From NCBI RefSeq assembly GCF_008042045.1, contig NZ_RDBP01000050.1:75698-139697 (forward strand): 64,000 nt of DNA, given 5' to 3'. The notes below the pieces were generated by a model. It worked only from the letters and a program-made list of their open reading frames with translations. It made no database searches and was not told the DNA's origin. The position numbers were made by a program, and so were the translations under genes. Shown piece after piece: positions 1-64,000 of this stretch (within the stretch, counting starts at the first letter, position 1; each line of letters starts with the position of its first letter). Source of the stretch: Streptomyces sp. T39. GTDB taxonomy: Bacteria; Actinomycetota; Actinomycetes; Streptomycetales; Streptomycetaceae.

Positions 1-269
1 GGCAGGACGCACGGTCGCTGCAGTGCCTCCCGCCCACCGGACGTGATGCCCGCCAGCGCCGGGGGCGTCGGCTCTGATGCCTTCGGAGCTGCCGCGGGCG
101 GTGCAGGTGGCGTACGGCATGCCTTGTCCGCCCCGGGGGCGTCCAGGATCCGGAGTGTCCCGGTCCGCCAGTGGCGGGCCGAGAGCTGCGGCGCCGGGCC
201 GCGGGGGCACGACATCCGGCAGGCAATTGCGTTGTGCGTGGCCGGCGTTGTGGGAGATCATGCGCGCTT

Positions 270-1565
270 GTGAACTCGCGAGACCATGAACCCATCCACG
301 ACACGGCCCCGCCCGCCCCCGCCGTGGCCGTCACCCCCTCCGTCCCGGTGCACCGGGACGGCAACGTCCTGCGCTGGCTGATCGCCTACACCTTCTCCGT
401 GGTCGGCGACGCCGCCTACTTCGTGGCGCTCGGCTGGGCCGCGCAGAAGGTGGCCGGACCGGCCCAGGTCGGCCTGGTGATGGCGGTCGGCGCGATACCC
501 CGGGCGATCCTCATGCTCGGCGGCGGTGTGATCGCCGACCGGTTCGGCCCGCGCAGGGTGGTCATCTCCTCCGACGCGGTCCGCGCCGTGGTGATCCTCA
601 CGGCCGCCGCAGCGCTCGCGTTCAGCACCCCCGGCCTCTGGCTGCTCGTCGCCCTCGCCCTCGCCTTCGGCGTCGTGGACGCCCTGTTCATGCCGGCGGT
701 CGGAGCCATGCCGCCCCGGCTCACCGGCCGCGACCAGCTGATGCGGGTGCAGAGCCTGCGCAATCTGGTGCAGCGGTCCGGCCACATCGCCGGCCCGCCG
801 CTCGCCGGGTTCTCGATGGGGCTCGGCGGCCCCGCCGCCGCGTTCGCCGTGACCGGCGTCCTCTTCACCCTCTCGCTGTTCCTCCTGGTCGCGGTCCGGC
901 TCTCCCCGCTGCCGCCCGAGGAACAGCCCGCCGCGGACTCCACCGCCCGCCGCGACCTGGTCGACGGCATCGTCTACCTGCGCCACGAGCCCGTCGTCGG
1001 CCCGCTCGTCCTCTCCGGACTGCTCTCCATGATCGGCTGCATCCCGCCGATCGCGATCGGCGTCATCATGCTCGCCGAGGAACGCGGCTGGGGCCCCTCC
1101 GGCGGTGCCTGGGTGAACGCCGCCCTCAGCACCGGCGTCTGCACGACCTCGCTCCTGCTCGTGGTGCGCGGCCGCTTCCGCCGGGCCGGCCACTGGCACA
1201 ACATCGCCCTGCTCGTCGCCTCCGCCGGCATCGGCCTGATCGGCGTCATGCCGAACCTCGCCCTCGCGGTCGCCGTGGCGCTCGTCTCCGGCCTGGTCTC
1301 CGGCCTCTGCGGCGGTCTGGCGATGGCTCTGATGCAGGCCAACACCGCCCTCGCCTTCCAGGGCAGGGTCGCCTCCGTCCAGGCACTCAGCGCGGTCGGC
1401 ATCACCCCGGTGATGTTCCCGCTCTTCGGCCTCCTGGTGGACGGGTGGGGCGCCGGCCCCACCTTCCTCCTCTTCGGCTGCATCAGCATGCTCGGCGCCA
1501 CGGTCTCCACCGCCTCCCGCGCCGTCCGCCATGCCGACCTGGACTTCACGAAGACCGCGGGCTGA
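270..1565 (+). CDS. MFS transporter, drug-efflux type
   Basis: A 431-residue polytopic membrane protein of the major facilitator superfamily, expected to export small molecules across the cytoplasmic membrane by ion antiport. Hydrophobic helices begin at LRWLIAYTFSVVGDAAYFVALGW, split here as LRWLIAYTF then SVVGDAAYF. The loop after helix 2 carries the MFS-like motif ADRFGPRRVV, and a second half with about six helices follows a charged central loop (LSPLPPEEQPA, then DSTARRD). I chose the GTG at 270 because the segment upstream is Arg-rich and unlike MFS N-termini, and a GGGAG lies about 12 nt before it. It stands alone and converges with the halogenase gene. The substrate cannot be told from the sequence; a multidrug or metabolite exporter is the family-level inference. 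Confidence 0.85.
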   Translation: MNSRDHEPIHDTAPPAPAVAVTPSVPVHRDGNVLRWLIAYTFSVVGDAAYFVALGWAAQKVAGPAQVGLVMAVGAIPRAILMLGGGVIADRFGPRRVVISSDAVRAVVILTAAAALAFSTPGLWLLVALALAFGVVDALFMPAVGAMPPRLTGRDQLMRVQSLRNLVQRSGHIAGPPLAGFSMGLGGPAAAFAVTGVLFTLSLFLLVAVRLSPLPPEEQPAADSTARRDLVDGIVYLRHEPVVGPLVLSGLLSMIGCIPPIAIGVIMLAEERGWGPSGGAWVNAALSTGVCTTSLLLVVRGRFRRAGHWHNIALLVASAGIGLIGVMPNLALAVAVALVSGLVSGLCGGLAMALMQANTALAFQGRVASVQALSAVGITPVMFPLFGLLVDGWGAGPTFLLFGCISMLGATVSTASRAVRHADLDFTKTAG

Positions 1566-1798
1566 CTCCGCTCCCGGCCGGGGCCACTGGAACAGAGTCC
1601 GTGGCGGGGGCGGAGTGGTCCCGTCTGCCCGGGCGCGTCCCGCAGGTGGGCGGCGGTCACCCGGGCGGCGCATGGCCGGGCCCGCGGCCGCCGCTGCCCG
1701 GTGGCGTGCCCGGGGGGCCGGCACTCGGGGCGGGACGTGGGGCTCCAGGATCTCCCGGCACACGTCGCCGGCAGCCGGTCTTCATGGCGCCGGTGCCG

Positions 1799-3208
1799 TC
1801 ACGCGGACGTGGTGGCCGGTGGTGGCACCGGGCGCAGGACGGGGTGCGGGGTGAGGGTGAGATAGAGGCCTGCGGCTGCGTGGTCCGGGGTGGTGGGCAG
1901 GGGGAGCAGGTGGCTGGTCCCATGTCCGCCGAGACCGTGCTGGTGGTGTTCGTCCAGGGGGCGGCGGAGCCTTTCGTAGAGGAGGTCGACGGGGTGCTCC
2001 CGGGCGTCGTCGAGGTCTTCGGTGCCGGTGATGATGTTGAGGAACGACTCGTGGAGTCGCAGCCCCTGCTGGTCGCGGTGGCTGAGTCGTTGGGCCTGAC
2101 GGAAGTAGGTGTCGCGGCCGTCGTGGATGCGGTAGAAGGCGCCGACGAGGATGAGGAGGCGCTCGTAGGCCCGCCGGTAGGTGGTCTGGTAGTAGCGGCG
2201 GGCGGTGGCCTCGTCGGTTTCGCCGCGCAGGACGGTGGCGATGGCTGCGGCGCTGAGGAGGCCGCTGTACATGGCCAGATGGACGCCGGTGGACAGCAGG
2301 GGGTCGAGAAAGCAGGCGGCGTCGCCGGCGAGGTAGTAGCCGGGGCCGCAGAACGTATCGCTGGTGTAGGAGTAGTCGCTCTCGATCGTGAGGGCGGATA
2401 CCTGGTGGGCGTCCTCGAGCATGCGGGCGAGGAGCGGTGTCCGGGTGAGTGCTTCGTGGTAGAGGGCGTCGACGGAGCCCAGGTCGTTCCTGGCCTGGTG
2501 GAAGGAGCGCTTGTCAGTGACCAGCCCGACGCTGAGGGTGCCGTCGTGCAGGGGGATGGCCCAGAACCAGCCGGACCGGGGCAGGGAGAAGACCCCGATC
2601 GCTCCCTCCGGGGCGCCCGGTACGGCAGCGGCACCGCGCCAGTATGCCCAGGCGGCGACGTTGCGGAATACGTCGTGCACGCGCCGGGTGCGCAGTTGGC
2701 GGGCGCCGAGGAGCCCGGCCCGACCGGTGGCGTCGATCAGGCAGGTGAAATCGATGTCGCCTGCGCGGCCGTCGTCGCCTGACCAGGAGGCGCTGGTGGC
2801 CCGGCCGTCGGGCACGGCGATGTGCCGCACCCGGGTCTCCTCCCGTACGTCCGCTCCCTGGTGGCGGGCGTGCTGGAGGAGGAGGTGGTCGAACTCTGAG
2901 CGGACGACCTGGAAGCTGTGGGTCGCGGGCCTGCCGGGTTCGTCGAAGCTCAGGGCCCACTCCTGGCCGCCCCAGCCGTAGAAGGCCCCGTTCTTGCGGA
3001 CGAAGCCGTGCCGTTCGACGGCCTCGCGGGCGCCCATGATGTCCAGGACAGGCAGGAGTGAGGGGAGCAGGGACTCCCCGATGTGGTAGCGGGGGAAGCG
3101 TTCCTTCTCCAGCAGGACGACGTCGAACCCCTGCTGTGCCAGCACGGTGGCCGCCGTCGTTCCTGCCGGGCCGCCCCCGGCGATCAGTATCTGTGTCCGC
3201 TCACGCAC
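1799..3208 (-). CDS. FADH2-dependent halogenase (Trp_halogenase family)
   Basis: A 469-residue flavin-dependent halogenase. It should use FADH2 (from a separate reductase), O2 and chloride or bromide to halogenate an aromatic or activated substrate in the cytoplasm. The FAD-binding GGGPAG motif is at residues 11-16, and the N-terminus reads on into the family stretch FPRYHIGESLLP (38-49). Lys72 in GFVRKNGAFYGWG matches the catalytic lysine region. The diagnostic WxWxIP is present as WFWAIP at 214-219, and the FxxPxxSxG motif as FLDPLLSTG at 300-308; together these separate halogenases from related monooxygenases. The GTG start at 3208 has GGGGAG six bases upstream. It looks more like halogenases acting on phenols, pyrroles or carrier-bound substrates than a tryptophan halogenase (inference). 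No biosynthetic cluster surrounds it; it is divergent from a carboxylate-amine ligase 75 bp away. Confidence 0.88.
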   Translation of the reverse strand: MRERTQILIAGGGPAGTTAATVLAQQGFDVVLLEKERFPRYHIGESLLPSLLPVLDIMGAREAVERHGFVRKNGAFYGWGGQEWALSFDEPGRPATHSFQVVRSEFDHLLLQHARHQGADVREETRVRHIAVPDGRATSASWSGDDGRAGDIDFTCLIDATGRAGLLGARQLRTRRVHDVFRNVAAWAYWRGAAAVPGAPEGAIGVFSLPRSGWFWAIPLHDGTLSVGLVTDKRSFHQARNDLGSVDALYHEALTRTPLLARMLEDAHQVSALTIESDYSYTSDTFCGPGYYLAGDAACFLDPLLSTGVHLAMYSGLLSAAAIATVLRGETDEATARRYYQTTYRRAYERLLILVGAFYRIHDGRDTYFRQAQRLSHRDQQGLRLHESFLNIITGTEDLDDAREHPVDLLYERLRRPLDEHHQHGLGGHGTSHLLPLPTTPDHAAAGLYLTLTPHPVLRPVPPPATTSA

Positions 3209-3283
3209 GTTGCGCTCCCCGTCATTGAGGGATGTCGTCTTTTCGCCCTGCCCCGGGGTCACCGTCCGTGACAGCATGACCAC

Positions 3284-4465
3284 ATGACGAGTACAGGGCG
3301 TACGTCTGCCGGTCCACAAGGGCTGCTCCCCGGCCATGGCCGAAGGCGGACGGTCACGGGCGGGCCGATCGCGCTGACGGTGGGGGCGGAGGAGGAGTTC
3401 CTCCTGGTCGACCCGGTGTCGCGGGAGGTGAGCGCGCAGGCAGGTGCGGTGGTGGCCGAGGCGGCGGGTGAGCTCGGTGACCGTGTGGGTCCGGAGCTGA
3501 CGCGTTACCAGGTCGAGGTGCGCACGGATCCGCATCGCAGCCTTGCGGACTTCGCCGAGCAGGTCCGTTCCACGCGGGTGGCGGTCGTCCGGGCCGCCGC
3601 CCACCGGGGACTGCAGGTCGTTTCCAGCGGCAGCCCGGTTCTCGGCCAGGTCTCCCCGCCGCCGCTGACCGCCTGCCCGCGCTACACGGCGAGCGCCGCC
3701 ACGTTCGGTGCCCTGGACGACGAGCAGTGTGCCTGCGCGTGTCACATCCATGTCGGTGTTCCGGATCTCGCCACGGCGCTGCAGATCAGCAACCGCCTGC
3801 GCCCCTGGCTGCCTGCCTTGATCGCGCTCACCGGCAACTCGCCGTTCTGGGCGGGGCGGGACACCGGGTACGCCAGCTGGCGCACAACGACCTGGGGGCG
3901 CTGGCCGGTGGCCGGCCCTCCCCCCTACTTCGAGTCCCCTTCCCACTTCGAGGACCTCGTGGCGGGCTTCATCTCCACCGGCAGCATCATGGACCGCGGC
4001 GGCCTGTACTGGGACATCCGCCCCTCCCACCACGTGCCCACCCTCGAGTACCGCGTCGCCGACGCGACCACGACCCCGGGCGAGACCGTGCTCCTCGCCG
4101 GTCTCATCAGGGCGATGACCGCCACCGCGCTCCAGGCCGCCACCACCGGCGACCCGGTCTGCCGGCCCGCCCCGGAAATGCTGCGCGCCGCTTGCTGGCG
4201 GGCGGCCCGCGACGGCCTGGCCGGGCAGGGCATCGACCTGGCCACCGGCCGCCTCTCCCCCGCCGTCGACCAGATCGACCAGCTCCTGTCATGGGTACAA
4301 CCCGCCCTGAAGGAGCACGGCGACGCGGAACTCGTGAACGCCCTCTGGTCACGCCTGCGCGCCACCGGCAGCGGCGCCGACCGGCAACGCGCCGCCTACC
4401 GGCGCCGAGGCCGTCTCGCCGACATCGTCGACCACCTCACCTCCTCGGTGACCGCATCGGACTGA
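3284..4465 (+). CDS. YbdK-type carboxylate-amine ligase (glutamate-cysteine ligase family 2)
   Basis: A 393-residue member of the GCS2/YbdK family, cytoplasmic ATP-dependent ligases that join a carboxylate (often glutamate) to an amine. The core begins with LTVGAEEEFLLVDP near residue 30, where the Glu cluster is the family signature. It continues through CHIHVGVPD, a metal/nucleotide-binding segment, and RPSHHVPTLEYRVAD, the usual R-P-s-x-x-x-P-T-l-E-x-R motif. Length matches the family (about 370) plus a 25-residue N-terminal extension. ATG at 3284 is the first start; a shorter form cannot be excluded. YbdK itself has weak glutamate-cysteine ligase activity, and many actinobacterial copies have no known substrate. 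The 75-bp divergent gap shared with the halogenase suggests co-regulation, but a common pathway is only inference. Confidence 0.82.
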   Translation: MTSTGRTSAGPQGLLPGHGRRRTVTGGPIALTVGAEEEFLLVDPVSREVSAQAGAVVAEAAGELGDRVGPELTRYQVEVRTDPHRSLADFAEQVRSTRVAVVRAAAHRGLQVVSSGSPVLGQVSPPPLTACPRYTASAATFGALDDEQCACACHIHVGVPDLATALQISNRLRPWLPALIALTGNSPFWAGRDTGYASWRTTTWGRWPVAGPPPYFESPSHFEDLVAGFISTGSIMDRGGLYWDIRPSHHVPTLEYRVADATTTPGETVLLAGLIRAMTATALQAATTGDPVCRPAPEMLRAACWRAARDGLAGQGIDLATGRLSPAVDQIDQLLSWVQPALKEHGDAELVNALWSRLRATGSGADRQRAAYRRRGRLADIVDHLTSSVTASD

Positions 4466-4630
4466 GATCGCGGGATCGGGAGAGCCGGACCAGTCCCCAC
4501 CGGCCCGGCCCCGTCGCTCGCCGTGCGCCGTGCGGGACGGTTCGGTCCGCCGCGCGGATCCGACGCGGGCGCGGGTGCGGGTCCGCGGAACGCCGGCCGC
4601 GAGGCATCCGCGGCGTATCCGTCGGCGGCT

Positions 4631-5527
4631 TCAGCGATCACCGGCCTCCCGCACTCGGACGTGGCGTGCGGCGTCGATGTAGGTCTTGGCGACGTCGGTG
4701 AGGAAGCCGCTGCTGACGGCGGGGCTGAGCGCCCGGTGCTGCAGGTGGTCATGCAGCACGCCGTAATGCTCCACGTCGGAATGCTTGTCCAGGTAGAGGT
4801 CGCTGGTGAACCGATCCACATGCACCACCGCCGCCGCGGGTCCGTCGGTGAACCGCAGGATGGAGAACTGTCCCGACATGCCGGGATGGGCACCCGCCGT
4901 GTAGGGGAGGACCTGCACCGTGATGTGCGGCTCGGTGCCCAGTGCGTGCAGGTGCTCCAGTTGTTCCCGCATGACGTCCGGGCTGCCGACGACGCGGCGC
5001 AGAGCGGATTCGTCCAGCACAGCCCACAGGCGCAGCGGACGGGTCGGATCGAAGATCCGGTGCTGGCTCCGCAGCCGCGCCTTCAGGCGACTGCCGGCCT
5101 GTTCGGCGGTGAGCAGGGGGATCGTTTCCTCGATCACCGCGAGGGCGTAGGCGGGCGTCTGCAGCAGAGAGGGGATCACCGTGGATCCGTAGGTGTGGAG
5201 GGAGGTGGCATCCGTCTCCAGGGCGAGGTAGACGCTCTGGGGGATGTCGCCGTACGCCTGCCACCAGCCCCGCTGCCCGGACTCCTGGGCCATCTCCATC
5301 AGAGCGTCGACGACCTGCTGGTCCGTCACTCCGTAGAGCGCGCACAGATCGCGGACGTCTCGCGGGCTGATGGCGCGGTTGCCGTTCTCCATGTGGCTGA
5401 TCTTGGGCTGGGAGACCATGAGCCGCTCGGCCACTTCCGTGCACTTCAGCCCGCTGTCCAGGCGGAGCCTGCGGAGTTCGGCTCCCAGACGGCGCCTCCT
5501 GACGGTGGGGTTGGTGTGTCCTGCCAC
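4631..5527 (-). CDS. XRE-family regulator with DUF5753 domain
   Basis: A 298-residue DNA-binding protein of the large Streptomyces HTH-DUF5753 group. An XRE helix-turn-helix is at about residues 13-70 (LGAELRRLRLDSGL, VAERLMVSQPKISHMENG). DUF5753 follows from about 100 to 275, recognisable by YEA-type segments such as VIPSLLQTPAYALAVIEE and HITVQVLPYTAGAHPGMSG. The GTG start at 5527 has GGAGG ten bases upstream. These genes often sit beside a short DUF397 gene as a sensor or anti-sigma-like pair; I looked for one on both sides and did not find it, so this copy seems unpaired. Target genes are unknown. It converges with the ligase gene and is divergent from a secreted protein gene 490 bp away. 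Confidence 0.87.
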   Translation of the reverse strand: MAGHTNPTVRRRRLGAELRRLRLDSGLKCTEVAERLMVSQPKISHMENGNRAISPRDVRDLCALYGVTDQQVVDALMEMAQESGQRGWWQAYGDIPQSVYLALETDATSLHTYGSTVIPSLLQTPAYALAVIEETIPLLTAEQAGSRLKARLRSQHRIFDPTRPLRLWAVLDESALRRVVGSPDVMREQLEHLHALGTEPHITVQVLPYTAGAHPGMSGQFSILRFTDGPAAAVVHVDRFTSDLYLDKHSDVEHYGVLHDHLQHRALSPAVSSGFLTDVAKTYIDAARHVRVREAGDR

Positions 5528-6017
5528 GAACGGTGTACCTCCGGCTCCACGTCATGCTGCTCGCCCGCAGATTGCCATGAAGCACGGGGTCTCGATCATG
5601 TGCCGTGCCGTCGTGATCGCCAGGCAGCCCGAACGTCTGGTGCCTCCGTCATGTGCCCCCCGGCAGGCGCCGCCGGACGTGCTGTGCGGACGTGTCCACG
5701 CAGGACCGGCGGAGGGGCGGCCGCAGCCGCCGATGCGAGCTCCGGTGAGAGCGGTGCACGTGCGCGGATGGCGTGCGGTCGTTCCGCACGTGCCGGCCTG
5801 GTGCCGACCGCGTTCTGCGAGGGTGCCGCGGCCCTCCATGCGCCGGAGATCCCACAGGAGGAACTGAAGGCACATGGGCCGGCTCAGCAAGGACACCCCC
5901 CACCCTTCGAGGGATCGCAGGTTCGCCGGTGAGGCATCCGGGCGCGCGACAAACCGGCGACGGTCCTGCGATTCTGTGCGCTGACAGATCGTCGGATCCT
6001 GAAGGGCAGCACCGCTC
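5528..6017. other. Gene-free divergent intergenic region
   Basis: This 490-bp stretch lies between the divergent DUF5753 regulator and a small secreted-protein gene. All six frames were read; none gives a protein-like sequence with a ribosome site. I see no strong hairpin. It presumably holds the promoters of both flanking genes. Confidence 0.5.
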
Positions 6018-6332
6018 ATGCGCATGAACCGTCTCACCACCGTCGTCCTGGCCGCCGCGCTCGGCTGCGCCGGTGTTCTCGTCGCCGGCCCCTCGGCCGG
6101 CGCTTTCGCCTCGTTCGGATGCCAGTACAGAGTCGTGTGGCCGACCGCCGGTGTGTACGAGAACCCGAATCCGAGCAGCGTGGTCGTCAAGACCAAGCAC
6201 GCCGGTGACATAGTCGGCGCCTCGACCTGCGAGGGCGCCGGCTACAACGAGTACGGCTACGTTCTGGTCACCACCGACGCGGCAGCCGACCGCCGGGGCT
6301 GGATGCGCGTCGAGGCCGTCGTCCAGATCTGA
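6018..6332 (+). CDS. Small secreted protein, SH3-like fold possible
   Basis: A 104-residue protein with a clear Sec signal peptide: Arg/Asn-rich start, hydrophobic core TTVVLAAALGCAGVLVA, and cleavage likely after GAFA near residue 31. The mature part is about 73 residues with two cysteines (in FGCQYRV and STCEGAG), which may form a disulfide. The pattern VWPTAGVYENPNPSSVVVKTKHAGDIV resembles bacterial SH3-like repeats of secreted Streptomyces proteins, and WMRVEAVVQI at the end fits the last strand. It is exported and may bind cell wall. No catalytic motif is visible. It precedes the M23 peptidase gene on the same strand, but a 360-bp gap makes a shared transcript uncertain. A second ATG lies two codons downstream. 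Confidence 0.75.
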   Translation: MRMNRLTTVVLAAALGCAGVLVAGPSAGAFASFGCQYRVVWPTAGVYENPNPSSVVVKTKHAGDIVGASTCEGAGYNEYGYVLVTTDAAADRRGWMRVEAVVQI

Positions 6333-6692
6333 TCCACCCGCACGGCTCCGGATCCGGGCCCGTGCGTCACCCCGGCCGAGGGACGTGCCTGGGCATCCGG
6401 CCCAGCACCGTCCCGGGAGACGGCGGCGAGGACGATCTCCACGAGGACGGGCCCCGGCATGCCCGTTGCCGGAGCGCTGCCCGACGACATCCGGAGTGCG
6501 GGCCGCTCGATGCGATGGTCGGCACAGTCCGGCGGGGACGTGTTCCTCCGGGAATGCTCCCCGTCCGGCCGGCCCGGCTCCGTCGTCATTGGAGCGACCT
6601 GTGGCGGTACTTCGGCCTGGTTGACGCGCGTTGACAAGGAGCAGCACACTCACGCAGGTACATGACAATCGACTCGCGAAAGGGGATCGCCC
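6333..6692. other. Intergenic region before M23 peptidase gene
   Basis: These 360 bp contain no credible gene: the short open frames are Arg/Pro-rich and lack ribosome sites. A TTGACA hexamer occurs at 6631-6636, about 60 bp before the peptidase start, but no good -10 match follows at 17-18 bp, so I do not call a promoter. The ribosome site AAAGGGG of the peptidase gene lies at the right edge. Confidence 0.45.
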
Positions 6693-7790
6693 GTGCTGCC
6701 GGGACCGTCCGTCTCCACGTACGTGAGAATCGCCGTCACCGCCCTCGCCGTCACCGGACTGCTCGCCGCCGCACCCGCGGCACCGGCGAACTCCTCGCCC
6801 ACATCCGCCTCGACCGTCACCCAGCACCCGTCCTCCGGAGTGGCCGTGAAGATGCCGGCCGCCGTCGCCGGCCGTCTCGGCGCCGAACGCACGGCGCTGG
6901 TGGACGCCGTCGCCGCGGATGTCCTCTCGCGGTCCCATGACACCAGGGGTCTCGCCCCCGAGGCCGCCGTCGGCGAACTCGCCGCAGAGGGCCGCAAGGT
7001 GGTCGTCGACGTCCGCGACGTCTCGGGCGACTGGGCCCGTGGCGTCGCCTACGTCGAGGCATCACGCAGGCAGCACGGTGCGCCGGAGGGCTGGCTCTAC
7101 CTCGCCCACCGCAAGGACGGGCAGTGGGTCTCGGGCCTCGAGGGCGACCGCGAGTTCGCCGACCACGTGGCCGGCTCCCCGCTGGTCGGCACGGCGGAGC
7201 GGCAGACCATGACGGCCTACGCCGAGCGCAAGGCGACCCCGGACGCGCAGGCCTCGCCGGCCGGAGCCCTGGCCAACACCAACGGGCTGCTGCTGCCCTG
7301 GATGCCCGACTACTACATGACCCTGACCGGCGGCCCCCACGCACACGACGGTGCCACCGGCTACTGGAGCGCCCTCGACTTCGCCGGCGGCAACGCCAGT
7401 GGTCTGGTGCGCTCGTCCCGTGAGGGCACGGCCACCTCGATGTGCGGCGCGGGCGGCGGCTGGACCCGGGTGATCCACCCCGGCGGATTCTCCACGGACT
7501 ACTACCACATGCGGAACACGACCTACTACAACGGGACGGCGATCGCGCGCAGTGCCCTGCTCGGCACCATCGGCACCGACACCTGCGCCGGCGGTTCCGC
7601 GACCGGTGCCCACGTCCACTGGAGCCTGCGCACCTACGACGCCAACTACGTCGGCCAGTACACCTGGCTGAACGGCCGCACGATCGGCGGCTGGGCGTGG
7701 TGGAACGGATCCGGCCAGTACTCCGGCTGCGGCACCCGTCTCGGCGTCACGGCCTGCCCCGGTACGGCGATCTACAACCGCACCGGCTGA
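6693..7790 (+). CDS. Secreted LasA-like M23 metallopeptidase
   Basis: A 365-residue exported protein with an M23 (LasA/lysostaphin-type) peptidase domain, expected to cut peptidoglycan cross-bridges or Gly-rich peptides outside the cell with one zinc ion. The signal peptide is IAVTALAVTGLLAAAPAAPA near residues 13-32. A propeptide-like segment runs to about 190. The catalytic domain then shows the zinc ligands: His in PHAHDG (216/218), Asp229 in YWSALDFAGG, His272 in TDYYHM, and the HxH pair 307/309 in GAHVHW. Two cysteine pairs in the C-terminal half suggest disulfides. The GTG start at 6693 is set by AAAGGGG eight bases upstream. LasA-type enzymes lyse competitors; some Streptomyces paralogs act in wall remodelling. 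Confidence 0.85.
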   Translation: MLPGPSVSTYVRIAVTALAVTGLLAAAPAAPANSSPTSASTVTQHPSSGVAVKMPAAVAGRLGAERTALVDAVAADVLSRSHDTRGLAPEAAVGELAAEGRKVVVDVRDVSGDWARGVAYVEASRRQHGAPEGWLYLAHRKDGQWVSGLEGDREFADHVAGSPLVGTAERQTMTAYAERKATPDAQASPAGALANTNGLLLPWMPDYYMTLTGGPHAHDGATGYWSALDFAGGNASGLVRSSREGTATSMCGAGGGWTRVIHPGGFSTDYYHMRNTTYYNGTAIARSALLGTIGTDTCAGGSATGAHVHWSLRTYDANYVGQYTWLNGRTIGGWAWWNGSGQYSGCGTRLGVTACPGTAIYNRTG

Positions 7791-8044
7791 CGCCCGGGGT
7801 ACCGCTCGCAGACGACGGACCGGGCAGTCGCCGTGCTGCTCGGTCCCTCGACGTTCCGCCCGCGCCGCACGGGGCCCGGCCGACGCTGCCCGGTCCGGGC
7901 CCGTGTGCGGGACGGGGGCACCGTGCCGCTGGGCGGTGCGTACCTCCTGAACCGGGCGCGGGCACACCCGCTGATCCCGGAGCTGCCTGAGGTCGTTCGC
8001 GGGCGGGACGCACACCCCGTCGGATACGTCACCCGGCGGCGCTC

Positions 8045-9952
8045 TCAGCCGCGGCGCGCGGCCGCGTACCGCCGCTGTCTGTCGCGTCGCCAGTGCGGCA
8101 GTTCCGGGGCGTACCGTTCCGTCAGCGAGGCCGTCTCCGAGGCGTGAGAACTGTCGGGCGCGTGCGTGCCGAACAGGGACAGCACACCGTCGCGTGCGGT
8201 GCGGCGTATGCGCGGGTCGACGTCGTCGGCAAGTCGCAGGGCGGCCAGGGCAGCGACCGGTCCGCGCCGGCCGGCCGCCAGGCAGGCGGCTGCGACGGAG
8301 CGGTGGGCATGGGGCAGGCGGGGTGAGGAGAGGCGGAGCAGTTCGTCGTCGGGAACGTCCCCGGGGGTGCGCCGAAGCGCTTCGGCCGCGGCCGCGGCGA
8401 CGCCGGGAGACGGGTCGTCGAGCCGGAGCAGGGTTTCGTCCGGAGCCGGTCCGTGGTGCCGGGCGAGGAGGGTCAGGGCCCCGGCCCGGACATCGGCGTG
8501 CGGACTGCGCATCAGGCCGTGCAGAAGACGGGCGTTGCCGCGCAGCGCACCGATCGCGGTCGCGCGGACGGTGGGGTGGGGGTCGTCGGTGAACGGCGGC
8601 AGCATGTGGTCGGGGAGTTCGCCGAGCATGCGCAGCCCGGAGAGGGCACGGGCGCGGACAGGGCCCCTCGGGTGGCATGTGAGTCCGTGGAGCAGGGGCG
8701 CGTCCCGGGGGCACCGCTGTTCGGCCAGCCCGATGACCGCCCCTGGTGCGACAGTGTCCGGATCGGCGCACAGCGCCCTGTACAGGCTGCGGGGGTCGGC
8801 GCCCGCAGCCCGGATTTCCCGGCACACCGCCGCGCGGACGGTTGCCGAGGAGTCCGACAGGTGCCGGGCCAGGGCGTCTTCGCGGCCGGCGGGGCGCAAC
8901 TGCCCGACGGCGGCGAGGCGCACGAACGGGTCGCGCGCGGCGAGCAGTGCGTCGAGTGCGGCGAGGCCGTCGGGGCGGGCGAGGAGGGCCGTGCAGGCGG
9001 CCCTTCGGATGTTCCTGTCGCGGTGGCGGCGGGCGAGGGCGATCAGGTCCGGGCCGGCGAAGAAGCCCGTTTCGACGGCGGCTGCGAGCACGGCGCGGCG
9101 TACGCCGTACGAGAGACCGGCGTCGAGGTGGGCGAGGACCCTTGCCCGCGCGTCACGGAGAGCGTCATGGTGTCCGGAGGCGAGCGCCAGGACCATGCCC
9201 GCGCGCAGCGCGTGCAGGCGCACCCCTTCGTCGGGGTCCTGTTCGGCAACCTTCCAGGCCTGTGCGACCCCGAGACGCCCGTACGCCGCTCCGGCCTGCA
9301 CCCCACCGATCCGCGTCTCCCGGTCGCCGCTCGTCAGCAGGTGGGCCACCGCCCGGTCCGGCAGCTCACCCAGGCGCCCGAGCACGGCCTCGCGCACCCA
9401 TGCACCGTGCCGTCGTCGTACGCTCACCAGCGCCGCGAGCGGTGCCAGGCGCGTCAGTTCGGCGTCGTCGGCGCCGGCAAGCGCGCGGTCGAGGACGGTG
9501 CGTGCGAGGCCTCGTACCCGGTCGTCGGTGTCCGCGCAGCGGATCAGGACGAGCGGCAGCACGGAGGCGGGCAGGCCGCCCGCCTGAGCGTCGCGGGTCA
9601 GTGCCGCGGCACGGACGCGGGCGTCCGCGTGCCCCAGGCAGAGGGCGAGTTGGGATTCGGTGGGGGGCCGGCTCCAGGACGGAGCACCGCGGTCCGGGGC
9701 CGGCCCGTGCCAGTACGGGGCGCTCTCCCAGTCGGCCACCTCACGGTCGTCGAACCAGTGGTAGCCGATGCGGATCCGGCCGCGACGCCTCCAGCCGCGC
9801 ACCGTGGCGACGGTTCCCGACCAGATGCTCCGGTCGAGGGCGACCCAGTCGCCGGCCCGCCCGGCGCCGACGGCGGATTCCACACTCCTGCCGTGGAGGA
9901 GGCGGGCGCCCGGCGTGTGCAAGCGGGTGTTCCGGAGCCTGTACGTCGTCAC
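8045..9952 (-). CDS. HEAT-repeat protein
   Basis: A 635-residue cytoplasmic protein made almost entirely of HEAT-like alpha-alpha repeats from about residue 95 to 590. Typical units are LALCLGHADARVRAAALT, VRARALSGLRMLGELPD and DPSPGVAAAAAEALRRTP. The first 90 residues are different: basic, rich in Trp/Tyr, with GRIRIGYHWFDDREVADW, which may be a small beta domain. No signal peptide, transmembrane helix or catalytic motif is visible. Such proteins usually act as scaffolds; no partner is suggested by the neighbours. The GTG at 9952 is probably leaderless: a -10 TACAGT sits seven bases upstream. It is divergent from a membrane protein gene and converges with the M23 peptidase gene, with a 254-bp gap holding no credible gene. 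Confidence 0.8.
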   Translation of the reverse strand: MTTYRLRNTRLHTPGARLLHGRSVESAVGAGRAGDWVALDRSIWSGTVATVRGWRRRGRIRIGYHWFDDREVADWESAPYWHGPAPDRGAPSWSRPPTESQLALCLGHADARVRAAALTRDAQAGGLPASVLPLVLIRCADTDDRVRGLARTVLDRALAGADDAELTRLAPLAALVSVRRRHGAWVREAVLGRLGELPDRAVAHLLTSGDRETRIGGVQAGAAYGRLGVAQAWKVAEQDPDEGVRLHALRAGMVLALASGHHDALRDARARVLAHLDAGLSYGVRRAVLAAAVETGFFAGPDLIALARRHRDRNIRRAACTALLARPDGLAALDALLAARDPFVRLAAVGQLRPAGREDALARHLSDSSATVRAAVCREIRAAGADPRSLYRALCADPDTVAPGAVIGLAEQRCPRDAPLLHGLTCHPRGPVRARALSGLRMLGELPDHMLPPFTDDPHPTVRATAIGALRGNARLLHGLMRSPHADVRAGALTLLARHHGPAPDETLLRLDDPSPGVAAAAAEALRRTPGDVPDDELLRLSSPRLPHAHRSVAAACLAAGRRGPVAALAALRLADDVDPRIRRTARDGVLSLFGTHAPDSSHASETASLTERYAPELPHWRRDRQRRYAAARRG

Positions 9953-9959
9953 ACGCCGG

Positions 9960-9988
9960 ACTGTAGCGCCCTACCCCACCGCTTTCAC
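9960..9988 (-). promoter_or_regulatory. Leaderless promoter of the HEAT-repeat gene
   Basis: On the minus strand, -10 TACAGT (rc of 9960-9965, fits TANNNT) is preceded at 17 bp by GTGAAA (rc of 9983-9988, 4 of 6 matches to TTGACA). Only seven bases separate the -10 from the GTG start, so the transcript would begin at the start codon. Confidence 0.4.
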
Positions 9989-10149
9989 CAGCGGTTTTCC
10001 ACCCGGTGCGCCCGTTGCGGCCTGGCGCCGGCGGGCCCGGGGCGCTGCCGGGCCCTCATGCGCCCCGGCAGTGCCCCGGCCCGCAAGGGATTCCGCGAGC
10101 GGCGGTGTTGCTCCCCGTCGGCGAGCGGCGGGCCGTCTAGGCTCGGCCC

Positions 10150-10992
10150 GTGGGGCAATCCGACCGGCGCGCCGAAGGCGCGGGACCGTTCACCACCCGG
10201 CTCACCTGGCATCCTCCCGACGGCGGCACGGCCGTCTGGGAATCACGGCCTGCCCGCCGGCGAGGGCTCATCTCCGTCCACCGGCCCGGCGACGCCGCCC
10301 CGCGGAACGCCGTCGCCGACGACACCGCCCTCGCCCGGCTGCGCAGACTCAACGCCATCGCCGCCACCGCCTTCGTCATCGGCGGAGCGCTCTTCGCGAC
10401 CGGCGCCGCCGTCGCCCAGTTCGGGTCCGGCGACGCCACGACCTCCACCTCGGTCTACTTCGCCGGCGGTCTGTTCTTCAACACCGGCGGCTACGTGTCC
10501 CTGCTCCAGGTCGTCAACGCCCCGCGCCATGTGCCCGGCGGCGAGGGCGCCCTGGTCACCCGAAGGTGGCGGTGGTGGAGCTACGAGCCCGCACGGGCCG
10601 ACTGGCTGAGCGCCTTCGTCCTGTTGGCCGGCACCCTGGTGTTCGCCGTCGACCTGCTCGACTCGTTCCTGCGCGGTCTGACCGCCCATCAGGTCAATCG
10701 GCTGGTCTGGGCCCCCGACGTGATCGGCTGCGTGCTCTTCCTGATCTCCGGTCACCTCGCCATGGTCGAGATCTGCCACGGCCGGCCGTGCGTGCGGCAG
10801 CGTGACCTCGGCTGGTGGATCGTCGCCGTGAACCAGCTGGGGTCCGTTCTCTTCATGGTCTCGGCTCTCGCCGCCTACACCCGCCCCGCCACCGGCAGCC
10901 TGGTCAACGCCGACATCGCCGACTGGGGCACCCTCACCGGCGCCCTCTGCTTCCTCGTCGGCGGCATCCTCCAGTACGGCGAACGCCCCTGA
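10150..10992 (+). CDS. YrhK-like integral membrane protein
   Basis: A 280-residue membrane protein with about seven hydrophobic helices from residue 70 onward. Examples are AIAATAFVIGGALFATGAAVAQF, split here as AIAATAFVIGG then ALFATGAAVAQF, and WLSAFVLLAGTLVFAVDLL. The last two helices (LGSVLFMVSALAAY and LTGALCFLVGGILQYGE) resemble the YrhK domain, whose function is unknown. The first 70 residues are soluble and basic. The GTG at 10150 follows a -10-like TAGGCT by six bases, consistent with a leaderless transcript. Its only close neighbour is the divergent HEAT-repeat gene. No transport or enzyme motif is seen. Confidence 0.75.
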   Translation: MGQSDRRAEGAGPFTTRLTWHPPDGGTAVWESRPARRRGLISVHRPGDAAPRNAVADDTALARLRRLNAIAATAFVIGGALFATGAAVAQFGSGDATTSTSVYFAGGLFFNTGGYVSLLQVVNAPRHVPGGEGALVTRRWRWWSYEPARADWLSAFVLLAGTLVFAVDLLDSFLRGLTAHQVNRLVWAPDVIGCVLFLISGHLAMVEICHGRPCVRQRDLGWWIVAVNQLGSVLFMVSALAAYTRPATGSLVNADIADWGTLTGALCFLVGGILQYGERP

Positions 10993-11178
10993 CCCCATCC
11001 GGCGGCCACGTCCCGCTCCTCCCACGCCGCGCCGGCCGGCGCATCCGCCCGGATCAGTTCGGCGTTCACACAGCCCGCCCCCGCCGCTCCGCCGGTCCGG
11101 GCAACGCCGTTGCCGCCCCGGCGTCCTCGGGCACCAGCCGGCCCCTGCCGCCGATGTGGCGCCGGGGAGCGGACATGA

Positions 11179-11514
11179 TCAGTGGCTGCGGGGCGCGTAC
11201 ATGATCACAGCCATGCCGGCGAGGCAGATCAGGGCGCCGATGACATCGAAGCGGTCCGGGCGGTAGCCGTCGGCGACCATGCCCCAGGCGATCGACCCGG
11301 CGACGAAGACGCCGCCGTACGCGGCGAGGATCCGACCGAAGTCGTCGTCGCTCTGGAAGGTCGCGACGACACCGTAGAGCCCGAGGGCGATCACTCCGGC
11401 ACCGATCCAGATCCAGCCCTTGTGCTCGCGGACGCCCTGCCACACCAGCCAGGCCCCGCCGATCTCGAACAGGGCGGCGACGGCGAACAGGGCGACGGAA
11501 CGAGCGACGGTCAT
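11179..11514 (-). CDS. YnfA family (UPF0060) small membrane protein
   Basis: A 111-residue, four-helix inner-membrane protein of the YnfA/UPF0060 family, related in fold to small multidrug resistance transporters. Family features seen are [17 protein letters not shown] in helix 1, [35 protein letters not shown] across helices 2-3 (read as [11 protein letters not shown] plus [16 protein letters not shown]), and a last helix with [14 protein letters not shown]. Length equals the family's usual 105-112. ATG at 11514 is preceded at eight bases by TAGGGT, a possible -10 for leaderless expression. It is a single gene whose 3' end faces the YrhK-like gene. Efflux of dyes or biocides is reported for some members; here it is inference. 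Confidence 0.9.
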
Positions 11515-11698
11515 ACCGCGTGACCCTACCGTCGGGCCATGCCGGTGATCTTGGGGGTCCGCCGGCGGGCACGGCCGGGAGGACGGCCGGCGACCCGCGT
11601 CGCCGGCGGCGCTCACCACGCTTGCCTGCGGGTACGCGGCCCTCGCGCTCCTGGTCGCCACTGGACCGGTGATCGCTCTCACCAAGGGCACGCGGGGG

Positions 11699-12367
11699 TC
11701 AGGAGCTGCGCGGGGTGACCAGGCCCGATTCGTAGGCGAGGACCACGAGCTGGGCACGGTCGCGGACGCGGAGCTTGGTCATGGCCCGGTTGACGTGGGT
11801 CTTGGCCGTCAGCGGGCTGATCACCATGCGGTTCGCGATCTCGTCGTTGGACAGGCCGTGCGCGACCAGAGCCACGGCCTCGCGTTCACGCCCCGTCAGC
11901 TCCTCCAGCCCGCTGCCCGTGCCGGTGGCGGTGGGGAGTGGCTGGGTGACGTAGCGGTCGATCAGCTTGCGGGTGATGGACGGTGCGAGAAGGGCGTCTC
12001 CCCGCGCGGCAACGCGTACGGCGTGCAGGAAGTCCTCCGGCAGGATGTCCTTGACGAGGAACCCTGCGGCTCCCGCGCGCAGCGCGTCCAGGACGTATTC
12101 GTCCAGGCCGTAGTTGGTCAGGATGACGACGTGCAGTCCGGCCAGGGCGGGATCGGCGGCGATGCGCCGGGTCGTCTCGATGCCGTCCATGACCGGCATC
12201 TGGATGTCGACCAGCGCGATGTCGGGCAGGTGCTCCTTCGCGAGCCGCAGGGCCTGCTGCCCGTCGGCAGCCTCGGCGACCACGTCGATGTCGTCCTCGA
12301 GGTCGAGGAGCGCGCGGAATCCGCTGCGGATGAGCGGCTGGTCGTCGACCAGCAGGACACGGATCAC
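11699..12367 (-). CDS. NarL/LuxR-family response regulator
   Basis: A 222-residue response regulator. The receiver domain (about 1-120) shows the acidic pair Asp8-Asp9 in VLLVDDQ, the phospho-acceptor Asp54 in ALVDIQMP, and Lys in GFLVKDI. After a short linker a LuxR-type HTH occupies about 150-210 ([20 protein letters not shown], then [16 protein letters not shown]). It should bind DNA as a dimer when phosphorylated by the adjacent histidine kinase. Its ATG overlaps the kinase stop by four bases (ATGA), so the two are translationally coupled. Targets are unknown; the divergent DUF6223 gene beyond the kinase is a plausible one by position. Confidence 0.93.
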
Positions 12368-13491
12368 GAGGCTCGTTCCAGGGGGAGTTCAGCCTGGACG
12401 GTGAAGCCACCCTCGCGGCGTGGTTCCGCCCGCATACGGCCGCCGAGGGCGGTGACGCGTTCACGCATCCCGAGCAGCCCGACCCCGGGCACCGGGGCTG
12501 CGGCCCGGGTGGCCATGCCGTCGTCGTCGATGCGTACCGCGAGGGCGTCCGGGCGGCAGTCGATCCGGACCGACGCCGAACGGGCACCCGCATGACGGGA
12601 GACATTCGTCAGCGACTCCTGAACGATCCGGTAGACGGTCCGCCCCACCGTCACCGGCACATCCCGCCGTTGCCCCTCGATCGCCAGCGTCGCGTCCAGG
12701 CCGAAGCTGCGGGCCCCTGCCACGAGCTCCGGAACGTGGTCGAGCCCACGTGGCGGGGCGGTGTCGTCGTCGCGGAGCGCCTCCAGGGTCGCGCGGAGCT
12801 CCCGGGTCGCCTCCCGGCCGGCCTCCTGGATCGCCAGCAGAGCCTGCGGCACCTGTTCACCGCGCTTGCGGGACACGTGGACGGCGACCTCGGACTGCAC
12901 CTTGATGACCGAGATCTGGTGGGTCAGCGAATCGTGCAGTTCCCGCGCGATGCGCAGCCGCTCCTCGTCGGCGCGGCGCCGCGCCGTCGCCTCCCGCGTG
13001 CGCTCGGCCTCGTCCGCCCGCCGCTCGGCCTGCCGCAGAGCCTCGCCCGCCGACCCGGCCGCGATCAGCCAGGCGATCTCGAGGGCGCTGCGGGCCTGCG
13101 CGAACGCCTCACCGGTGTCGTGCAGGCCCGAGGCCAGGGCGGCCAGGGGCAAGGCCGCCAGCACCGCCACGCTCATGGCCACGGTGACGACGCGGTGTCC
13201 CTCCCGCATGGCCGCGTACACCGCGAACAGGAACGCGACCGCGGCCACGTCGAAACCCGCTGCCTGGTACCCCACCGCGCACATCCCGGTGACGGCGAGG
13301 GTGGCGACCGGAGACCGCCGCCCGCCGGCCAGTGCCAGGCCCCCCACCACCAGCAACACGCAGCCGAACAGGTCGATGCCAGTGCCGGAAGGGTGCCCGG
13401 ACAGCCCGGTGACCAGCAGCGCTCCCGCCACACCGACGGCGATCAGCCAGTCGCGTGCACGGGGCCCGACGCGGAACCGTCCATTGCTCAT
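12364..13491 (-). CDS. NarL-type sensor histidine kinase
   Basis: A 375-residue membrane histidine kinase of the HisKA_3 class. The N-terminal 150 residues hold about four to five hydrophobic helices with almost no extracytoplasmic domain (DWLIAVGVAGALLVTGLSG, VAAVAFLFAVYAAM, VAMSVAVLAALPLAAL), suggesting sensing within the membrane. A charged coiled stretch rich in Arg/Glu leads to the H-box IARELHDSLTHQIS with phospho-acceptor His186. The N-box region VYRIVQESLTNVSRHAGA and G-box GVGLLGMRERVTALGG complete the ATPase domain. ATG at 13491 starts just before the first helix; an upstream extension is Arg-rich and unlikely. It is coupled to the response regulator by a four-base overlap. Confidence 0.92.
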   Translation of the reverse strand: MSNGRFRVGPRARDWLIAVGVAGALLVTGLSGHPSGTGIDLFGCVLLVVGGLALAGGRRSPVATLAVTGMCAVGYQAAGFDVAAVAFLFAVYAAMREGHRVVTVAMSVAVLAALPLAALASGLHDTGEAFAQARSALEIAWLIAAGSAGEALRQAERRADEAERTREATARRRADEERLRIARELHDSLTHQISVIKVQSEVAVHVSRKRGEQVPQALLAIQEAGREATRELRATLEALRDDDTAPPRGLDHVPELVAGARSFGLDATLAIEGQRRDVPVTVGRTVYRIVQESLTNVSRHAGARSASVRIDCRPDALAVRIDDDGMATRAAAPVPGVGLLGMRERVTALGGRMRAEPRREGGFTVQAELPLERAS

Positions 13492-13689
13492 GCGCGCACC
13501 GTAACCGGAAGCTGCCCGCGGGCGAATCCCGCTCACGCACGAGTGCCCGGCTACCGCACGCGCAGTACCTCTGCGGCGTCTGCCGCGTCGGCGGTAGCGC
13601 GAAATGCCTCCGCTCGCCGGACGACCCGCCGCGGGCCCGACAGACATGCTCGCACCATGTCCAGTCATGGGAAGAGAAGGAACACCTCG

Positions 13690-14136
13690 ATGTCCGCTCG
13701 TCGCCTGTCCGCCGCCTTTGCAACCGCCCTTCTGGGCGGGCTCGGTCTCGCCGCACCAGCGGCGGCGGACGTCTCCGCCGTGCCGGCCGCCGCCGGCGTC
13801 ACCGACTTCGGCCTCGGACGGCTCGGCGCCACCACCGGAGGCCTGCTGGGGCTGACCGCCGTGGTCGTCGCCGTGCTCGCGCTGACCCGGCCCGGCGGTC
13901 GCCTCGGCACCGCGAGCGGGGCGCTCGGGGCGGCCGTGGCCGTGGTCACGGGGCTGATCGGCATGACCCTGGGCGGGCTGGTCGCGGCCACCGCGAACGG
14001 TGGGCTCGGCACCGGCAACGGCCTCGGCGGGGCCTACGTGGCCCTGCTCCTGGGCTCGACCGGCGCCGCACTGGGCGGGCGGGCCCTGATGCGCTCCCGC
14101 CGCACCCGTCGGACAGAGCGGGATACATGTCGCTGA
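13690..14136 (+). CDS. DUF6223 family membrane protein
   Basis: A 148-residue protein with a signal-like N-terminus (FATALLGGLGLAAPAAA, cleavage possibly after AAADV) followed by three hydrophobic helices: LLGLTAVVVAVLALTRPGG, LGAAVAVVTGLIGMTLGGLV and AYVALLLGSTGAALGGRAL. The Gly/Ala-rich helices and basic C-terminus fit the actinobacterial DUF6223 family, whose function is unknown. A good ribosome site (AAGAGAAGGAA) sits seven bases before ATG 13690. It is divergent from the two-component system with a 198-bp gap, so it may be the target or the sensed partner of that kinase; that is inference. Confidence 0.75.
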   Translation: MSARRLSAAFATALLGGLGLAAPAAADVSAVPAAAGVTDFGLGRLGATTGGLLGLTAVVVAVLALTRPGGRLGTASGALGAAVAVVTGLIGMTLGGLVAATANGGLGTGNGLGGAYVALLLGSTGAALGGRALMRSRRTRRTERDTCR

Positions 14137-14550
14137 TCACGCCCCGCCGGCGGTCACCGCGCGACGGACCGTGTGCGCGTCGGCGCCGACGGCAGGTACG
14201 GCAGCGCCGGAGATCACCGGGACGGCCGGGACGGCGAAGGCGAGGACGAGGCAGCCGCCCGGCCCGATGACCGGGAGGACTCGCGCCCGTCGGCGTCGTC
14301 CGGCGCGAGGGTGCCGGAATCCCCCGTCCGGTGCCGGATGACAGACGGATCCGCCCGTTCGCCGAGACGTGCGGCCGCGCCGGGAACAGCGCGTCCGCCC
14401 GGCGCCGTTGCATGATCGAGGGATCGGCCTGCACGGGCTGGGAGACCTGCTGGACCACGAGGTCGTCCGCCTTGGACAGGATCCGGACCCCGAAACCGGT
14501 ACGCCCGCCGCACAGTTGGACCACGACGCAGCTCCGCAGGAGGACTCCGC
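14137..14550. other. Region without a clear gene; possible decayed minus-strand gene
   Basis: No intact gene is supported in these 414 bp. On the minus strand two fragments in different frames look protein-like: one from about 14524 down to 14330, and one ending at 14137 with a hydrophobic stretch (GGCLVLAFAVPAVPVISGAA). GC at the third position of the first fragment is about 87 percent over the part I counted, as in real genes here. They could be one frameshifted small membrane-protein gene, or chance. The ribosome site GCAGGAGG of the next gene is at the right edge. Confidence 0.3.
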
Positions 14551-15384
14551 ATGACTTCCCGGCCCTTGACGCTCATGGCAGTACACGCCCACCCCGACGA
14601 TGAGGCCACCGGAACCGGAGGGGTCCTCGCGCGGTACGCGGCGGAAGGCATCCGCACGGTTCTCGTGACGTGTACCGACGGCGGTTGCGGTGACGGGCCG
14701 GGGGGCGTCAAGCCCGGCGATCCGGGGCACGATCCGGCGGCCGTCGCCCTGATGCGGCGTCAGGAGCTGGAGGCGAGCCGTGACGTCCTGAAGATCAGCG
14801 ATCTGGAGACGCTGGACTACGGCGACTCCGGGATGATGGGCTGGCCGAGCAACGACGCCCCCGGATCCTTCTGGCAGACCCCGGTGGCGGAGGGCGCGGC
14901 CCGGCTCGCGGAACTCATGCGGCACTACCGGCCCGATGTGGTCGTGACCTACGACGAGAACGGCTTCTACGGCCATCCCGATCACATCCAGGCCCACCGC
15001 ATCACGATGGCGGCGCTGGAGATGACCGCGCTCGCTCCGAAGGTGTACTGGACCACGATGCCCCGCTCGGGGATGCGGCGGTTCGGGGAGATCATGCGCG
15101 AGTTTCATCCGGACATGCCGGAACCGGATCCTGCCGAGGCGGCCGCCATGGCCGAGATCGGCCTCCCCGACGACGAGATCACCACGTGGGTGGACACCAC
15201 CGCGTTCAGCGGTCAGAAGTTCGACGCGCTGGCCGCACACGCCAGTCAGGGCGAGAACATCTTCTTCCTCAGGATGGGCAGGGAGAGGTTCGGCGAGCTG
15301 ATGGGGACGGAGACCTTCGTACGTGTCCGGGACACCACCGGCGCGGCCGTACCCGAGAACGATCTCTTCGCCGGACTGCGCTGA
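14551..15384 (+). CDS. PIG-L family deacetylase (MshB/Mca-like)
   Basis: A 277-residue LmbE/PIG-L metal-dependent deacetylase. Zinc-binding motifs are AHPDDE at residues 13-18 (His14, Asp17) and GHPDHIQAH at 142-150 with the third histidine His146. Acidic TYDENG (134-139) precedes it as in mycothiol S-conjugate amidase and MshB. It hydrolyses N-acyl groups from sugar-linked substrates; in actinomycetes the close relatives act on mycothiol conjugates or GlcNAc-inositol. The C-terminal half (ITTWVDTTAFSGQKFDALAAHASQ, given here as ITTWVDTTAFSG and KFDALAAHASQ) is typical of Mca-like members. ATG 14551 follows GCAGGAGG by seven to eight bases. I cannot separate Mca from general PIG-L deacetylase without alignment. 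Confidence 0.88.
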   Translation: MTSRPLTLMAVHAHPDDEATGTGGVLARYAAEGIRTVLVTCTDGGCGDGPGGVKPGDPGHDPAAVALMRRQELEASRDVLKISDLETLDYGDSGMMGWPSNDAPGSFWQTPVAEGAARLAELMRHYRPDVVVTYDENGFYGHPDHIQAHRITMAALEMTALAPKVYWTTMPRSGMRRFGEIMREFHPDMPEPDPAEAAAMAEIGLPDDEITTWVDTTAFSGQKFDALAAHASQGENIFFLRMGRERFGELMGTETFVRVRDTTGAAVPENDLFAGLR

Positions 15385-15390
15385 TCCGCC

Positions 15391-15554
15391 CGGAGCAGGG
15401 GCCTTGGCGGCGCCGCCGGAGCGCTGGTGTCCACCCTGGAGGACGTGCCGGCCTTCCACGAGTCGCTTCTCGGCGGGTGAGTTCGTCTCCCCCCGGGCCC
15501 CCGGCCGGGACCCGGATGGTCGTGGTCATGGACACGGCTCTCTGCGAGGGCTGA
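15391..15554 (+). pseudogene. Remnant of a serine hydrolase (beta-lactamase-like) gene
   Basis: Two short segments in different frames match the C-terminal part of D-Ala-D-Ala carboxypeptidase/class C beta-lactamase-like serine hydrolases. GLGGAAGALVSTLEDVPAF, then HESLLGG before a stop at 15478, resembles the family's GAAGALVSTxxDLxxFxxALLGG. RMVVVMDTALCEG before a stop at 15552 resembles their last strand. In intact proteins these are separated by many more residues, so an internal deletion and frameshift are implied. No start or catalytic SxxK is left. The neighbouring genes are intact. This is my reading by eye; confidence is moderate. Confidence 0.4.
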
Positions 15555-15576
15555 CCCCGCCGGAGGGACGACATGA

Positions 15577-15612
15577 CCGAGGCCCCGCGGGACGACTCCC
15601 GCGGGGCCTCGG
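15577..15612. terminator. Strong bidirectional hairpin terminator
   Basis: A perfect 16-bp inverted repeat (15577-15592 with 15597-15612) around a CGAC loop, almost all G/C. It lies 11 bp after the DUF5825 stop and so ends the minus-strand RiPP operon; it can also stop plus-strand transcripts. No U-run follows, as is common in Streptomyces. Confidence 0.8.
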
Positions 15613-15623
15613 CGATCGGGGGC

Positions 15624-16283
15624 TCAGATCACCAGTGGTGCCTCCGACCAGCGGCGGACCCGGTAGGGCGCCCACCACAGATGGTCGCCGAGGCGCAGGA
15701 CGAGATCCTCTGCCACCAGGTCGTCCAGGATCGGCCGCGGGATCGCGTCGGCGGGCGCGCCGTCGGTGAGGGCCGCGACGGCCTCGTGGTACTCCGGTTC
15801 GTCGATGGTGAAGCGGCGCAGCTCGCCGTAGCGCCGGTCGCGGACCTGGATGAACCCGGGGCCGTACCGGAAGATGCACTTGCAGATGTAGTACGTGGTG
15901 CGCCAGGCGAGCGCCGTCGCGACCGGGTCCTCGGTGCCGAGGACGGCGGTCGGCGGGTGGAGGTGGCCGAAGTGGCGCCAGGCGTCGGGATCCGGGCCGG
16001 TGCGGAGCTGCCAGTCGACGGAGACGGCCAGGCTGGTCAGGTCGCCCACGAAGCTCAGCGCCCTGACGGACCATGCCGCGTCGGCGGTGTCCGTCAGGTC
16101 CACGGGGCGGGGCAGGGTCACGTGCCGGGCCCCGGCGGCGAACAGCCGCCGGGCGGCCTCGCCGCCGGACATGTCGATCTCGAAGCGGCCCAGGGACATG
16201 GCGGGCAGGGTGCCCACCTCGGGGTCGTAGTCCCGTGAGGCGGTCACGGTGAAGGGGGCGGTGCCGGTGATCGCAGGAGTCAT
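15624..16283 (-). CDS. DUF5825 family protein, partner of a radical SAM C-methyltransferase
   Basis: A 219-residue protein that I assign to DUF5825 from its position and features: a start rich in strand-like segments, LPRPVDLTDTADAAWSVRAL, VDWQLRTGPDPDAW, and a conserved aromatic/cysteine segment YYICKCIFRYGPGFIQVRDRR (given as YYICKCIFRY and GPGFIQVRDR). A C-terminal segment (AIPRPILDDLVAEDLVLRLGD) resembles an output or winged-helix part. It lies 32 bp after the B12-type radical SAM gene and before the terminator, so it is the last gene of the RiPP operon. DUF5825 proteins recur next to RiPP radical SAM methyltransferases, and I recall them being needed for peptide C-methylation; I cannot verify that here. 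ATG 16283 has GCAGGAG-type context only weakly. Confidence 0.75.
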   Translation of the reverse strand: MTPAITGTAPFTVTASRDYDPEVGTLPAMSLGRFEIDMSGGEAARRLFAAGARHVTLPRPVDLTDTADAAWSVRALSFVGDLTSLAVSVDWQLRTGPDPDAWRHFGHLHPPTAVLGTEDPVATALAWRTTYYICKCIFRYGPGFIQVRDRRYGELRRFTIDEPEYHEAVAALTDGAPADAIPRPILDDLVAEDLVLRLGDHLWWAPYRVRRWSEAPLVI

Positions 16284-16315
16284 CGTCGTCCCTCGGTCGG
16301 GCGGTCGTGCGGTCG

Positions 16316-18217
16316 TCAGACGGTCGTCGGGGCGAGTTCGGCCTCGCGGGCGGCGGTGTGGCGCATGAAGTCGATCCGCAGGAACTCCTCGTTCAGGGCC
16401 GGCGGCGCGATCTGCACGAACTGTCCGCTGTCCTCGAACACGACGCCGAGCTCCCGCCACCGCTTCAGGACCCGGAGCAGGTCGGCCTCGCCGATGTGGT
16501 GGTCCGCGTCCAGCTTGCGGGCGGCCGCCTTCACGGTGTGCGGCTGGTCGAGCAGCCGGAACAGGGCCAGTTCGCACGGGTCGGTCAGTTCCAGGCGGGT
16601 CCAGTCGAAGGCCCGGCGCTTGCTGACCAGGACGATCCGGTCCTCCAGGTCGCAGTGGGTGAGGCGGCTGCCGGCGTAGTTCCGCTTCCAGTGCGCGATG
16701 CCTTCGTCGAGCCGTTGGACGACGTCCTCGCCGATGCCCCGGGGCGGTACGTCGAAGACGTACGCCAGGTCGAACATCTCGGCGTCGGGGAGGTCGTAGG
16801 TGAGGCGGTAGGGCTCGGCGGGGCGCAGCTCGGAGAAGCCGAGCCCGGGGTCGTTGAAGTACGGGCTGAACCGCTCGATCGCGATCCGGGAGGACGGGCC
16901 CACGGGCGGATTCAGGTGTTCCAGCGCGGCCAGCTGGTCCACCACGTCGTCGTAGTCCTCGGCGTCCTCGCCCGGGAAGCCGTGCAGGTAGTTCCAGGCG
17001 ACCGAGAGGCCGACGGTGGCGGCGTCACGGAGCATCCGTACGTTCTGGCCGCCGGTCACTCCCTTGTCCATCAGGGTCAGCACCCGGCTGTTGAGACTCT
17101 CGATGCCCGGCTGGACGAAGATCAGGCCCGCGTCCGCCAGGGTCTGGAGCTGTCCGCGCCGCATGTTGGACTTGATCTCGATGTGCATGCGCAGGTCGTA
17201 CCCGCTGTCGATGATGCGGGGCAGCACCGACTTCACGTACCCCATGTCCAGGATGTTGTCCACGACGTACATGTCCAGGACCCGGTGCCTGCGCGCCAGT
17301 TCCATGATCTCGTCGTAGAACACGTCGGGGCTCTTGCTGCGGAACTCCATGAACGAGCCGTTCAGTCCGCAGAAGGTGCAGTGGTGCTTCTCGCCCCACC
17401 AGCAGCCCCGCGCGCCCTCGACGACCAGTTTGGGCTCGACCCAGTTGCGGGCGTGGGACGAGGCGAGCCGCTCGAAGTACCCGGAGTAGTCCGGCGGCAG
17501 GATGGCGGCGGGCGGCAGGGGCTTGGTGTTCATGGCGTTCACGACGGAGGAGCCGTCCGTGTCGCGCCAGCACAGCCCGGGGACCTCCGACAGCGGCTCG
17601 CCGGCTTCCAGGGCCCTGATCAGGGCGGGGAACGACACCTCGCCCTCGCCGCGCAGCACGTGGTCGACGAAGGGGAAGTTGCGGTGGACGGCCTCGCCCT
17701 GTTTGCCGTCGCAGTTGGCGCCGCCCATGGCCGTCACGATGTGCGGGGCGAGCCGCTTGACGTACTTGGCGGCCGCCAGGGCGGCGGTGTTCTGCTGGAA
17801 CGTCGAGGTGAACCCGACCACGTCCGGGGCGAGTTCCACGATGCGTTCCGCGATGTGCTGGACGAAGTCGGGCGCGGTGACGTGCAGGGCCTGCGTCATC
17901 TCCATGCGGGCCCCGCGCACCCGGTTGGCCATCGCCTCGGTGAACTCGGGGACACGCCATTCGGGATCGTCGTAGAGAGCCGAGGAGAAGACCCAGTCGC
18001 CGCAGCCCAGGAAATAGGAGCCGAGTGCGTAGTAGGAGTAGTCCTCCAAAGTGAATTCCGTGTTCCTGGTGATCCAGTCCACGTATTCGATATTCGCGTG
18101 CAGAACCTCCGCTCTGCCGTTCGGTACGCGCTCGTCGACACTGCGCTTGAGAATTCCGAGAGCCAGCGACGGGAGATCGATCGGGGCCCAGGGCATGTTC
18201 ACCAGGAGTACGCGCAC
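16316..18217 (-). CDS. RiPP maturation radical SAM C-methyltransferase (B12-binding type, TIGR03975-like)
   Basis: A 633-residue enzyme with an N-terminal cobalamin-binding-like Rossmann region (about 1-215, with VVGFTSTF and GGANCDGKQGE) and a radical SAM domain. The iron-sulfur motif is C-x7-C-x2-C at Cys272, Cys280 and Cys283 within GCWWGEKHHCTFCGLNG, the exact form seen in RiPP maturation radical SAM protein 1. Later signatures are NILDMGY, IQPGIESL-like FVQPGIESLNSRVL, and WNYLHGFPGED. Such enzymes use SAM and methylcobalamin to methylate unactivated carbons of a peptide. The GTG start has AAGAGG nine bases upstream. It follows the 39-residue precursor gene after a 256-bp gap holding two hairpins, and precedes DUF5825. 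The first 70 codons have lower GC than the rest. Confidence 0.9.
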   Translation of the reverse strand: MRVLLVNMPWAPIDLPSLALGILKRSVDERVPNGRAEVLHANIEYVDWITRNTEFTLEDYSYYALGSYFLGCGDWVFSSALYDDPEWRVPEFTEAMANRVRGARMEMTQALHVTAPDFVQHIAERIVELAPDVVGFTSTFQQNTAALAAAKYVKRLAPHIVTAMGGANCDGKQGEAVHRNFPFVDHVLRGEGEVSFPALIRALEAGEPLSEVPGLCWRDTDGSSVVNAMNTKPLPPAAILPPDYSGYFERLASSHARNWVEPKLVVEGARGCWWGEKHHCTFCGLNGSFMEFRSKSPDVFYDEIMELARRHRVLDMYVVDNILDMGYVKSVLPRIIDSGYDLRMHIEIKSNMRRGQLQTLADAGLIFVQPGIESLNSRVLTLMDKGVTGGQNVRMLRDAATVGLSVAWNYLHGFPGEDAEDYDDVVDQLAALEHLNPPVGPSSRIAIERFSPYFNDPGLGFSELRPAEPYRLTYDLPDAEMFDLAYVFDVPPRGIGEDVVQRLDEGIAHWKRNYAGSRLTHCDLEDRIVLVSKRRAFDWTRLELTDPCELALFRLLDQPHTVKAAARKLDADHHIGEADLLRVLKRWRELGVVFEDSGQFVQIAPPALNEEFLRIDFMRHTAAREAELAPTTV

Positions 18218-18276
18218 GGCTCGCCTCTTCTCATGTGATCAGTGCACGGGATGACGTGTCGGTCGGGCATCGGCCG

Positions 18277-18317
18277 GGACGTCGTCAGGCGCCGGACAGG
18301 GGCGCCTGACGACGTCC
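18277..18317 (-). terminator. Second hairpin between precursor and radical SAM gene
   Basis: A perfect 17-bp inverted repeat (18277-18293 with 18301-18317) with a 7-nt loop, 59 bp upstream of the radical SAM start. It could act with the first hairpin to attenuate or protect the transcript; which of these is unknown. Confidence 0.55.
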
Positions 18318-18411
18318 GTGACGGGGCACCGGCCGGGTGGTCCGGTCCGGGAGCCGGCCGGGGTCCCGTCCGGATGGGGCCGGCCGCGCACGGTCGCGCA
18401 GCCGGACCCCG

Positions 18412-18467
18412 GGGCCTCCCGTCCGGATCGTGGCGGGCTCGCGTGTCACGATCCGGACGGGAGGCCC
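18412..18467 (-). terminator. Long hairpin directly after the precursor gene
   Basis: A perfect 21-bp inverted repeat (18412-18432 with 18447-18467) with a 14-nt loop, starting six bases after the precursor stop codon. Such a hairpin after a RiPP precursor usually lets transcription partly stop, or stabilises the precursor mRNA, so that more peptide than enzyme is made. Confidence 0.75.
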
Positions 18468-18473
18468 TGGCCG

Positions 18474-18593
18474 CTACTTGTCCTCGTCCTCCATCTCCTC
18501 CGCGGAGCGGAGGTAGACGACGACGCCGACGCCCGGCTTGCGGCTCTCCTCGTCGCCGTCGAGCGGGTCGCCGTGGATGATGTCCTTCTGCAT
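18474..18593 (-). CDS. RiPP precursor peptide (39 aa)
   Basis: A 39-residue peptide gene, too short for routine calling. It has an excellent ribosome site (AGGAGG seven to eight bases before ATG 18593), and that site is formed by the last two Arg codons of the upstream peptidase gene, whose stop is only five bases away: strong translational coupling. The peptide is very acidic at both ends (GDPLDGDEESRK and SAEEMEDEDK) around a hydrophobic block, PGVGVVVYLR at residues 20-29. That block, with its row of valines, is the likely modified core; a C-methylating radical SAM enzyme encoded just downstream could act on Val, Tyr or Leu. There is no Gly-Gly leader end. The long hairpin follows at once. 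Identity as precursor rests on context and is inference. Confidence 0.78.
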   Translation of the reverse strand: MQKDIIHGDPLDGDEESRKPGVGVVVYLRSAEEMEDEDK

Positions 18594-18598
18594 GATGT

Positions 18599-20428
18599 TC
18601 ACCTCCTCTCCGGGGGTGGGGGCGGCTCGGCCTGATCGGGCGCGGAAGGCAGCCCGCCGCCGAGAAATTCGAGGGACCGCCGTATGACGGCCAGGTGGTC
18701 GGCTCCGTCGTAGCCGTCGTGGCCCGAGTCCAGCCACATCACCTCGTGGGGCACACCGCCCGCGCGCAGCACGGCCAGGTACGCCTCGATCTGCTCCGGC
18801 GGACACTTGGCGTCCCGCCGCGCGGCGACGACCAGCAGCGGGGAGCGGATGGCGGCCGCGTACGAGGACGGGGAGGCGTGGGCGTAGGCGTCGGGCACCT
18901 CGTCCGGAGTGCCGCCGAACAGCGAGGTGTCGAGCGCCTGGAGGGCGGGCGTGGAGTGCCGGAAGGCGGTGGCGCAGTCGGCGAGCGGTTTGACGGCCAC
19001 CCCGACGTCCCACAGGTCGGGACGGGTCCCCATGGCCAGCAGCGTCAGATAGCCGCCCCACGACGTGCCGCACAGGCCCACGGCGCCCGGGCGGCCGATG
19101 CCCCGGTCCAGCAGGTCGGCCCGGGCCCGCACCAGGTCGGCGACCTGGGTGTGGCCGACGCCCTCGGAGTAGGCGGAGCGCCAGCGCGGCCCGTAGCCGG
19201 TGGAGCCCCGGTAGTTGACGCGGGCCACGGCGTGACCCGCGCCGACGAGGGCCTGCACCATGGGGTCGTAGGCGTCGCGGTCGTGGTCGGCCGGGCCGCC
19301 GTGCACGAGGAGGACCAGCGGGTGGGGTGCGGGGCGGTCCGCGGGCGTGGTGACGAAGGTGTGCACGGGGCCGTCTGGTCCCGGGGTCCACAGGTCTTGG
19401 CGGTGACCGAACCGCGGAAGACGCCACCGGCTCTGCCCGGGCAGCGACGCACCCGACAGGGACATCGCGCGGGGCACGTTCACCGCGTCGGTCCAGATGA
19501 AGTGAACGTCGCCGTCGGCGGCGGGTGACGCGGCCAGGATGCTGCCCTCGGGAGTGGGCACCGGGGTCAGCTCGCCGCGGTCCAGGTCGGCGGTGAACAG
19601 CCTGCTGCGGCCGTGCCGGTCCTGCCGCAGCAGGACCCGCGCACTCCCCGGGCCGGGGTACCAACGGGCGGTCGTCTCGGTGTCGAAGGAGCACCAGGGC
19701 AGCAGCTCCAGTCCGCCGCCGGGGGCCCAGACACCCAGGTGGTAGCGGCCGGCCCGCTCGCGCATGACCAGCAGCAGCGTGCGGCCGGACGTGCCTGCGG
19801 GACCGGAAGGCGATGTGAGCGCGGGCGCGAAACCGAGCGCCCAGGTGCGTTCCGCGGTGCCGGAGAGCACCGCGGCGGTGGTCCCGTCCGGGGTCACCAG
19901 CGTCACGGCACGGGCGGAGTGGGCGGGGCCGGACACCGCCAGCAGTCCGCCGTCCGGCGCCAGATCGCACAGGGTGGCGGAGTCCGTCGTGCGCAGGACG
20001 GGTGCAGCCCTGCCGCCGCGCCGCCCCAGGTGCACGCTGAACCCCTCGGCGCCGCGGATACCGACGGCCACCGTGCCGCGTTCCGTCAGGGCGAGCCCGG
20101 CGGGCCGTCCGGACGGCACCCCGGCCAGCGCCGGACGGTCCGGGCCGCCGTCGAAGTCCTGGGTGCGCCAGCCTCCGCTGCCGCCGCGGTCCTCGTCGAA
20201 CCACCACACGGCCTCGTCGCGGTCGATGGCGCACAGCAGTGTGCCGTGCGGACGGTCCGTCAACTGCCGTGTGCTGCCGCTGGACCGGTCCCAGGTGAAG
20301 ATCTCGCACCGGCCGTCGGCGTCCCCCGTGTACACCATCCGGTCCGGGTTGCGGGGGCTGGTCACCGGCAGCACCGGGCGGTAGACGCCGTAGGTGCGTG
20401 CGGCCGTCTTCGGGGAGGACGGTGTCAC
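18599..20428 (-). CDS. S9 family (prolyl oligopeptidase-type) peptidase
   Basis: A 609-residue serine peptidase with an N-terminal beta-propeller-like half (repeated WD-like strands such as RMVYTGDADGRCEIFTWD) and a C-terminal alpha/beta hydrolase domain. The nucleophile is Ser456 in GTSWGGY; the acid is near Asp539 (VVAARRDAKCPPEQ) and the base near His570 (DSGHDGY). The oxyanion region is LLVHGGPADHD. S9 enzymes cut short peptides that fit through the propeller, which suits trimming a 39-residue RiPP or removing its leader. GTG 20428 overlaps the MFS stop by four bases (GTGA). The last residues ERR overlap the precursor's ribosome site. No signal peptide, so cytoplasmic. Confidence 0.88.
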   Translation of the reverse strand: MTPSSPKTAARTYGVYRPVLPVTSPRNPDRMVYTGDADGRCEIFTWDRSSGSTRQLTDRPHGTLLCAIDRDEAVWWFDEDRGGSGGWRTQDFDGGPDRPALAGVPSGRPAGLALTERGTVAVGIRGAEGFSVHLGRRGGRAAPVLRTTDSATLCDLAPDGGLLAVSGPAHSARAVTLVTPDGTTAAVLSGTAERTWALGFAPALTSPSGPAGTSGRTLLLVMRERAGRYHLGVWAPGGGLELLPWCSFDTETTARWYPGPGSARVLLRQDRHGRSRLFTADLDRGELTPVPTPEGSILAASPAADGDVHFIWTDAVNVPRAMSLSGASLPGQSRWRLPRFGHRQDLWTPGPDGPVHTFVTTPADRPAPHPLVLLVHGGPADHDRDAYDPMVQALVGAGHAVARVNYRGSTGYGPRWRSAYSEGVGHTQVADLVRARADLLDRGIGRPGAVGLCGTSWGGYLTLLAMGTRPDLWDVGVAVKPLADCATAFRHSTPALQALDTSLFGGTPDEVPDAYAHASPSSYAAAIRSPLLVVAARRDAKCPPEQIEAYLAVLRAGGVPHEVMWLDSGHDGYDGADHLAVIRRSLEFLGGGLPSAPDQAEPPPPPERR

Positions 20429-21699
20429 GGCGCCTCCCGGACGACGAGAGCGGACCTGGCCGTCGCGTACAGGGCCAGCACGGCGAACGCTCCCGCGCAG
20501 GCCAACGCCACCGTGCGGCCTCCGTACGCCGCCACCAGGACCCCTGCCATCACCGGGGCGAGCACGGCGACGCCCTGGCCGGCGGTGCCCAGCACCGTCC
20601 CCATCCGGGCCAGCAGACGGTCGGGGGTCACCAGCACCGCCCGGGTCTGGAGCACGACCGCCACCGACGGCACGATCAGCGACACCGCGCTCAGCAGCAG
20701 CCCGTAGGCCCAGGTCTGGGACGCGAGAGCGAGGCCGGCCGCCGTGGGCACCATCGCCCACGAGGCGCCCGTGACGATCCGGGTGGCCGGCACCCGCCGC
20801 ACCAGCCACGGCGCGGCGAGCGCGCCCAGCAGTCCGCCGACGCCCGCGAGGGTGAGGATGAGACCGATCGAGGAGGGGCTGGCGCCCTCGGCGTGCGACG
20901 CGAAGACCGCGTGGAAGTACAGCGCTCCCAGCAGTGCGTTGATCCCGGCGGTCCACACGACCACGAAGCGCAGGAAGGGCTCGGCCCACACGAAGCGCAG
21001 GCCTTCGGCGAGCTCACGGGTGAAGGATGCGGCGGGACCCTCCCGTTCGGGCGTCAGGTCCGCGCGGATCGCCCTGCTCAACACGGCCACCAGAAGGAAC
21101 GACACCGCGTCCGCGAGCAGGGGGACCCACCGCGCCATCTGGTAGAGCACACCGCCCAGCGTCGGCCCGAAGATCTGCACCGCCTGGTCCCGCGCCTGGA
21201 GGTACCCGATCGCCCGGGGGTACTCCTCGGGAGGCACGAGCCGCCGGATCGTCCCGGAGGCGGCGGCTCCGTAGGTGGCGCTGGCCGCCTGCTCGATGAC
21301 GGCCGCGACGAGTACGTGGACGAGGACGACATGGCCGAGTGCCACGGTCACGAACACCGACCCCGTGGCGCCCGCGGCGACGAGGGCCGCCGTGTACATC
21401 ATCGGCTTGCGCGGCAGCCGGTCGGCGAACACCCCCGCGATCGGCGAGACGACGAGCCCGCCTGCCAGTGCCACCGTGGCGACGAGGCCGGCGAGCCCGG
21501 ACGAGAATCCGGCGCCCAGCAGGATCAGCGGGAGGAAGAGGGAGGACGCGCAGGTCCCCAGACCGTCGACGGCGCCCGCCGCCCAGAAGAGCGAGAAATC
21601 CCGCCTCCGGAAAGGGGACGGAGGCGAGCCTTTCGGTAATCGCTCGTCTTCTGCTAATTCAGGGCCGGACGATGCCGATTTCCCCTCGGCCTCGCCCAT
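20425..21699 (-). CDS. MFS transporter, first gene of the RiPP operon
   Basis: A 424-residue 12-helix transporter of the MFS drug/macrolide-efflux type (motif ADRLPRKPMM after helix 2; PSIAVVL-like helices late). It probably exports the modified peptide. ATG 21699 begins a 30-residue acidic cytoplasmic tail before the first helix (FSLFWAAGAVDGLGTCASSL). Two leucines in that tail, Leu15 (21655-21657) and Leu21 (21637-21639), use TTA, the rare codon read only by the bldA tRNA in Streptomyces. The N-terminal codons are also less GC-rich than the rest. Because the downstream peptidase and precursor genes are translationally linked to it, the whole operon may be under bldA control. It is followed by the S9 gene with a 4-bp overlap. 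Confidence 0.87.
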   Translation of the reverse strand: MGEAEGKSASSGPELAEDERLPKGSPPSPFRRRDFSLFWAAGAVDGLGTCASSLFLPLILLGAGFSSGLAGLVATVALAGGLVVSPIAGVFADRLPRKPMMYTAALVAAGATGSVFVTVALGHVVLVHVLVAAVIEQAASATYGAAASGTIRRLVPPEEYPRAIGYLQARDQAVQIFGPTLGGVLYQMARWVPLLADAVSFLLVAVLSRAIRADLTPEREGPAASFTRELAEGLRFVWAEPFLRFVVVWTAGINALLGALYFHAVFASHAEGASPSSIGLILTLAGVGGLLGALAAPWLVRRVPATRIVTGASWAMVPTAAGLALASQTWAYGLLLSAVSLIVPSVAVVLQTRAVLVTPDRLLARMGTVLGTAGQGVAVLAPVMAGVLVAAYGGRTVALACAGAFAVLALYATARSALVVREAP

Positions 21700-22471
21700 C
21701 AGGAATCCCGCTCGGGGAGTAATTCTGAAGCTGACGCACCCACATCGCCCCCTGCAATGAGCGGACTTACGGCCGGTGAGGGTTGCGATCGTAGCGAAGG
21801 GATTCTCGGGGCACAATACCGTCCTTGGAATGGCGTTCCCGATCAAGGAATGGCACCGCGATTGCACGGCGACGGGTTCGCGTCGGCGCCACGTCGCCTC
21901 GCCCTGTCGGAAATTCCGGAACGGGGAGAAGCGCGCAGCACGGGCTGCGGACCCGCCGTTGGCCGGCCCGGGCGGGCGAGCGCGGTCCGCGCCGCCGGGA
22001 GCGTGATCGTGCCTGGCCGGGTACCCCCGAAGCGTCGCCGCGCAGGGTTCTCCGCCCGGCCCCTGCGGCCGCCGCGGGCGCGGCTGCGCGCGCCACGGAG
22101 TACCGGAGTCCCCTTCCGTTTGTCCGCCGGGTACCGGTCGGCGGGGCGGAGCGGACGGGGTAAGGGCCGGGGCGGACGCGGCCCGCCCCGGTCGGGTCGG
22201 CCCCACCCCGGGCCCTGCCGCACGGCGACCACGCCGGGGGGACCCGTCCGGCCGGCGCCGCCGGTGCGGCCGGCTCGGGCGATCCCGGTGCTGCCGGCCG
22301 CTCGTGAGGCTTCGCCGGCACAGAATTTCCGCGACGGGCCGGCGGCCGCGGTCACCGCGTACGCGCGGGAGCAGGGACTGCCGGCACCGAGGACACCGTC
22401 GGCGACGGGCCGAAGGGGCGGGCGGAGTCGTTCCGCCCGCCCCGAAAGCCGTACCCGCCCGGGATGCGGTG
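21700..22471. other. Long gene-free region upstream of RiPP operon
   Basis: These 772 bp between the RiPP operon and the FG-GAP gene give no credible protein on either strand. The part at 21700-21870 is clearly less GC-rich than the surroundings and should contain the operon promoter; it includes short inverted repeats (for example GGAA-5-TTCC around 21825, and CCTTG with CAAGG). The rest is very GC-rich. A terminator hairpin lies at 22415-22443. Confidence 0.5.
22415..22443 (-). terminator. Hairpin terminator of the FG-GAP protein gene
   Basis: A perfect 12-bp G/C stem (22415-22426 with 22432-22443) and a 5-nt loop, 28 bp beyond the stop codon of the minus-strand FG-GAP gene. Confidence 0.7.
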
Positions 22472-24730
22472 TCAGACGACCGCGGTGTGCTTCAGGATCG
22501 CGTCGGGAAGGCTGGTCGCCTCCTTGGTCCCGAACGGCCTGGTCGCGCTGCCCGTGCCCTTGTAGAGGTAGGTGCCGTCGGGGCCGTAGGCGAAGAGGTC
22601 GGGGCGGCCGTCGCGGTCGGCGTCGCCGATGCCGACGAGGTGCTGGTACGTGTTCCAGCCGCTGCCGATCCTGACGCGGGCGGCGAAGGTGCCGTCGCCA
22701 CGCCCCTGGTAGAGCCACAGCACCCCGGCGGTGTCGCGGGCGACGAGGTCCCCTGCGACGGTGCCGGCGATGTTGCCGGTGGCCTCGATGCTGTTGAACT
22801 GCTGCCAGCCGCTGAGCCCGATCTTCTTCCGCGCGGCGAACGGGTCGCTGACGCTGCCGGTGGCCCGGTAGAGCCACAGGGCGCCGGTGGTGTCGGTGGC
22901 GACCAGGTCGGGCCGGCCGTCGCCGGTGAGGTCGCTGCCGCCGGCCAGGTGGCGGTAGGTCTGCCAGCCGCCGCCGACCCTGACGCGGGTCGCGAAGGTG
23001 CCGTCGCCCTTGCCCTGGTAGAGCCACAGCACGCCGGTCGTGTCTCGGGCGACGAGGTCCCCGTGGGCGTCGCCGGCCAGGTTCCCGGCCGCCTCGATCC
23101 GGTTGTGCATGTTCCAGCCGCTGCCGACCGTCTTCTGCTCCGCCGCGGACAGCTGCCCGTTCTCGTTGATCCACGGGTTGTAGTAGCTGTCGGCGCGCAC
23201 CAGCGTGCCGGCACTGTCGCGCAGGAGCAGGTCCGGGGAGCCGTTGTCGTTGTAGTCGTGCCCGGCGGCCTTGCGGGTGACCGTGAAGGTGCCGGACCGC
23301 TTCAGCTCCGGGCCGATGCCGTTCAGCGGTTTGGCGCTGATCTCCCAGGTGTAGTCGCCGTTGTAGGCGCTCTCGGCCGGGGCGCCGCCGCTGTTGAGGT
23401 CACCGAGCCAGTCGTAGCGCACGACCGCGTTCTCGGGCTGCATGAAGCCCGCGACCGAGGTCCTCCCCGTCCGCACGTGGCGCAGCGTCACGGTGGCCGT
23501 CGCGTTGTACCGGGACAGCGTCCACTCCAGCGGCACCCGGCCGCCGTCGGCGTCGAGGTCGACGACCGCCGGGACCTTGCTCGCCAGCAGGCCGAGGCCC
23601 GTCGACTCGCCGCTGCTCGCGACGAGTTCGGCGACCGGGGCGGCGCCCTCGGGGCCGGGGGCGATCCGGTAGAGGCCCTCGCCGCCCCCGACGGTGCCAC
23701 CCCGCACGACCTGGGCGCCGTCGGGGGCGACGGCGGACGTCAGCGTGTGGTCCAGAAGCCTGCGGGTGGTGGTGCCGTCCGCGAGACTGCGCGCGGTCAG
23801 CGCGTGCAGGGCATCCGGCTCTATGTCGGTGAGCCCGCTGCGCGTTCCGTACGTCACCCAGCCGCCCGCCAGGCCGACCTCGACGTCGTTACGCCACGCG
23901 GTGCCGACCGCGAAGCGCTGGGGAGCCTTCGTCGCCCGGTCGACGGCCACCACCGTCACGCGGTCGTCCGCGTCGTACTCCACCCAGGCCAGGTGGGTCG
24001 CGGACACGGCGATGTCCCCCTTCGCGGCCGTGGCCGGCAGCGCGTACGCCTCCGTCACCGCGTTGGCCGCGAGGTCCAGCAGGGCGACGTGCCTCTTCGC
24101 CGTCTCCCCCGCCCCGGTGGAGTACGTCAGCAGGGCGTGCTCGGCGGTACCCGCCGTCACGACGACATTCGTGGCGTCCCCGGGAAGACCCGTGGTCATC
24201 CTCGCCGCACCACTGGTCGTGGTGTGCATGTGCAGGAGCCTGTTCCCCTCCACGTTGAGCGTGGTGGTGAACAGCGCCTTGCCCGCGGCCCCCGCGTACG
24301 CGGTGTCACCCCCGACGGTGACCGAGCGCAGGTCCTTGTCGGTGGCCAGGTCCTTGAGCCACGCCCGGGAACTCGCCGCGAAGGCCACGATGTCCCCCGA
24401 GCCGGTGCTCGCGATCTTGGCCATGTAGTTGAGATCCGTCGCCGGGCCGCCGTCCGCACGTACCCACTGCCTGATGTGCGTGGTGCCGGCTTCGTCCATG
24501 GACGGAACCTCGGTGGACGTCAGGAACCCCGTGGCGGTCACACCGAAGATGGTGCTCCTGGCGGGGAACGCGGCGACGGCGGCTGTGGACGCCGCCGCCA
24601 CGCCGGTCGTGCTGCCGTTCGCCGGTACAGCGGTCGCGGGGGCCGCCACGGCGCTCGCGCCGGCGGTGACGGCCAGCACGGTGACGACGGCAGCGGCCGC
24701 CCGCCGGCGGACGGGACGTGCGTGGATCAA
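22472..24730 (-). CDS. Secreted FG-GAP/VCBS repeat protein
   Basis: A 752-residue exported protein. A signal peptide is clear (RRRAAAAVVTVLAVTAGASA). The middle part (about 70-480) is beta-rich without known motifs and resembles a propeller. From about residue 490 there are repeated FG-GAP/VCBS-type units, for example DLVARDTTGVLWLYQGKGDG, TGDGRPDLVATDTTGALWLY and DRDGRPDLFAYGPDGTYLYK, whose DxDGxxD loops bind calcium. These form an integrin-like propeller for surface or matrix binding. The start is TTG at 24730, supported by GAGAGGA seven bases upstream. A paralog with the same architecture and also a TTG start lies at 59314-61596. No enzyme signature is visible. Confidence 0.82.
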   Translation of the reverse strand: MIHARPVRRRAAAAVVTVLAVTAGASAVAAPATAVPANGSTTGVAAASTAAVAAFPARSTIFGVTATGFLTSTEVPSMDEAGTTHIRQWVRADGGPATDLNYMAKIASTGSGDIVAFAASSRAWLKDLATDKDLRSVTVGGDTAYAGAAGKALFTTTLNVEGNRLLHMHTTTSGAARMTTGLPGDATNVVVTAGTAEHALLTYSTGAGETAKRHVALLDLAANAVTEAYALPATAAKGDIAVSATHLAWVEYDADDRVTVVAVDRATKAPQRFAVGTAWRNDVEVGLAGGWVTYGTRSGLTDIEPDALHALTARSLADGTTTRRLLDHTLTSAVAPDGAQVVRGGTVGGGEGLYRIAPGPEGAAPVAELVASSGESTGLGLLASKVPAVVDLDADGGRVPLEWTLSRYNATATVTLRHVRTGRTSVAGFMQPENAVVRYDWLGDLNSGGAPAESAYNGDYTWEISAKPLNGIGPELKRSGTFTVTRKAAGHDYNDNGSPDLLLRDSAGTLVRADSYYNPWINENGQLSAAEQKTVGSGWNMHNRIEAAGNLAGDAHGDLVARDTTGVLWLYQGKGDGTFATRVRVGGGWQTYRHLAGGSDLTGDGRPDLVATDTTGALWLYRATGSVSDPFAARKKIGLSGWQQFNSIEATGNIAGTVAGDLVARDTAGVLWLYQGRGDGTFAARVRIGSGWNTYQHLVGIGDADRDGRPDLFAYGPDGTYLYKGTGSATRPFGTKEATSLPDAILKHTAVV

Positions 24731-25026
24731 GGTGTTTTCCTCTCACGGACCAGGCGCAACACGCGTTGCTCCAGGTCGGACTGTTGATCATCGGAAAAGG
24801 TTGTACGCCGGCGGGCAGGTGTGTGGAGTCGCCACCGCGTTCATCGTCGCCCGCCCTGCGCGACGCACCTCCGGGACAGGCGGGCATCGTCCCGCTCCGT
24901 CGGCGCGTTCCGCTTGAAATCGAACGCACGTGCGGCAGAATGGAGTTCACCCGTCACCGGGCGTGCCGTTCGTCAGGCGTGTCCCCAGGCAGGCTCCCTT
25001 CACGCTCACCACCGCAGGAGACCGGC

Positions 25027-25200
25027 ATGCCCGTGCGCCCGCCCACGCAGCCCCAACCGGCCGCCCCCTCACCCCGGCAGCCTCCCGCCACACCCCTGCC
25101 CGACTTCCGGCACGTCTTCCTCGAGCCGGTCTACAGCGACGCCTACGAGGCGGACCTCGCAGTGACGGACGGGCCGGAAGAGGTGCACGCACCGCTCTGA
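25027..25200 (+). CDS. Small Pro-rich hypothetical protein (57 aa)
   Basis: A 57-residue gene with a good ribosome site (GCAGGAG, about seven bases before ATG 25027). The first 24 residues are nearly all Pro, Gln, Ala and Ser; the rest, PDFRHVFLEPVYSDAYEADL and VTDGPEEVHAPL, is aromatic and acidic. No signal peptide or helix. It is divergent from the FG-GAP gene with a 296-bp gap and no modifying enzyme is adjacent, so I do not call it a RiPP precursor. Function unknown; the ribosome site and codon bias are the only support. Confidence 0.45.
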   Translation: MPVRPPTQPQPAAPSPRQPPATPLPDFRHVFLEPVYSDAYEADLAVTDGPEEVHAPL

Positions 25201-25542
25201 GGGCGCCGGGGCCGGCGGTCGCCCTCCCCATGCCGCCCGGAGCACACGCGTCCGCCCGGGGCGGGCGGACATGCCCTCCCACCTGACCCGGCTGCTCCCC
25301 GCTCAGGTGACCCGCGCCGATGTGCTCGAAGCCCTCGCGCACAACGTTCGACGCTGCGCGCCGTGGACGTCGTAACCTGCGGAGAATCGCCGACAGCCGA
25401 CAGTGATCGGAAGTGCTGTCGGTGATCCCGGCGGGCAGGTCGGTCACCGACCGCCGGAGAGGGCCGTGTCCGGCTCCACCGCCCGGAGACCTGCCGCGCC
25501 GGCCGGCGGGTCCCGAGTGTGCCCGAGTCCTGTCTGACCAGG
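25201..25542. other. Intergenic region, no clear gene
   Basis: A 342-bp gap between the 57-residue gene and a hydrolase gene. A 34-codon frame at 25271-25375 (containing ADVLEALAHNVRRCAPW) reads like protein but has no ribosome site, so it is not called. No strong hairpin seen. Confidence 0.4.
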
Positions 25543-26268
25543 TCACTCCCTCACGGGCAGGCACTCGGCGAGCAGGGCGACGACGTCGTGCCAGGCTCGC
25601 TGCGCATGCCGCGGGTGGTGTCCGACGCCGGGGAGCACGGTGTGGTCGACCGGCGGGTGGTGGAAGGCGTGCAAGGCGCCGCCGTAGACCACGAGGCGCC
25701 AGTCGACGCCTGCTGCCTGCATCTCGGCCGTGAACGCGTCCCGTTGTGCGGGCGGCATGATCGGGTCCTCCGACCCGACCCCGGCCCACACCGGGCAGCG
25801 GATGCGCGCCGCCTCGTACGGTCGGCCGGTGATCAGTCCGTTGACGGTCCCGATCGCCCGCAGGTCGACGCCGTCGCGCCCGAGTTCCAGCGCGATGGCA
25901 CCGCCGGTGCCGTAGCCGACGGCGGCGATCCGGTCGGGGTCGGCCCTCGGTTCGGCGCGCAGCACGTCGAGCGCCGCGTGGCCGATGCCGCGCATCCGGT
26001 CGGGGTCGGCGAGCAGCGGCATGCAACGGGCCAGCATCTCCTCCGGATCGCCCAGATAGCGTCCGCCGTGGATGTCGAAGGCAAGCGCCACGTAACCCAG
26101 TTCGGCGAGGGCGTCGGCCCGGCGGCGCTCGACGTCGCTGAGCCCCGTGCCCTCCGGCCCGAGCAGGACTGCGGGCCGGCGGTCGGTGCCCGCCGGAAGC
26201 GCGAGGTGCCCGAGCATCGTCAGACCGTCGGCCGGGTACTCGACCGTGCGCGTGGTGATGGTCGTCAT
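25543..26268 (-). CDS. Dienelactone hydrolase family protein lacking the usual nucleophile
   Basis: A 241-residue alpha/beta hydrolase of the dienelactone hydrolase family (start strands VEYPADGLTMLGHLALP; FDIHGGRYLGDPEEM; VWAGVGSEDPIMPP with the acid; GALHAFHHP with the base). The nucleophile elbow, normally GYCFGG or GxSxGG, reads GYGTGG at 118-123. The nucleophile position, 120, is Gly, not Cys or Ser. Asp and His positions are kept. It may be inactive as a hydrolase, use Thr121, or have a binding role. The start ATG 26268 has no clear ribosome site, but TACCGT lies eight bases upstream, allowing leaderless expression. It stands alone; neighbours give no substrate clue. Confidence 0.8.
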   Translation of the reverse strand: MTTITTRTVEYPADGLTMLGHLALPAGTDRRPAVLLGPEGTGLSDVERRRADALAELGYVALAFDIHGGRYLGDPEEMLARCMPLLADPDRMRGIGHAALDVLRAEPRADPDRIAAVGYGTGGAIALELGRDGVDLRAIGTVNGLITGRPYEAARIRCPVWAGVGSEDPIMPPAQRDAFTAEMQAAGVDWRLVVYGGALHAFHHPPVDHTVLPGVGHHPRHAQRAWHDVVALLAECLPVRE

Positions 26269-26595
26269 GAGACGGCACGGTAGTGATCGACGGGCACGGT
26301 CGGGCCGGGGTTCACCGCCGGCAGAACAGCGCGGGGCTGCTTGACGGCGCCGGCTGTGCGGCCGCGGATCAAGGAGCGCTGCGGAGGCGCATGCTCGTAA
26401 TGAGGTCTTCTCGGGTCTGCACGGGTAGGGCGGTGCGGGGGGGGGGAGACGGCCAGACCACCGCCTCGCTCCACCAGGCGTCCGCGGGACGGGATCCGTT
26501 CACGGGCACGTCACACTCATCGTCCGTCGTCGGGGTACGCGTGGAGATTCCGTCGTCGGCCTCCGCGGGGCCGGACATGTCGTTGTAGCACGTTG
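26269..26595. other. Intergenic region, weak small frame only
   Basis: No supported gene in these 327 bp. A minus-strand frame from ATG 26578 to a stop at 26369 (69 residues, with DDECDVPVNGSRPADAWWSE) looks partly protein-like but lacks a ribosome site. A run of ten G residues or more occurs near 26439-26448. Confidence 0.35.
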
Positions 26596-27681
26596 TCACG
26601 CCGGTGGTGCCGGCGTTGGGACGAGGACGGCTTTGACCAGGTCCACCACGCCGTCGTCCGCCGTGTCGGGAAGCGGAACGTAGCCCTGCCGCTGATAGAG
26701 GGCGAGGTTGCGGTGGCTGGCGGCACCGGTGGACAGGACGATGCGCCGGCAGCCCTCCCCTGCCGACTCCGCCCGGTCCAGCAGCCACCGGCCGATGCCG
26801 CGTCCCCGCAGGTCGGGGGCGACGGCCAGTCTCCCGACGTGCAGGTCGGCGCCGTTGCGGCGCGTGCGGACGAACCCGAGCAGCCGCCCGTCCCGCCACA
26901 GGCCCGTCGTGCGCCAGTCCGTCAGCCAGGCGCGCACCTCGTCCGGGGACTCGTGGAGCGCCGGGATCGCGAGGGTGTCGTTGGCGAGCGCCTCCTCCAT
27001 CCAGCAGCAGCGCTGCAGCACGGTCACCTCGGGGGCGTCGTCCGGGCCGAGACGCCGCGCGTACGAGCCGGGGAGCGGGCCCGCCGCGGAGTCCGCGTGT
27101 CCGTGCTCACGCAACGGGGCCAGGGCGCGTGAGAGCCGTACCAGTTCCGACAGCAGTCCTTCGGCGGCCTCGGCATGACGCGCCGCGGGGGCGAACCGGT
27201 CCTCCTGCATCGCGTCCGCGATGCGCAGGGCGACGGTCGCCCCCAGGGGGACGAGGCGCAGGGTGGTCACCACCTGCTTGGCGTGCTGGACCGCGCGGGT
27301 GCCGGCGGAGGTATGGCCGTAACTGACGAAGCCGGCCGGCTTCCAGGCCCATTCCGGGCCCAGGTAGTCGAGCGCATTCTTCAGGGTCGCCGGCATTCCG
27401 TAGTTGTACTCCGGCGTCACGAAGACGAAGCCGTCCGCTCCGTCGACGATCCGGCTCCAGCGGCGGGTGTGCTCCTGGCGGTGCACGCCGGTCGACGGGT
27501 GCTCCTCCTCGTCCAGGAAGGGCAGGCCGAGGTCGCCGATGGCCAGGGGCACGAGGTCCGCGTCGAGCATGTCGGCGCTCTTCGCCAGCGTCCCGGTCAG
27601 CCATTCGCCGACGGCGGGACCGAGGGCGCCGGGGCGTGTGCTGCAGACCAGTACGACGATGCGCAGGCGTTTCGTTGTCAT
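26596..27681 (-). CDS. NADPH-dependent FMN reductase fused to a GNAT acetyltransferase
   Basis: A 361-residue two-domain protein. Residues 1 to about 200 are a flavodoxin-like NADPH:FMN reductase (VVLVCSTRPGALGPAVGEWL for phosphate binding, and the family signature TPEYNYGMPATLKNALDYL, about 89-107). Residues about 205-361 are a GNAT domain: acetyl-CoA loop LAVAPDLRGRGIGRWLLDRA, then ASHRNLALYQRQGYVPL. The two domains are normally separate proteins; a clean single frame joins them, so this is a true fusion. It may reduce flavins or quinones and acetylate a small molecule, as in detoxification. It shares a 30-bp divergent promoter region with a MarR regulator, which likely represses it. Its promoter is near consensus and leaderless. 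Confidence 0.87.
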   Translation of the reverse strand: MTTKRLRIVVLVCSTRPGALGPAVGEWLTGTLAKSADMLDADLVPLAIGDLGLPFLDEEEHPSTGVHRQEHTRRWSRIVDGADGFVFVTPEYNYGMPATLKNALDYLGPEWAWKPAGFVSYGHTSAGTRAVQHAKQVVTTLRLVPLGATVALRIADAMQEDRFAPAARHAEAAEGLLSELVRLSRALAPLREHGHADSAAGPLPGSYARRLGPDDAPEVTVLQRCCWMEEALANDTLAIPALHESPDEVRAWLTDWRTTGLWRDGRLLGFVRTRRNGADLHVGRLAVAPDLRGRGIGRWLLDRAESAGEGCRRIVLSTGAASHRNLALYQRQGYVPLPDTADDGVVDLVKAVLVPTPAPPA

Positions 27682-27718
27682 GGAAACGAAATTAACCGAT
27701 AGATTGATTACATGTCAA
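27675..27718. promoter_or_regulatory. Overlapping divergent leaderless promoters with MarR operator
   Basis: Minus strand: -35 TTGACA (rc of 27713-27718), 18-bp spacer, -10 TAATTT (rc of 27689-27694), seven bases to the reductase ATG. Plus strand: -35 TTGTCA (27675-27680), 19-bp spacer, -10 TAGATT (27700-27705), six bases to the marR ATG. Neither gene has a ribosome site, so both look leaderless. The AT-rich core contains an imperfect inverted repeat (TTAACCGAT-ag-ATTGATTA) that overlaps both -10 boxes and is a likely MarR operator. Confidence 0.65.
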
Positions 27719-28173
27719 CGAATGAGACGGACCCAGCGGTCCACTGGCTCGCGGCCGACGAGGAGAGCGTCTGGCGGACGTACCTCCGCATGGTGACCGC
27801 GGTGCAGGCCCGCACCGCACAGGACCTGGCCGAACACGGCTTGTCCGAACCGGACTACGAGGTGCTCAGCACCTTGTCCGAGCGCACCGACGGCACCAGC
27901 ACACTGCGCGAGCAGGCCGCGAAGATGGGGTGGTCACGAAGCCGCCTGTCCCGCCACGCCACCCGCATGGAGGCTCGCGAACTGATCCGACGCGCACCTG
28001 ATCCCGCCGACGGCAGGGGGTGCTTCCTTGTCCTCACCGAAACGGGGTGGGACGCACTCAGGGAAGCAGCCCCGACCCACGTCGCCTCCGTGCGGCGGCA
28101 CTTCATCGACCGGCTCGCCCCCGCGGAACTCGCGGCGCTGGGCCGCATCGCCCAGAAGATCGCCGACGGCTAG
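27712..28173 (+). CDS. MarR-family transcriptional regulator
   Basis: A 153-residue winged-helix regulator. The recognition region reads LREQAAKMGWSRSRLSRHATRM and the wing is LIRRAPDPADGRGCFLVLTETG, with DGRG-type wing residues typical of MarR (pieces given separately: SRSRLSRHATRME; DPADGRGCFLVLTE). N- and C-terminal helices form the dimer interface. MarR proteins usually repress a divergent gene and release DNA on binding a phenolic or oxidised ligand; here the target is the reductase-GNAT fusion. ATG 27712 is preceded at six bases by TAGATT, suggesting a leaderless mRNA. Confidence 0.92.
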   Translation: MSTNETDPAVHWLAADEESVWRTYLRMVTAVQARTAQDLAEHGLSEPDYEVLSTLSERTDGTSTLREQAAKMGWSRSRLSRHATRMEARELIRRAPDPADGRGCFLVLTETGWDALREAAPTHVASVRRHFIDRLAPAELAALGRIAQKIADG

Positions 28174-28447
28174 ACATCCGCGTCGCCGGGGCGTCGCCCG
28201 GGGCCGACGACCGCGGTGACGCCCGGCCGGCAGCGGGGCCCTCGCCGGGGCCGCAGGCGCCTGGCGCGCTCGGCGCGGATCCGGGTCCCTGCCACGCGAG
28301 AAGGCCCGGGTGGAGCCAGGCGATGCGCCGGCGCCCGCCCTGCCCGGCCCGGCCGGTGCCGGCGATCCGGCGTGGCGGCCCGGTTTCCCGAGCCGTACTC
28401 CCCCACGCCGGAACCGCACTGCCCCTCCCCGTCGTCGGGCCGCGCGG

Positions 28448-29329
28448 TCACGCCTCGGCCTTCGTCATCAGCTTCACCAGGCTGGAGAAGCTGTCCTCGG
28501 CGTGGCCGGCGTCCATGCCGCGCCGGAAGAGGTCGGCGACCGCGGCCGGCAGGGCGGTGTCGACGCCCGCGTCGGCATGGGTGTGCAGCACGTGCTCGAC
28601 GCTGGCCATGCCCATGGCCAGACGATCCACGTCGCCCATGTGCTCGCCGGCGTCGATGCGCCCGGCGTAGAAGGAGAAGAATCCCGGCAGCGAGTTCGCG
28701 GTCTCCACGGCGTGCGGCAGGATGTCCGACGCCGTCAGGCCGTTGGCGCCGGCGAGGGCGACGGCCTGCCAGTAGCTCAGCATGGAGGTCCAGAACATGA
28801 CCATGCCGATCTGGTAGAGGAGCGCCGCGAGCCCGGGGTCCTCTCCCCGGTGGTCGGTCCGGCCCGTGATGACTTCGAGCGCGGGCCGGTGCCGGTCGAA
28901 GACCTCGCGCGGGCCGCTGTAGAAGGTCGAGGACTCGGCCTGCCCGATCCCGGAGGGCGGCACGGTGACACCGCCGGTCAGCTGGACGGCCCCCCGCTCG
29001 GCTGCCCAACGGGCCGCGGCCCGGGCCTTTTCCGGTGTGTCCGAACTGAGGTTCACCAGAATCCGACCGGCCAGTGCGTCCGAGGCGGGCTCCAGCGTGG
29101 CGTACACGGCGTCGTAGTCCGTGAGGCTGAGGATCACCAGCTCGCTGGAGGCCAGGGCGTCCTTCACGTTCGGCGCGAGCACCGCGCCACGGGCGACCAG
29201 GGCGTCGGCGCGCGACGCCGTGCGGTTCCAGACGGTGACGTCGTATCCGCGGTCGAGGAAGGCGCCGACCATGGCCTGCCCCATGGGGCCGAGGCCGATG
29301 ACGGTGACCGACTGCTTGGTGCTGCTCAT
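28448..29329 (-). CDS. NAD(P)-dependent oxidoreductase, imine-reductase-like
   Basis: A 293-residue member of the 6-phosphogluconate dehydrogenase/beta-hydroxyacid dehydrogenase superfamily. The NADPH-binding Rossmann motif is VTVIGLGPMGQAMVGAFLDRG near the start, with VWNRT giving NADP preference. The segment GGVTVPPSGIGQAESSTFYSG (given as GGVTVPPSGIGQ and STFYSG) resembles imine reductases rather than classical hydroxyacid dehydrogenases. The usual catalytic Lys of beta-hydroxyacid dehydrogenases is not in its expected place. C-terminal helices would form the domain-swapped dimer. Start ATG 29329 has GGAG eight bases upstream. It is divergent from a TetR gene, which probably represses it through two operators. 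Confidence 0.85.
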   Translation of the reverse strand: MSSTKQSVTVIGLGPMGQAMVGAFLDRGYDVTVWNRTASRADALVARGAVLAPNVKDALASSELVILSLTDYDAVYATLEPASDALAGRILVNLSSDTPEKARAAARWAAERGAVQLTGGVTVPPSGIGQAESSTFYSGPREVFDRHRPALEVITGRTDHRGEDPGLAALLYQIGMVMFWTSMLSYWQAVALAGANGLTASDILPHAVETANSLPGFFSFYAGRIDAGEHMGDVDRLAMGMASVEHVLHTHADAGVDTALPAAVADLFRRGMDAGHAEDSFSSLVKLMTKAEA

Positions 29330-29350
29330 GATGAGATCTCCACCCCTCAC

Positions 29351-29413
29351 TAAAACGATCGCTCTATCCAGAGCATGGCGAGAAGGTAGCACACGTCTAG
29401 AACGAACGCTCTA
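29351..29413. promoter_or_regulatory. Pair of 16-bp TetR-type operators
   Basis: Two near-identical 16-mers, TAAAACGATCGCTCTA (29351-29366) and TAGAACGAACGCTCTA (29398-29413), match at 14 of 16 positions and each is a partial palindrome centred on CGATCG or CGAACG. They lie in the 109-bp gap between the imine-reductase-like gene and the TetR gene, one near each start. Confidence 0.7.
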
Positions 29414-29438
29414 CCCAATGGACCGCTACGGTGGCTCC

Positions 29439-30011
29439 ATGCAGACCAGCACCAGGGACCGGATCGTCGTCGCCGCCGCCCGCCTCCTGCAGCGGCAGGG
29501 TTACGTCGGCACAGGCATCAAGCAGATCGCCCAGGAGGCGCAGGCCACCCTCGGCTCCGTCTACCACTTCTTCCCGGGCGGCAAGGAGGCCGTCGCCGTC
29601 GCCGCGATCAAGCACAGCACCGAGGAATTCGCGACGCTCCTGCGGAAGGCGCTGGACAGCGACGACGACCCGGCGGAGGCCGTGACGGCCTGCGCCCGAC
29701 AACTCGCCGACGAACTGCGCGCATCGGGCTGGATCGACGGCTGCCCCGTCACGGCAGCGGCTCTGGAGACGCTCGGCACCGACTCGGAGATCCAGCAGGC
29801 ATGCGCCGACGCACTGCGCGGCTGGGAGCAGTTGGTGCACGACAAGCTGCTGGGCTGCGGTTTCCCCTCCCCGAGCGCCCGGGAACTGGCGAGCACCGTC
29901 ATCTCCGCCCTGGAAGGCGCCGAAGTCACCGCCCAGGTCAACCGGAGCGAGGAACCACTCCAGGCGGCGGGCCGGCAACTCGCCCGCCTCGTACGCTCGT
30001 ACAAGGTCTGA
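29439..30011 (+). CDS. TetR/AcrR-family regulator
   Basis: A 190-residue repressor. The HTH at about 7-55 reads DRIVVAAARLLQRQGYVGTG, IKQIAQEAQATLGSVYHFF; the KEAVAVAAI stretch follows as in LmrA/YxaF-like members. The C-terminal part (ASGWIDGCPVTAAALET) belongs to the TetR_C subgroup with a conserved GCP. I chose ATG 29439 (GGTGG four bases upstream) over ATG 29418, which has no ribosome site and overlaps the operator edge. The neighbours and the operator pair suggest that it represses itself and the divergent oxidoreductase; the ligand may be a substrate of that enzyme. Confidence 0.9.
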   Translation: MQTSTRDRIVVAAARLLQRQGYVGTGIKQIAQEAQATLGSVYHFFPGGKEAVAVAAIKHSTEEFATLLRKALDSDDDPAEAVTACARQLADELRASGWIDGCPVTAAALETLGTDSEIQQACADALRGWEQLVHDKLLGCGFPSPSARELASTVISALEGAEVTAQVNRSEEPLQAAGRQLARLVRSYKV

Positions 30012-30144
30012 GGAGCGCCCGGCGGCTCATGACCGGGCAGGCCCCGGCCCGCCACCGATCGGCAGGCGGATGCCGCCGACCGGAGAGACAGCCCCCGGCG
30101 CCGCACCGGACAACGCCGCCCCGGGGGTCTGCGACGATGGCGCC

Positions 30145-30477
30145 ATGGACGAGCAGGTCATTCCCATTCTGCGCGTGGCGGACGCCGCGGTCGCGGTCGC
30201 CTGGTACGAGCGGTTGGGCTTCGCCGAGCAGTGGGAACACCGCTTCGAGCCGGGACTTCCCGCGTTCGTCGAGGTCGCCCGGGGCGGGGTGCGGTTGTTC
30301 CTGTCGGAGCACCTGGGGGATGCCCGCCCCGACACGCTGGTCTATCTGCGCGTACGTGATGTCGAGGCCGTCGCCGCCGAGTTCGGTGTGCAGGCGAGCG
30401 ACGCTCCGTGGGCGCGTGAGATCGAACTGCGCGACCCCGACGGCAACCGGCTGCGGATCGGCACGCCGACGGAATGA
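30145..30477 (+). CDS. Glyoxalase/bleomycin resistance superfamily protein
   Basis: A 110-residue vicinal-oxygen-chelate protein: two beta-alpha-beta3 modules, first IPILRVADAAVAVAWYERLG, last EIELRDPDGNRLRIGTP, the usual VOC end. Length and pattern fit bleomycin-resistance-like binding proteins, which sequester drugs as dimers, or small lyases. The metal-ligand positions cannot be fixed by eye. ATG 30145 was chosen because the fold begins there; a 25-residue upstream extension is Pro/Ala-rich and unlikely. Same strand as the TetR gene, 133 bp away, so possibly co-transcribed. Confidence 0.82.
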   Translation: MDEQVIPILRVADAAVAVAWYERLGFAEQWEHRFEPGLPAFVEVARGGVRLFLSEHLGDARPDTLVYLRVRDVEAVAAEFGVQASDAPWAREIELRDPDGNRLRIGTPTE

Positions 30478-30598
30478 CCTCGCCGTCGGCGCGCGGCGGG
30501 GAATCCGTGCCGCACGGACCGGGCTCCGGCCCGCACGCGCTGTTCGGGTGCGGCCCGGAGTCGGTCCCGCCGAGGCCGCGCGCCGGCCTTCGGCCCGG

Positions 30599-30838
30599 CT
30601 ACGGGGTGATGTGGTCGACGACGTTGCCGAGGGAGCAGTTGTCGGCGTGGTTGCCGGTCCAGTCGCTCAGAGCGGGCACGACGGCCAGCTCCTGGATGCA
30701 CACGGCCGCGGCGGTGAAGTTCCAGTTGTCGGCGGCGTTCACGCCGCCGCCGAAGTTCGAGTCGTTGTCAGCGTGGGCGGGAGCGGCCATGGCGACGGCG
30801 CAGAGGGCCGTGGCGGCAACCGTGATGATCTTCTTCAT
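30599..30838 (-). CDS. Small secreted protein (79 aa)
   Basis: A 79-residue protein with a textbook signal peptide (MKKIITVAATALCAVAMAAP, cleavage after AHA). The mature part of about 56 residues is Asn/Ala-rich with two cysteines (AAVCIQEL and NCSLGN), likely disulfide-linked, and a hydrophobic middle, VCIQELAVVPALSDW. GCAGGGG lies just before ATG 30838. Size, Cys pair and hydrophobicity recall chaplin- or rodlin-associated surface proteins of Streptomyces, but I cannot match it to either family. Function unknown. Confidence 0.75.
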   Translation of the reverse strand: MKKIITVAATALCAVAMAAPAHADNDSNFGGGVNAADNWNFTAAAVCIQELAVVPALSDWTGNHADNCSLGNVVDHITP

Positions 30839-31024
30839 GCCCCTGCAACGAACCCGGCTCCGGCAGGACACGCCTCCCGGGGCCGGTCGGCGTACCCCGC
30901 CTCGGCTTCGCGCCACGCGTCCCGCCTCCGAGGCTCCCCCCTGTGGTCGTACGGCAGCGGGCACGGCGCGGCAGTTCCCCCGCAGGGCACGGCCGGGCTG
31001 CCGCCCGTACCGCGGCCCGCGGGC

Positions 31025-31357
31025 TCAGTGGAAGCCGAGATCGGTGTCGGCGCGGCAGTGGGTGCAGGCTTCGACGCCGTCGGCTATCGCGCGGGCCGCC
31101 GTCTCGCGGGAGACGGGGCGCCGGCGGTGGCCGGCCATGTGGCAGGTGCCGGTGTGGACGTAGAGGGGGCCGCGGTCGTCACCGATGCCGAGTTCGATCG
31201 TCCAGTCCGGGACCGGCGGGCGCGCGGCTTCGCCGCGGGCCCGCTCCGTCTCCTGGCGCTCGAGGTCCGCGATGCGGTCACGGACCCGCTGGAGGGCGAG
31301 GAGGAGCCACGTCTCCAGGGTGCGGAGGCGGGGCAGGTCCGGTGGGAGGTCGGTCAC
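31025..31357 (-). CDS. DUF6233 family protein
   Basis: A 110-residue cytoplasmic protein of the actinobacterial DUF6233 family. Features: DLPPDLPRLRTLETWLLLAL with a Leu/Arg-rich helix, a VPDWTIELGIG strand, GTCHMAGHRRRPVSRETAAR, and ACTHCRADTDLGF at the end. The Cys-His and Cys-x2-Cys residues could bind a metal. The GTG start at 31357 lies 22 bp after the stop of the 123-residue gene, so the two form an operon. Function unknown; such genes are scattered in Streptomyces arms, often with pairs of small ORFs. Confidence 0.75.
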   Translation of the reverse strand: MTDLPPDLPRLRTLETWLLLALQRVRDRIADLERQETERARGEAARPPVPDWTIELGIGDDRGPLYVHTGTCHMAGHRRRPVSRETAARAIADGVEACTHCRADTDLGFH

Positions 31358-31379
31358 GGGCAGGGTCCAGGGGTGTGAT

Positions 31380-31751
31380 TCAGGCGGCGGTGGTGACGTC
31401 GATGGCGGGGACGGCCGCGGGGCGGGTTCCGGCCTTGAGGCGCATCCGCTCCTGCACCACGTCCTCGCCGGTGAGGGCCCCCCAGTACGGGTGCGTCCCC
31501 ACGGTGGCGGAGAGGTCGAGGCACTCCTGGCGCAGCCGGTCGACGGTGGCCTTCTGTTCGTCGCTCCAGCCGGGGCTGGGTTCGCGGCCGCCGGTGATCT
31601 CACCGGTGTGGGGGTGCTCGGTGCCGGGCCAGCCGTCGTGCGGTTCGACCGACCAGGGCAGGGTCCGCAGGAGCGCGGAGAGTTCTGCGGTGGCCTGGTG
31701 GAGGCGGGTCTGTGCCGCCGTGAGGTCGTGGGGGAAGTCGGTTCCAGCCAT
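31380..31751 (-). CDS. Hypothetical protein upstream of DUF6233
   Basis: A 123-residue soluble protein I do not recognise. It begins with a helical region (LTAAQTRLHQATAELSALLR), has a Pro/Gly/His-rich middle (WPGTEHPHTGEITGG), and a second helix (EQKATVDRLRQECLDL). Single Cys; no motif. It is the first gene of a two-gene unit with DUF6233. The start ATG 31751 lacks a ribosome site, but a good promoter places transcription right at the ATG. Confidence 0.65.
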   Translation of the reverse strand: MAGTDFPHDLTAAQTRLHQATAELSALLRTLPWSVEPHDGWPGTEHPHTGEITGGREPSPGWSDEQKATVDRLRQECLDLSATVGTHPYWGALTGEDVVQERMRLKAGTRPAAVPAIDVTTAA

Positions 31752-32168
31752 GACCGAAATACTACGCCTGTTCGATTTACTGGGTCGAGTGGCGCGCCGT
31801 GTCGACGGAGTGGCGCCGTGAACACCTGCCCGGAGGCACGGCGGGGGCGGGAGGGCTGCACACCTTCCAGCCGGTTCGTCCGCGCAGCGTCGGCACCGCC
31901 TCGACGAGGATCTTCCAGCCGCCGGACGTTGCGCACGTGCCGCCTACGGGCCTGCGGGACGGACACCCGGTCTGCCCGCCTGTCCCGCGCCCGGCCGTCG
32001 GCCCGCACGCCATCCGCCCGACGGCCCGGGGAGCGGGTTGCCGCCGCGGGACCCCCTGCCCTCGGCATCCGTTCGACTCCGATTCGAAAGCACCGGCGTC
32101 GGCTGGACGAAGGGGGCAAGTTCCGGCAGTTTGGGACCTGGCCTGTGGGCGGGGAGAGGGGAGCCATC
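31752..32168. other. Divergent intergenic region
   Basis: A 417-bp gap between the 123-residue gene and the alpha/beta hydrolase gene. It holds a promoter at 31759-31788 for the minus-strand gene. A minus-strand frame near 31850-31960 (GGWKILVEAVPTLRGRTGWK) reads like protein but has no start or ribosome site, so it may be a gene scrap or chance. Confidence 0.4.
31759..31788 (-). promoter_or_regulatory. Leaderless promoter of the 123-aa gene
   Basis: -10 TAGTAT (rc of 31759-31764), 18-bp spacer, -35 TCGACC (rc of 31783-31788). The -10 ends seven bases before the ATG at 31751, so the mRNA would start at the ATG. The AT-rich patch is unusual for this DNA. Confidence 0.55.
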
Positions 32169-33134
32169 GTGCGGGATCTGGCGTCGACGCTGGAGCACGT
32201 CCGTACGGCGGACGGGAGGCGGCTGCGGGTCGAGTGCTCGGGGGACCCGCGCGGGCGTCCCGTCTTCCTGCTCCACGGAATGCCCGGCAGCCGGGTCGGC
32301 CCCCGGCCGCGCCCCATGTACCTGTATCAGCGGGGCGTCCTGCTGATCAGTTACGACCGTCCCGGTTACGGGGGGTCCGACCGGCAGCCCGGCCGGCGGG
32401 TCGTGGACGTCGTGCAGGACGTGACCGCCGTGGCCGATGCCCTCGGCATGGACCGCTTCGCGGTCGTCGGCCGTTCCGGCGGCGCCCCGCACGCCCTGGC
32501 GTGTGCGGCCCGGCTGCCGCACCGCGTGACCCGTGCGGCCGCCCTCGTGACGCTCGCACCGAGGGACGCGGAGGGGCTCGACTGGTTCGCCGGGATGGCG
32601 GCGTCCAACATCGAGGAGTTCAGCACCGCGCTCGCCGACCCCGAGCAGTTCGAGGCCCGCCTCATCCCCCGCACCCGGTCGATCCGGTCCGACCCGGCCC
32701 GGCTGCTGGAGGAACTGCGTAAGGAGCTGACCGAGGACGACCTGAAGATCGTCTCCGACAACGGCGTCCGTTCCATGCTGCTGCGCAACTACTGCGAGGC
32801 GCTGCGCAGTTCACCGTACGGCTGGATCGACGACGCGTTCGCCCTGACCGAGCCCTGGGGCTTCGACCCGGCCTGCATCCAGGTTCCGGTGCTGCTGTGG
32901 CACGGCGCCCGTGACGCCTTCTCCCCGGTGTCCCACACGTCGTGGCTCGCCGAGCGCATCCCGCGGGCCACGTCCGTGATCGAACCGTCCGCGGCCCACT
33001 TCGGGGCCCTGCGCGTGCTGCCCGACGTGCTGAGGTGGTCGCTCGTCGACGCCTCGGCCGACGAGGCGCTCCCGTTCCTTCCGGAGGGGAGCGCCGGCCC
33101 GCCTCAGACCGCCAGCGGTTCCAGGTCGCGGTAG
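32169..33134 (+). CDS. Alpha/beta-fold hydrolase
   Basis: A 321-residue alpha/beta hydrolase. The oxyanion motif is FLLHGMPGSRVG, the nucleophile elbow GRSGGAP (Ser), the acid is in LWHGARDAFSP and the base in SAAHFGAL. The cap region lies between. It probably cleaves an ester or epoxide; substrate unknown. GTG 32169 has GGAGAGGGGAG upstream, and the long region before it is non-coding in type. The last 31 bases overlap, tail to tail, with the end of the convergent fxsT gene, so the two stop codons lie inside each other's genes. Confidence 0.85.
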   Translation: MRDLASTLEHVRTADGRRLRVECSGDPRGRPVFLLHGMPGSRVGPRPRPMYLYQRGVLLISYDRPGYGGSDRQPGRRVVDVVQDVTAVADALGMDRFAVVGRSGGAPHALACAARLPHRVTRAAALVTLAPRDAEGLDWFAGMAASNIEEFSTALADPEQFEARLIPRTRSIRSDPARLLEELRKELTEDDLKIVSDNGVRSMLLRNYCEALRSSPYGWIDDAFALTEPWGFDPACIQVPVLLWHGARDAFSPVSHTSWLAERIPRATSVIEPSAAHFGALRVLPDVLRWSLVDASADEALPFLPEGSAGPPQTASGSRSR

Positions 33135-36100
33135 ATCCGGCGTTCGTGCCGCGCGGAGCGGGTGATCATACTGTCGTCGCCGAGCAGCCGGTGCAGCTCG
33201 CCCACGCTCTCCTCCCGGAGGCGGTCGGCCTCCTGACGGCCCAGTGAGCGCAGGGTGAGCGCCGAGTTGGCGGCGGCGGTCAGGGTGTCCGGGTGACGCG
33301 GCCCCAGGGCCTTGCCCAGGCCCGCCACGGCCTTGGTCTCCAGGTCGTACGCCTCGTCGAAGCGGCCCTGGTCGGCCAGCACGTTGGCGAGGTTGAGGCC
33401 CGAGATCAGCGTGTGCGGATGGTCCTTGCCGAGCATCTCGCGCATGCGCGGCAGCACCCCGCGGAACACCTCCTCCGCCTCCGCCGCGTCCCCGCACCCC
33501 CAGTGGAAGATGGCGAGGTTGTTGAGCGCGCCCTGCGTGTACGGGTGTGCCTCTCCGGGGACCTCCATGTACCCGGCCAGCGCCTGGCGGGCGACCTCAC
33601 GGGCCTGCTCCCGCTCGCCGGTCGCGTACAGGTCCGACGCGAGGTTCAGGTCGCAGGCGAGCCAGTCGGGATTGGGCGAGTCGTACTGCTCCCGGTAGCG
33701 CGCCAGGGTCGCGGTCGTCAGCAGTCGCGCGTTCTCCACCTGCCCCACCCTGCGCAGCGACACGGCGAGGGACTTGGCGCAGCTGAGCGTCGGGGGGAAC
33801 TTCCGGCCCATGACGCGCTTGTAGTCCTCGTACACGCGGGTGAGGGCCGTCACGGACTCCTCGTAGCGGCCGGTCTCCCGCAGGTCGCGGCCGAGGCTGG
33901 CGGCCGAGCCGAGGGTGTGCGGGTGGTCGGGGCCGAGGACCTCGGTGCGGCGGTCGTAGACGCTCTGGTCCATGACGCGGGCCTCGTCGTAGCGGCCGAC
34001 CATGCGCAGGGCGAGCGCGAGGTTGTTGGCCGCGCTGAGGGTCCGCTCGTGCGACTCGTGGAAGATCTCGCGGAACCCCTCGTGCGCGGCTCCGGCCAGT
34101 TCCACGGCCGACCGGTACTCGCCGAGGGCGGCCAGGTCGCTGGAGAGGCCGGACGCGGTGATGTAGGTGTGCGGATGGCTGGAACCGAGGACCTGGCGCT
34201 GCCGTTCCAGGAGCTCCTGGTCGATCTCCCGGGCCTCCTGGTAGCGCCCCTGGGCGCGCAGCACGTTGGCGAGCTGGCAGCGCATGTAGAGGTACTGCAT
34301 GTCGTTCTCGCCGAGGCTCTCGCGCCAGCGTTCGAGCACCTCCTCGGCCAGCTCACGGGCGTTGGGGAGGTCACCCCGCTTCCACAGGTAGCGCACCCGG
34401 TCGATCAGCAGCCGGCGGGGCTTGGGCTCGGAGCAGTTGCGGATGCCGGAGGCGTGCAGATGGGACCAGACGGAGTCGAACAGCGGCCAGTGGGTGGGGT
34501 TGTCGGTGGGCTCGTCCCCGTCGGGGCGTGCGCCGGCGAGCACGGTGTGGACGACGTGCCGCGCCTCCTCCTGCTCCTGCTCGGACAGTTCTGAGCGGAT
34601 CACGGCCTGGACCAGCCGGTGGACCTGGATGCTGCCGCTGATCTGGTCCACCTTGGCGAGGGCGAACCGTCCGATCTCCCGGATCACCCGTCCCAGGAGC
34701 AGGCTCTCCTGGAGCGTCGGGTCCCAGTCCCGCAGGGCGTCCAGCATCTCCTTGTTGTAGAGCACCCGGACCGAGATCGGTTCGGGCGCCATGAAGGCGC
34801 AGAGCTGGAGGAGCCGCACGGAGGCCGGCGACCGTTCGTTGAGGCGCTGGATGGAGACCTTCCACGTGGCGGCGACCGGCTCCGGGTAGCCGGCGGGGTG
34901 GTTGGCGCTCAGCACGTCCGTGGTCTTCTCGGTCAGCTGCTGCAGGTACTCGTCGGTCGGCGTGGCCGTCTCGGCCAGCCACGCGGCGGCCTGTTCGACG
35001 GCCAGCGGCAGATCGCCCAGGGCGTCCGCCACGCGGTCCGCCTCCTCGGCGCTCAGTCCGGGAGCCTTCCGGGTGAGGTGCTCGACGCTCTCCTCGCGCG
35101 GGAACACGTCGACGGCCAGCGCGGTCCCCTGCTGCGCCCACGCCTGGTTCCGCGACGTGATCAGGATGTGTCCGCCGGCCGGGAAGAACCGCTTGAGCGT
35201 CTCGGGGTCGTCGGCGTTGTCGAAGACGAGCAGCCACCGGCTGGTCGGTGCACCGGACGCCAGCATCCGGACGACCTCCGCGCACACCTGGGCGATGTCG
35301 TCACCGCCGGGTGCGCCGATCTGCGCACCGAGTTTCGCGAGGGAGGCGACGATGGAGTCGAAGCGCTCCGCGTCGATCCACCACACGAGGTCGTAGTCCG
35401 CGAGGAAGCGGTGCACGTACTCCAGGACGATCTGCGTCTTGCCCACGCCGCCGAGCCCGTAGAGCGTCTGGGGCTGGGGCAGCACGACGGAGATGCCTTC
35501 GCCGAGCTTCGAGCGGAGCTGTTCGAGGGCCGCGGCGCGGCCGGTGAAGACGGTGTTGCGGCTGGGGGCGTTGAAGATCGCCGGCCTGCTGCCCGGGAAG
35601 CGCGCGCCCGTCCTGGCGGCGGATGCCTCCTCCTGCGTCAGCTTCAGCGCCCGGAAGACCTTGGCGGCGCACTCGGCCTCGTCCATGCGGCTGAGGTCCA
35701 CCGAGGCGGGCTCCCGGTCGGAGCCGGGCATCTGCACGGCGTCCACCCTCAGCCGTGTCACCTCGGCGTGCGGCAGGCCCGGGGCGGAGTCGGTGAACAC
35801 GCGCCACGCGGCCCTCCCGTGACGGGCGTGCAGGAAGGCCTCCGAGGTGAGGAGCAGCGTGCGGGTGGCCGGGTCCGGACGCTCCGGGACACTGATCGAC
35901 ACGTCGTGCAGCGTCAGCTGCGAGCAGTACGGTTTGAGAGCCCCCTCCAGCCACTCGGCCCACATCCGGTCCTCGCCCGCGAACACGACGAGGACGTCCG
36001 CCGCCAGGGTGGCCGGCATGCGGCGGGTGTAGGCGGACAGGCAGCGCTGCCGCACCGGCTCGGGGATGGTCGGCAGCCGGGTCACCTCGCCGTCGGAGAC

Positions 36101-37030
36101 GACCGTGGTGAGGCGCTCGAAGGCGGACAGCAGCGAGCTCGACACGCCGGCCCGTTCGCCGATCGTCGCGAGCGTCTCCTCGTAGGCGTAGTAGGGGCGG
36201 TACGGGATCTCGACCGCGCCCCAGTACTCGTCCATGAGCGCCGGGGCGAGCGGCTCGCCGTCCGTTCCCCTGGGCAGCCCGGCGAACTTCAGGCGTGCCA
36301 GTGCCCGTCCCGCGTCGACCTTCTCCTTCTCGTGGTCGTCGACACGCATCGGTACGGGGAGCACCCGGATCCGCCGGTCGCGGTAGTCGGCTTCGACGGT
36401 CCGGGCCACGGCGGCGCCGCCCTCCAGCGCCTGGTCGCTGAGGGTGAAGCAGTCGACGAGGACGTCGGGCATCTGGATGGTGCAGATGTCGGCGCTGTCC
36501 GACAGTCCGGTGCGGCTGTCGATGAGGACGTAGTCGTACGACTCCTTCATGTCCTCGCGCAGCGCGTCCAGGAAGACGCCGCCGCCGAGGCGGTCGTAGA
36601 AGTTGTCCCACTCGAAGGAGGACACGGTGCCCGCGTAGGCGCGGTTCTGCTGTCCCGCGGACAGGAAGTCGAGCGTGCCCCCGTCGGGGAACGACAGGCC
36701 GAAGGGTTCGGGGTCGAGTGACACCGCGTGCCGGCCGACGCGCGCGTACTCGCGGTGCCAGGCGCCGGAGCGGTGGTTGCTGTTGGTCGCCGCCCACGAG
36801 TACTCGGTGATCATGTCGATCACGCCGTGGGTGGCCGCGAGTGTGCTGGGGTCGAGGAACGGGTGGAAGAAGCGGTGGAGCCCGGGGGCTTCGAGGTCCC
36901 AGTCGACGGTCAGCACGCGTGCGCCGTTGGCGGCGAGGATCCACGCCGTGTTCGCCAGGGCCATGGTCCGGCCCGTGCCGCCCTTGTACGAGTAGAAGGT
37001 GATGATGCGTCCACTCCGGCGCGCCGTCAT
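33104..37030 (-). CDS. fxsT: FxSxx-COOH system TPR protein FxsT (downstream copy), ParA-like/TIR-like/NB-ARC/TPR
   Basis: A 1308-residue multidomain protein. Residues 1-330: ParA/MinD-like NTPase, deviant Walker A KGGTGRT (16-22, Arg in place of the usual second Lys) and VLIDSRTG (168-175). Residues about 343-470: a TIR-like segment (DVLVVFAGEDRMWAEWLEGA, then LLLTSEAFL), without the catalytic Glu. Residues about 490-830: NB-ARC-type STAND NTPase with intact GLGGVGKT (525-532) and Walker B LLVFDNAD. From about 860: TPR repeats, many with SHPHT/DHPHTL signatures. FxsT proteins accompany FxSxx-COOH RiPP peptides. STAND-TPR proteins oligomerise on sensing a ligand, so this may be a sensor or signal hub; that is inference. 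ATG overlaps the acetyltransferase stop by 4 bp. Confidence 0.88.
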   Translation of the reverse strand: MTARRSGRIITFYSYKGGTGRTMALANTAWILAANGARVLTVDWDLEAPGLHRFFHPFLDPSTLAATHGVIDMITEYSWAATNSNHRSGAWHREYARVGRHAVSLDPEPFGLSFPDGGTLDFLSAGQQNRAYAGTVSSFEWDNFYDRLGGGVFLDALREDMKESYDYVLIDSRTGLSDSADICTIQMPDVLVDCFTLSDQALEGGAAVARTVEADYRDRRIRVLPVPMRVDDHEKEKVDAGRALARLKFAGLPRGTDGEPLAPALMDEYWGAVEIPYRPYYAYEETLATIGERAGVSSSLLSAFERLTTVVSDGEVTRLPTIPEPVRQRCLSAYTRRMPATLAADVLVVFAGEDRMWAEWLEGALKPYCSQLTLHDVSISVPERPDPATRTLLLTSEAFLHARHGRAAWRVFTDSAPGLPHAEVTRLRVDAVQMPGSDREPASVDLSRMDEAECAAKVFRALKLTQEEASAARTGARFPGSRPAIFNAPSRNTVFTGRAAALEQLRSKLGEGISVVLPQPQTLYGLGGVGKTQIVLEYVHRFLADYDLVWWIDAERFDSIVASLAKLGAQIGAPGGDDIAQVCAEVVRMLASGAPTSRWLLVFDNADDPETLKRFFPAGGHILITSRNQAWAQQGTALAVDVFPREESVEHLTRKAPGLSAEEADRVADALGDLPLAVEQAAAWLAETATPTDEYLQQLTEKTTDVLSANHPAGYPEPVAATWKVSIQRLNERSPASVRLLQLCAFMAPEPISVRVLYNKEMLDALRDWDPTLQESLLLGRVIREIGRFALAKVDQISGSIQVHRLVQAVIRSELSEQEQEEARHVVHTVLAGARPDGDEPTDNPTHWPLFDSVWSHLHASGIRNCSEPKPRRLLIDRVRYLWKRGDLPNARELAEEVLERWRESLGENDMQYLYMRCQLANVLRAQGRYQEAREIDQELLERQRQVLGSSHPHTYITASGLSSDLAALGEYRSAVELAGAAHEGFREIFHESHERTLSAANNLALALRMVGRYDEARVMDQSVYDRRTEVLGPDHPHTLGSAASLGRDLRETGRYEESVTALTRVYEDYKRVMGRKFPPTLSCAKSLAVSLRRVGQVENARLLTTATLARYREQYDSPNPDWLACDLNLASDLYATGEREQAREVARQALAGYMEVPGEAHPYTQGALNNLAIFHWGCGDAAEAEEVFRGVLPRMREMLGKDHPHTLISGLNLANVLADQGRFDEAYDLETKAVAGLGKALGPRHPDTLTAAANSALTLRSLGRQEADRLREESVGELHRLLGDDSMITRSARHERRIYRDLEPLAV

Positions 37031-37992
37031 GCCGTTCCTCCCTTGTCGGCCCCTGACGCGCAGGGGGATTCACCGGCCGGCGCGCGGGGCGGTGGGCCGG
37101 CGCGTTCCGGGGTCGTGCTGTCGCGCGGCTGCCCCGCCGGCCGGTGCCCCGGGGCGCCGGCCGGCGGCATCGTGCGGCCGACGTCCCCGCCGTGCCCCAC
37201 CCGGTTCTCCTCCGCGCGGCTGGTTTCCTGCCGTCTCCGCCTGTATCCGGACATCTCACGCCGAGCGGCATCCACAGTGTCCCGCATCCCCGCGACGGTG
37301 CACGTCTTTCCGGCGAATTCCCCCTCGGTGCGCAGACCGCGCGGGAGCAGCGTTCCGATCGCGGCGAAGTCGCCGTCGTCGAGCTCGATGTCCTCGTAGG
37401 AGACCCACCCGTCGCCCGTCACGCAGCGGTAGGTCCGGGTCGGCGGCGGGGGCGTCAGGCGGTACTCGGCGAGATGGAGGGCGCTGCACGCCGCGAACCC
37501 CACCCGGAAGAGCAGGATCTGCGCGTCCAGCGCGTACAGCGGCGCCAGGGGGGACCGTTCGCCCAGGTGGCACGGCAGGTCGTGGACGGCGAGCAGGTCG
37601 CGGGCGCGGGGGCCGAGCGCGGCGAAGGAGGTCTGGGGGTGCGCGCTGCGCACCGCGCCGGGGGTCGATCGCACGCAGTCGGCCAGCGCGCCGACGGCGG
37701 GACACGGGGTGACGTCCGGGTCGAACGGGGGCATGCCCGCCCGGTAGGCGGCCCGCCCGCGGTCCGTCAGGTGCGCGGTGAGGGCGTGGTGGCGGTCGGA
37801 GGTGTCGGAGTTCTCCGGGGTGAAGGCCGGGGTGACGAGCGTGCCTTCGGGGCCGAGGACCCGCAGCAGGGCGTCGCGCACCGCGGCGGGGGCCAGGCCG
37901 GTGCCGCTCAGGGAGGCGTGCGCCAGCACAACTCCCGCGTGCCGGACGCCCAGACCGCGCAGGAAGCGGACGAGCCGGGTGCCGTCAGTCAT
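37027..37992 (-). CDS. AAC(3)-family N-acetyltransferase in the FxSxx-COOH operon
   Basis: A 321-residue protein of the aminoglycoside 3-N-acetyltransferase fold. Family segments: GVVLAHASLSGTGL, GTLVTPAFT, SAHPQTSFAALGPRAR (HPxxSxxAxG-like), GERSPLAPLYALDAQILLF, and CSALHLAEYR. Acetyl-CoA-dependent transfer to an amine is the family reaction. Its place between fxsB and fxsT, overlapping both (8 and 4 bp), argues for a job on the peptide or a signal rather than antibiotic resistance; AAC(3)-like genes are known companions of FxSxx-COOH systems. The last 60 residues are Pro/Gly-rich and look disordered. Whether it still accepts aminoglycosides cannot be told. Confidence 0.83.
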   Translation of the reverse strand: MTDGTRLVRFLRGLGVRHAGVVLAHASLSGTGLAPAAVRDALLRVLGPEGTLVTPAFTPENSDTSDRHHALTAHLTDRGRAAYRAGMPPFDPDVTPCPAVGALADCVRSTPGAVRSAHPQTSFAALGPRARDLLAVHDLPCHLGERSPLAPLYALDAQILLFRVGFAACSALHLAEYRLTPPPPTRTYRCVTGDGWVSYEDIELDDGDFAAIGTLLPRGLRTEGEFAGKTCTVAGMRDTVDAARREMSGYRRRRQETSRAEENRVGHGGDVGRTMPPAGAPGHRPAGQPRDSTTPERAGPPPRAPAGESPCASGADKGGTA

Positions 37993-40132
37993 GCAGGGCC
38001 GTCCATTCCGCGCGCAGTTCCTCGGCCAGGTGGACGCCGTTCTCGGTGAGTTCGCGCGGAGGCAGGCCGGACAGTTCGCTCAGGGCGCGGCCGGCCAGCA
38101 GGCGCGCGGGACCGGCGTACGGCGACGAACGGGCGGCCGCGCCGATGTGTTCGCTCGCGAGGTCGAGGAGCCGCTCCGCCGGGCTGCCCGGCAGATGCAG
38201 GTCGACCACCTCGCGCAGGGCGGCGAGCCGCGCCCTGCGGCCGAGCCGGGGCAGTTCGCGCACGAAGTCCTCCGGCTCGACGTCGACCGCCACCCCCAGC
38301 GCGCCGCTGCCGCAGGTGCCCAGGTGCAGCCCGGCACCGGCGGTGAGCGGAGTGACCGTCGTCGCCGCAGAGGCGTTGGCGCCGTCCCGCCAGCCGGGCT
38401 CGCGTTCGTCGAGGAGGCCGTAGGCGGTGGCCAGCCGGCCGCGGAACTCTTCCAGCGGGCCGGGGTCGAGCGGTGGGGTGGCGGCCGCGGGGAAGCAGTC
38501 ACGGAACGGGTCGGCGTCGTCGATGGACAGCGTGCGGCCGTGGCCTCGGGACAGAGACGCCAGTGGCCGCCACGTCCGCAGCACGGGTGGCGGGGCGCCG
38601 GGCACGCCGGCCTGTGGGCCGCCGCCCACCCGGAACCCGCCCGAGCCGATCCGGAACTCCACCCACCCGGCCCGTGACAGCAGCGCGGTGCCCAGGGTCG
38701 GCAGGTGGACCACGGGGTCCGGCTGCTCCCAGCACAGGTTCGCCTCGACGCCGGCGCGCAGCGCCGCGGCCGCGGCGGCCGCCATGAAGCGCGGCAGATC
38801 CGCCGCCCCGTCCCAGGCGTCCATCAGGGACGGGCGGAGGTAGGGATGGGAGACGACGGCGTCGAGGTGGGGTGCCGTTCTCGCGTCGGCGTCCAGGCGG
38901 ACGAGGAGCCGCCATGCCTCGTCCCAGCACGCGTCACCGGCGAGCGAGGTGTTCACCTCCGCGAGCAGCGCCCTGTCCAGTCGCAGCCGCGCTCGGCCGA
39001 GTTCGCCGGCGCCCGTCACGGCCGGGGCGAGCGCCCGCTCCGTGATCCGCTCCGCGATGCCCTCGATGAGGGCGCGCAGGTCGGTGCAGTACACCGACGG
39101 GTTGCCGAAGCCCCGGCCGCTGCGGTAGCGGTGGGCGTACAGTCCTCCGCCGCAGTCGGCCAGGACGCGGCACCGCCGGCAGGTCTCGCTGAGCGCGCCG
39201 GGGCCGGAGGGGACCTCGGTGCCCTCGGCGAACTCCCCCAGGCTGTGCCGGAAGACGTCGTACCCGGTGGCGGGTGCGCCGTCGTAGACGATCTTGAGCG
39301 AGTCGGACCGTGTGATCGTGCCGTCGGTCTCGACGACCGCGATGCCGCCCGGGGGGAGCCCCAGGGCCTCCGCCAGCGGGGGGCCGCCGCGCAGCGTGCT
39401 GAGGATCGAGTCGAAGGTCCGCACGGGCACCGGGCGCCCCTGCTCGTCCCAGCGGTCGAAGATCCGCAGGAGCCAGTCGGCGTACGGCGTGGACACGCCC
39501 GCTCGCCCCGGAGGCGGTGGTACGTCCCAGGTGGCGTGGGGCAGAAGGTAGTCCACGAGCGGCGGTTCGAGGGCGGTCAGCGCGTCGTGCACCACGACCG
39601 GGTCGTTGGCCACGTCGACCGTGCACAGCAGCCCCTGGAAGAGGTGTCGGTACGGGGGCAGACGGAGCAGTTCGATGCCGCGCCGCACCCGGTCGAAGCT
39701 GCTGCGGCCGCGGTGGTCGAGCCGGTGCCGGTCGTTCGCGGCCCGGTCGCCGTCCAGGGAGAGGCCGACCTTGACGCCGAACTCCTCGAACACCGTCAGA
39801 TGGGCGCGGTTCAGGCGCACCCCGTTGGTGTGGATGTGCAGGTCGAGGCGGGTCACCGGGGCGAGGGCGCCGGTGAGCTCCGCGCAGATCGACCGGAGCC
39901 GGTCCGGGCCGGCGAGCAGCGGCTCACCGCCGTGCAGGATGACCGAGACCGACGGGAGACGCTGCTCGTGCGCGTATTCGGCGAGTCTCCGGGCGACCTG
40001 ACGGACCGTCTCCTCGGCGATCAGCGGCGGCGTCCTGCGCCAGCTCTGGTCCGCGTGCCGGTAGACGTAGCAGTGGTCACACGCCAGGTCGCATCTGCTG
40101 TGGACCTTCAGGACCAGTTCCCGGATGGTCAC
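37985..40132 (-). CDS. fxsB: FxsB radical SAM/SPASM-type maturase
   Basis: A 715-residue radical SAM enzyme. The 4Fe-4S motif is CDLACDHC (CxxxCxxC) near residue 14, followed by VILHGGEPLL, IHTNGVRLN and VGLSLDGD, the usual core strands. An auxiliary-cluster (SPASM-like) region is CRRCRVLADCGGG with a later Cys in YCTD. The C-terminal third (from about 400) is an HExxH-lacking helical domain typical of FxsB. FxsB enzymes install a cyclophane cross-link, joining the Phe ring of FxSxx to a side-chain carbon, on FxsA. GTG 40132 is preceded by AGGGGG six bases upstream; no other in-frame start exists. It lies 47 bp after fxsA and overlaps the acetyltransferase start by 8 bp. Confidence 0.9.
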   Translation of the reverse strand: MTIRELVLKVHSRCDLACDHCYVYRHADQSWRRTPPLIAEETVRQVARRLAEYAHEQRLPSVSVILHGGEPLLAGPDRLRSICAELTGALAPVTRLDLHIHTNGVRLNRAHLTVFEEFGVKVGLSLDGDRAANDRHRLDHRGRSSFDRVRRGIELLRLPPYRHLFQGLLCTVDVANDPVVVHDALTALEPPLVDYLLPHATWDVPPPPGRAGVSTPYADWLLRIFDRWDEQGRPVPVRTFDSILSTLRGGPPLAEALGLPPGGIAVVETDGTITRSDSLKIVYDGAPATGYDVFRHSLGEFAEGTEVPSGPGALSETCRRCRVLADCGGGLYAHRYRSGRGFGNPSVYCTDLRALIEGIAERITERALAPAVTGAGELGRARLRLDRALLAEVNTSLAGDACWDEAWRLLVRLDADARTAPHLDAVVSHPYLRPSLMDAWDGAADLPRFMAAAAAAALRAGVEANLCWEQPDPVVHLPTLGTALLSRAGWVEFRIGSGGFRVGGGPQAGVPGAPPPVLRTWRPLASLSRGHGRTLSIDDADPFRDCFPAAATPPLDPGPLEEFRGRLATAYGLLDEREPGWRDGANASAATTVTPLTAGAGLHLGTCGSGALGVAVDVEPEDFVRELPRLGRRARLAALREVVDLHLPGSPAERLLDLASEHIGAAARSSPYAGPARLLAGRALSELSGLPPRELTENGVHLAEELRAEWTALHD

Positions 40133-40179
40133 CTCCGTCCCCCTCGCCCACAGCGCCGTGCGACGGCCCGCCCACCGGG

Positions 40180-40362
40180 CTAGAGGGCGGAGTTGAAGGT
40201 GCGGTGCGTGCCGGCACGGTCCCTGGCCGGGACCCGCGCCGATCGCCGCACGGCCGCGGTGAGCTCGGTCCCGCGGGTGCGGATCTCCGCGAGCGGTGTT
40301 CTTCCGGCGGCAGGGGCTTCCGTGAGGGGCTTGACTGCGGGTTTCATGACCGAGATCTTCAT
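40180..40362 (-). CDS. fxsA: FxSxx-COOH RiPP precursor FxsA
   Basis: A 60-residue precursor ending exactly in FNSAL, i.e. F-x-S-x-x at the C-terminus, the defining motif of FxSxx-COOH peptides. The leader is basic and hydrophilic (MKISVMKPAVKPLTEAP at the start, then many Arg residues, RTRGTELTAAVRRSARVPAR). The Phe-Asn-Ser triplet should be cross-linked by FxsB. Starts: ATG 40362 with AAGGTG about 12 bases upstream; ATG 40347 has none. The length is usual for the family. A 240-bp gap separates it from the upstream fxsT, so it may have its own promoter. The sequence is too short for general gene callers but the context is decisive. Confidence 0.85.
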   Translation of the reverse strand: MKISVMKPAVKPLTEAPAAGRTPLAEIRTRGTELTAAVRRSARVPARDRAGTHRTFNSAL

Positions 40363-40602
40363 CTGCGTCGGTTTCACCTTGGTTCGGGGCCGTCTGCCCA
40401 CACACCGGGGACGGCGAGAGTCCGGGGCTGGAGTGGATCTGGTGCGCGGAGACGTTTCCGCCGAGCATGACCGTCCCATCTTCGCAGCCCCTGTACGAGG
40501 TGGGCAATGCGTGTCGCAAGATCCTCTGCGCAAGGGCTGATTTCCCGTCAGGTGTCCCGGGTTCCTGGCGGAAAGCCGTACGGTGCGCCGGATCGGCAGG
40601 GG

Positions 40603-43600
40603 TCAGGCGGGCAGCAGGAACTCCAGATCCCGGTCGATCCGCTGCCAGCCGCGGCCCGCCTCCGTCCAGGGATGACCGGAGCCGAGCCGTCTGTCGAGCG
40701 CGCTCACCGCGCGGCCCCGCAGCCGGCCGGCCTCCGCCGTGCGGCCCATGGAGCGCAGGGTGACCGCCAGGCACAGTTCGGCGATCAAGGTGTCCGGATG
40801 ACCGTCCCCCAGGTGGGCGCGGAGGGCCCGGGCGCAGTCCCGCGTCATGCTCTCGGCCTCGGTGAACCGCCCGAGGTCGGCCAGGGCGTTGGCCATCGTC
40901 ACCCGCCCGCACAGGGTATAGGGGTGGGCGTCGCCGAGGTGCGTGCCGAAGGACCGGACGGTCCGCGTGGCCGCCGCCAGTGCCTCGTCGGTCTCCCCGG
41001 CGGTGCGCAGCCACGCCGCGAGGTTGTGGTCGCACACCGCGTTGTCCGGGTGCTCGGGGCCCCGGAGCCGGGCGACACCGTGCCTCAGGCGGCCGATCAC
41101 GCCGCGCGCACCGGCCAGGTCGCCCGCGTCCGCGGTCAGGGCCGCCAGGTTGACGCCGCACACCAGGGCGTCGGGGCCGTCCGGGTCCCGTGCCGTCGTG
41201 TAGCCCTTCTCCGCGTCCAGGGCGAGCGCGTCGGCCTCGGGACGCTGTCCGACACGGCGCAGGGAGACGGACAGACTGACGGTGGCGCGCAGCGCGCCGT
41301 GGGTGTCGCGGCCCCGCAGTTCCTCCAGGGCGGGTCGCAGGACGCGAACGGACCCCGCGTAGTCGCCCGTCTCGCGCAGGTCCCGGGCGAGCCCCAGGGC
41401 GGACGCCAGCGCCGACGGATGGCCGTGTCCGAGGACCTGGCACTGGCGCTGCCAGGTGGCCAGGCTGCGCTCCCGCGACGCCGGGTACTCCCCCACCAGG
41501 CGCAGCGAACGGGCCAGGGACTCGGCGGCGGTCAGCGTCTGCGGGTGCTCCTCGCCGAACAGGTCGTGGAAGCCGGTGTGCACCTCGCGCGCGAGTTCGA
41601 CCGCCTCGCCGAACCGGCCCAGCGCCCTCAGGTCCTCCGCCAGGCCCGCCGCGGTGATCAGGGTGTGCGCGTGTCCGGGCGGCAACAGCCCGCGCTGCCG
41701 CGCCAGGGTGCGGGAGTCCAGGGCGTGCGCCTCGTCGAAGGCGCCGAGGCTGCGCAGCGCATCCGCCTGGTGGTTGCGCAGCTGCAGCACCTGCTGGCCG
41801 TCGTCTCCCCCGTCCGCCGCGGTCCAGCTGCGGTCCAGCCGGCGGCCGACTTCGAGCGCCCGGGCCGGCATGCCGTAGCGGGCGGTGCGTCGCACCCGCT
41901 CCAGCAGCACCGCCCGGGTCTCGCTGTCGCGGCACTCGTCCGCGGCGGCGTGGTCCAGGTGGGGCCAGAGCCGCTCGAACACCGGGTCGTCGGTCTCGGC
42001 GGCGGTGTCGTCGCGCCGCGGGGCGCCCGCGGCGAGGAACCGGTGCGCCTCGTGGCGGACCTCGTCGGCCTCGCCCCCGGGCGCGAAGGCCCGCACCAGG
42101 CGCTGCACGACCCGGTGCACCCTCAGGGTGTGACCGGCCTGGTCGACCTCCGCGAGGCCCAGCCGGCTGAGTTCCTGCAGCTCCCGGTCGACCAGCATCG
42201 GCCCGTGCAGGGAGGCGTCGTGCCCGCGCAGCAGACCCAGCGCGGTGCCGGTGTACGCCAGTGCCAGCGGGAGCGGCAGCGGCGCGAGCCGGCCGCACAG
42301 CGCGAGCAGCCGCAGCGCCGCGGGAGCCCGCTCGGCGAGCGCGTCGAGGGCCACCCGGGTCGTGACGGCGGCCGGATCGTCCTCCCGGCTCCCGGTGCGG
42401 CCGTCGCCGCGGACGGTCAGGCGGTGCAGGTAGTCGTGCGCCGACGGGGACTGCGCGAGCCACGCCCCGGCCTGCGCGACGGCGAGCGGGAGGTCCCCCA
42501 CCGCGGCGGCGATCCGGTCCGCGTCCGCCGCCGGGAGCGCCGGCGCCCGCCGCCGCAGCAGCTCGATGCTCTGCTCCCGGCTGAAGGCGCCGACCCGTAC
42601 GGGATGCATGGTCTCGCTCCACAGGCCGTCCCGGGAGGTCACCAGGACGTGTCCGTGGGTGCCGACGGGAAGCAGCCCCGACAGGGACGCCGGGCCGCCG
42701 GCGTTGTCGTAGGTCAGAAGCCATCGGCCGCTCTGCGCACCCGAGTCCAGCGCGTCGAGGGCCCGGCGCGCGGCGGCGGGCACGTCGTCGCCGCCCCGCA
42801 GGCCGAGCCGTTCGGCCAGCTGCGCCAGCGACAGCAGGACCGCTTCCCGGCTGTGCGCGCGGATCCACCACACCAGGTCGTAGGCCGCCCGGAAGCGGTG
42901 GGCGTACTCGACCGCCAGCTGGGTGCGACCGGTGGCGTCGAGACCGTCGTGCGGGAGGATCACGGCCCGCTGCCGGCTGACCCGCAAGGTGGCGTCGAGC
43001 TCGTCCAGCAGCCGGTCGCGGCCCACGAAGAAGGGGTTGCGCGCCGGTGCCTCCCACACGTCCGGGGTGCGGAGCGGGAACCGCGGCCGGGCCGAGTCCA
43101 GCGCCCGCTCGGCCTCGCCGCCGGACAGGCCCACGCCGCGCAGCAGGGCCGTGGCGGCCCCCCGCTCGTCGAGGGAGGTCAGGTCGACGGCTTCGTGGTC
43201 GCTGAACGGGGGCGTGAGCGGGACGGGCTCGATCCGTAGCGGGATCAGCTCTCCGGGGCGGAGCGCTCCGGGCTCGTCCATGCTCTCCCACAGGGTCCGG
43301 GACTGGGGCGAGCGCAGGAAGGACGACGACAGCAGCGCGAGCGTGCGGGGGGCTTCGCCCCGGGCGCCCGGCTCCTTGCCGGTGCCGGGGGCGATCACCT
43401 CGAAGCCGGAGCCGGTGAGCAGCCAGTCGGCCCAGTCGGCCCACATCCGGTCCTGGGGGGCGTACCACAGCCGAAGCGGTGTCGCGATGGGGGACAACGG
43501 CCTGACGTAGGAGGCGAGATGACGTCTGCGCAGCTCGTCGTCGAGCGGCGCGAGCCGCCGTACGCGGCCCTCGGTGATCCGCTCCGTCAGCCGCTCGAAG

Positions 43601-44460
43601 GCCGCCAGCAGGCTGTCCGGATCCCCCGGGGGGTCGCCGAAGACGGCGAGCGTCTCCTCGTAGGCGTAGTCCGGCCGGTGCGGGACGTCCAGGGCGGACC
43701 GGGTGCCGGGCGGCAGTTCCCGGAAGCTGGTGCGGACGAGTTCACGGGCGGCGGCGAGGCGGGTGTCCTGGCCGTCGGCGACCCGCATCGCGACGGGCAC
43801 GATGCGCAGGGGACGGGGATGGACGTCCCGGAGTATGGAGCGGGCCATGCGGGCCGCGCCGTCGATGCTCTGGGAGCTCAGGGTGAAGCAGTTGACCAGG
43901 ATGTCCGGCATGTCGATGGTGCACAGCCCGACCAGGTCGCTCACGCCGCAGCGGCTGTCGATCAGTGTGAAGTCGTAGTGGGTCTTCATGTCGTGACGCA
44001 GCGCCTCCAGGAACCGCGCGCCCTTGAACCGGTCGGTGAACTCCCGCCAGCTGAAGTCCATCAGGTGCGTCAGGTACTCGCCGTCCTGCCGCCCGGCCGG
44101 CATGTAGTCGAGGCTTCCGCCGTCGGGGAAGTCCCAGTCGACGGAGACGGCGTGGGGCAGGACCCTGGCCAGGCGCTGCCTGAGATCGGCCGCCGACTCG
44201 GTGCCCGGTGTGGTGCGCCATTCCGTGACGTAGCCCGAGAACAGGTTGAGCACGCCCGTGGTGGCCGCCGAGGTCGCGGCGTCCAGGAACGGGTGGAACC
44301 AGCGGTGCAGACCCGGTGCTTCCACGTCCCAGTCGGCGGCCAGCACGTGGTACCCGTTGGAGGCCAGGATCCATGCGACGTTGGCCAGGGCCATCGTCCG
44401 CCCGGTGCCGCCCTTCTGGGAGTAGAAGGTGACGATCCGCCCCTCGGAGCCGGGGGGCAT
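40603..44460 (-). CDS. fxsT: FxSxx-COOH system TPR protein FxsT (upstream copy), degenerate NB-ARC
   Basis: A 1285-residue paralog of the other FxsT with the same order: ParA-like domain with KGGTGRT (16-22) and TLIDSRCG; TIR-like segment at about 328-400 (LRLWYAPQDRMWADWADWL, then ALLSSSFL); NB-ARC-like region 470-800; TPR repeats to the end (GHPDTL/EHPQTL type). A key difference: the NB-ARC P-loop, GLGGVGKT in the other copy, reads DGLDATGRTQ at about 505-514, losing a glycine pattern and the catalytic Lys. Walker B is also weaker (LLTYDNAGGP). It may bind but not hydrolyse ATP, or act only as a partner of the intact copy. ATG 44460 overlaps the fxsC stop by one base (TGATG). Confidence 0.87.
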   Translation of the reverse strand: MPPGSEGRIVTFYSQKGGTGRTMALANVAWILASNGYHVLAADWDVEAPGLHRWFHPFLDAATSAATTGVLNLFSGYVTEWRTTPGTESAADLRQRLARVLPHAVSVDWDFPDGGSLDYMPAGRQDGEYLTHLMDFSWREFTDRFKGARFLEALRHDMKTHYDFTLIDSRCGVSDLVGLCTIDMPDILVNCFTLSSQSIDGAARMARSILRDVHPRPLRIVPVAMRVADGQDTRLAAARELVRTSFRELPPGTRSALDVPHRPDYAYEETLAVFGDPPGDPDSLLAAFERLTERITEGRVRRLAPLDDELRRRHLASYVRPLSPIATPLRLWYAPQDRMWADWADWLLTGSGFEVIAPGTGKEPGARGEAPRTLALLSSSFLRSPQSRTLWESMDEPGALRPGELIPLRIEPVPLTPPFSDHEAVDLTSLDERGAATALLRGVGLSGGEAERALDSARPRFPLRTPDVWEAPARNPFFVGRDRLLDELDATLRVSRQRAVILPHDGLDATGRTQLAVEYAHRFRAAYDLVWWIRAHSREAVLLSLAQLAERLGLRGGDDVPAAARRALDALDSGAQSGRWLLTYDNAGGPASLSGLLPVGTHGHVLVTSRDGLWSETMHPVRVGAFSREQSIELLRRRAPALPAADADRIAAAVGDLPLAVAQAGAWLAQSPSAHDYLHRLTVRGDGRTGSREDDPAAVTTRVALDALAERAPAALRLLALCGRLAPLPLPLALAYTGTALGLLRGHDASLHGPMLVDRELQELSRLGLAEVDQAGHTLRVHRVVQRLVRAFAPGGEADEVRHEAHRFLAAGAPRRDDTAAETDDPVFERLWPHLDHAAADECRDSETRAVLLERVRRTARYGMPARALEVGRRLDRSWTAADGGDDGQQVLQLRNHQADALRSLGAFDEAHALDSRTLARQRGLLPPGHAHTLITAAGLAEDLRALGRFGEAVELAREVHTGFHDLFGEEHPQTLTAAESLARSLRLVGEYPASRERSLATWQRQCQVLGHGHPSALASALGLARDLRETGDYAGSVRVLRPALEELRGRDTHGALRATVSLSVSLRRVGQRPEADALALDAEKGYTTARDPDGPDALVCGVNLAALTADAGDLAGARGVIGRLRHGVARLRGPEHPDNAVCDHNLAAWLRTAGETDEALAAATRTVRSFGTHLGDAHPYTLCGRVTMANALADLGRFTEAESMTRDCARALRAHLGDGHPDTLIAELCLAVTLRSMGRTAEAGRLRGRAVSALDRRLGSGHPWTEAGRGWQRIDRDLEFLLPA

Positions 44461-45776
44461 CAGGCGTCTCCCGGGCCGCTCTCCGGCTCCGGGGCGGGGC
44501 CGCGCAGCCTCGGCCGGAGGAAGTGCGGGCCGGCGGGCGGGTACACGGGCACCACGTGCCGGAGGAACTGCGCCGCAGCCCACTGGATGACCGTGGGAAG
44601 GATGTCGGCGAACGCGGCCAGCGAGGGCACTCCGCCCGTCGCGGCCCGGGAGACGCTGCGTCCCCGCTGCAGCGTGCGGGGCAGGGTGTTCTCCAGCGCC
44701 GACTGCAGTTCCGCGCCCGCGGTGTCGTTGTCCGGGTCGGCGCGGTCCCACGGGACGACGACCACGAGCCAGGGCTGGGCCGCCGCGTCCACCCGGGTGA
44801 GCAGCTCCCGCTGCCCGGGATCGGTGAGCGCCCAGTGGTCGACCAGCATCACCGTCGGTGCCGACGGGTGCTCCTCCGCGAGGAGATCGCCGGCCGCCTG
44901 GTCCAGGGGCTCGACGGTGGTGAGGTAGTCGAGCCCGCGCACCTGCTCCGCGGCGAAGTCCGCGAGCGGCCGCGCCGCGGCCGCGTCGCTCTCACGGTAG
45001 GGGTTCCAGTCGACCGGGGAGGGGCCGTAGCAGCGTTCCGAGCGGCCCTGCGGCAGTTCGCCGCTGCTGGGCGCGGCGACCACGATGCGCAGCCGGCGCA
45101 GCACGGGCGGCGACCCGAAGGCGTTGGGCAGGTCCGCCAGGTCCAGGGGTTCGCCCCGGGGCACCGGGTTCTGCTGGGCCGTGGTGACGATCGCCCGCGC
45201 CAGCAGCAGGACGGCGTGCTCGTACTCGCTCCGGTACCGGCGCAGCTTCATCAGGGAGTACAGGCCCTCGGACGCGTAGCGCGGGCCGAACCGCTCGTGG
45301 CCGTGGACCAGGTTCCGCGCGGCGGCGGGCAGCCGCTCGGTGTGCACGGGCGTCCACAGCGCCGGCACGATCCCCTGCGGGACGGTGTCCTGCGGCCCGG
45401 CGCCCCGCGCCTGGCGCAGGGCGAAGGCCCGCCACTCGCGGCCGCACCGGTCGCTGACGAAGTAGCGCGGCGAGTACAGCGGCACGAACACCCGGCAGGT
45501 GGCCAGTGCCGCGGACAGACGGGAGCCCCAGTCCTCCCCGGTCCGCAGGGCGCCGTCCATGAACCCGGCGGGCTCGCCGGCCGGCAGGTCCGTCAGCCCC
45601 AGGATGTGCTCGCAGAGGTCGCGGTAGAGCCGGTGCACCCACATGTCGGGGTCCGGGCCGTCGGTCGCGTGGCGCGGGGTGTGCGCGTAGCTGAAGAAGA
45701 AGTAGGGAACATGTGGGTCCGTCCGCTCCGGTTCCTGGTTCACACCAAGCCCTTCCCCCACATGTCCGGCGGTCAC
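44460..45776 (-). CDS. fxsC: TIR-like protein FxsC
   Basis: A 438-residue protein with an N-terminal TIR-like domain (about 22-200): YFFFSYAHTPR at strand A, then YSPRYFVSDRCGREW at 101-115, where Cys111 and Glu114 sit where catalytic TIR domains have their C-x-x-E. The rest (about 210-420) is alpha/beta and includes RLRIVVAAPSSGELP and VMLVDHWALTDPGQ, typical of FxsC. Role unknown; TIR domains can cleave NAD to make signals, but FxsC activity is not shown. GTG 45776 overlaps the upstream macro-protein stop by 4 bp; another GTG at 45743 has a better ribosome site and cannot be excluded. Confidence 0.85.
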   Translation of the reverse strand: MTAGHVGEGLGVNQEPERTDPHVPYFFFSYAHTPRHATDGPDPDMWVHRLYRDLCEHILGLTDLPAGEPAGFMDGALRTGEDWGSRLSAALATCRVFVPLYSPRYFVSDRCGREWRAFALRQARGAGPQDTVPQGIVPALWTPVHTERLPAAARNLVHGHERFGPRYASEGLYSLMKLRRYRSEYEHAVLLLARAIVTTAQQNPVPRGEPLDLADLPNAFGSPPVLRRLRIVVAAPSSGELPQGRSERCYGPSPVDWNPYRESDAAAARPLADFAAEQVRGLDYLTTVEPLDQAAGDLLAEEHPSAPTVMLVDHWALTDPGQRELLTRVDAAAQPWLVVVVPWDRADPDNDTAGAELQSALENTLPRTLQRGRSVSRAATGGVPSLAAFADILPTVIQWAAAQFLRHVVPVYPPAGPHFLRPRLRGPAPEPESGPGDA

Positions 45777-46648
45777 AGTGTCCGCAGGAACAGAGCCAAC
45801 TCGAGCATGTCCACCCGCTCATAGTCCTCCGGGCGGACCACGATCGTCAGCTCCTTGCACATGACCGACCGCCGGGACCTCGTGACGAAGGAGAGCAGGA
45901 TCAGCTTGATGAGGCCGGCGTGGTCCATGCTGTCGATGCGGGCCAGGGCCGAGCCGATCACCGGCATGGCCACCGCCTCGCGGCGGCCGTGCAGGTGCAC
46001 CGCGTCCCACAGGGCCTCCAGGCTGTTCCACACCTGGACGGGTCCCGATTCGACCGTCAGGTCGTTGCGCATGGTGCCGTAGGCGCTGAGGAAGCAGCGG
46101 CGCTGCGGGGTCCCGAGCACGGCGACCGTGCCCAGCGGGTAGCGGGCGAGCTTCCCCGCCCGCTTCGCCGCCCGGTCCTCCACGAGGACCGGCGGCACTC
46201 CCGCGAGTGCGGCGTCGATGTCGTCGTCGAGCCGGGCGGTCTCGCCCTCGTACAGCCGGTGCAGGAACTGGCCCTGGACGCTGCCGTGGACGATCAGCAG
46301 ATCGTCCCGCGTGTCGGTGTCGAACACGTCGTTGCTGCCGACGACGAGATGCCCCGGTTGCTCGAAGAGGTCACCGACCTCGATCGTCACCTGGAACTCC
46401 GGGTGCCGGAACTCCTGGGTGAGCCGGGTCCGCGGCCAGGACATCAGGATGCCGCCGGCCAGCGAGAGGGCGACGACGGCGAGGAACGTCGTGAGGCGCG
46501 GCAGGGAGCTCTGCGGCCAGAACGCGAGGTACAGCTGGACGGCGCCGGACAGCAGACCGAACAGGACCGCGCAGGCGCGACCCGCCGTGGACAGGCCGAG
46601 ACGGGTGCCGAAGAGCAGCCGCGCCTGGTGTCCCGTCATCCGGCTCAT
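45773..46648 (-). CDS. Two-TM macro-domain protein, DUF6430/ThsA-type (type II Thoeris effector-like)
   Basis: A 291-residue protein with two N-terminal transmembrane helices (about 24-44, CAVLFGLLSGAVQLYLAF; and 53-71, TFLAVVALSLAGGILMS) and a cytoplasmic macro domain (86 to about 285). The stretch VTIEVGDLFEQPGHLVVGSN, DVFDTDT and SVQGQFLHRLY is the ThsA_Macro/DUF6430 signature. In type II Thoeris defence, such a TM-macro protein binds an ADP-ribose-based signal made by a TIR protein and damages the membrane. Here its ATG overlaps the stop of a TIR gene (ATGA), and its own stop overlaps fxsC. Pairing with FxSxx genes is unusual to my knowledge. No trial of function is possible from sequence. 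Confidence 0.82.
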   Translation of the reverse strand: MSRMTGHQARLLFGTRLGLSTAGRACAVLFGLLSGAVQLYLAFWPQSSLPRLTTFLAVVALSLAGGILMSWPRTRLTQEFRHPEFQVTIEVGDLFEQPGHLVVGSNDVFDTDTRDDLLIVHGSVQGQFLHRLYEGETARLDDDIDAALAGVPPVLVEDRAAKRAGKLARYPLGTVAVLGTPQRRCFLSAYGTMRNDLTVESGPVQVWNSLEALWDAVHLHGRREAVAMPVIGSALARIDSMDHAGLIKLILLSFVTRSRRSVMCKELTIVVRPEDYERVDMLELALFLRTL

Positions 46649-47391
46649 GCATGCCCCTCGTTGTCCATGGCCACGGCCGACGGCGGCGCGGGGCGTGACG
46701 CCTCCTCGTAGACGCCGGTGAACCTGGACCGGATCCTCGGCAGGCTGGTCTGTTCCTCGCGCAGCGCGGCGACGGTCTGTTCCAGATCGGTGATCCTGGT
46801 GATCTGCTCCCGCATGAGTGAGGTGAGGTCCTCCAGGATCTCCTCCGTGGACCGGCTCGGCAGCGCCTGCTCAGGAGTGTCCGCCGTCAGGTCGATCATG
46901 GCAAGGGCGTCGCGCAGTTCGGGCCACACCTTCCTGAAGAGGCCGTCGACCCGGGTGTTGTCGGGGTGCCGGTTGGCCGACTCGCGCAGGACGGAGTTGA
47001 TGGTCCTCACCATGTTCAGCACGTCCTCCTCGTCGTGTGCCCGGGTCGACTGGAACTGGCGCAGCGGACTGCTCGCCGCCTCCAGGTCGTCGTGGCTGCC
47101 CTCCAGCAGGAAGGGCACGAGTTGGCCCTTGCGCTCGTCGACCTCCTTGGACAGGGCGCCCGATTCGAAGGTGATCCACGGGGCGTGCAGGTTCGCCCGG
47201 GTCACGCAGGCGATGCCGAAGGAGCTCTCGTCGAGCTGCTTCTTGATCTCGTCCAGTCCGCGGGCGCCCTTCCTGATGCTGTCGGAGGAGACGAAAGGCT
47301 CGATCTCGTCGCTGAAGTAGCGCAGCCACGACGCGAGCCGTTCGGCGCAGGTCCGGGACGGCAGTCCGGACCAGCTCAGGAAGATCTTCAT
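46645..47391 (-). CDS. TIR-domain protein (ThsB-like)
   Basis: A 248-residue protein. The TIR domain occupies about 1-150: MKIFLSWSG at strand A, FGIACVTRANLHAPWITFES (W72, E76) where Glu76 fits the catalytic glutamate after a W-x-x-x-E pattern, then GALSKEVDERKGQLVPFL. A C-terminal part has a coiled coil (EEILEDLTSLMREQITRITD, LEQTVAALREE), suggesting oligomers. Catalytic TIR proteins consume NAD and make a signal for a paired effector, here the TM-macro protein. ATG 47391 has GGGGGCGTCAT upstream. It is the first gene of the long minus-strand unit. The domain is somewhat divergent from classical ThsB, so other TIR functions are possible. Confidence 0.82.
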   Translation of the reverse strand: MKIFLSWSGLPSRTCAERLASWLRYFSDEIEPFVSSDSIRKGARGLDEIKKQLDESSFGIACVTRANLHAPWITFESGALSKEVDERKGQLVPFLLEGSHDDLEAASSPLRQFQSTRAHDEEDVLNMVRTINSVLRESANRHPDNTRVDGLFRKVWPELRDALAMIDLTADTPEQALPSRSTEEILEDLTSLMREQITRITDLEQTVAALREEQTSLPRIRSRFTGVYEEASRPAPPSAVAMDNEGHA

Positions 47392-47499
47392 ATGACGCCC
47401 CCGCATCACACTTCACCGTGCGCATCGTCCCGACACAAGCCAACTTCCCATGCCGCGCGCCGACTAGCCCTTCGGCCGCCACGATTTTCCCGCCGCCCC

Positions 47500-47518
47500 G
47501 CGGACGGGCCCGGTCCGC
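47500..47518. terminator. Possible terminator after the methyltransferase gene
   Basis: GCGGAC (47500-47505) pairs with GTCCGC (47513-47518); the spacer GGGCCCG is itself palindromic. It lies 71 bp after the methyltransferase stop and 109 bp before the TIR gene start. Weak evidence. Confidence 0.35.
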
Positions 47519-47588
47519 CCCGAGCGGGCCGCCCCGAGGAGGCCGGCGCGACATGTTCAGGGGCGGGGCGCGGCCGGCGGTCCGGAGG

Positions 47589-48491
47589 TCAGGCGCGGCG
47601 GGCTGCCCAGACGGTGCGCTCGGTGCGTACCACCAGGTCGTCGCGGTGCAGGAGGCTGTGCCTGCTGCCGACGTCCAACAGTTCGTCGAGGGCGGCGAGG
47701 TCCTCCGGGTCGAGTGCGGGTGCGGCGGCGCCGCGGATGCGTCGCAGTGTGCCGTGGGCGTAACGGCCGATGGCCTCGCTCCGGTTGCCCTCGATGCCGA
47801 CGGTGACGGTGTACTCGTCCTCGACGGCGAACCCGGCGGCGGTCAGCATCGGCCCCCAGTCGGCACCGCGGTGCGGGACGTGTTCGGCGTGGAAACCGTC
47901 GGTCGCCCGGTGGATGCGCTCCTCGAGTCCCGGCCGGCCCTGGGGAGCGTCGGGGGGCAGGAAGCGCGGAAAGCCGTCCAGTTCGACGACGGCGAACAGC
48001 CCGCCCGGCACGAGGAGTTCGTGGACCGTGCGCAGCGTGCGGTCGGGGTGGGCCATGTGGTGCATCGACGCGGAGGCCCACACCAGGTCCGGTGTCCCGA
48101 GGTCGGGCCAGTCGCCGGCGTCGAGGTCGGCCTGTACGGTGCGCACGCGGTCCGGGACGCCGCGGGCGCACGCCTTCTCGCGCAGGAGCTGCAGGTGACC
48201 GGCCGAAGCGTCGACCGCGGTGACGTGTGCCTCGGGGAAGCGCTCGAGGAGCGCGAAGGTGCCCGCACCGGTGCCGCAGCCCAGGTCCACGATCCGGCGT
48301 GGTTCGGCATTCAGCGGCAGCCGGGCGGTGATGGACGCGATGTGCTCGGCGAGGACCTCGGCGTCCAGGTCGAGGATCTCCGCCTGTCCGCCGTCGGCGT
48401 CCAGCGGATGGCCGCCAGGACCACCGCCGTGGCCGTGCCCGTGGTGGTGGCCACTGTCGCCGTGGGACGTGTGCTGGTGTGCGTGGGTCAT
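47589..48491 (-). CDS. SAM-dependent class I methyltransferase with His-rich N-terminus
   Basis: A 300-residue methyltransferase. The SAM-binding motif I is VDLGCGTGAGTF, followed by VTAVDASAGHL and a motif IV-like DLVWASASMHHM; HELLVPGGLFAVVELDGF is typical of UbiE/type 11 enzymes (given as ELLVPGGLFAVVE). The first 28 residues are rich in His and Gly (HQHTSHGDSGHHHGHGHGGG), a possible metal-binding tail; that tail is rare in such enzymes. ATG 48491 is preceded by TACGGT and GGTGGAG. Two palindromes at 48514-48548 lie just upstream. An XRE-cupin regulator gene is next on the same strand. Substrate unknown. Confidence 0.85.
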   Translation of the reverse strand: MTHAHQHTSHGDSGHHHGHGHGGGPGGHPLDADGGQAEILDLDAEVLAEHIASITARLPLNAEPRRIVDLGCGTGAGTFALLERFPEAHVTAVDASAGHLQLLREKACARGVPDRVRTVQADLDAGDWPDLGTPDLVWASASMHHMAHPDRTLRTVHELLVPGGLFAVVELDGFPRFLPPDAPQGRPGLEERIHRATDGFHAEHVPHRGADWGPMLTAAGFAVEDEYTVTVGIEGNRSEAIGRYAHGTLRRIRGAAAPALDPEDLAALDELLDVGSRHSLLHRDDLVVRTERTVWAARRA

Positions 48492-48513
48492 GGCTCCACC
48501 GTAGAGCCGTCAT

Positions 48514-48548
48514 GCGCCTGGCGCACAGGCGCTTGCGTCTTACGCAAG
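48514..48548. promoter_or_regulatory. Two adjoining palindromic operators upstream of the methyltransferase gene
   Basis: GCGCCTG-gcgca-CAGGCGC (48514-48532) and CTTGCGT-ctt-ACGCAAG (48532-48548) are both perfect 7-bp inverted repeats and share one base. They overlap the expected -35 of the methyltransferase promoter. The half-site TTGCGTCAT also occurs at the XRE gene's start (49223-49231), suggesting that the XRE-cupin protein binds both. Confidence 0.6.
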
Positions 48549-48622
48549 GAGATGGCCCGGCGCGCTGCCCGCGACGCAAGTCCGCACCGCCGCACGGGAC
48601 GCTCGCCACCGGAGGGAGCCGC

Positions 48623-49231
48623 CTACGCGCCGGGCCCCTGGGCGCCGTCGGGTTCGTCGTGGCCGGCGGCCGGGTCACGCCGGTGGCCGCGCCGGGCGTC
48701 GCGGTCGAAGATGCCCATGATCTCGCACGGGCCGCCCTCGGCTCCGATCGCGTGCGGCATCATCGTCGGGAACTCGGCGGCCTGATTGGTCTCGATGCGG
48801 AACCGGCGGTGGCCGAGCATGAGGATGGCGGTGCCGGAGAGCACGACGAGCCATTCGCGGCCGGGGTGGGCGCGCATCCGGGCGGGATTGTCGGGCGGCG
48901 GTTCGGTCATGCGCTGACGCGTGACACTCATACCGGGGTCGCCCTTCACGGGCCAGCGCATCAGGCCGTGGGCGCCGTCGATCACCGGGCTGACGACGAC
49001 GTCGTCGGCAGCGTTCTCCACGAGCTGGTCCAAGGTGGTGTCCAGAGCGCGGGCGAGGGTGACGAGCTGATCCAGCGCGAGGCGCCGCCGCCCGTTCTCG
49101 ATCCGGCTCAGCGAGGACTGGCTGAGGTGGGCGCGGGTGGCCAGTTCCTCCAGCGACCAGCCCTGCGCGACGCGCAGCGCGCGGATCCGTTTGCGTACGA
49201 GGCTGTCCAGCGCTCCATCGTCTTGCGTCAT
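48623..49231 (-). CDS. XRE-family regulator with C-terminal cupin domain
   Basis: A 202-residue regulator. HTH at about 10-65: IRALRVAQGWSLEELATRAH, LSQSSLSRIENGRRRLAL. A cupin domain follows from about 110: HPGREWLVVLSGTAILMLGH, then AEFPTMMPHAIGAEGGP with His residues that could bind a ligand or metal. This is the usual form of small-molecule-sensing HTH-cupin repressors. ATG 49231 is chosen over ATG 49237. It is co-directional with the methyltransferase gene downstream. It probably represses itself and that gene through TTGCGT-type sites. Confidence 0.9.
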   Translation of the reverse strand: MTQDDGALDSLVRKRIRALRVAQGWSLEELATRAHLSQSSLSRIENGRRRLALDQLVTLARALDTTLDQLVENAADDVVVSPVIDGAHGLMRWPVKGDPGMSVTRQRMTEPPPDNPARMRAHPGREWLVVLSGTAILMLGHRRFRIETNQAAEFPTMMPHAIGAEGGPCEIMGIFDRDARRGHRRDPAAGHDEPDGAQGPGA

Positions 49232-49422
49232 GAGCATCAGCCTATGTCTGCATCGCAAGGCCGGTCGGCGTCCCGGGCGAGGGGCGCCGCCCTCGTCCAC
49301 ACCCTCGGCCGGCCCCGTCGGCCGGAGCACCCCACCCCGGCGGGCTGTGTACGACGGCGCCGTCGGGCCTCGTGCCAAGCCGACCGCCGACAACCGTACG
49401 GAACACCTCTCGCCCGGACGCT

Positions 49423-50031
49423 TCAGCGCCCGCGCCGGTGGAGCACCCCGACGAGGGCGGCGAGATCGGCGGCGCCGGCGGGGTCGTCGGCGTAGCGGGT
49501 GGTCTGGAGAGGACCGACCTCACGCAGCACGACGCCCTCCCGCGCGAGGACATGGACCAGGGTCAACAGCGCGGCGCGGGCGTTGCCGTCGGCGAAGGGG
49601 TGGAAGAAGGCCACATCGAGGTAGGCACGGGCAGCGCGGGCGGCCAGGGGGATGTGGGGGTCGGTCGTCTCGCGCAGGCAGGAATCGAAGTCGGCCCGCG
49701 TGTGAGGGGTCAGGCCGTAGCGTTCACGCCCGCCCTTGGCGTAGGCGTCGCTCACGCGGAACGGCGCCTCCGTCGCCGCGAGGACTTCGCGCTGCCAACC
49801 GGCCAGCACGGCGAAGTCCAGCGGGGTGCGGCGTGCGGCGTCCTCCCGGGCCAGGGCGTGCGCGGCGAGCAGACGCTCGGCGCGCATCGGATCGCGCCGC
49901 CGCACCGGCCCCTCGCACCACGCCCGGAACCCGTCGCGGCCGGGCGGGATCCGCCGCAGTACCGGCGCGTCGTGCCAGTCGGCCCGACGGCGCACGCGCA
50001 GCCAGACCGAGAGGCTGTCAGCAGCGGTCAT
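49423..50031 (-). CDS. Fic/Doc-family protein with variant active site
   Basis: A 202-residue protein with the Fic helix at the end: HPFADGNARAALLTLVHVLA. The canonical motif is HPFx(D/E)GNGRxxR; here the His144, Phe, Asp and Asn150 are kept, but GNGR is GNAR and the last Arg is Leu. The A-R-A-A-L order recalls Doc (DANKRTAL), a kinase-like variant. So it may transfer phosphate or AMP differently, or be inert. ATG 50031 follows GGAGG by six bases. It starts inside the end of the upstream gene (14-bp overlap), so the pair should be co-translated; the partner could be an inhibitor or antitoxin. Target unknown. Confidence 0.82.
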   Translation of the reverse strand: MTAADSLSVWLRVRRRADWHDAPVLRRIPPGRDGFRAWCEGPVRRRDPMRAERLLAAHALAREDAARRTPLDFAVLAGWQREVLAATEAPFRVSDAYAKGGRERYGLTPHTRADFDSCLRETTDPHIPLAARAARAYLDVAFFHPFADGNARAALLTLVHVLAREGVVLREVGPLQTTRYADDPAGAADLAALVGVLHRRGR

Positions 50032-50740
50032 GGAGATCCTCCAGAGCCGCCCTGTCGCGGTGATCGCGGTAGGGGGCGTGGCCGGTGAGGCCGACGGCGA
50101 GGTCTTCACCGACGGATTCGATCAGCGACGGCTCCGGGGCGACCCAGCTCTCGAACCGGCCACCGATCGCGCTCTCCACCGCTCGTGCGGCGTCGGCCCG
50201 GCCCATGCCGGTACTGGTGAGGAACCAGCTCAGGACGATCGAGGCCTGGCCGTGCCAGCCGCCCTCCGCGCCGGAGTCCAGCGCGTGGGTCACGAGGCGG
50301 ACACAGGCCCGCTCCAGGTGCCAGCTGCGGTCCTCGGGCGAGGCGGCCGGCGGCGGCGCCAGTTCGCCGAAGCGCCGGGCCGTTCGCTCCAGCCACTGCC
50401 GCCACTCCAGCAGTGCCGATACGACGCGTCCCGCCGTCTCGTCGGGGGTGGTCACCGAACTCGGCCCGCCGCCCCAGTGACCGATGGGCCCGCCGTCGCG
50501 GTAGCACCAGTTCCATCCCCAGGCCCAGGTGCCGTACCGCTCCCGGATGATCCCGTCCACCTGACGTTCGCACCAGTGCTCGCCCTGCCACCAGCCGGCC
50601 ATGCCGGAGAGCACGGGTGGCACCCACTCGCGGACCAGCGAGCGGAAGTGGGCCTCCTCGACGTCGTCCCAGACGAACGCGTGGCGGGCCGGGTCGAGTT
50701 CATCCCAGTTCCGGATGCCCTCGTAGGTGAGGGGCGGCAC
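50018..50740 (-). CDS. Hypothetical Trp-rich protein upstream of Fic gene
   Basis: A 240-residue soluble protein I do not recognise. It is rich in Trp (WDDVEEAHFRSLVREWVPPV, GMAGWWQGEHWCERQ, WAWGWNWCYRDGGP) and has about 15 tryptophans in all. A helical C-terminal half follows. GTG 50740 is the first start after an in-frame stop. Its stop lies 14 bp inside the Fic gene, so it is likely to work with it. Fic proteins are often kept quiet by an inhibitory helix, motif (S/T)xxxE(G/N); I see no clear copy here, so an antitoxin role is only suggested by position. Confidence 0.7.
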   Translation of the reverse strand: MPPLTYEGIRNWDELDPARHAFVWDDVEEAHFRSLVREWVPPVLSGMAGWWQGEHWCERQVDGIIRERYGTWAWGWNWCYRDGGPIGHWGGGPSSVTTPDETAGRVVSALLEWRQWLERTARRFGELAPPPAASPEDRSWHLERACVRLVTHALDSGAEGGWHGQASIVLSWFLTSTGMGRADAARAVESAIGGRFESWVAPEPSLIESVGEDLAVGLTGHAPYRDHRDRAALEDLHDRC

Positions 50741-50890
50741 ACGGTTCTCGGGGAAGGACGACGTGTCACGGTTGTACGTCAGCGCAGGTCACTCTTCCTG
50801 TCCGATGTGATCGACCCACCAGTGTCGGCTCCCGTCCCCTGGGACCGCGAGCGGTTTTCCCGGCCCGCAGCGTTGCCGGGTGCACCGGAT

Positions 50891-51760
50891 TCAGGCGCCC
50901 CCGCGCCCGCTGCGCACGACGGACCGGCCCGAACCGCGGGCGGTCAGCGCCCTCGACGGCGCGGGACGGGGCTCCGTCGTGGGCAGGCACCGGCCGGAGG
51001 CCGCCGGCCGGGGCTGTGCGACGAGTGCGGCCGGCTCGTCGAGGTGGGCGGCCGCCGTCCGCCATGCGCTGGTGACGGCGGTACGGGCCAGCGTCGTGGC
51101 GACGGCGCTGCCGCCGGTCAGCACGACCGGGGCAGCCACGTGGACGTGGAACTCGGGACGGCGCAGCGGAGACGTGACGAGTCCCGCGATCTGCTTGACG
51201 GTGCCGCCCGACGTGACGCGGCGGGCCCCGGCCTGGCCGACGGGCACGACGGGAGCGCCGGTGCGCTCGGCGAGGCGGGCCAGGCCGGTGCGGAAGTCGC
51301 CGGGAGGTGCCTCCGCGGCGTCCCTGCGGCGGGGCAGGCCGCCCTCGGCGTAGATGAGCAGGTGCCGGCCCTGCTCGAGGGCGCGAGCGGCCACGTCGAG
51401 CGCGGCCGAGGCGTGCCGGTCGCCCCGGTGGACGGGGATGTGTCCTTCGCGGGTGAGGCGGCGGCCGAGCACGGGCACCCGCCACAGGCCGGCGGTGGCC
51501 ATGACGACCGGTTCGACGCCCAGGCGGTGCAGTGCGGCGATCACGATGGCGGGGTCGGCGAGCGAGGTGTGATTGGCGGCGAGGATGCTGCCCGGTGCGA
51601 GGTCGCAGTCGGGATGAGTGGTCACGGTGAGGCGGCCGAAGGCGGGGACCAGGACGTCGGCGAGGCGGCTGAGCACGGGCGTTCTCCAGAGGTCGACGGT
51701 GCTGACCTCATCCTTGGCGACGGAGGCCCCCCGGACCTGAGGCCGCGTACTCATCCGCAT
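50891..51760 (-). CDS. Lysophospholipid acyltransferase family protein (PlsC-like)
   Basis: A 289-residue 1-acyl-glycerol-3-phosphate acyltransferase-type protein. Block I is ANHTSLADP (NHxxxxD, catalytic His), block II region REGHIPVHRGDR, block III AEGGLPRRRD where the usual EGTR is EGGL, and block IV APVVPVGQAGARR. These set the acyl-CoA:lysophosphatidate fold. No clear transmembrane helix; the C-terminal 60 residues are Arg/Pro-rich. The altered block III suggests a non-standard acceptor, maybe in secondary lipid metabolism. Start ATG 51760 has no strong ribosome site. It is divergent from a quinone reductase gene. Confidence 0.83.
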   Translation of the reverse strand: MRMSTRPQVRGASVAKDEVSTVDLWRTPVLSRLADVLVPAFGRLTVTTHPDCDLAPGSILAANHTSLADPAIVIAALHRLGVEPVVMATAGLWRVPVLGRRLTREGHIPVHRGDRHASAALDVAARALEQGRHLLIYAEGGLPRRRDAAEAPPGDFRTGLARLAERTGAPVVPVGQAGARRVTSGGTVKQIAGLVTSPLRRPEFHVHVAAPVVLTGGSAVATTLARTAVTSAWRTAAAHLDEPAALVAQPRPAASGRCLPTTEPRPAPSRALTARGSGRSVVRSGRGGA

Positions 51761-51909
51761 GGTTCGCCGTACGGGGGTTGCGTCCGGCGGTACGTCGGCG
51801 CGCGGCCCGGAAGGTGCCGGTGGCCCCGGCTCGTCGCATCGTTCCGGGCCGGGGCGTGGGGGCCGCCGGCCGGGGCGTGGGGCACCCTCCACGGGGTAGG
51901 GCGCCCGGA

Positions 51910-52665
51910 ATGGAGATTCTCTGGCTTTCCGCCCACCCCGAACCCGCTTCCCTCACCGCGCACCTCTCACGAGAGGGTGTCCGTGCGGCCCGCGCGTTGG
52001 GACACACGGTCACCGAATCCGATCTCTACGCCATGGGCTGGGATCCCGTCGTCACCGCCGCCGACTACCCGGACCACACCGGCCGCCTCCTCGTCGCCGA
52101 CGCCTCGCACGAGGCGCTCGTCTCGGGCCGCATCGCCCCGGAGGTCCGCGCCGAGCAGGAGAAGCTGCTCCGTGCCGACGCGCTGGTGGTCCAGTTCCCG
52201 CTCTGGTGGTACGGCCCGCCGGCGATCCTCAAGGGCTGGTTCGACCGCGTCCTCGTCAAGGGCCTCGGTTACGGCACGGGGGAACGCTACGGAGCCGGCG
52301 CGCTCGCCGGGAAGCGGGCGCTGACCGTGGTCACCGCCGGGGCGCGGGGCACGTCGATGGCGCCCCGGGGCATCCACGGCTCGCTGTCGCAGATCCTCTG
52401 GCCGCTGCTGCACGGCACCTACTTCTACACGGGCATGGCGGCTCTGGAGCCCCTGCTCGTCCCCTCCGCCGACCGCGCCGACGAGGGTCACGCGGCCGAG
52501 GCGGCGGACCGGCTGGCGGCCCGCCTCGCCACCCTCTTCACCGAGGACCCGCTGCCCTACCGCAGCGAGAGCGGCGGCGACTACGACGAGGACCTGGTCC
52601 TGCGTCCGCACATCGCCCCGGGCGAGACGGGTCTGGAGGCGCACGAAGCAGCCCGCCGGGGGTGA
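51910..52665 (+). CDS. NAD(P)H-quinone oxidoreductase, flavodoxin-fold (NQO1/MdaB-like)
   Basis: A 251-residue flavodoxin-fold enzyme. The start ILWLSAHPEPASLTAHLSR binds flavin phosphate, DALVVQFPLWWYGPPAILKG is the family signature, FDRVLVKGLGYG follows, and TVVTAGARG is the third flavin loop. It should do two-electron reduction of quinones with NAD(P)H. A TAGGGC lies seven bases before ATG 51910, so the transcript may be leaderless. The last 40 residues are acidic. Same strand as the peptidase gene, 95 bp away. Confidence 0.88.
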   Translation: MEILWLSAHPEPASLTAHLSREGVRAARALGHTVTESDLYAMGWDPVVTAADYPDHTGRLLVADASHEALVSGRIAPEVRAEQEKLLRADALVVQFPLWWYGPPAILKGWFDRVLVKGLGYGTGERYGAGALAGKRALTVVTAGARGTSMAPRGIHGSLSQILWPLLHGTYFYTGMAALEPLLVPSADRADEGHAAEAADRLAARLATLFTEDPLPYRSESGGDYDEDLVLRPHIAPGETGLEAHEAARRG

Positions 52666-52760
52666 CGCGGGGCAGAAGGCGCCTCCCGCCGCGATGAGTT
52701 CGGGTGCCGGGACCGGTCTGCACCACCGAAGGTCACTCTCGATTCGGCTCCGGAGGAACG

Positions 52761-53423
52761 GTGAAGTTCTTGCTCACGTCGGGCGGCGTCACGAACCCGA
52801 GCATTCACGCGGCGCTGGAGGAACTGCTCGGCAAGCCGGTCGCCGAGTGCCACGCCCTGTGCATTCCGACAGCGCAGTGGGGCCACCCGATGTGCGGTCC
52901 GGCGTCGGTGCGGGGCTTCGTCGCCGCCGAGCCGGCGTGGCGGCACTTCTCCGGCCTGGGATGGGCATCGCTCGGTGTACTCGAACTCACCGCACTGCCC
53001 TCCATGGGCACCGAGCGGTGGGTGCCCTGGGTCCAGGAGGCCGACGTGCTCCTCGTCGACGGCGGCGACGCCACCTACCTGTGCCACTGGATGCGGGAGT
53101 CAGGGCTGGCCGATCTCCTGCCGTCGCTGCCGGACACGGTCTGGGTGGGGGTGAGCGCCGGCAGCATGGTGGTGACCCCGAGGATCGGCCCGTACTTCGT
53201 CGAGTGGCCGTCGGCACAGGACGACCGCACCCTCGGGATCGTCGGCTTCTCCCTCTTCCCTCACCTGAACGCGTGGCCGGGGAACATGCCGGCCGATGCG
53301 GAGCGGTGGGCGGCCGGTCTCGGTGTCCCGGCCTACGCCATCGACGAGCAGACGGCCGTCAAGGTCGTCGACGGCACGGTCGAGGTGGTCTCCGAAGGAC
53401 AGTGGACCGGTTTCGGCTGGTAG
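52761..53423 (+). CDS. Peptidase S51 (peptidase E/cyanophycinase-like)
   Basis: A 220-residue class I glutamine-amidotransferase-like protein of the S51 family. The nucleophile Ser lies in VWVGVSAGSMV (GxSAG), the His in LNAWPGN-preceding FSLFPHLN, and DGGDATYLCHWM is the family's DGGN-type loop. S51 enzymes hydrolyse Asp-X dipeptides or related substrates. GTG 52761 has an ideal GGAGG seven bases upstream. It lies in the cytoplasm. A hairpin at 53437-53456 ends it. Confidence 0.85.
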   Translation: MKFLLTSGGVTNPSIHAALEELLGKPVAECHALCIPTAQWGHPMCGPASVRGFVAAEPAWRHFSGLGWASLGVLELTALPSMGTERWVPWVQEADVLLVDGGDATYLCHWMRESGLADLLPSLPDTVWVGVSAGSMVVTPRIGPYFVEWPSAQDDRTLGIVGFSLFPHLNAWPGNMPADAERWAAGLGVPAYAIDEQTAVKVVDGTVEVVSEGQWTGFGW

Positions 53424-53436
53424 CCGCCTGGCGTTG

Positions 53437-53456
53437 CCCCGGTCCGGGCACCGGGG
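53437..53456 (+). terminator. Hairpin terminator after the S51 peptidase gene
   Basis: CCCCGGT (53437-53443) and ACCGGGG (53450-53456) form a perfect 7-bp stem with a 6-nt loop, 14 bp after the stop codon. Confidence 0.5.
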
Positions 53457-53590
53457 TGTGCGTGGCGGTGCGTCGCGCGTCTTCTCGTCGTCCGGACCGG
53501 CGGGATCGGGCTCGCCGTTCGGCCGTCGGTCCGTCGCGGGGAGACCGACGTGTCCGTGCCCCGCGCTGGGAAGGCCCTACGCTGGCCGTC

Positions 53591-54643
53591 ATGGCGATCC
53601 GGCTGCCGATCAGCGACGAACTGCGTTCCGCGCTGGGCTCCCCCACCCGGGCCACGCTCCTGGACAGCAGCCCGCGCTCCCGGGTGTGGCGGGTCGAACT
53701 GCGCGGCGGCGACCGGGTGATCGTCAAACAGATCGCCGACGGTGGGGGGACCGGACCGGACGGGGACGCGCGCTATGCGCGGGAGGTCGCCGCGCTGCGG
53801 CTCGCCGCGCGGGCGACCCGGCCGAGCGTGGCACCCGCACTCCTCGGCACGGACGCGCCCTCGCGCGTGATGGTCCTGGAGCACCTGGACGACCTCGGCG
53901 CGGCCGACGACTGGATGCCCGGCTACGCCGAGTCCCTCGCCCGACTGCACGCGCTCACCGGGCCGGGCGACAAGGGAACGCTCCCCGCCTGGTCCGGGCC
54001 GGCGGACGCCGACGCCGAGTCCTTCCTCGCACTCGCCGGGGCCCTCGACGTCCCCGTCCCACCCGGGGCGCCGGACGAACTCGCCGCCCTGATCGACCGG
54101 CTCGACCCGACGCCCCACCATGCGCTGCTGCACGGGGACCCCTGCCCCGGCAACGACCTGCGCACCGCCGCGGGCGTCCGGTTCGTGGACTTCGAGCAGG
54201 CGTCGCTGGGCAACGGCCTGGTCGAACTCGCCTACCTGCGCATCGGTTTCCCGACCTGCTGGTGCGCGATGGCGGCCACGGCCGCGCCGCTCGCGGAGGC
54301 CGAGGCCGTCTACCGGGCCACCTGGCGCGGCCTCACCGGCAGGGACGTTCCCGGCGATCTCGCCGACGCCTGCGCCGGCTGGCTGATCCGGGGCGACGCA
54401 CTCGTCGAGCGCGCCCACCGCGGGTCCGTCGACCACCTCGCCCGGGTACCCGCCGAGGACTTCGCATGGGGCTGCTTCTCCGCCCGGGAACGCCTCGTCC
54501 ACCGACTGGGCGTGGTCGCCGACCTGACCCGCGACCACGACCGTCTGCACGAACTCGGGCAGCTCAGCGCGGCTCTGGCCGTACGTCTGCTGGAACGATG
54601 GCCCGCACTGCGCGCACTGCCCAGTACACGGCCCCGGTACTGA
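53591..54643 (+). CDS. Aminoglycoside phosphotransferase (APH) family kinase
   Basis: A 350-residue kinase-fold protein. ATP Lys is in RVIVKQIADGG; MVLEHLDDL is the hinge; ALLHGDPCPGND is the Brenner motif with the catalytic Asp (HGDxxxxN); FVDFEQASLGNGLVELAYL is the DFG-like metal-binding part. It phosphorylates a hydroxyl of a small molecule; the family includes drug kinases, fructosamine and choline kinases, so resistance should not be assumed. ATG 53591 is preceded at seven bases by TACGCT, a -10 match for a leaderless transcript. Confidence 0.87.
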   Translation: MAIRLPISDELRSALGSPTRATLLDSSPRSRVWRVELRGGDRVIVKQIADGGGTGPDGDARYAREVAALRLAARATRPSVAPALLGTDAPSRVMVLEHLDDLGAADDWMPGYAESLARLHALTGPGDKGTLPAWSGPADADAESFLALAGALDVPVPPGAPDELAALIDRLDPTPHHALLHGDPCPGNDLRTAAGVRFVDFEQASLGNGLVELAYLRIGFPTCWCAMAATAAPLAEAEAVYRATWRGLTGRDVPGDLADACAGWLIRGDALVERAHRGSVDHLARVPAEDFAWGCFSARERLVHRLGVVADLTRDHDRLHELGQLSAALAVRLLERWPALRALPSTRPRY

Positions 54644-54928
54644 CGGCCTGTGTGGTCACCGCGTCTTCGCCGGGGGGCCGCGGTGCGGCCACAGCCGGCA
54701 CGGGGTGACTGCGTGGCTCGGGCCAGGGGTTCGACGTGCGCCCTCTGCGCGGGGCAGAGGCCGCGGCGCCGCATCGTGAGGATCTCGCGGCGCACCGGAT
54801 CGGCGGTGGCCGTCGCCACCTCGCTCCGTCCGCCCACACGGTATGCGTGATCCGGAGGTTACGCTTTCGCGGCTGCTCGTGCGGTTGCGGTCGCCCGGCG
54901 GCCCGCACCGGTGTGTCGGCCGCAGCTC

Positions 54929-55978
54929 TCACGGGTGCATGACGATCTTTCCCACGTGTGCCCGGCGGGCGAGTTCCTCCTGCGCCCGGCCGGCCTGGGC
55001 CAGGGGGAACGCCGCGGAGACGACCGGCTGGACCTCGCCGCGGCGGGCCAGGTCCATCAGGAGGGCGAAGTGGGCGGGCGTGTGCATCGACGAGCCGATC
55101 AGCTGGGCGTTGCGCAGGTAGAGACGGCGCACGTCGAAGGAGACGTCGTAGCCGCCCAGCGCGCCGGCGACGACCCATCGCCCGCTCTCGCGCAGCAGCG
55201 GCATCGCCTCGGCCACCAGTTCGCCGGCCACGACGTCGAGCACGACGTCGACGCCGTCGGGGGCGAGGGCGCGGACCTGGCCGGCGACGTCCCCGGCACG
55301 GTCGGCGACGTCGTGCGCGCCGGCCTGCCGCACGAGGTCCGCCTTGGTGCCGCTGGTGAGGGCGAGCACCCGCGCTCCACGGGCGCGGGCGATCTGCACC
55401 AGCGCGAGTCCGACACCCCCGGACGCTCCGGTGACGAGGGCGGTCTCCCCCCGGCGCAGCCGGCCCCTCTCGACCATGCCCAGGGCGGTGCCGTAGGCCG
55501 TCGGCAGCGCGGCGAGCTGATCGTCCGTCAACGGGGACGCCGTCATGTCGTGGACGCGCTCCGCCGGGGCGGTCACGTACTGGGCGTAGCCCCCGTCGCG
55601 CTCACTGCCCATCAGCCCCACCGGGTTCGCGTCCGGGCCGTCGGCGTCGTAGACCGCCGGATCGACGACGACGCGGCGCCCGGCGAGCCGCGGGTCCACA
55701 TCGGTGCCGGCCGCCACGACATGGCCGGCCACGTCGGCCCCCTGGATGCGCGGGAAGGCGACCGGCCCCCGCCAGCCCGACAGCGCCTTCCCGTCCCCGG
55801 CCACGCCGTAGGCACCCTCCCGGGTCCACAGGTCCGTGTTGTTCAGCGCCACCGCGGCCACTCGGATCAGCACCTCCCCCGTCGCCGGGACAGGCACCGG
55901 CACCTCCGCCGGCTCGAGTACCTCCGGTCCGCCGTGCGCCGTGATGCGCACGGCCCGCATCGTCTCGGGTACGTCCAC
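54929..55978 (-). CDS. Zinc-binding alcohol dehydrogenase family / quinone oxidoreductase
   Basis: A 349-residue MDR-superfamily enzyme. N-terminal GroES-like domain: VRITAHGGPEVLEPAEVP, ALNNTDLWTREG (Asn, not Cys, at the catalytic zinc site), RIQGADVAGHVVAAG. NADPH domain: ALVTGASGGVGLALVQIARA. It lacks the zinc cysteines, so it is probably a zeta-crystallin-like quinone or enoyl reductase. GTG 55978 follows AGGAGG by eight bases; ATG six codons later has no such site. Neighbours are a GNAT gene (same strand, 244 bp away) and the APH gene. Confidence 0.88.
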   Translation of the reverse strand: MDVPETMRAVRITAHGGPEVLEPAEVPVPVPATGEVLIRVAAVALNNTDLWTREGAYGVAGDGKALSGWRGPVAFPRIQGADVAGHVVAAGTDVDPRLAGRRVVVDPAVYDADGPDANPVGLMGSERDGGYAQYVTAPAERVHDMTASPLTDDQLAALPTAYGTALGMVERGRLRRGETALVTGASGGVGLALVQIARARGARVLALTSGTKADLVRQAGAHDVADRAGDVAGQVRALAPDGVDVVLDVVAGELVAEAMPLLRESGRWVVAGALGGYDVSFDVRRLYLRNAQLIGSSMHTPAHFALLMDLARRGEVQPVVSAAFPLAQAGRAQEELARRAHVGKIVMHP

Positions 55979-56222
55979 CGCTGGGCCTCCTCGCAATCGG
56001 GGTGCTCTTCAACTGTTCCACACCGGCCCCGACGCCCCGGGCACGGCACGCGCCCGCACGGCACGGCGCGCGGCTGCGAGGCGGCCGGTGCCGACGGCAT
56101 CGCCTCCCTGACGAACCGCACCCCCGAAAGGTGACGACACTCCTTCCGCCGGCCTCCACGCACCGCCGCGCCCACCGGCGTCACCTGGCGCGGAGACGAC
56201 GGTCGGTCACCCGGCTCGTGAC

Positions 56223-56765
56223 TCATCTGCCGAACGGGGACATCGTCCCGCCGCGGGCGGCCGGCGGATCCGCGGAGAGGTCGAGGGTGAACGCCACCCG
56301 GTCGAGTCCTGGGCCGTCGTAGTCCCTCTGCACGGCCGAGGCCGTGAACCCGAGCCGAGTGTGGAATGCCCGCGACGCGGCGTTCTCCGGGCTGGTGATG
56401 CAGTGCACGTGACGGCGCCCGTGGGACTGGGCCAGCGCGAAGAAGGCCCGGTAGAGGGTGCTCCCGATGCCCTGACCGTGCAGTGCCGGGTCGACGCCGA
56501 CGAAGTGCACATAGGCGGTGTCGGGCTGGGCCGGTGACAGGAAGCCGACCAGGAAGGCGGCCACCTCCCCGCTGTCGTGTTCGACCAGGAAACTGGTGGT
56601 GGTGAAATGCTGGAAGTACAGCCGGGGCAGAAGCAGCGCCCGTTCCGTCGACCCCGCCCGCCCTTTCAGGCCGCCCCACCACGTGTCCAGCACGGCGAGC
56701 ACCCGGAGATGGTCCTCGTCCGCGAGGTGCCGAGCCGTCAGGCCGCCGGGGAGATCGTCGATCAT
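56223..56765 (-). CDS. GNAT-family N-acetyltransferase
   Basis: A 180-residue acetyltransferase. The acetyl-CoA motif is VHFVGVDPALHGQGIGSTLY (V-x-P-x-x-x-x-x-G-x-G), with SPENAASRAFHTRLGF near the end; GEVAAFLVGFLSP is the preceding strand. Target amine unknown. ATG 56765 has GAAGAG nearby. A likely single gene; the adjacent long repeat protein lies beyond a tandem repeat. Confidence 0.88.
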   Translation of the reverse strand: MIDDLPGGLTARHLADEDHLRVLAVLDTWWGGLKGRAGSTERALLLPRLYFQHFTTTSFLVEHDSGEVAAFLVGFLSPAQPDTAYVHFVGVDPALHGQGIGSTLYRAFFALAQSHGRRHVHCITSPENAASRAFHTRLGFTASAVQRDYDGPGLDRVAFTLDLSADPPAARGGTMSPFGR

Positions 56766-56910
56766 CTCTTCAGTCTGCCATCAGCCCCTGCACGGCGCGG
56801 ACTTGGCCGACGGTGGCGGCCGCCGCCGGAGGGTCGGGGTGGTCGACCCGCCTGCCGGGCCACGGCAGCGTCCCCGGACACCACCGGTACCGGGCGCCGA
56901 ACCGGGCACC

Positions 56911-56956
56911 AGGCGGCAGGCGGCAGGCGGCAGGCGGCAGGCGGCAGGCGGCAGGC
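56911..56956. repeat. Heptanucleotide tandem repeat
   Basis: Six perfect copies of AGGCGGC plus a partial AGGC, just after the 3' end of the minus-strand 409-residue gene (stop at 56962) and before the GNAT gene. Such repeats change length by slippage. It is not inside a called gene; it could affect an mRNA 3' end. Confidence 0.85.
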
Positions 56957-56961
56957 CATTG

Positions 56962-58191
56962 TCACAGCAACGCGGCGATGCCCTCCCGGTCCACGGGAAG
57001 CCCGGCCGCGCGGAACCACAAGCCGTTTCCGCCGATGCCGCCCGTCGCCTCGTCCCCGTCCACGAAGGCCCGCAGCAGGTCGCGCTGGGCGGAGGTGAGC
57101 GGGCGGGCAGGGTCGTGGCCACCGGGGAAAGCTCTGAGGAGGATCGGCCCGCGTTCGAAGTCGGTGACCGCCCCGCCGCCGGTGGCCACGATGCCGACGG
57201 CCACCGGCGCCACCTCCTCGAACGATTCGGCCAGGGCGAGCGCGGAACGCAGCACGGTGAACCGGAACCACCCGTCGAGCCCGGGCAGCGGCTCGGGGAA
57301 CCAGCCGTCCGTCGTCCGCGGGTCCCGCAGGGCGTCGAGGAGGACGGCGAGAGCGCGCGGCCGGTCGGCGTGCGTGGGGCCGAGCGCGGCGCAGACCCGT
57401 ACGGCCGGGTCGGAGTCGGAGAGCAGGTCGGAGGTGTCCGCCCCCCACATGCCGAGCGCCCGCGCCACCCCCGCTCGCTCGCGTCGGGCCTGCGCGGCAC
57501 CCGGGCCGGCCCGCAGCAGGGCGGCGGCCCGCGGCACCCGGTCTGCGAGCTCCGGGGCGGAGAGGAGTGGCATCGCGGCGCCGAGCGCGGCCTCGCGGAC
57601 GTCGGGTTCGGCGGCGGTGAGGAAAGGCTCGACGGCGTCGTACAGGGCGGGGCGCGCGTCCCGGCACGCCTGCAGTGCGGCGAGCTCGTCCGGGCCGGGC
57701 TCGCGGCGCATCTCGCCCTGCCAGGGCTCCCACAGCCAGTGGGTGCGGTCCCTCGCCGGGTCCTCCCCGTGGGCGGCGGACTCGGCCACCTGCCCCAGCC
57801 AGGCGAGCAGGGCGGCCCGCAGCCTGCGGGGCGGCCCGTCGTCCCACGGGACATGCCCCTCGTGCGCGGCCAGACCCATGGGGTGGTCGAGGATCGCGGC
57901 GACGAACAGCGCCGCGGGCGCGGTGACGGTGTAGAGCGAGCCCTGGTGCAGCACGGCCGTGTCCAGCGCGGCCAGCGCCGCGGACCGCCCCTCGGGATCC
58001 TCGTCCACGAGGGAGCACAGGGAGACGGGGACGTCCGCGGCGGACCCGTAGGCGTGGCGGAGGGCATCCCACTCCGTCTCCAGCAGCAGTTCGCGTGCAG
58101 CCGCCGGCAACCCGTTCAGGATCCGCGCCACGCGTGCGCTCTCGACCTCCGTGCCGGCAGGGACGGGCGAGGTGGAGTCGTCGGCCGTCAC
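56962..58191 (-). CDS. HEAT-like repeat protein, hypothetical
   Basis: A 409-residue soluble protein, mostly helical, with HEAT-like pairs: ALYDAVEPFLTAAEPDVREA, RAGVARALGMWGADTSDLLS, DSDPAVRVCAALGPTHADRP. The Trp-rich HWLWEPWQGEMRREPGP is distinctive. No catalytic motif, signal or membrane helix. It differs from the other HEAT protein (8045-9952) and shares no clear paralogy. The ATG 58191 start has no strong ribosome site. The heptanucleotide repeat begins five bases after the stop codon. Function unknown. Confidence 0.72.
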   Translation of the reverse strand: MTADDSTSPVPAGTEVESARVARILNGLPAAARELLLETEWDALRHAYGSAADVPVSLCSLVDEDPEGRSAALAALDTAVLHQGSLYTVTAPAALFVAAILDHPMGLAAHEGHVPWDDGPPRRLRAALLAWLGQVAESAAHGEDPARDRTHWLWEPWQGEMRREPGPDELAALQACRDARPALYDAVEPFLTAAEPDVREAALGAAMPLLSAPELADRVPRAAALLRAGPGAAQARRERAGVARALGMWGADTSDLLSDSDPAVRVCAALGPTHADRPRALAVLLDALRDPRTTDGWFPEPLPGLDGWFRFTVLRSALALAESFEEVAPVAVGIVATGGGAVTDFERGPILLRAFPGGHDPARPLTSAQRDLLRAFVDGDEATGGIGGNGLWFRAAGLPVDREGIAALL

Positions 58192-58397
58192 AGCCGCTCG
58201 CCCGCGCCGGAGCGGCGATGCACGGGCGGCTCGGGGTGGTGGGCCCCGCGAAGCGGGCAGCTGGGCCCGGGATCACTGATCATGGTGCCGGAGCCTAGTG
58301 ACACGCTCCCGCGGCCCTTCCGCCGGGAGCCCCGCCCGGCGGGCCTGAAGGGTCGCCCGCGTGACGAGGCGACGCGCAAGGGTGCGACCATCCTCGG

Positions 58398-59123
58398 ATG
58401 CGAGGGATCGACGAGTTGGCGGATGTGGACGATCCGGCGTGGCCGGAGCTCCAGGAGATGGTCGCGGCGAGTTCCGTGCATGTCCAGGTGCTGCCCGCCG
58501 ACGTCGGCGAGGGACGCCGGAGTCTGCTGCAGATGCAGGTCGGTGCGCGATCGATGCTGGGTGCTCTGGCGTTGAACACCGGCGGACTGCTCGTGGACCA
58601 CGGGTGGGTGCGCGTGTTCGGCGGGGGCTCGGCCGCGCAGCGGGGGCTTCCGAGTCTGGCGCGGGTCAACCGTTTCCCCACGGTCTTCGATCCGGTCTGG
58701 CATCCCGCGGCAGGTCTCGTCGTCGGCCTCGACGTCGTCGGTGGGGTGTTCGCGCTGAACGCTGGCGATCCCGCGGCGGCGGGCCGTCCGGGGGCACCCG
58801 GGCAGATGACGTACTTCGCTCCCGACACGCTGGCGTGGGAGGCGATGGAGATGGGGCACTCCGGGTGGGTCTCCTGGCTGCTCTCGGGCAGGCTGGAGAC
58901 GTTCTACGACGGGCTGCGGTGGCCCGGTTGGCGTGAGGACGCGGCGGGCCTGGACCTCTCGCAGGGTGTGTCCGTGTATCCGTTCCTGTGGTCCGAGGAG
59001 GCCCATGCCGATCTGGCGGCCACGAGCAGGCAGCCCGTGCCGATGCGCGAGGTCATCGGCGTCGCCGCGGACTTCGCCCGGCAGGCGGGGCCGTCGGATC
59101 CCGGGTTCCTCGGCGAGGTGTGA
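58398..59123 (+). CDS. DUF2625 family protein
   Basis: A 241-residue protein matching DUF2625: ELADVDDPAWPELQEMVAAS, VQVLPADVGEGRRSLLQMQV, ALNTGGLLVDHGWVRVFGGG, GGVFALNAGDP and GQMTYFAPDTLAWEAMEMGH. These GG- and W-containing segments and overall length are typical. Found in many bacteria, with unknown function; members look like SMI1/KNR4-like immunity folds, which could suggest protection against toxins, but that is inference. A 206-bp gap separates it from the minus-strand repeat protein. Same strand as the FG-GAP gene downstream. Confidence 0.83.
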   Translation: MRGIDELADVDDPAWPELQEMVAASSVHVQVLPADVGEGRRSLLQMQVGARSMLGALALNTGGLLVDHGWVRVFGGGSAAQRGLPSLARVNRFPTVFDPVWHPAAGLVVGLDVVGGVFALNAGDPAAAGRPGAPGQMTYFAPDTLAWEAMEMGHSGWVSWLLSGRLETFYDGLRWPGWREDAAGLDLSQGVSVYPFLWSEEAHADLAATSRQPVPMREVIGVAADFARQAGPSDPGFLGEV

Positions 59124-59313
59124 CGGGGGCGCCGCCGTTCGTGACCGTGCCGGACGAAGGGGCCCGTGGGCACCCGGAGTTGGGTGACGGCGGGATCCCG
59201 AGCGGCAGGTCCGGCGCGGGGTCTCCACCCGCGTACAACCCTCCGGTCGGGACGGACGTCACACAGGACGGCGCCGGCAGGATCCCGCGTCGATCCGATC
59301 CCAGGAGGAACCT

Positions 59314-61596
59314 TTGCTCTGCGTACGCACGGCCCGTGTCTCCGCCGCGATCACCACCGTCCTCGCCGTCACGCTCGGTGCGGGGGCCCTGTCCGTCCCC
59401 GCCTCCGCCGCGCCGCCGCCTGTCTCCGGGGCGGCCGAGGCGGGCACGGAGGGCGCCCCCGTCGCCTATCCGGTCGACGGGCACTTCCGCGCGGCCGGGG
59501 AGACCGGGTTCCTGACCGGCGGGCCCTACGGTTCCCAGCTGTTCCGGTGGACGCGGTTCGCGGACGGTTCGACGGCCACGATCAATGCCTCCGTGGTCGA
59601 CTCCACCGCCTCCGACGTGGTCATGTCCGGGCAGGGACGGACCCTCCGCCGCTCCCTGGTCGTCACGCTCCACGACATGGCCGACGGCGGCCGGACCGTG
59701 ACGATCGACCTCGGCCCGCTGAACGGCGTCTACGTGAAGGCCGTCTCCCGGGACACCGTGCTGGCGGAGGTGACGACGGCGGACGGCTCCGTGGAACTGC
59801 GCCTCGTCACGCGCACCGGCGACACCGTCACGCAGCGGACGGTCGACGGCATCCCGCCCGGGGCCTCGTCCATCACCGCCACGCCAGCGCGGGACGGCTC
59901 GGTCCTCGTCGACTACTACCTGGCGAGCGGGTCCCCCACGACCTGGCGGACCGAGTACGCCGTGGTGGACCTCGCCGCCGCCGCGGTGGTCTCCACCCAC
60001 GAGACCGCCGGCTCCTACAGCGGCCAGGGCGAGTACAGCGCGCTCTCCGCCACGCACCTGGCCTGGACGGGGGACGAGGGCACGTACTACACCGTGGACC
60101 GTGCCACCGGCGTCGAGTCCGAGATCGGCATCGACTACGACTTCTACGAGGGTGAGCGCGCCGCCGTCGGCCTGCTGGGCTCCTGGGCGATGTACGGCAC
60201 CCCGGCGACACTCGCGGGCAACGGCACGGGTGACACGCGCAAGCTGGTCCCTTTCACGGCGAAGTCCCTCACCTCGGGCGAGACGGTCGAGCTCCTCGAC
60301 TACGTCGAATCGGTCAAGCCCGGCCCCCACAACACCCTTCTGGCACGCGGCGGCACCGTGGCGCACGGCGAGGGTCTCTACCGGATCGCCCTCGGCACGG
60401 ACGGCACGCCGGCCGCCGAAGCGGTCGCCTCCACCGGGGAGCCGACGAAGCTCCTCTACCTCGGCCAACAGTTCCCCCTGACGGTCGACGTCACCTCGCC
60501 GATACCGCTGAAGTGGAGACTGTCCCGGGAGAACGCCGACGTCCACCTGAGGATCAGGCACCGAGCCACCGGCGTGACCTTCGCGAAGACACTGCACCTG
60601 TACAGCGAGTCCGCCGGCAGCGAGTACTACTACGGCGACGGGGTCTTCGGCATCACCTGGGAGCAGATCGAGGCCGGGACGGGTGTGGCCGCCGAACCCG
60701 GGGAGTACGAGTGGTCCTTCGTGGCCTACCCGCAGAACGGCGTCGGGCCGGACGTGGAGGCCACCGGCACCATCGATGCCGCCGAGGGCCTCCCCACCGC
60801 GCACGACCTGGACTGGAACGGCACCCCGGACCTGCTGGCACGTGACGCGCAGGGCGTGCTGTGGCAGGTCGACACCACGTACGACGCCGCGAGGAAGACC
60901 CTCGTGCCGACGCCCTACGGGCACGAACGGGTCGGCCCCGGCTGGCAGGTCTACGACCGGATCGAGACCGTCGGCGGCATCGGTTCCGGCGCCGCCGACT
61001 TCGTCGCCCGGGACCGGAGCGGTGTCCTGTGGCTGTACGACGTGACCGGCAACGGATACGCGGCGAAGTTCGCGGCCCGCAAGTCCCTGGGCGGCGGCTG
61101 GAACACCTACACCCAGATCACCGGCGGCAGCGATCTGAACGGTGACGGCCGCTTCGACCTGATCGCCGCCGACAAGGCCGGTGTCCTGTGGCTCCACCCG
61201 GGCACCGGCAACCTCGGCGCCCCCTTCGCCAAGCGGCAGAAGATCGGCACCGGCGGCTGGGGCGTCTACAACCAGATCACCGCGACCGGCGACATCGGCG
61301 GCGCCGCGGCCGGTGACCTCGTCGCCCGTGACAGGGCCGGTGTGCTCTGGCTCTACCTCGGCAGGGGCGACGGCACCTTCGCCGCCCGCAAGCGGATCGG
61401 CGGCGGCTGGCAGGCCTACACCGACACCATCGGGATCGGTGACGCCGACAACGACGGCCGCCCCGATCTGTACGCGTACGGCCCGGGCGGCACCGGCTGG
61501 TTCTACAAGGGGACCGGCATGTGGGAACGGCCTTTCGCCGGCCGGGTCTCCAGCCCCGCGCTGACCGGGGACCGCGCGTACAACCACGTCTTCTGA
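59314..61596 (+). CDS. Secreted FG-GAP/VCBS repeat protein (paralog of 22472-24730)
   Basis: A 760-residue exported protein with signal peptide VSAAITTVLAVTLGAGALSVPASA (given as AAITTVLAVTLGAG and ALSVPASA). N-terminal part (about 60-470) is beta-rich, as in the paralog. The C-terminal half has FG-GAP/VCBS units: DWNGTPDLLARDAQGVLWQV, DLNGDGRFDLIAADKAGVLW, DADNDGRPDLYAYGPGGTGW; DxDNDGxxD loops should bind calcium. TTG 59314 is set by AGGAGGAACC (four to eight bases upstream). The shared TTG start and fold with the first FG-GAP protein suggest duplication; both are outside any operon. Likely surface or matrix protein. Confidence 0.83.
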   Translation: MLCVRTARVSAAITTVLAVTLGAGALSVPASAAPPPVSGAAEAGTEGAPVAYPVDGHFRAAGETGFLTGGPYGSQLFRWTRFADGSTATINASVVDSTASDVVMSGQGRTLRRSLVVTLHDMADGGRTVTIDLGPLNGVYVKAVSRDTVLAEVTTADGSVELRLVTRTGDTVTQRTVDGIPPGASSITATPARDGSVLVDYYLASGSPTTWRTEYAVVDLAAAAVVSTHETAGSYSGQGEYSALSATHLAWTGDEGTYYTVDRATGVESEIGIDYDFYEGERAAVGLLGSWAMYGTPATLAGNGTGDTRKLVPFTAKSLTSGETVELLDYVESVKPGPHNTLLARGGTVAHGEGLYRIALGTDGTPAAEAVASTGEPTKLLYLGQQFPLTVDVTSPIPLKWRLSRENADVHLRIRHRATGVTFAKTLHLYSESAGSEYYYGDGVFGITWEQIEAGTGVAAEPGEYEWSFVAYPQNGVGPDVEATGTIDAAEGLPTAHDLDWNGTPDLLARDAQGVLWQVDTTYDAARKTLVPTPYGHERVGPGWQVYDRIETVGGIGSGAADFVARDRSGVLWLYDVTGNGYAAKFAARKSLGGGWNTYTQITGGSDLNGDGRFDLIAADKAGVLWLHPGTGNLGAPFAKRQKIGTGGWGVYNQITATGDIGGAAAGDLVARDRAGVLWLYLGRGDGTFAARKRIGGGWQAYTDTIGIGDADNDGRPDLYAYGPGGTGWFYKGTGMWERPFAGRVSSPALTGDRAYNHVF

Positions 61597-61650
61597 TCCG
61601 CCCCACCGGCGGGGTCCACCGGGACGCCTCCGGCCGCAGGGGCATCTCCG

Positions 61651-61676
61651 GCGGCCGGGTGCCGCCGCCCGGCCGC
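61651..61676 (+). terminator. Hairpin terminator after the FG-GAP paralog
   Basis: GCGGCCGGG (61651-61659) pairs with CCCGGCCGC (61668-61676), 9-bp stem, 8-nt loop; the flanking GGGGC and GCCCC extend it. It begins 54 bp after the stop codon. Confidence 0.55.
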
Positions 61677-62002
61677 TCCGGCCCCGCCGCCGACCCGGGC
61701 AGCTCAGGCGGGGCCGTCGCCGGACCGGCCGGCCCCGGCGCCCCGCTCAGCGGGCGGTGGTCGGTGTCGTGGTGGCGCGGCAGCCGGGGTCGCGTACGGT
61801 CCGGGCAACACCGGCCGGCTCCACCCCGGGTGACGACCGTCGCCGAGGCGAGCCTCCGCGCAGAACGGCGGGCCACGACCCGTGCGGTGCACCGAGCCCC
61901 GTGCGGGCGGTGAAGCGGTCAAGGGGGGTTCCGGAGTTCCCCGGGGTGGGGGCGAGACCGGTGATTCGCGCGATGCGGGGGCCGTGCGCGGGCTCGACCA
62001 TG

Positions 62003-62019
62003 TGGTGACCCTGTCACCA
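62003..62019. promoter_or_regulatory. Perfect palindrome upstream of the carboxylesterase gene
   Basis: TGGTGAC-cct-GTCACCA, a perfect 7-bp inverted repeat, lies nine bases before the ribosome site and 18 bp before the start codon. Position suggests a repressor operator; the partial TetR gene at the window's right end is a possible but unproven source. Confidence 0.5.
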
Positions 62020-62037
62020 ACCCACGCGGAGGCACCG

Positions 62038-63654
62038 ATGCCCGGTCCGGACACGAGGCACATGGCAAGGACGGCGGGAAGCCCGCCGTCGTGGAGGCGC
62101 CGTTTACGGGGCGTGCTGGCGAGCGCGCTCCTGCTCTCCGCGGCCGGTCTGGGCACCGTGCCCGCCGCGGCCGCCCCGCGGGCCGACGACACGACCGTCA
62201 CCACCCGCTACGGGCAGGTGCGGGGCACCGCGGGCGAGAGGGCCGACGACTACCTCGGCATCCCCTACGCCGCGCCTCCGGTCGGCGGCCTGCGGTGGAA
62301 GCCGCCCACCGCGCCCGCACGCTGGACGGGCGTCCGGGACGTCAGGACCCCCGGCAACCCCTGCATGCAGACCAACTCGTCGACCCCCTGGGGCGATCTC
62401 GCCGGACCCGGCACCCCCAGCGAGGACTGCCTGTACCTCAACGTCCATGTGCCCGCCGAACGCTCCCTGCGCGACCGGCCGGTGATGGTCTGGGTCCACG
62501 GCGGCGGCTTCACCATCGGCTCCGGGACCTTCTACGACGGCGGAGAGCTGGCCCACCGGGGAGACGTGGTCGTCGTCACCCTCAACTACCGGCTGGGAGC
62601 GTTCGGTTACCTGGCCCACCCGGGGCTGGCAGGCGAGTCGGCGGACGGCGTCTCCGGCAACTACGGCCTCCTCGACCAGCAGGCGGCCCTGCGCTGGGTG
62701 CGGCAGAACATCGCCGCCTTCGGCGGCGACCCGGGCAACGTCACGGTCTTCGGCGAGTCGGCCGGCGGCGGCAGCGTGTGCCAGCACCTGGTCTCCCCCG
62801 GCGCGACCGGTCTCTTCGACCGGGCCATCGCCCAGTCCGGTTGCGGCTTCCCCCTGCCCACCCAGGAGTCGCAGCAGCGCAACGGCGCGTCCTGGGCCGG
62901 CTCACTGGGCTGCACCGACGTCGCCTGCCTGCGCGGCAAGCCGGCGGGCGAGCTGCTCGCCGCCTCGGTGAACCCCACCGCCCGCTGGGTTCCCAACGTC
63001 GACGGCCGGGTCGTCCCGCTGCAGATCGCCGACGCGCTGGAGAGCGGCAGGTTCCACCGGGTGCCCGTCCTCCAGGGCACCACCGCCGACGAGGGCCGCC
63101 TGACGGTGGCGTCCACCTACGACCTGGCCGGCCGCCCGCTCACCCCGGCCGGCTACCCGGTGGCCGTCCGCGCGCTCTACGGCGACCGGGCCGACGCGAT
63201 CCTCGCCCGTTACCCGCTGTCGGGCTACGGCACCCCCGCCGAGGCTCTCGGCGCGATCTTCACCGACTCGCAGTTCGCCTGCCTCCAGTCCCGCTCGGCG
63301 CGGCTGATGGCCGGCCACACCCGCTCGTACCAGTACGAGTTCGCCGACCCCGGTGCCATGGACCACCTCGATCTGCCGGTGAGCTTCCCCCTGGGCGCCC
63401 CGCACGGCTCCGAGATCCGGTACGTCTTCGGCGGCGTCTCGGGCACCCCCGCCCAGAACACCCTCGCGGACCGGATCCTCGGCTACTGGACCACCTTCGC
63501 CCGCACCGGCATCCCGTACGCGACCGGCGCCCCCCGCTGGAACCAGTACCCGAAGGTGCAGGTGCTCGCCCCCGACGCGATCACGGCATCGACGACCTTC
63601 CCCGAGGACCACAGGTGCGACCTGTGGCTCCCGGGGGCTGCGGCCCGCTCCTGA
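62038..63654 (+). CDS. Secreted type B carboxylesterase (COesterase family)
   Basis: A 538-residue carboxylesterase. Signal peptide: basic start then VLASALLLSAAGLGTVPAAAA. The oxyanion loop is VWVHGGGFTIGSG (154-157 HGGG), nucleophile Ser241 in VTVFGESAGGGS, early family motif EDCLYLNVHVPA (130-140). The acid is expected near TTADEGRL and the base in GAPHGSEIRYVFGG. It hydrolyses esters outside the cell. ATG 62038 has GGAGG five to seven bases upstream. Leu23 (62104-62106) is a TTA codon, so translation depends on the bldA tRNA. A hairpin follows the gene. Confidence 0.88.
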   Translation: MPGPDTRHMARTAGSPPSWRRRLRGVLASALLLSAAGLGTVPAAAAPRADDTTVTTRYGQVRGTAGERADDYLGIPYAAPPVGGLRWKPPTAPARWTGVRDVRTPGNPCMQTNSSTPWGDLAGPGTPSEDCLYLNVHVPAERSLRDRPVMVWVHGGGFTIGSGTFYDGGELAHRGDVVVVTLNYRLGAFGYLAHPGLAGESADGVSGNYGLLDQQAALRWVRQNIAAFGGDPGNVTVFGESAGGGSVCQHLVSPGATGLFDRAIAQSGCGFPLPTQESQQRNGASWAGSLGCTDVACLRGKPAGELLAASVNPTARWVPNVDGRVVPLQIADALESGRFHRVPVLQGTTADEGRLTVASTYDLAGRPLTPAGYPVAVRALYGDRADAILARYPLSGYGTPAEALGAIFTDSQFACLQSRSARLMAGHTRSYQYEFADPGAMDHLDLPVSFPLGAPHGSEIRYVFGGVSGTPAQNTLADRILGYWTTFARTGIPYATGAPRWNQYPKVQVLAPDAITASTTFPEDHRCDLWLPGAAARS

Positions 63655-63688
63655 CTCCGGCGGGGTCCTGCCCCTGACCGCCCGACCG

Positions 63689-63707
63689 GTGCGGGGCCGC
63701 CCCGCAC
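63689..63707 (+). terminator. Hairpin terminator after the carboxylesterase gene
   Basis: GTGCGGGG (63689-63696) and CCCCGCAC (63700-63707), a perfect 8-bp stem with a 3-nt loop, about 35 bp after the stop codon. Confidence 0.55.
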
Positions 63708-63860
63708 GAGGTGCCGCGCCCGCCGCGGCGTCCGCCCGCGTGACCGCCCCGGAGACCGGCAGCGCTCACGCGGGTGGCGTCCGCGCGTCGCCGGCGCGGA
63801 CGGGCAGCGCCCTGCCGGGCGGCGGCATGGCCGGCGGGCCGAGAGCCCGGCGCTCGCGGC

Positions 63861-64000
63861 TCAGGGGCGTGGGCCGGCGCCGTGGAGAAGGGTGTCGACG
63901 ATGCGGGCCGCAAGGGCGTCCGGGTCGGCTTCATCCGGGTCGGCGTCGTCGGTGCCGCCGTGCAGGCATGCGCCGAGGAGCGCGTAGTAGACCCGGCGCA
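63861..64000 (-). CDS. C-terminal end of a TetR-like regulator (partial)
   Basis: The last 46 codons of a minus-strand gene cut off by the window edge. The sequence RRVYYALLGACLHGG, then LAARIVDTLLHGAGP before the stop, has the helix pattern of TetR-family C-termini (often L..RIVDTLLHGL). The HTH end is not in the window, so the assignment is tentative. Confidence 0.5.
   Translation of the reverse strand, partial: RRVYYALLGACLHGGTDDADPDEADPDALAARIVDTLLHGAGPRP

Follow-up and report, generated by a model that had tools for sequence, protein, structure and literature searches.

A predicted clavusporin-type RiPP operon from an apparently uncharacterised sister clade in Streptomyces

The clavusporins, which the title of the work cited for them presents as peptide surfactants promoting bacterial development, belong to the closest described kind of system for the locus analysed here. 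In PMC12257519, a homologous pair of a B12-dependent radical SAM enzyme (rSAM) and a DUF5825 protein is described as C-methylating amino acids in clavusporin biosynthesis, and PMC12951456 describes removal of the clavusporin leader by the prolyl oligopeptidase MpcP. These papers bear out the link to clavusporins that the first-pass annotation had made. A search of the literature on TIGR03975, DUF5825 and C-methylated surfactant RiPPs found nothing closer than the clavusporins. We analysed a stretch of 64,000 nucleotides from Streptomyces sp. T39 (hereafter the window) and consider it highly likely that it carries a clavusporin-type RiPP operon that works as proposed below.

Gene content and extent of the operon

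All elements of the unit named by the first-pass annotation (i.e. MFS, S9 peptidase, 39-residue precursor, two hairpins, radical SAM, DUF5825 and a 16-bp repeat) are present, and the five genes (MFS, S9 peptidase, precursor, rSAM and DUF5825) all lie on the minus strand. In the order of transcription, the features are:

21811..21816, minus strand: candidate -35 element TTGTGC, inferred from consensus (TTGTG in 8 of 8 aligned relatives)
21788..21793, minus strand: candidate -10 element TACGAT, in the conserved block TTCGNTACG(A/C)TC
20425..21699, minus strand: MFS exporter, 424 aa (PF07690, 8e-30; TIGR00900, 9e-44)
18599..20428, minus strand: S9 prolyl-oligopeptidase-family protease, 609 aa (PF00326, 1e-31)
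18474..18593, minus strand: RiPP precursor, 39 aa, MQKDIIHGDPLDGDEESRKPGVGVVVYLRSAEEMEDEDK
18507..18533, minus strand: predicted core G21-R29 (GVGVVVYLR), as delimited by the conserved KP and R
18409..18470, minus strand: stem-loop 1, immediately downstream of the precursor stop codon (arms 18409-18432/18447-18470, 24 bp, 96% complementary)
18277..18317, minus strand: stem-loop 2, before the rSAM gene (arms 18277-18293/18301-18317, 17 bp, 100%)
16316..18217, minus strand: B12-binding radical SAM protein, 633 aa, predicted peptide C-methyltransferase (TIGR03975, 6.5e-178)
15624..16283, minus strand: DUF5825 protein, 219 aa, rSAM partner (PF19142, 2.4e-73, 246 bits)
15648..15896, minus strand: C-terminal winged-helix domain of DUF5825, resembling an RRE (AlphaFold2; suggestive only)
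15577..15612, minus strand: 3' inverted repeat after the operon (arms 15577-15592/15597-15612, 16 bp, 100%, 4-nt loop)

The S9 peptidase gene overlaps the MFS stop by 4 nt (GTGA) and the ribosome site of the precursor (AGGAGG) overlaps the peptidase stop codon, which suggests that the genes are read as one transcription unit. Gene order and strand are constant in all 70 loci that have all five genes. DNA similarity to nine close relatives runs from 15593-15624 to 21620-22132, with most of the far ends near 21850; this extent indicates that the inherited or mobile unit comprises the operon together with a promoter region of ~150 bp beyond 21699. Within that region (21816-21788), the aligned relatives share a conserved TTGTG(C/A), a 17-nt spacer and TACGAT. 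The operon is single copy in the genome of the window, which contains only one DUF5825 gene. Flanking genes differ among relatives, and a developmental regulator is absent from the conserved unit. A PIG-L deacetylase-like protein (14551-15384, plus strand) and a HisKA_3 sensor kinase (12364-13668, minus strand) lie outside this unit in the window.

The peptidase has a GTSWGG motif at residue 454, with candidate Asp and His residues plausibly placed. The rSAM protein scores 593 bits for TIGR03975 (cut-off 281.85) against 90 bits for the next-best family, also matches PF02310 and PF04055 and contains the motif C273-x7-C-x2-C (CWWGEKHHCTFC). This score and the DUF5825 gene support the first-pass reading of the locus as a RiPP operon. 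By sequence, the nearest solved structure to the rSAM is TokK (2e-12), a B12-dependent rSAM methyltransferase, in agreement with methyl transfer to unactivated carbons. The rSAM and DUF5825 genes are adjacent in the window, and a related rSAM also lies immediately beside DUF5825 in 21 of 21 divergent loci retrieved through DUF5825 alone; because of this constant adjacency, the two are best regarded as an obligate pair. The five-gene operon very probably yields a short hydrophobic peptide bearing extra C-methyl groups.

Precursor, core variant and phylogenetic position

A contig scan gave 513 rSAM relatives, and the best 80 of the 513, all from Streptomyces, were fetched. The first-pass annotation would have been refuted by the lack of a homologous precursor beside other such pairs; instead, the precursor is conserved, with homologues upstream of the rSAM gene in 77 of these 80 loci (E down to 1e-22). 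The contig stops short of the precursor position in L041 and L077, and masking covers the gap in L015; in L056 only the core is masked and the leader can be seen. Because of these homologues and the bounds of DNA similarity, the sequence data mark the precursor as genuine and not a chance ORF. A count of synonymous and non-synonymous changes over its 39 codons contains too few changes to show purifying selection alone.

The precursor consists of a conserved leader (MQKDIIHGDPLDGDEESRKP), a short core and an acidic tail. The core is beta-strand-like, with an aliphatic residue at every second position (G-V-G-V-V-V-Y-L-R), and is the same in eight window-type relatives save for V26I and L28F. A counterpart exists on plasmid pSCL4 of S. 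clavuligerus, which carries MFS, alpha/beta hydrolase, rSAM and DUF5825 genes in the window's order; we take this species, from its name, to be the clavusporin producer. Just before its rSAM gene lies an ORF (L088:5812-5931, MQKDVIHNDPLAGDEENRKPSVGITITVPFRNAEDADED) that is missing from the record's gene table and is 54% identical over the aligned length to the window precursor (E 1e-10), in the same place. The first-pass annotation had found the core unlike anything it could name, a view that no longer holds: this core is related to the S. clavuligerus type, in shortened form.

In the rSAM tree, the window groups with eight relatives (L001 and L003-L009) in one clade of nine rows with an SH-aLRT support of 100, and this clade is sister (support 92) to 31 canonical rows that include S. 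clavuligerus. L011, L012 and L075 make up a third clade that branches outside both. The window thus lies outside the S. clavuligerus clade, with the core GVGVVVY(L/F)R, and the MFS proteins are 81-90% identical within its own clade. The precursor groups match the rSAM tree: (i) canonical cores follow (G/S-I/V)(G-I/V)(T-I/V)(T-V/I)-P-F-R; (ii) window cores follow (G-V)(G-V)(V-V/I)-Y-L/F-R, i.e. one dipeptide fewer and Tyr for Pro; and (iii) third-clade cores follow (G-V)(G-I/V)(V/R-I)-R-F-R and are without Pro20, as are L034 and L037. Residues K3, D4, P10, L11 and R18 and the Arg that closes the core are invariant across the window, canonical and third-clade precursors.

The system is common in the genus: among 393 sampled Streptomyces genomes, DUF5825 is present in 91 (23%) and a recognisable precursor in 51 (about 13%), eight genomes having the window type (85-100% identity). 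In a phylum-wide sample of 396 genomes, four pass the DUF5825 cut-off, all of the window's genus. Streptomyces sp. CBMA291 has two loci on two contigs (L009 and L010) with equal precursors and equal identity to the window proteins, possibly a duplicated chromosome end.

Several other short ORFs were seen near related enzymes. A second, unrelated-looking candidate precursor family, MEIKK(V/I)VVREE..RRPAILEKRPTR, sits upstream of divergent B12-rSAM/DUF5825 pairs (L097-L102, L105, L106, L109, L111, L113 and L091); L104, L108, L110 and L112 carry a longer version that ends in RDRLTI(D/E)KRP. Three loci (L045:5809-5913, L048:5742-5849 and L051:5777-5884) keep the leader start MEKDxIxNDPL with a different core (e.g. 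GMRLIDIPIPAVRE and GMIWINIPIGNTGD); a window-like MFS or S9 peptidase is absent from the 6 kb fetched on each side. On a Streptomyces plasmid (L090), a B12-rSAM/DUF5825 pair is preceded by two short candidate precursors in tandem, MEKTVVENDPQIDDPDSALVTVGVSVSF and MEKTVVHNNPQMENRKDVDSTVISVMVVVSF, the first ORF lying at 4566-4652 upstream of the rSAM gene.

Proposed maturation and stem-loops

In the proposed pathway, the B12-rSAM would work together with DUF5825 as one unit, with DUF5825 probably helping to hold the leader via a winged-helix domain that resembles an RRE. The AlphaFold2 model of DUF5825 (from an alignment that left out two rows from plasmid records) combines an alpha/beta part at the N-terminus with a winged helix at the C-terminus; two models, of the whole protein and of residues 130-212 alone, reach pLDDT values of 91.7 and 92.7, respectively. 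With VIA-align, the top structural alignment of both is the RRE TbiB1 in complex with a lasso leader, and the N-terminal domain of ThcOx ranks second or third. These alignments have low Z values (5.0-6.0; rmsd 2.3-2.7 over 61-64 residues), and other winged helices follow close behind. Foldseek returned no match to the models with an E-value below 0.1, and sequence searches with DUF5825 in Pfam and among solved structures brought up no convincing relatives beyond its own family, so the RRE reading draws on the VIA-align rows and topology. On these models, leader binding by the winged-helix domain is likely.

The rSAM enzyme would then methylate unactivated side-chain carbons using methylcobalamin and SAM, most likely on the beta-branched Val residues and perhaps on Leu/Phe-28. 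Methylated Val would be expected to become tert-leucine; the calculated [M+H]+ of unmodified GVGVVVYLR is 961.583 (1186.731 when KP is kept), and every methyl group would add 14.016 Da. A different reaction on the window core is conceivable, i.e. a cross-link at Tyr27 or ring formation on Val, given that Tyr at position 27 occurs in the window clade alone, that the B12-rSAM PbsB cross-links aromatic residues (PMC12257519) and that a different rSAM class turns Val into cyclopropylglycine (PMC9062424). However, the enzyme fits the C-methyltransferase family TIGR03975 far better than the next family (593 against 90 bits), it shares 71% identity with its S. clavuligerus counterpart from the sister clade, and the core has no second conserved aromatic residue (position 28 is L or F), which together make such a reaction very improbable.

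Following methylation, the S9 peptidase probably cuts the leader off after K19-P20, and the acidic tail would also be removed, perhaps after R29. At position 20, Val replaces the Pro expected at the protease site in the third clade (L011, L012 and L075) and in two canonical relatives (L034 and L037), all of which retain the S9 peptidase gene. Strict cleavage after Pro is thus not assured for the family, and the peptidase may not need Pro.

The MFS protein would export the peptide and, by analogy with the clavusporins, one would expect it to be hydrophobic, to have surface activity and to aid aerial growth. Exported RiPPs are often bioactive, and the conserved unit, with its variable flanks, has no developmental regulator; both points would suit a secreted antimicrobial or signal better than a surfactant that aids development. 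We regard this alternative as rather unlikely, since the cited title describes the closest characterised relatives as peptide surfactants promoting bacterial development and no immunity gene is visible in the unit apart from the exporter. A development-aiding surfactant remains our preferred reading. Gene content, homology, conservation, the stem-loop and the predicted fold of DUF5825 are direct results of the analysis; all reactions, cut sites, methylated positions and the biological role are inferred from them.

The two hairpins and the 16-bp repeat described in the first-pass annotation are all in the sequence, but conservation of position across the family holds for the first hairpin only. 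A strong stem begins within a few nt of the precursor stop in nearly all relatives. For each locus, the 110 nt downstream of this stop were compared with 30 dinucleotide shuffles. The stem exceeds all 30 shuffles in length in 61 of 76 loci; in control stretches of the same loci this occurs in 0 of 70 (rSAM-DUF5825 gap), 4 of 78 (after DUF5825) and 1 of 76 (inside the precursor). Half of the stems start at +5 to +7 after the precursor stop, these being the quartiles. The arms vary in sequence between groups yet remain complementary, with double-sided compensatory changes in 10 of 13 consensus stem pairs, and at this position the window has a 24-bp stem whose sequence is wholly different.

The most likely function of stem-loop 1 is to set how much precursor mRNA there is relative to enzyme mRNA; it would protect or end a share of the transcripts, leaving more precursor mRNA than enzyme mRNA. 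The stem lacks a T run and hence is not a standard intrinsic terminator, which leaves room for it being a mere by-product of G+C-rich intergenic DNA. This is hard to reconcile with the excess over shuffles and controls, the narrow range of start positions and the compensatory changes, and we give it little credence beside a role in setting the mRNA ratio.

A stem like the second hairpin occurs only in the window and in L001/L002. Stems after every operon gene were considered and dropped in view of the control counts (0/70 and 4/78), as was the 3' inverted repeat as a family-wide terminator, a comparable stem following DUF5825 in 4 of 78 relatives. In the window itself, this repeat, also without a T run, is a possible terminator.

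A broader proposal, which we advance only tentatively, joins three statements: (i) DUF5825 would be the substrate-delivery subunit, with an RRE-like domain, of a large B12-rSAM family; (ii) the window clade would make a separate C-methylated scaffold with methylated Val and possibly Tyr/Leu; and (iii) the family-wide stem-loop after the precursor stop would set precursor dosage. The predicted RRE-like domain suggests a role for DUF5825 that can be tested, and the conserved stem-loop likewise points to a dosage control open to testing.

Comparison with known systems

Two more distant systems share parts of the locus. The clusters with YHxYxY precursors (MNIO, B12-rSAMs and DUF5825; biphenomycin-like; PMC12257519) also have a B12-rSAM adjoining DUF5825, whereas the window is without an MNIO, a partner protein or a YHxYxY motif in its precursor. 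The pheganomycin-family cluster on an S. globosus plasmid (L089) likewise has a TIGR03975 rSAM (36% identical) with a short precursor upstream. In contrast to the window, it contains a peptide ligase and Dpg genes, and DUF5825, S9 peptidase and MFS are absent among the listed features of that stretch.

The clavusporin system shares with the window the B12-rSAM and DUF5825 pair and a prolyl-oligopeptidase leader protease (MpcP there) and, going by the locus in S. clavuligerus, also the MFS gene, gene order, precursor leader and core pattern. The differences are that the window rSAM is 71% identical to that of S. clavuligerus and falls in a separate, fully supported clade, and that its core, compared with the S. 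clavuligerus type (e.g. SVGITITVPFR), is one dipeptide shorter with Y-L/F-R in place of P-F-R. The clavusporin kind is thus already described, and the window adds a member from an apparently uncharacterised sister clade. Clavusporin-type peptides thereby gain a second clade, whose naturally occurring core variant (shorter, Tyr for Pro) offers a comparison for which residues the B12-rSAM/DUF5825 pair can methylate.
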